Shown: positions 1 to 10,653 of the stretch, one piece after another
Position numbering within the stretch: the first letter of the stretch is position 1
Layout: each line of letters starts with the position of its first letter
NCBI GenBank assembly: GCA_003164075.1
Contig: PLRZ01000438.1
Coordinates: forward strand, 1-10,653
Reading direction: 5' to 3'
DNA: 10,653 nt
Origin: Bryobacterales bacterium
GTDB lineage: Bacteria; Acidobacteriota; Terriglobia; Bryobacterales; Bryobacteraceae
Position numbers and translations under genes: made by a program
Notes under the pieces: generated by a model
What the model was told of the DNA's origin: nothing
Databases searched by the model: none
Seen by the model: the letters and a program-made list of their open reading frames with translations, nothing else

Positions 1-3
1 TGG

Positions 4-172
4 CGGGGAAAATGGGCTGAGCCATTCCTTTCGATGGCGAGAGCTTCGCAGGTGGGGCAGGCGGTGCCGCCTGCCCGCGCTGAATTAGGCCCGCTGCTCG
101 AATAGGATCGAGAGCAGGCGAGCACCGCCTGCCGGGCTCACCGCAAATTCCACGAGATCAGGAGTTCTGAAC
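4..172. repeat. Palindromic dispersed element, copy 1 (inverted relative to copy 2 at 4317-4498)
   Basis: The outer flanks of this stretch are the reverse complement of those of the copy at 4317-4498, with only a few substitutions; the match starts near base 4 and stops at base 172. Inside are two arms of a palindrome (about 48-76 and 112-133) around a loop at 77-110. The left arm is itself a near-perfect hairpin (ggcaggcgg, 2-nt spacer, ccgcctgcc). The right arm is shorter than in copy 2, having lost its outer ccacctgc part. No transposase and no terminal inverted repeats are seen, so this resembles a REP/BIME- or MITE-type non-autonomous element. It lies 75 bases beyond the stop codon of the permease gene. 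Confidence 0.9.
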
Positions 173-183
173 TTCTACTGCCT

Positions 184-200
184 CCCCGGCAGGGCCGGGG
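184..200 (-). terminator. Short GC hairpin downstream of the permease gene, weak terminator candidate
   Basis: The bases ccccggc (184-190) and gccgggg (194-200) form a perfect 7-bp stem with a 3-nt loop, 47 bases past the permease stop codon. No T-run follows on the minus strand, so it does not meet the classical intrinsic terminator pattern. It may only be an mRNA 3' end stabiliser or a further small palindrome next to the repeat. Confidence 0.3.
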
Positions 201-246
201 GATCTCCCTACCAATTAGTGACCGGCCCGTAGTCCGATTCCGGCAA

Positions 247-1839
247 TCAGTCGTGCCTGGCCGCGGCGGCCTGCACTTTGCTGTGGTGCCTGCCGTAGCT
301 GAAGTATACCGTCAGCCCGATGGCCAGCCAGATGAACAGGCGAGCCCAATTGACCCAGCCCAGCTTGTACATCATGTAGCCGTTGAACAGCACCCCCAGA
401 ACCGGCACCGCCGGCACCCACGGCGTGCGGAAAGGCCGCGCCTGATTGGGGTCGGTATGGCGCAGAATCATCACCGCGATCGACACGATGACGAAAGCCA
501 GCAGCGTGCCGATGTTCACCATCTTGCCGATGTCGTCGATGGGTGTGACGCTGCCTACTATTCCCGCGAGGCAGCCAACCAGGATGGTGTTCTTCCAGGG
601 AGTGCGGAATTTGGGGTGGATGTCGGCGAAGAACTTGCTGGGCAACAGTCCATCGTTGGCCATGGCGTAGAGCACGCGGGTCTGCCCCAGCAGCATCACC
701 AGCATCACGCTGGAAAGGCCTGCCAGCGCACCCAGAGTGATCACGTGGGAAGCGGTGTTCAGCCCGCGGTCCAGGAACGCCTGCGCGATGGGCGCTTCGA
801 TATTGACGTTGCGCCACGGCACCATGCCGGTAAGGATGGCGGCCACGGAAATGTACAGGAAGGTGCAGATCAGCAGCGAGGCGATGATGCCGATGGGCAG
901 GTCGCGCTGCGGATTCTTGGCCTCCTGCGCGGTGGTGGAGACCGCGTCGAACCCGATGTAGGCGAAAAAGATGTACGCCGCCCCGGCGCCGATTCCCGAC
1001 ATGCCGAATGGCGCGAAGGTCGACCAACTCGATCCCCAATTGCTGGGCGTCACGTACATACAGCCCAGGCCGATAACGAAGAGCACCACCGCAACCTTCA
1101 GAGTCACGATGACGGCATTGAAGCGCGCGCTCTCTCTGATGCCGCGAGTCAGGATGGCGGTAATCACCAGGGCGATCAGAAGGGCCGGCAGGTTGAAACC
1201 GAATTCGAACCCGAAGATATGCGGCGCGCCCAGCAGGGCGTGGGCCCGCTGCAGCAGGTCGGGCGATTGCGCGTCCACGATGGCGGTGACTTTTTTCAGG
1301 AACTCCTGCGTGCCGGGCACCAGCGACGAATCGACCGTGGCCATTTGGCGGGCGATCATGTTTTCCGCGGTCTTGAGCGCGGTCCAGTGATCGTAGGCCA
1401 GCCACAGGGGCATTTTGATGTTGAAGATTTTCAGCAGCTCGATGAAGTGGTTGGACCATCCGGACGATACCGTGCTGGCGCCCATAGCGTATTCCAGCGT
1501 AAGGTCCCAGCCGATGATCCAGGCGAAGATTTCGCCCATGGTGGCATAGGCATACGTGTACGCGCTTCCCGCCAGCGGGATCATGGCGGCGAACTCGGCG
1601 TAACACAGGCCGGCGAACGCGCACCCCAGTCCCGACAATACAAAGGACAACATCAGGCCGGGGCCGGCGTAGTGCGCGCCCAGGCCCGCCATCACGAAGA
1701 TACCCGCGCCGATAATGGCGCCGACTCCCAGCGCGGTGAGCTGGAACACGCCCAGGGTCCGCTTCAAGCTGTGTTCGCCGGTCTGCCCGGCTTCGGACAG
1801 CAACATCTTGAGAGGCTTGCGAATAAAAAGGTTTGCCAT
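247..1839 (-). CDS. APC-superfamily amino acid permease (cationic amino acid transporter-like)
   Basis: The 530-residue product should be a cytoplasmic-membrane amino acid importer or exchanger with about 12 helices. Seen directly: the helix-1 signature GVGAIIGAGIF (residues 38-48), where APC proteins unwind to bind the substrate amino group and carboxylate; a helix-3 block at 80-118 containing YAEFAAMIPLAGSAYTYAY; and the helix-8 block GFDAVSTTAQEAKNPQRDLP (296-315). This pattern is that of the CAT/YfnA-type APC branch. Residues about 137-212 form a long polar insertion, unusual for short bacterial members. The substrate cannot be read from sequence; lysA two genes away makes a basic amino acid an attractive guess only. 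ATG at 1839 has no clear Shine-Dalgarno; a TATAGT box at 1854-1859 could give a very short or leaderless transcript. It is transcribed divergently from the hydrolase gene. Confidence 0.9.
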   Translation of the reverse strand: MANLFIRKPLKMLLSEAGQTGEHSLKRTLGVFQLTALGVGAIIGAGIFVMAGLGAHYAGPGLMLSFVLSGLGCAFAGLCYAEFAAMIPLAGSAYTYAYATMGEIFAWIIGWDLTLEYAMGASTVSSGWSNHFIELLKIFNIKMPLWLAYDHWTALKTAENMIARQMATVDSSLVPGTQEFLKKVTAIVDAQSPDLLQRAHALLGAPHIFGFEFGFNLPALLIALVITAILTRGIRESARFNAVIVTLKVAVVLFVIGLGCMYVTPSNWGSSWSTFAPFGMSGIGAGAAYIFFAYIGFDAVSTTAQEAKNPQRDLPIGIIASLLICTFLYISVAAILTGMVPWRNVNIEAPIAQAFLDRGLNTASHVITLGALAGLSSVMLVMLLGQTRVLYAMANDGLLPSKFFADIHPKFRTPWKNTILVGCLAGIVGSVTPIDDIGKMVNIGTLLAFVIVSIAVMILRHTDPNQARPFRTPWVPAVPVLGVLFNGYMMYKLGWVNWARLFIWLAIGLTVYFSYGRHHSKVQAAAARHD

Positions 1840-1952
1840 AAACGATAGTTGTGACTATACCACTACACTCGGCAAAGGCACCACCGCGCGGGTGCGTACA
1901 GGGTCGCCGGGCGGCGCGCGCCGGTGCCGATCCTACGGAGTTGTTAAGAAAT

Positions 1953-2035
1953 AAGCTTGCTAACGCTCCCTTACGGTCGCGGCTCTGAACGCGCGTCAGA
2001 GCCGCCACCGTAAGGGAACCGTAAGCTTGCGTTAG
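1953..2035. repeat. REP-like palindromic intergenic repeat
   Basis: A 21-nt arm at 1968-1988 (core ttacggtcgcggctctga) pairs with 1996-2016, with one mismatch and a 7-nt loop. An outer pair ctaacgc (1960-1966) / gcgttag (2029-2035) extends the dyad, and aagctt stands at both ends (1953-1958 and 2023-2028). It lies between two divergent genes, so it is not in a terminator position. From memory, the same core is widespread between genes in Solibacter-type acidobacterial genomes; that is recollection, not a search result. Confidence 0.8.
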
Positions 2036-2145
2036 GTGGCGATTAAATAGGTTATTTCCACACAGATCCCGCGTGCAGTGGTCTGCTTCGCCATGATGTA
2101 TTCGCTCGATTGGATGAGCTGCATGACACATGGCAACGATACACT

Positions 2146-2150
2146 GGGAG
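2146..2150 (+). promoter_or_regulatory. Shine-Dalgarno GGGAG that decides the hydrolase start
   Basis: GGGAG ends 7 nt before ATG 2158, an ideal spacing, but only 1 nt before ATG 2152, which is too close. It therefore favours 2158. The in-frame TTG at 2110 has no comparable ribosome binding site. Confidence 0.55.
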
Positions 2151-2157
2151 CATGCAC

Positions 2158-2982
2158 ATGCTGGTGGTTCTCGCGCTAGCGATCGGGCTCGCCCAGCAAC
2201 CGCAATATCCCTCCCCCATGGTGGAGCACACCCGGGAGCATACCCGTTTGACGGAAGAGACTCCGCGGGGACGGCGTGAGAAGCTCGACATCGGGACGCT
2301 GTATCTGCCGGCCGGACTGTCGAAGCGGCCGGAGCTGCTTCTCTTTTTCCACGGCGAGCCCTGGGTGGCGGACGTCGCGGCCGCGCGCAACCGGGTTGCG
2401 GTGGTCAGCGTGCTGGCGGGCAATGGCTCCGGTGTCTACACTAAACTGTTCGAAGATCCGCATCGCTTCCCGCAGCTTCTGAAGGAAGCGGAAGCGAAAG
2501 CTCACGCCCGGTTCGGGCGCGTGATCCTGGGCGGCTGGAGCGCCGGGTGCGGCGCGCTTCGCCAGATTCTCAAAAGCCCGGAATCGTACGCCCGCGTCAA
2601 TGCCGTGATCTGTATCGACGGCGTCCACACCGACTACGCCGATGGAAAGCCGGGGCCGCTCGAATCCGCGCTCGGCGAGGACAACCTCCAGGTCTGGTTG
2701 CATCTGGGGCGCGATGCCATGGCCGGCCGCAAACGTTTCCTGCTGACCCATTCTGAAATTTTCCCCGGCACCTACGCCAGCACCACGGAGACTGCCGACT
2801 TCCTGCTGAAGCAGCTTGGAGTGAAGCGCCGCCCCATCCTGAAGTGGGGCCCAATGGGACTGCAGCAACTGAGCGAGGCCAGGCGCGGCAAATTCCTGCT
2901 GATGGGCTACGCCGGAAACTCGGCGCCCGACCACGTGGACCAGTTGCACTCGCTGCCGGCGTGGCTCAAGCTGCTGCGCTGA
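2158..2982 (+). CDS. Exported alpha/beta-hydrolase, unknown substrate
   Basis: The 274-residue product starts with a short hydrophobic segment (MLVVLALAIGLAQQ), probably a signal peptide without an obvious lipobox. The fold signature follows: an oxyanion-hole type HGEP (65-68) and a nucleophile elbow GWSAG (126-130) with Ser128. The acid could be Asp154 in CIDG. The His is probably His259 or His264 in the C-terminal PDHVDQLHSLPAW block. The proximity of these motifs and the length fit a single-domain serine esterase or peptidase-like hydrolase; I do not recognise a named family and the substrate is unknown. The start was chosen from GGGAG at 2146-2150; ATG 2152 or TTG 2110 would add 2 or 16 residues. 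lysA follows after 47 nt on the same strand, so the two may share a transcript. Confidence 0.75.
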   Translation: MLVVLALAIGLAQQPQYPSPMVEHTREHTRLTEETPRGRREKLDIGTLYLPAGLSKRPELLLFFHGEPWVADVAAARNRVAVVSVLAGNGSGVYTKLFEDPHRFPQLLKEAEAKAHARFGRVILGGWSAGCGALRQILKSPESYARVNAVICIDGVHTDYADGKPGPLESALGEDNLQVWLHLGRDAMAGRKRFLLTHSEIFPGTYASTTETADFLLKQLGVKRRPILKWGPMGLQQLSEARRGKFLLMGYAGNSAPDHVDQLHSLPAWLKLLR

Positions 2983-3029
2983 CCCTGCTGCGGCCGTGCC
3001 ATACTTGAGTTTTCCACCAACCATTCGCG

Positions 3030-4268
3030 ATGTTTTCCTATTCCCAAAACGACCTCTATTGCGAGCAGGTGCCGCTGGCCGATCTCGCCGCCCGCGTAGG
3101 CACTCCGGCTTACGTCTACTCCAGCCAGACTCTGCTGGCGAACTACCGGGCCTATGACGAATCCTTCGGCGATCTGCCCCACACGGTGTGCTACGCCGTG
3201 AAAGCCAACTCGTCGCTGGGCGTGCTGGCGCTGCTGGCGAAGGCCGGCGCGGGCTTCGACATCGTTTCCGGCGGCGAACTGTTTCGCGTGCTGCAGGCCG
3301 CGGGCGATCCGGCGAAGGTGGTCTTCTCCGGCGTGGGCAAGACCGCGGCCGAAGTGGAGTACGCGCTGGCCAGCGGCATACACAGCTTCAATTGCGAGTC
3401 GGAAGCGGAACTGGCGCTGGTCGACGCCATGGCCGCGCGCCGCGGCGTGAAAGCCGGCTTCTCCATCCGCGTGAACCCCGACGTGGACGCTTCCACCCAT
3501 CCCTATATATCCACCGGACTGAGCAAACATAAGTTCGGCATCGCCATGGCGGAGGCGGCGCGGGTGTACCAGCACGCGCGCGGCTATCGTAATCTGGCGG
3601 CGGAGGGTGTGAGTTGCCACATCGGATCGCAACTGCTCGACCCCAGCCCGATTCTGGAAGCCGTGGACCGCGTGCTGGCGTTGGCAGCGGCGTTGCGCGC
3701 GCAGGGCGACCCCATCAATCACGTGGATCTCGGCGGCGGCCTGGGCGTGGCGTATCACGGCGGCGAGAAGGCGCCGGCGATTCCCGCGTTCGTGGAAAGC
3801 TTGCGGGCGCGGCTGCGGGATAGCGGCCTGAGCGTGATGGTGGAGCCCGGCCGCTCCATCGCCGGTCCCGCGGGCGTGCTGCTGACGCGCGTGCTGTATC
3901 GCAAGAAAAACGGCGCCAAGGAATTCGTAGTGGTGGACGCCGCCATGAACGACCTCATTCGCCCCGCGCTTTATCATGCACACCACGAGATCATCCCCGT
4001 GCGCAAAAATCGGCTGCCACCGATGACGGTGGATGTAGTGGGTCCGGTGTGCGAGACCGGCGATTTTCTGGCGCGCGATCGCCAGATGGCGAATGCCATG
4101 CCCGGCGACTTTCTAGCGGTGTGCACCGCCGGCGCGTACGGATTCGTGCAGTCGTCGAATTACAACTCGCGTCCCCGCGGGCCGGAAGTGCTGGTGGAAG
4201 GCAGCGGGTATCGCGTGATTCGCAGGCGCGAGACGTACGAGGACCTGGTGCGCGGCGAGACGATCTAG
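3030..4268 (+). CDS. lysA: Diaminopimelate decarboxylase
   Basis: This PLP enzyme catalyses the last step of lysine biosynthesis: it decarboxylates meso-2,6-diaminopimelate to L-lysine in the cytoplasm. The 412-residue length is normal for the family. The fold-type III (alanine-racemase-like) barrel carries Lys58 in YAVKAN (PLP Schiff base), His197 in CHIGSQ (stacks on the PLP ring), the phosphate-binding GGGLG (235-239) and EPGRS (272-276). The C-terminal barrel has Cys341 in CETGD, supplied to the active site of the partner subunit in the obligate dimer, and Tyr370 in GAYG. CETGD together with EPGR separates it from ornithine/arginine decarboxylases and from carboxynorspermidine decarboxylase. 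ATG 3030 has no strong Shine-Dalgarno. No other lysine pathway gene is in view, so it is detached from a dap operon here. The palindromic element copy 2 begins 49 bases after its stop. Confidence 0.95.
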   Translation: MFSYSQNDLYCEQVPLADLAARVGTPAYVYSSQTLLANYRAYDESFGDLPHTVCYAVKANSSLGVLALLAKAGAGFDIVSGGELFRVLQAAGDPAKVVFSGVGKTAAEVEYALASGIHSFNCESEAELALVDAMAARRGVKAGFSIRVNPDVDASTHPYISTGLSKHKFGIAMAEAARVYQHARGYRNLAAEGVSCHIGSQLLDPSPILEAVDRVLALAAALRAQGDPINHVDLGGGLGVAYHGGEKAPAIPAFVESLRARLRDSGLSVMVEPGRSIAGPAGVLLTRVLYRKKNGAKEFVVVDAAMNDLIRPALYHAHHEIIPVRKNRLPPMTVDVVGPVCETGDFLARDRQMANAMPGDFLAVCTAGAYGFVQSSNYNSRPRGPEVLVEGSGYRVIRRRETYEDLVRGETI

Positions 4269-4316
4269 GGATGGCGCCGGTTTTCCAGCGGCGGGCAGCA
4301 CTCCAGCCGCGTATAC

Positions 4317-4498
4317 GTTCAGAACTCCTGATGTCGTGGAATTTGCAGTGAGCCCGCAGGTGGGGCAGGCGGTGCTCGCCTGCCCGCCCGCGCTGAATTA
4401 GGCCCGCTGCTCGAATAGGATCGTGGGCAGGCGAGCACCGCCTGCCCCACCTGCGAACCTCTCGCCATCGAAAGGAATGGCGCAGCCCATTTTCCCCG
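4317..4498. repeat. Palindromic dispersed element, copy 2, with perfect 30-bp stem
   Basis: The arms 4356-4385 and 4425-4454 are perfect 30-nt reverse complements around a 39-nt interval. Each arm is itself a small palindrome (gggcaggcg, 5-nt loop, cgcctgccc), giving a nested, cruciform-prone structure. The outer flanks 4317-4355 and 4455-4498 match the flanks of copy 1 as reverse complement. The loop core (4390-4423, containing gctgaattaggcccgctg) matches copy 1 in the direct orientation. The right edge (ctcgccatcgaaaggaatgg and on) merges into the 5' end of a small ORF. Confidence 0.92.
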
Positions 4499-4521
4499 TC
4501 TACGGGCCGGGTCTGCAAACC

Positions 4522-4692
4522 ATGGATGCCGCGCTGGTGCGTTCGGTCGAGCTCGCCGAACACCTCCGCATGGAACTTCGTGCCGACTGGGATACACTGA
4601 ACCGCTTCGTCAATACCCCACAATTCGGCACCATCACGGAAGCTTCCACGCCTGGCCGCGAGTTCCAATTGAGCGCAAGGCTCTCTTTTTGA
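4522..4692 (+). CDS. Candidate small protein or peptide (56 aa) heading the asparagine-synthetase-like operon
   Basis: No family is recognised. The 56-residue product is a probable amphipathic helix (MDAALVRSVELAEHLRMELR) followed by a Thr/Ser/Gly-rich tail ending in SARLSF. By my count about two thirds of its codons end in G or C, as in neighbouring genes, and its stop lies 30 nt before the next start codon. Those facts favour a real, co-transcribed gene. An alternative ATG at 4477 gives 71 aa and lies inside the repeat, with AAAGGA almost touching it. No good Shine-Dalgarno precedes 4522. It could be a peptide substrate of the downstream enzymes, a degraded gene end, or chance. There is no Cys, and no lasso-type core (no Gly with Asp/Glu 7-9 residues later near a cleavage site). 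Confidence 0.4.
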   Translation: MDAALVRSVELAEHLRMELRADWDTLNRFVNTPQFGTITEASTPGREFQLSARLSF

Positions 4693-4722
4693 TGACGGGT
4701 ATTGTAGACTCGAAAAAGCGAA

Positions 4723-6042
4723 ATGCACAGCTATATTGAACGTGTCGTCGATCTTCTGGATCCGGGGGGGAATCGGCTTTACAACTTGACGGCCGAGGCC
4801 GCGCGGGAACTGCTCCTCAAACACCCCGTGAAGGCCGCGCAACAAATGCAGGGCTCCTTTGCGCTGATTGCGCGCCAGGGCCAGACCGTTACCATGGCGC
4901 GCTCGCTCGACCGGCCCATGCGCTACTTCCTGGCGAAGCAGCAGGCCGGGCCGATCCTGATTGTCGCCGACCGCATCGATACCATTTACAACTGGCTCCA
5001 ATCGGAAGGTCTGGAGTCTCAGTTTCATCCCAGCTACACCCGCATGGTGCCGGCGCATTACGTCGTGGAACTGCAGCTCGTGGGCTGTCCCGATCCCGAT
5101 CCGAAGTATACGCGGTTCTTCGACCCGCGGCCCGGTATGTTACCAGCCGACCTGGACCAGATCGGCCAAACATATGTTAGTGCTCTGGCGGAGGAGATCT
5201 CCCGCTTCCTGCAATCCATGCCGGATCGCGAACCGCTGGGAGTATGTTTCTCCGGTGGCCTAGATAGCGGTAGCGTCTTTCTCACCACTTACCACGTAAT
5301 GCGCAAGCTCGGCATGAATCCGGCGCGCTTGAAAGCGTTTGTTCTCGACCTCGGCGGCGGGCCGGACCTCCAGCAGGCGCGCTTGTTTCTGGAATCGCTG
5401 GATCTGGGGCTATTTCTGGAGCCTGTTCAGGCCGATTCCCGGACGCTCGACGTTCAGGAGACGATACGCCTGGTGGAAGACTATAAGCCGCTCGATATTG
5501 AATCGGCCACCATGGCGGTGGCGCTCTGCCGCGGGATTCGCGCCCGCTATCCCGGCTGGCGCTACCTGATCGACGGGGATGGCGGCGACGAGAACCTGAA
5601 GGATTACCCCATCGAAGAGAACCCCGAACTGACCATTCGCAGCGTGATCGATAATCCCATGCTGTATCAGGAAGGCTGGGGCGTCGGAAAGATCAAGCAT
5701 TCGCTGACTTATACCGGCGGTCTCAGCCGTTCTTACACGCGCACTTATGCGCCGGGCCGGCATTTCGGTTTTCATGGGTTTAGTCCCTTCCTGCAGCCGT
5801 CCGTGATCGCCGTGGCGGAGGCCATCCCTTTTATCGAGCTGACTAACTACAATGTCCCGCGGCTCTATGAACTCAAGGGCGAGATCGTATCCCGCGGCAT
5901 TCGGGCGGTAACCGGACTGCGCATGCCGGTGTTTCCGAAGCGGCGCTTTCAACATGGCGCCTTGCCAGCCGCCGTTCTGCGCGAGCGCCTGCCGTTCCGC
6001 CAGGCCGAATACCGCCGGCACTTTCTTTCCCTCTATTCGTAA
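4723..6042 (+). CDS. Asparagine-synthetase / beta-lactam-synthetase-like ATP-dependent amide ligase, no N-terminal Cys
   Basis: The 439-residue product has the two-domain AsnB layout. Residues about 1-130 resemble the class II glutaminase domain (QGSFALIARQG at 43-53, a degenerate ARSLDRPMRYF at 59-69). It begins Met-His, not Met-Cys, so the Ntn nucleophile that releases ammonia from glutamine is absent. Residues about 170-400 are the synthetase domain, with the PP-loop SGGLDS (177-182), which binds ATP pyrophosphate, an acidic DGDGGDEN (284-291) and Lys385 in ELKGEIVSRG, which may match the conserved late Lys of this family. Loss of the Cys is typical of relatives that activate a carboxylate with AMP and join it to an amine already present: beta-lactam synthetase, CarA, lasso cyclase. 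I infer amide or ring formation in a biosynthetic pathway. Only 2 nt separate it from the radical SAM gene. Confidence 0.85.
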   Translation: MHSYIERVVDLLDPGGNRLYNLTAEAARELLLKHPVKAAQQMQGSFALIARQGQTVTMARSLDRPMRYFLAKQQAGPILIVADRIDTIYNWLQSEGLESQFHPSYTRMVPAHYVVELQLVGCPDPDPKYTRFFDPRPGMLPADLDQIGQTYVSALAEEISRFLQSMPDREPLGVCFSGGLDSGSVFLTTYHVMRKLGMNPARLKAFVLDLGGGPDLQQARLFLESLDLGLFLEPVQADSRTLDVQETIRLVEDYKPLDIESATMAVALCRGIRARYPGWRYLIDGDGGDENLKDYPIEENPELTIRSVIDNPMLYQEGWGVGKIKHSLTYTGGLSRSYTRTYAPGRHFGFHGFSPFLQPSVIAVAEAIPFIELTNYNVPRLYELKGEIVSRGIRAVTGLRMPVFPKRRFQHGALPAAVLRERLPFRQAEYRRHFLSLYS

Positions 6043-6044
6043 GC

Positions 6045-7007
6045 ATGTCTCTCTTACTGCCCGCGAATGCCGCCGGTCTGGACGCCTGGATCGAAGGGCA
6101 GCGGCCGCCCCGCAATCCGGTCGACCCGTTGCGGCCCTACTTATTCTTCGCGGAAAACGAGCGCTCCCGGGAGGGCGAAATCGTCCCGGTCAACACGCTG
6201 TTCCTGACCAACCGCGAGTGCCCATGGCGCTGTCTGATGTGCGATCTGTGGAAGAACACGCTGCCCGAGACAGTGCCTGCCGGCGCAATTCCCGCGCAGA
6301 TCGAGTACGCACTGGCACGCTTGCCCGAATGCCGGCATGTCAAGCTCTACAATAGCGGCAGTTTCTTCGATCCGCACGCGATTCCGGTGGCGGACTATCC
6401 GGCCATCGCGGCCCAACTGGCGCGCTTCGAGCACGTCATCGTCGAGAGCCATCCCGCGCTGATCGGCGAGAATTGCCTGCGCTTCCGGGACTTGCTCGCG
6501 GGACGCCTGGAGGTTGCCATGGGACTCGAAACGGTCCACCCCGCCATTCTTCCCCGCCTCAACAAGCGCATGACCCTCGAACAATTCGCTGAGGAGGCGG
6601 CGCTATTGCGAAGGAACGGGATCGACCTGCGCGTCTTTATCCTGGTGCAACCGCCATTTTTGCCTGCGGGTGAAGCCGTCCACTGGGCCCAGCGCTCGCT
6701 CGACTTCGCTTTCCAATGCGGTGCGGCGGCGGCCATTCTTATTCCAACCCGTGGGGGCAACGGCGCGCTCGAAGCGCTGGCCCGGCACGGTGACTTCGAA
6801 CCGCCCACCATCGCGAGTCTCGAAGCCAGTCTGGAATATGGTCTCGGCCTCCACAAAGGTCGTGTCTTCGCCGACCTCTGGGGGTTGGAGCGATTCTCGA
6901 GATGCACCGTTTGCTACCAGGCGCGGGCGGCGCGATTGCAGCAGGTGAATCTCCGGCAGATGGTCTCCGAGCGCGTCGACTGCCGGGCCTGCGGAGGACG
7001 CCATTGA
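6045..7007 (+). CDS. Radical SAM protein, archaeosine-synthase (RaSEA)-like, with C-terminal CxxC pair
   Basis: The 320-residue product carries the CxxxCxxC cluster motif as Cys59, Cys63 and Cys66 (RECPWRCLMCDLW), the site for the [4Fe-4S] cluster that cleaves SAM to the 5'-deoxyadenosyl radical. Downstream blocks KLYNSGSFFDP (100-110), VIVESHPALI (131-140), VAMGLETVHP (157-166) and LVQPPFLP (200-207) resemble the Elp3-like branch that contains the archaeal tRNA archaeosine-synthase subunit RaSEA (TIGR01210-type). The C-terminus holds CTVC (287-290) and CRAC (313-316), suggesting a zinc site or an auxiliary Fe-S cluster. Its context in a bacterial operon with an amide ligase and a flavoprotein argues for small-molecule or peptide chemistry more than for tRNA archaeosine. 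It starts 2 nt after the previous stop and its own TGA overlaps the next start. The family call rests on motif resemblance only. Confidence 0.85.
   Translation: MSLLLPANAAGLDAWIEGQRPPRNPVDPLRPYLFFAENERSREGEIVPVNTLFLTNRECPWRCLMCDLWKNTLPETVPAGAIPAQIEYALARLPECRHVKLYNSGSFFDPHAIPVADYPAIAAQLARFEHVIVESHPALIGENCLRFRDLLAGRLEVAMGLETVHPAILPRLNKRMTLEQFAEEAALLRRNGIDLRVFILVQPPFLPAGEAVHWAQRSLDFAFQCGAAAAILIPTRGGNGALEALARHGDFEPPTIASLEASLEYGLGLHKGRVFADLWGLERFSRCTVCYQARAARLQQVNLRQMVSERVDCRACGGRH
6993..6998 (+). promoter_or_regulatory. Shine-Dalgarno GGAGGA fixing the TTG start of the flavoprotein gene
   Basis: GGAGGA lies 5 nt before TTG 7004, inside the end of the radical SAM gene. This is the strongest ribosome binding site seen in the window. 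It favours TTG over the in-frame ATG at 6902, which would add 34 residues without family similarity upstream of the FAD motif. Confidence 0.75.
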
Positions 7008-8557
7008 GCGCGGATTACGACATTGCAGTGATTGGCTCGGGATTCGCAGGCTCGCTCGCGGCCATGATCGCGCACCGGTTGGGCAGGTCGGTTCTCCTGC
7101 TCGAACGCGGCAAGCATCCCCGCTTCGCGATCGGCGAATCGTCTACTCCGCTGTCCAACCTGCTGCTGGAAGAGCTATCGGTCCGCTACCATCTTCCCAA
7201 CCTCACCCCGCTGTGCAAATGGGGCACGTGGCAAAAAGCGTATCCCGATGTAACCTGCGGACTGAAACGCGGCTTCACGTTCTATCGTCACAAGTCCGGC
7301 AGCCGCGCCGCGGTGGACCCGCAACGCCGGGACCAACTCCTGGTGGCGGCCAGCCCTCACGATGCCATCGCCGATACCCATTGGTACCGCGCCGAAGTCG
7401 ACTCTCTCTTTGTTCGCGAGGCGCAGAACATAGGCGTCGAGTATCTGGACGAAGTCGACTTACTAAGTGCTCGCGGGCAGGATGAAACGGTGCGGCTGGA
7501 AGGCACGCGCCACGGCAAGCGTCTCAACATCTCGGCTCGATTCGTGGTGGATGCCACGGGACCGCGCGGTTTCCTGCACCGGGCCTTGGCGATTCCCGAG
7601 TTGAATTTGCCGGACTTTCCGCGGACCGAGGGCCTATACACGCATTTCACCAACGTGCGCCGTCTCGACGAACTTACCCCGAATGCCGAGGCGCCGCCGT
7701 ATCCCGTGGACGACGCGGCAGTTCATCATGTGTTCGACGGTGGCTGGATCTGGGTCTTGCGCTTCCGCAACGGAATCACCAGCGCGGGCGTCGCGGCTAC
7801 CCAACCGGTCGCGGCGCGCCTCGGATTCAGCGAAGGCGCGCCAGCCTGGCAGCGGCTCTTGCAATGCCTTCCAACGGTACACGATCAATTCGCATCGGCG
7901 GTGGTCGAGCGGCCCTTCATACACGCTCCGCGGCTCGCGTTCCGAAGCGGCGCCATCACTGGCCCGCGATGGGCCTTGTTGCCGTCGGCGGCGGGGTTTG
8001 TGGATCCTCTTCTGTCCACCGGTTTCCCCCTGGCGCTTCTGGGCGTTACTCGCCTGGCGGCGATCTTCGAACGAGACTGGGATTCGCCCCGATTGGGCCC
8101 GGCGCTGGCCACCTATGCCCTGCACACCGAAGAGGAATTGCTGGCTACCGCGCGCCTGATCGGGAGCCTCTACGCCAACATGGCGAACTTCCCGTTATTC
8201 GTTTCGCTGTCGCTGCTCTATTTCGCCGCCGCCAGCTTTTCCGAGACAGCCCGCAGACTGGGGAGACCGCACCTGGCCAGTTCTTTTCTCCTGCACGATC
8301 ATCCCGATTATCAAATACAGCCGCTCCTGGAGCGCGCCCGCCTGGTTCGCAACCAGGAGGAATCGCAAACGTTGAGCGGCGACATTCTCCGCGCCATCGA
8401 GCCGTTCAATGTAGCTGGGCTGGGCGAGCCGCGTCGCCGCAACTGGTACCCCGCGGATGCCGGGGACATGCTCCGTGGGGCGCCGAAGCTAGGGGCGGAT
8501 CGGGATGAAGTGGCGCACCTGCTCGAACGGTGTGGCTTCCAGCGTGGGGCAGGGTAA
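7004..8557 (+). CDS. FAD-dependent halogenase-like monooxygenase (TTG start)
   Basis: The 517-residue product begins five residues before the FAD-binding strand DIAVIGSGFAGS (GxGxxG at 11-16), then ERGKHPRFAIGESSTP (35-49), the GES block typical of flavin-dependent halogenases and geranylgeranyl-reductase-like enzymes. Lys88 in GLKRGFTFYRH sits where tryptophan halogenases carry their catalytic Lys. WIWVLRF (248-254) replaces the diagnostic WxWxIP: both Trp remain but Ile-Pro is Leu-Arg. The second FAD motif is LLPSAAGFVDPLLSTGF (325-341). Residues about 385-415 form a hydrophobic helical stretch and the C-terminal region is long. It could halogenate, hydroxylate or oxidise a product of the operon; a true halogenase role is uncertain because of the altered motif. 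TTGA overlaps the previous stop by 4 nt, so translation is probably coupled. A different FAD oxidoreductase activity is the main alternative. Confidence 0.85.
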   Translation: MSADYDIAVIGSGFAGSLAAMIAHRLGRSVLLLERGKHPRFAIGESSTPLSNLLLEELSVRYHLPNLTPLCKWGTWQKAYPDVTCGLKRGFTFYRHKSGSRAAVDPQRRDQLLVAASPHDAIADTHWYRAEVDSLFVREAQNIGVEYLDEVDLLSARGQDETVRLEGTRHGKRLNISARFVVDATGPRGFLHRALAIPELNLPDFPRTEGLYTHFTNVRRLDELTPNAEAPPYPVDDAAVHHVFDGGWIWVLRFRNGITSAGVAATQPVAARLGFSEGAPAWQRLLQCLPTVHDQFASAVVERPFIHAPRLAFRSGAITGPRWALLPSAAGFVDPLLSTGFPLALLGVTRLAAIFERDWDSPRLGPALATYALHTEEELLATARLIGSLYANMANFPLFVSLSLLYFAAASFSETARRLGRPHLASSFLLHDHPDYQIQPLLERARLVRNQEESQTLSGDILRAIEPFNVAGLGEPRRRNWYPADAGDMLRGAPKLGADRDEVAHLLERCGFQRGAG

Positions 8558-8567
8558 AGCATGCCCC
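8546..8567 (+). terminator. Weak hairpin at the end of the three-enzyme operon
   Basis: GGGGCA (8546-8551) pairs with TGCCCC (8562-8567) across a 10-nt loop that contains the stop codon of the flavoprotein gene. There is no U-tract, so intrinsic termination is doubtful; the position at the operon end is the only other support. Confidence 0.25.
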
Positions 8568-8632
8568 GTCTAGCCGAGGCACGTCACTCTCGGACCAGTT
8601 TAAATTGAATTCGCTTGCCCCGCTTATACGAA

Positions 8633-9160
8633 TCAGACGACCAACATACGATGGTCCGGGCAGTCCAGTTCGATGGCCTCGTAGATATGATCCACCAGGT
8701 CCAACCCGTGCTTCGCCAGAAACGGCAGGATGGAATAGAGGCGCTCCTGCAAATGGCGCTCGGGGAAAATCAGGCCGTTGAGCGACGCCGCATCGCCCGC
8801 GGCGCGATCGTTCCGGCGCATGGCTTCGCGCCCGGCTTTGCCTTCGATCTTGGACAGTTGATAGGCTATCTTGCGCTTGCTGCGGTCGAGCGCCTGAGCC
8901 AGGGTGGGGTCGAAGGCCGACAGATCGCCGCGCAGTCGGTCGATGGCGCGCTCCACCGCCTTGCCGGCCTCGCCGAGCGACGCGTTGAGTGCCGGCGGCA
9001 CCAGTTTGGCGGCGATGCGCTCGCGCAGCACGTCTTCCCCATGGTAGAAATCGGGCAGCGACAGACCGTAGCGCTCCATCAGCTTGTCGCTGTGCTGGTC
9101 CAGGATAGGCGCGTGCCGAACCCGAAGCTGAAGGCTTCGATTTTGACATCGAACCAGCAA
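8633..9160 (-). pseudogene. bshC: C-terminal fragment of bacillithiol biosynthesis cysteine-adding enzyme BshC
   Basis: The open frame gives 175 residues; family-like sequence starts about residue 19 (ILDQHSDKLMERYGLSLPDF, near 9106) and runs to the stop. Recognisable BshC features are FDPTLAQALDRSKRKIAYQL (the helical coiled-coil part), the IEGKAGREAMRR block and the family's hallmark IFPERHLQERLYSILPFLAK followed by HG and a terminal DHRMLVV. Full-length BshC has about 540 residues, so roughly the N-terminal 70 percent, including the cysteine-ligase catalytic core, is gone. The first ~18 residues of the frame do not look like BshC and probably come from the fusion point. No upstream frame restores the N-terminus. 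It is judged a dead fragment; a functional bshC would have to be elsewhere if the cell makes bacillithiol. Confidence 0.8.
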
Positions 9161-9242
9161 CTTTGGGTTGGAACTCGAGGACCTGAGCCGCCAGGAGGTT
9201 GACGCTCCGGCCGGCCGCTAGAAACGGGTCCCAGCGGTTCCA
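9149..9242 (-). pseudogene. Possible short remnant of dxr (1-deoxy-D-xylulose 5-phosphate reductoisomerase)
   Basis: The minus-strand frame running down to 9149 reads HWNRWDPF, then LAAGRSVNLLAAQVLEFQPK. This resembles the N-terminal Rossmann part of DXR, where a 'HPDRF...LAAGRNVELLAEQ..EFRP' segment follows the GSTGSIG motif. Neither GSTGSIG upstream nor the VAVEDE-type continuation downstream is found, so at most about 30 codons survive. It abuts the bshC fragment on the same strand. The identification is by eye from a short segment and could be coincidence. Confidence 0.35.
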
Positions 9243-9798
9243 ATGGGCGCGGCGCGCGGAGTTCCTCCATGCGGACGTGCTCTTTGGCCGAACGACAAGC
9301 GGTATCCGACGCCGCCATCCGCCGAGGCCACAGGGACGACGTGGAGGTCGTCCGCCTGGATCTGTTCCGCCACATCCTCCAGAGCCAGCCGCTCACGCGC
9401 CTCAGGATACAGATCCAAGCCAGGCTCCTTCAAGAGGCTGAGGATGGTGTCGCGCCCTGTCAGATCGACCTTCAGTTGTTCCACGCGGTCATCCGCCTCG
9501 CGGCGCAAAACGTCCGTCGCGGCTGTTTTTCCGTCCTCAACCACGGAACTCACACGCAGCACGGTGGATGAAGTGTAGCCCGGCGGCACGTGATAAGAGG
9601 CCGCAAGCGCGGCGAACGCGCCGACCAACGAAAAGACACCCAGCGCTTTCAGGGAATCGGCGTCTGTAGTCCAGTGCATTGCAATACCGGTCCTCGACAC
9701 ATTGAGCATTGCCGCCGGCCGGCAGGCGTGTATTCCAGGAGGGCATTGAATTCCCCGCCATACCGCTCGCGCCAGGCGCTCGCATAGAACCGGGCTAA
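9218..9798 (-). pseudogene. Frameshifted remnant of a Wzz/GumC-like membrane protein of acidobacterial type
   Basis: Two minus-strand frames join into one protein. The first ends FYASAWRERYGGEFNALLEYTPAGRRQ (9789 down to about 9709). The second continues MLNVSRTGIAMHW... from 9709, through a membrane helix (ALGVFSLVGAFAALAAS), PPGYTSSTVLRV, a helical stretch and LYPEARERLALEDVAEQI, to GVGYRLSF near 9300. Loss of one base near 9708 separates them. After RLSF the family-like sequence stops and an unrelated tail runs to the stop at 9218. The layout (AWR.RYG.EF.ALLE start, one helix, periplasmic chain-length-determinant-like segment) recalls hypothetical proteins common in Solibacter-like genomes; that assignment is from memory. 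No intact start codon is evident. It is non-functional as it stands. Confidence 0.55.
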
Positions 9799-10026
9799 CC
9801 GTACCTCATACGTGCCAAGACATCTGCCAGCGACCGTTCGTCGTTTACCATACCACATCAGCTCAACCGCACGGAACACCGCGATCAAAAAATGCAGGTA
9901 GCGATCAGGCGATTCGCCTCCGTGAAGAAGGTCGTGCTCCCGTCGACCCAAAATGGGTAAAACGCATCTCCTTCGACAATTCAGCGGCGGTTCGGGCGGT
10001 TCTACCCCGCGGAGGAGCGGTGAGCT
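9799..10026. other. Intergenic stretch without recognisable gene
   Basis: Between the broken Wzz-like gene and the end of the thioredoxin-like gene I find no conserved protein motif, tRNA or repeat. A minus-strand frame is open here up to 9951 and contains a mildly hydrophobic segment (YLHFLIAVFRAVELMWY), which may be an upstream extension of the broken gene or chance. Confidence 0.4.
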
Positions 10027-10531
10027 TTAGCTAAACTTCGCGACGAAGTCCTGCGCTTCACTTCCGTGAATCTCCCCCATCCACAACTTCACGATCGTCC
10101 CGTTAGGATCGACCAACAGAATGGTAGGCGTGGAATAGAAAGGAAACAAAAAACTTATCAGCTCCTTTAGCCACGATCAACTTGCCTGGGATACCGTCGC
10201 GATCAACAAAGGCCTGGGCGGCCTGCTGATCGATCGCCGCCATCGCGATAATGACCTGCACCTTCCCCTCACGAATCTGAGGTAAAGTGCTCAATTGTCG
10301 GTACAGGGGCTCGTTCGCGACGCAGTGCGGGCACGTCGGCGAGAGTTCCAAGACGAGGGTGGTTTTTCCTGGGGCCTCGGGGATCTTAACGGTCTGGCCG
10401 ACTTTGATCGGTTTCGGCATTCGCGCCAAAAGCTGACGGACCTTGATTTCCTTATGGATATAAAGTCCCCCGACCGCAATAACCATGATACAGGCTACTA
10501 TGAGGAGAAAATTGGCGATTTTGTCTAACAT
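10027..10531 (-). pseudogene. Membrane-anchored TlpA/thioredoxin-like protein, split by a one-base frameshift
   Basis: The N-terminal frame (10531 down to about 10142) encodes one membrane helix (residues about 5-25), a linker and a thioredoxin-fold start with the redox motif CPHC (67-70, in LELSPTCPHCVANEP), so the domain would face the periplasm. After Ser130 this frame stops early at 10103. In another frame the missing half follows directly: FYSTPTILLVDPNG, with the cis-Pro loop (STPT) that sits beside the CxxC in thioredoxins, then TIVKLWMGEI and a stop at 10027. An extra base in the run of T/C near 10141-10150 explains the break. The restored product would be about 167 residues, a normal TlpA-like length. 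ATG 10531 has AAAGG 5 nt upstream on its strand. The frameshift may be a real mutation or a sequencing error. Base composition is clearly more AT-rich than in the rest of the window. Confidence 0.75.
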
Positions 10532-10587
10532 AAAGACCTTTGCTTGTTTCTTTCTTAGTGCTGTAGAGAAACCTACCGCCCCGCCGA

Positions 10588-10653
10588 TTAAGTTATTATT
10601 TCATTTGGGCAAGATGGGCAGCACTCCGGAGGCGTGGGAGACTGGTCGTAGCC
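10588..10653 (-). CDS. Possible C-terminal end of an unknown ORF, cut by the window edge
   Basis: On the minus strand a frame open from the window edge reads GYDQSPTPPECCPSCPNEIIT and stops at 10588, 57 bases before the thioredoxin-like start. The CC..C pattern could be redox- or metal-related, which would fit the neighbour, but 21 codons are too few to exclude chance. Confidence 0.25.
   Translation of the reverse strand, partial: GYDQSPTPPECCPSCPNEIIT

Follow-up and report, generated by a model that had tools for sequence, protein, structure and literature searches.

An asparagine-synthetase-like ligase and a radical SAM protein, encoded side by side in a window of 10,653 nucleotides from a Bryobacterales bacterium (the whole stretch of DNA analysed), are an obligate pair and the minimal unit of what is nearly certainly a conserved, dedicated system, with a halogenase-like flavoenzyme as its usual, though not universal, third member. 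We put at roughly 0.35 the probability that this is a conserved small-molecule pathway in which the ligase and the radical SAM protein make up the core, the chemistry resembles that of ArcS and RaSEA, and the flavoenzyme comes third. The genes are tightly packed (Table 1), with a 2-nt gap between the first two and a 4-nt overlap between the last two, the halogenase-like gene having a TTG start that overlaps the radical SAM stop; both the open reading frames and the sequence reproduce the spacing given in an earlier note on this DNA. The motifs listed there were likewise located, as SGGLDS (ligase residues 177–182), CPWRCLMC (the CxxxCxxC of the radical SAM protein, C59/C63/C66), and GSGFAG (for GxGxxG) and GES in the flavoenzyme. 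Rfam searches at gathering scores and tRNA searches gave no match in the window, the promoter and terminator scan returned a single weak promoter-like site (4710–4737) not above shuffled sequences, and PADLOC matched none of the three proteins. The window also holds an amino-acid permease gene (247–1839) on the strand opposite to the operon.

Table 1. Genes of the three-enzyme operon, with positions in the window
Feature	Position	Strand	Remarks
Asparagine-synthetase-like, predicted ATP-dependent amide ligase	4723..6042	+	439 aa; from ORF list and sequence; glutaminase-type N-terminal region without Cys nucleophile; SGGLDS PPi loop, DGDGGDENLKDYP and KRRFQ motifs
Radical SAM protein, RaSEA (TIGR01210)-related	6045..7007	+	320 aa; CxxxCxxC 59/63/66
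FADH2-dependent halogenase-like flavoprotein	7004..8557	+	517 aa; closest solved relatives PltM and tetracycline 7-halogenase

Co-occurrence across genomes, the check that the earlier note had proposed, supports a dedicated pathway. In a sample of 690 genomes from Acidobacteriota, Planctomycetota and Verrucomicrobiota, the ligase and the radical SAM protein were both present in the same 40, and none carried either one alone; identical sets would have a chance of about 1e-60 if the two were independent, which the genomes, being related, are not. Each of the superfamilies is common by itself, but the notion of ordinary, unrelated enzymes that merely adjoin is refuted by the identical sets and is left with a negligible probability; the identities of the three proteins also co-vary (rho 0.76–0.86; permutation maximum 0.20). 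Nor is the three-gene arrangement due to chance, since 60 of the 80 best related loci contain all three genes. Where the pair is unlinked, both members are still retained: in 11 genomes where the radical SAM locus lacks the ligase, the latter is found elsewhere in 10 (L028 and L042 possibly being assembly breaks), and in one genome (G597) the three genes lie on three contigs. A homologue of the halogenase was detected in 28 of 30 pair-positive Acidobacteriota versus 0 of 50 pair-negative ones, and in six of the seven positive Planctomycetota, far from the pair in four. As a unit of three, the set put forward earlier therefore stands in part: none of the sampled genomes has the ligase or the radical SAM protein alone, but 10 of 14 pair-positive genomes, chosen because the halogenase gene does not adjoin and several of them drafts, have no homologue at E<=1e-20.

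The ligase belongs to the asparagine synthetase superfamily, scoring 45.3 bits against Pfam Asn_synthase (PF00733; cut-off 21), and the PPi loop SGG[ILV]DS is found in 106 of the 108 aligned sequences (144 of 156 kept, 107 unique, plus the window; some rows in the alignments represent one genome reached twice). With asparagine synthetase B, beta-lactam synthetase and carbapenam synthetase it shares the SGGxDS PPi-loop and DGxGGDE motifs, whereas its own invariant blocks, GCPDP and KRRFQ, set it apart from them. A poor structural model matches 1ct9, 1jgt and 1q15 in Foldseek, which may be taken to support superfamily membership only, and the ligase reaches just 22 bits against 1ct9. No N-terminal Cys occurs within the first four residues in any of the 108 sequences (start codons picked by script), and the score for glutamine-hydrolysing asparagine synthase (TIGR01536) is 38.4 bits against a cut-off of 267.1; judged on these features, the ligase is not an asparagine synthetase. 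The earlier description of it as Cys-less is accurate in the sense of a missing N-terminal nucleophile, other cysteines being present, for example C122, which is invariant (108/108). A plasmid search with the ligase gave no match.

The radical SAM protein exceeds the Pfam Radical_SAM cut-off narrowly (29.9 versus 29.5 bits) and retains all three CxxxCxxC cysteines in 114 of 114 sequences (156 of 157 kept, 113 unique, plus the window), and the C-terminal Cys pairs 287/290 and 313/316 are complete in 92. Its closest named family is RaSEA (TIGR01210), whose substrate is preQ0-Lys in tRNA, at 95.7 bits against a curated cut-off of 212.15, which is exceeded in 0 of 15 genomes searched and in 3 of 14 control genomes; by these scores it is not RaSEA proper, despite the radical SAM motif. 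A profile search of PDB sequences gave no match at E<=0.01. In one acidobacterial genome (G011), a second RaSEA-like radical SAM gene overlaps a gene for an ATP-grasp protein, another ATP-dependent ligase fold, an arrangement counted in favor of the small-molecule reading. The resemblance to archaeosine synthesis in Euryarchaea lies in the pairing of an amino-acid-transferring enzyme, as the ligase is proposed to be, with a RaSEA-type radical SAM protein, while the differences are that the ligase fold is that of asparagine synthetase rather than ArcS, that the system is bacterial, that a flavoenzyme is added, and that the radical SAM score stays below the RaSEA cut-off. According to the available text of PMC11298593, ArcS, the partner of RaSEA, transfers lysine, and the Thermococcus kodakarensis enzyme must be complexed with RaSEA for activity and accepts neither ammonium nor Asn or Gln, the same logic as that of a glutaminase-less ligase working with a radical SAM protein.

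Given these relationships, the hypermodification of tRNA or another nucleic acid has to be weighed, in which the ligase would decorate a modified base with an amino acid, the radical SAM protein trim it and the flavoenzyme oxidize it. The two nearest named NCBIfam families of the radical SAM protein, RaSEA and MnmL/YtqA (14.1 bits), both matched below cut-off, act on tRNA; its top Foldseek match is Elp3 and its top VIA match is queuine lyase, in tied rows with HydE, NifB, biotin synthase, Elp3 and others scoring close by, so that this list assigns it no function; and the maintenance of the pair when unlinked resembles that of a housekeeping function. No paper joining the MnmL/YtqA names with RaSEA was found among open-licence PMC papers. 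The proposal is nonetheless rather doubtful, because the Pfam matches of the three proteins include no RNA-binding domain, the pair occurs patchily, in 40 of the 690 genomes, many relatives have FG-GAP proteins, a membrane protein and importers as neighbors, and the nearest solved relatives of the flavoenzyme are the phenol halogenase PltM (216 bits) and CtcP, the tetracycline 7-halogenase (206 bits).

Two motifs of halogenases are named WxWxIP and FxxPxxSxG. The flavoenzyme, which scores 43 bits against Pfam Trp_halogenase (cut-off 21), resembles PltM and CtcP in possessing GxGxxG, GES, the catalytic Lys and FxxPxxSxG, and departs from them in that WxWxIP is replaced and the window has no adjoining polyketide or phenol pathway. 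It reads WIWVLR where PltM has WLWVIP in the alignment, and the commonest replacements listed are W(I/V/M)WxL(R/Q/K/H) or WMYQLR. FxxPxxSxG is present as FVDPLLSTG, found exactly in 44 of 89 sequences (88 of 126 kept, plus the window), with the other forms listed being mostly variants of it and some departing (FLDAWLSPG, VIDPLLSTG). Lys88, which aligns with Lys87 of PltM, is invariant (89 of 89 sequences); PltM K87A is inactive, according to the available part of PMC6424973.

Many relatives bring further partners beyond the three enzymes of the earlier note. FG-GAP/UnbV genes occur in 48 of 81 loci, the window included, and an UnbU-like gene in 35, spanning three named phyla, with same-strand runs containing UnbV/UnbU-type genes in L020, L052, L063, L069 and L078. 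The absence of a transporter, claimed previously, is borne out for the operon in the window but not for its relatives, as a NitT/TauT-type ABC substrate-binding protein is encoded in 9 of the 81 loci within the stretch read. Neighbor genes were called by our own codon-usage gene caller, not a published gene finder; in later regions, L183 yielded no calls at all and operon genes went undetected in L182, L189, L190 and L193, so absent neighbors there are weak evidence. The ABC genes neighboring the operon in L005 do not represent the Sec-assisted organometallic (SAO) system, a system named in the available text of PMC13188914 (SaoX 52.9 of 300 bits; SaoP 170.9 of 295).

From these neighborhoods comes a further alternative, that a redox or metal cofactor is made for the membrane protein UnbU (NQR2/RnfD-like) and for the FG-GAP proteins of the UnbV type. 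An UnbU-like protein at >=300 bits is found in 9 of 30 pair-positive versus 0 of 50 pair-negative Acidobacteriota, and QhpG, a flavoenzyme named for cofactor maturation, ranks second among the NCBIfam matches of the flavoenzyme here, although 63.6 bits against a cut-off of 240 excludes QhpG itself. At the same 300 bits, 21 of the 30 lack a strong relative of UnbU, and the window itself yielded none; UnbU therefore cannot be the sole user, and the alternative appears unlikely. The UnbV and UnbU relatives beside the operon in many loci also recall the enediyne warhead cassette (DUF1702, UnbV, UnbU, PKS), and the UnbU-like protein is 26–29% identical to the products of genes on Streptomyces plasmids that carry the name 'enediyne biosynthesis protein' (20 of the 49 records being listed). 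The operon is not an enediyne cluster, however: none of the 10 window ORFs scanned encodes a PKS, DUF1702 or P450, and UnbU is absent as above.

Maturation of a ribosomal peptide, with a lasso-cyclase-like ligase, cross-linking by the radical SAM protein and a peptide halogenase, is a weak candidate already and decidedly improbable. Lasso cyclases, too, are AsnS-like. The genes lie on three contigs in G597, and among 78 families formed by 1607 short ORFs (20–90 aa, within 800 nt) in 68 loci, none lies upstream of the ligase in more than three loci, which argues against a conserved precursor; peptide halogenases do exist (PMC12715798, as far as its available text goes).

For the small-molecule pathway, the following sequence of reactions may be proposed. 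The ligase would adenylate a carboxylate by means of its SGGxDS PPi loop and, because there is no N-terminal Cys to draw ammonia from glutamine, would take an intact amine as its substrate, the simplest case being an amino acid, to give an N-substituted amide. The radical SAM protein would then work with the ligase as RaSEA does with ArcS, abstracting hydrogen from the N-linked carbon and either breaking the C–N bond, so that an amide or amine remains, or remodeling the side chain. Last, the flavoenzyme may halogenate or hydroxylate an aromatic or phenolic part through its conserved lysine, and the UnbV/UnbU proteins and ABC importer of many genomes probably move or use the product. The order suggested earlier, ligation, a radical step and flavin-dependent oxidation or halogenation, is plausible in light of the invariant lysine, with halogenation itself only putative given the altered WxWxIP. 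The earlier statement that no such pathway had been described holds for open-licence PMC papers, where we found no pathway or characterised cluster with this gene set, no paper on UnbU together with UnbV, and no title on UnbV alone that concerns such a system; in NCBIfam (June 2026), no model among those shown covers the pair above cut-off.

More tentatively still, the product may be a hitherto undescribed, cofactor-like molecule of bacteria from at least five phyla (per record titles). An AsnS-type ligase that donates an amino acid and a C–N-cleaving RaSEA-type enzyme, together forming an obligate unit, would make it; in most cases it would then be halogenated or hydroxylated, and UnbV/UnbU would handle it in many lineages. 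The pair is co-inherited as tightly as the subunits of one enzyme in the three sampled phyla, and it predicts that a carboxylate can receive nitrogen or an amino acid without a glutaminase. If true, the cofactor-like reading would place the enediyne UnbU/UnbV pair inside a wider system, and with both genes adjoining the operon in many relatives, the role of the two proteins should be easier to work out in these loci than in an enediyne cluster.

Three plus-strand genes in the window form a compact operon encoding an AsnS-like protein lacking an N-terminal Cys (the ligase), a RaSEA-like radical SAM protein (rSAM), and a halogenase-like FADH2 protein (the flavoenzyme), at exactly the positions that the earlier note had assigned to them. 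The first two are separated by a gap of 2 nt, and the last two overlap by 4 nt. In a tree of 108 ligases, the window sequence groups beside two from Bryobacterales, which makes a member of that acidobacterial group the most probable host.

Features of the operon and its surroundings in the window
Feature	Position	Strand	Remarks
Amino-acid permease gene	upstream of operon	opposite to operon	
Unnamed ORF	upstream of operon		
lysA	upstream of operon		
Inverted repeat	4355-4455, upstream of operon		perfect, 31 nt, with 39-nt spacer; overlaps ORF 4423-4692; possibly a small mobile repeat
Outer-membrane beta-barrel ORF	4423-4692, upstream of operon		last 70 model positions only, 23.8 of 30 bits; probably a gene remnant
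Ligase ORF	4723-6042	+	Pfam Asn_synthase, 45 bits
rSAM ORF	6045-7007	+	Radical_SAM; nearest named family RaSEA, 95.7 bits, cut-off 212
Flavoenzyme ORF	7004-8557	+	Trp_halogenase/CmlS/QhpG-like flavoprotein (Pfam, NCBIfam)
BshC C-terminal piece	8633-9160, downstream of operon		model positions 373-521 of 529 only; looks like a truncated bacillithiol gene

Across genomes, the ligase and the rSAM are found together or not at all, a pairing that holds for this subfamily of the two proteins at thresholds of E ≤ 1e-20 for the rSAM and E ≤ 1e-40 for the ligase. Both occur in the identical 30 of 297 Acidobacteriota, 3 of 194 Verrucomicrobiota, and 7 of 199 Planctomycetota genomes sampled; the co-occurrence check asked for in the earlier note thus gives, for the pooled samples (n = 690), 40 genomes with both, 650 with neither, and none with one alone. 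The positives include G001, G306, and G003, the sample centres chosen for holding the genes, as well as G006, examined beforehand; with these four removed, the pair is present in 36 of 686. Under independence, identical sets would arise with a chance of about 1e-60, a value that serves only as a guide because the genomes are related. Physical linkage is usual, with the ligase lying in a stretch of at most 4 kb around the rSAM in 28 of the 30 acidobacterial positives. In G251, from the same phylum, the two are on different contigs, and in G083 a ligase fragment sits where one contig ends, while a second contig gives a longer match. A ligase search of 16 genomes gave a match in 15; among the 11 whose rSAM locus lacks one, it is elsewhere in the genome in 10 (two of which, L028 and L042, may reflect assembly breaks), the exception being G304. 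In G310, about 30 kb separates the two on one contig.

The flavoenzyme is less strictly associated. In Acidobacteriota, it occurs in 28 of 30 pair-positive versus 0 of 50 pair-negative genomes, and in a second set of 44 genomes in 10 of 22 pair-positive versus 0 of 22 pair-negative Planctomycetota and Verrucomicrobiota. Of the seven pair-positive genomes in the unbiased Planctomycetota sample, six (all but G003) carry it, far from the pair in four, at distances of approximately 236 kb (G558), 306 kb (G579), and 2.1 Mb (G691), or, in G597, with all three genes on separate contigs. Of 14 genomes picked for having no adjacent flavoenzyme gene, 4 carry it elsewhere and in 10 it was not found, nor was it found in pair-positive G416 and G460. 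These counts make ligase plus rSAM the core, which the flavoenzyme frequently accompanies. Pairwise identities of the three proteins co-vary (Spearman 0.76, 0.86, and 0.84 over 83, 63, and 82 rows; permutation maxima ≤0.20).

Relatives of the three proteins number at least 7996, 8000, and 7799 in a set of 5.8 billion proteins. Genomes scanned with an 18-protein rSAM alignment gave 302 relatives. The best 80 of these were retained and comprise, by record title, 41 from Acidobacteriota, 20 from Verrucomicrobiota, 8 from Planctomycetota, 2 each from Gemmatimonadota and Armatimonadota, 1 each from Rhodothermota, a Bacteroidales MAG, and Nevskia, and 4 from other bacteria. At these best 80 of 302 loci, tblastn detected the ligase in 69, the flavoenzyme in 66, and both in 60, some misses (L028, L032, L042) being contig ends.

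None of the 108 ligases has Cys within the first four residues. SGG[ILV]DS is present in 106 and DG[DE]GGDE in all 108, the KRRFQ block is invariant or nearly so, and a Gly-Cys-Pro-Asp-Pro block (C122 in the window protein) is invariant in 108 of 108. The ligase profile matches solved asparagine synthetase B weakly (22 bits), and Foldseek with a poor predicted model (mean pLDDT 58.5) ranks asparagine, beta-lactam, and carbapenam synthetases first. For the rSAM, the predicted model is of good quality (pLDDT 93.2), and its structural matches are radical SAM barrels, led by Elp3 in Foldseek and by queuine lyase, HydE, and NifB, tied, in VIA; four extra C-terminal Cys are found in 92 of 114 sequences. 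Among solved structures, the flavoenzyme profile scores highest against PltM, at 216 bits, followed by tetracycline 7-halogenase at 206 bits. Its Lys88, kept in 89 of 89 sequences, aligns with PltM Lys87, whose replacement by Ala abolished activity (PMC6424973). Since the WxWxIP motif is altered, the flavoenzyme is likely a halogenase but possibly a hydroxylase.

Neighbouring genes, called with our own gene caller and checked for domains on locus L002 only, include a cluster of FG-GAP/UnbV_ASPIC-type proteins (named after Pfam 'ASPIC and UnbV') at 48 of 81 loci and an NQR2/RnfD-like, UnbU-like membrane protein at 35 of 81, the window being one of the 81 loci; both types lie on the operon strand in L020, L052, L063, L069, and L078. 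Among the 20 of 49 records listed, the membrane protein is 26-29% identical to Streptomyces plasmid genes annotated as 'enediyne biosynthesis protein' or as RnfD beside CRTAC1; one such region reads DUF1702, DUF1702, CRTAC1, UnbU-like, PKS, SgcE6, P450. In Acidobacteriota, UnbU-like proteins at ≥300 bits occur in 9 of 30 pair-positive versus 0 of 50 pair-negative genomes, and weak matches (81-99 bits) in three and one, respectively. A NitT/TauT-type substrate-binding protein is found at 9 of 81 loci and a MerP-like HMA-domain protein at 3 of 81. The flanks of L005, L010, and L011 each encode an ABC importer with CQLTC in the substrate-binding protein, and a MerP/UxxU-like HMA protein was called in those of L010 and L011; this arrangement resembles the SAO organometal system but falls short of the SAO model cut-offs. 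The further Planctomycetota and Verrucomicrobiota regions share few neighbours, within the limits of the gene caller.

None of the listed NCBIfam models scores above its cut-off for the three proteins (flavoenzyme: best 25 of 55), and no description of such a gene set was found in the open-licence literature. RaSEA, MnmL, and queuine lyase have C-N bond cleavage in common. The ammosamide C system includes a putative asparagine synthetase together with a halogenase; as far as the available text of PMC12715798 goes, it includes no radical SAM enzyme of the present type. Every enzyme superfamily here is already known, and the system logic resembles ArcS/RaSEA on a different ligase fold: a ligase that has lost the glutaminase Cys is obligately paired with a RaSEA-like rSAM. 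According to PMC11298593, the RaSEA substrate is the lysine adduct from ArcS, Thermococcus kodakarensis ArcS is active only when complexed with RaSEA, and ammonium, Asn, and Gln are unused by ArcS of three archaea, whereas Methanocaldococcus jannaschii ArcS was reported to use them. Pair-negative G011 has no ligase of this subfamily, and its RaSEA-like rSAM is a more distant one. At L212:7375-9928, this second rSAM, which scores 107.5 bits against TIGR01210 and spaces its Cys as C-x8-C-x2-C, unlike the operon rSAM, overlaps a gene of 460 aa that matches ATP-grasp weakly (26.3 over 23.2 bits), possibly another ligase and rSAM pair and a single case pointing in the same direction. ATP-dependent amide ligation is strongly implied by the ligase motif. 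On the ArcS/RaSEA parallel and the G011 case, we propose that the ligase would join the amine of an amino acid to a carboxylate, that the rSAM would then cleave a C-N bond or otherwise remodel the ligated product, and that halogenation or hydroxylation would follow; the amino-acid donor, the C-N cleavage, and the order of reactions are what we infer by analogy.
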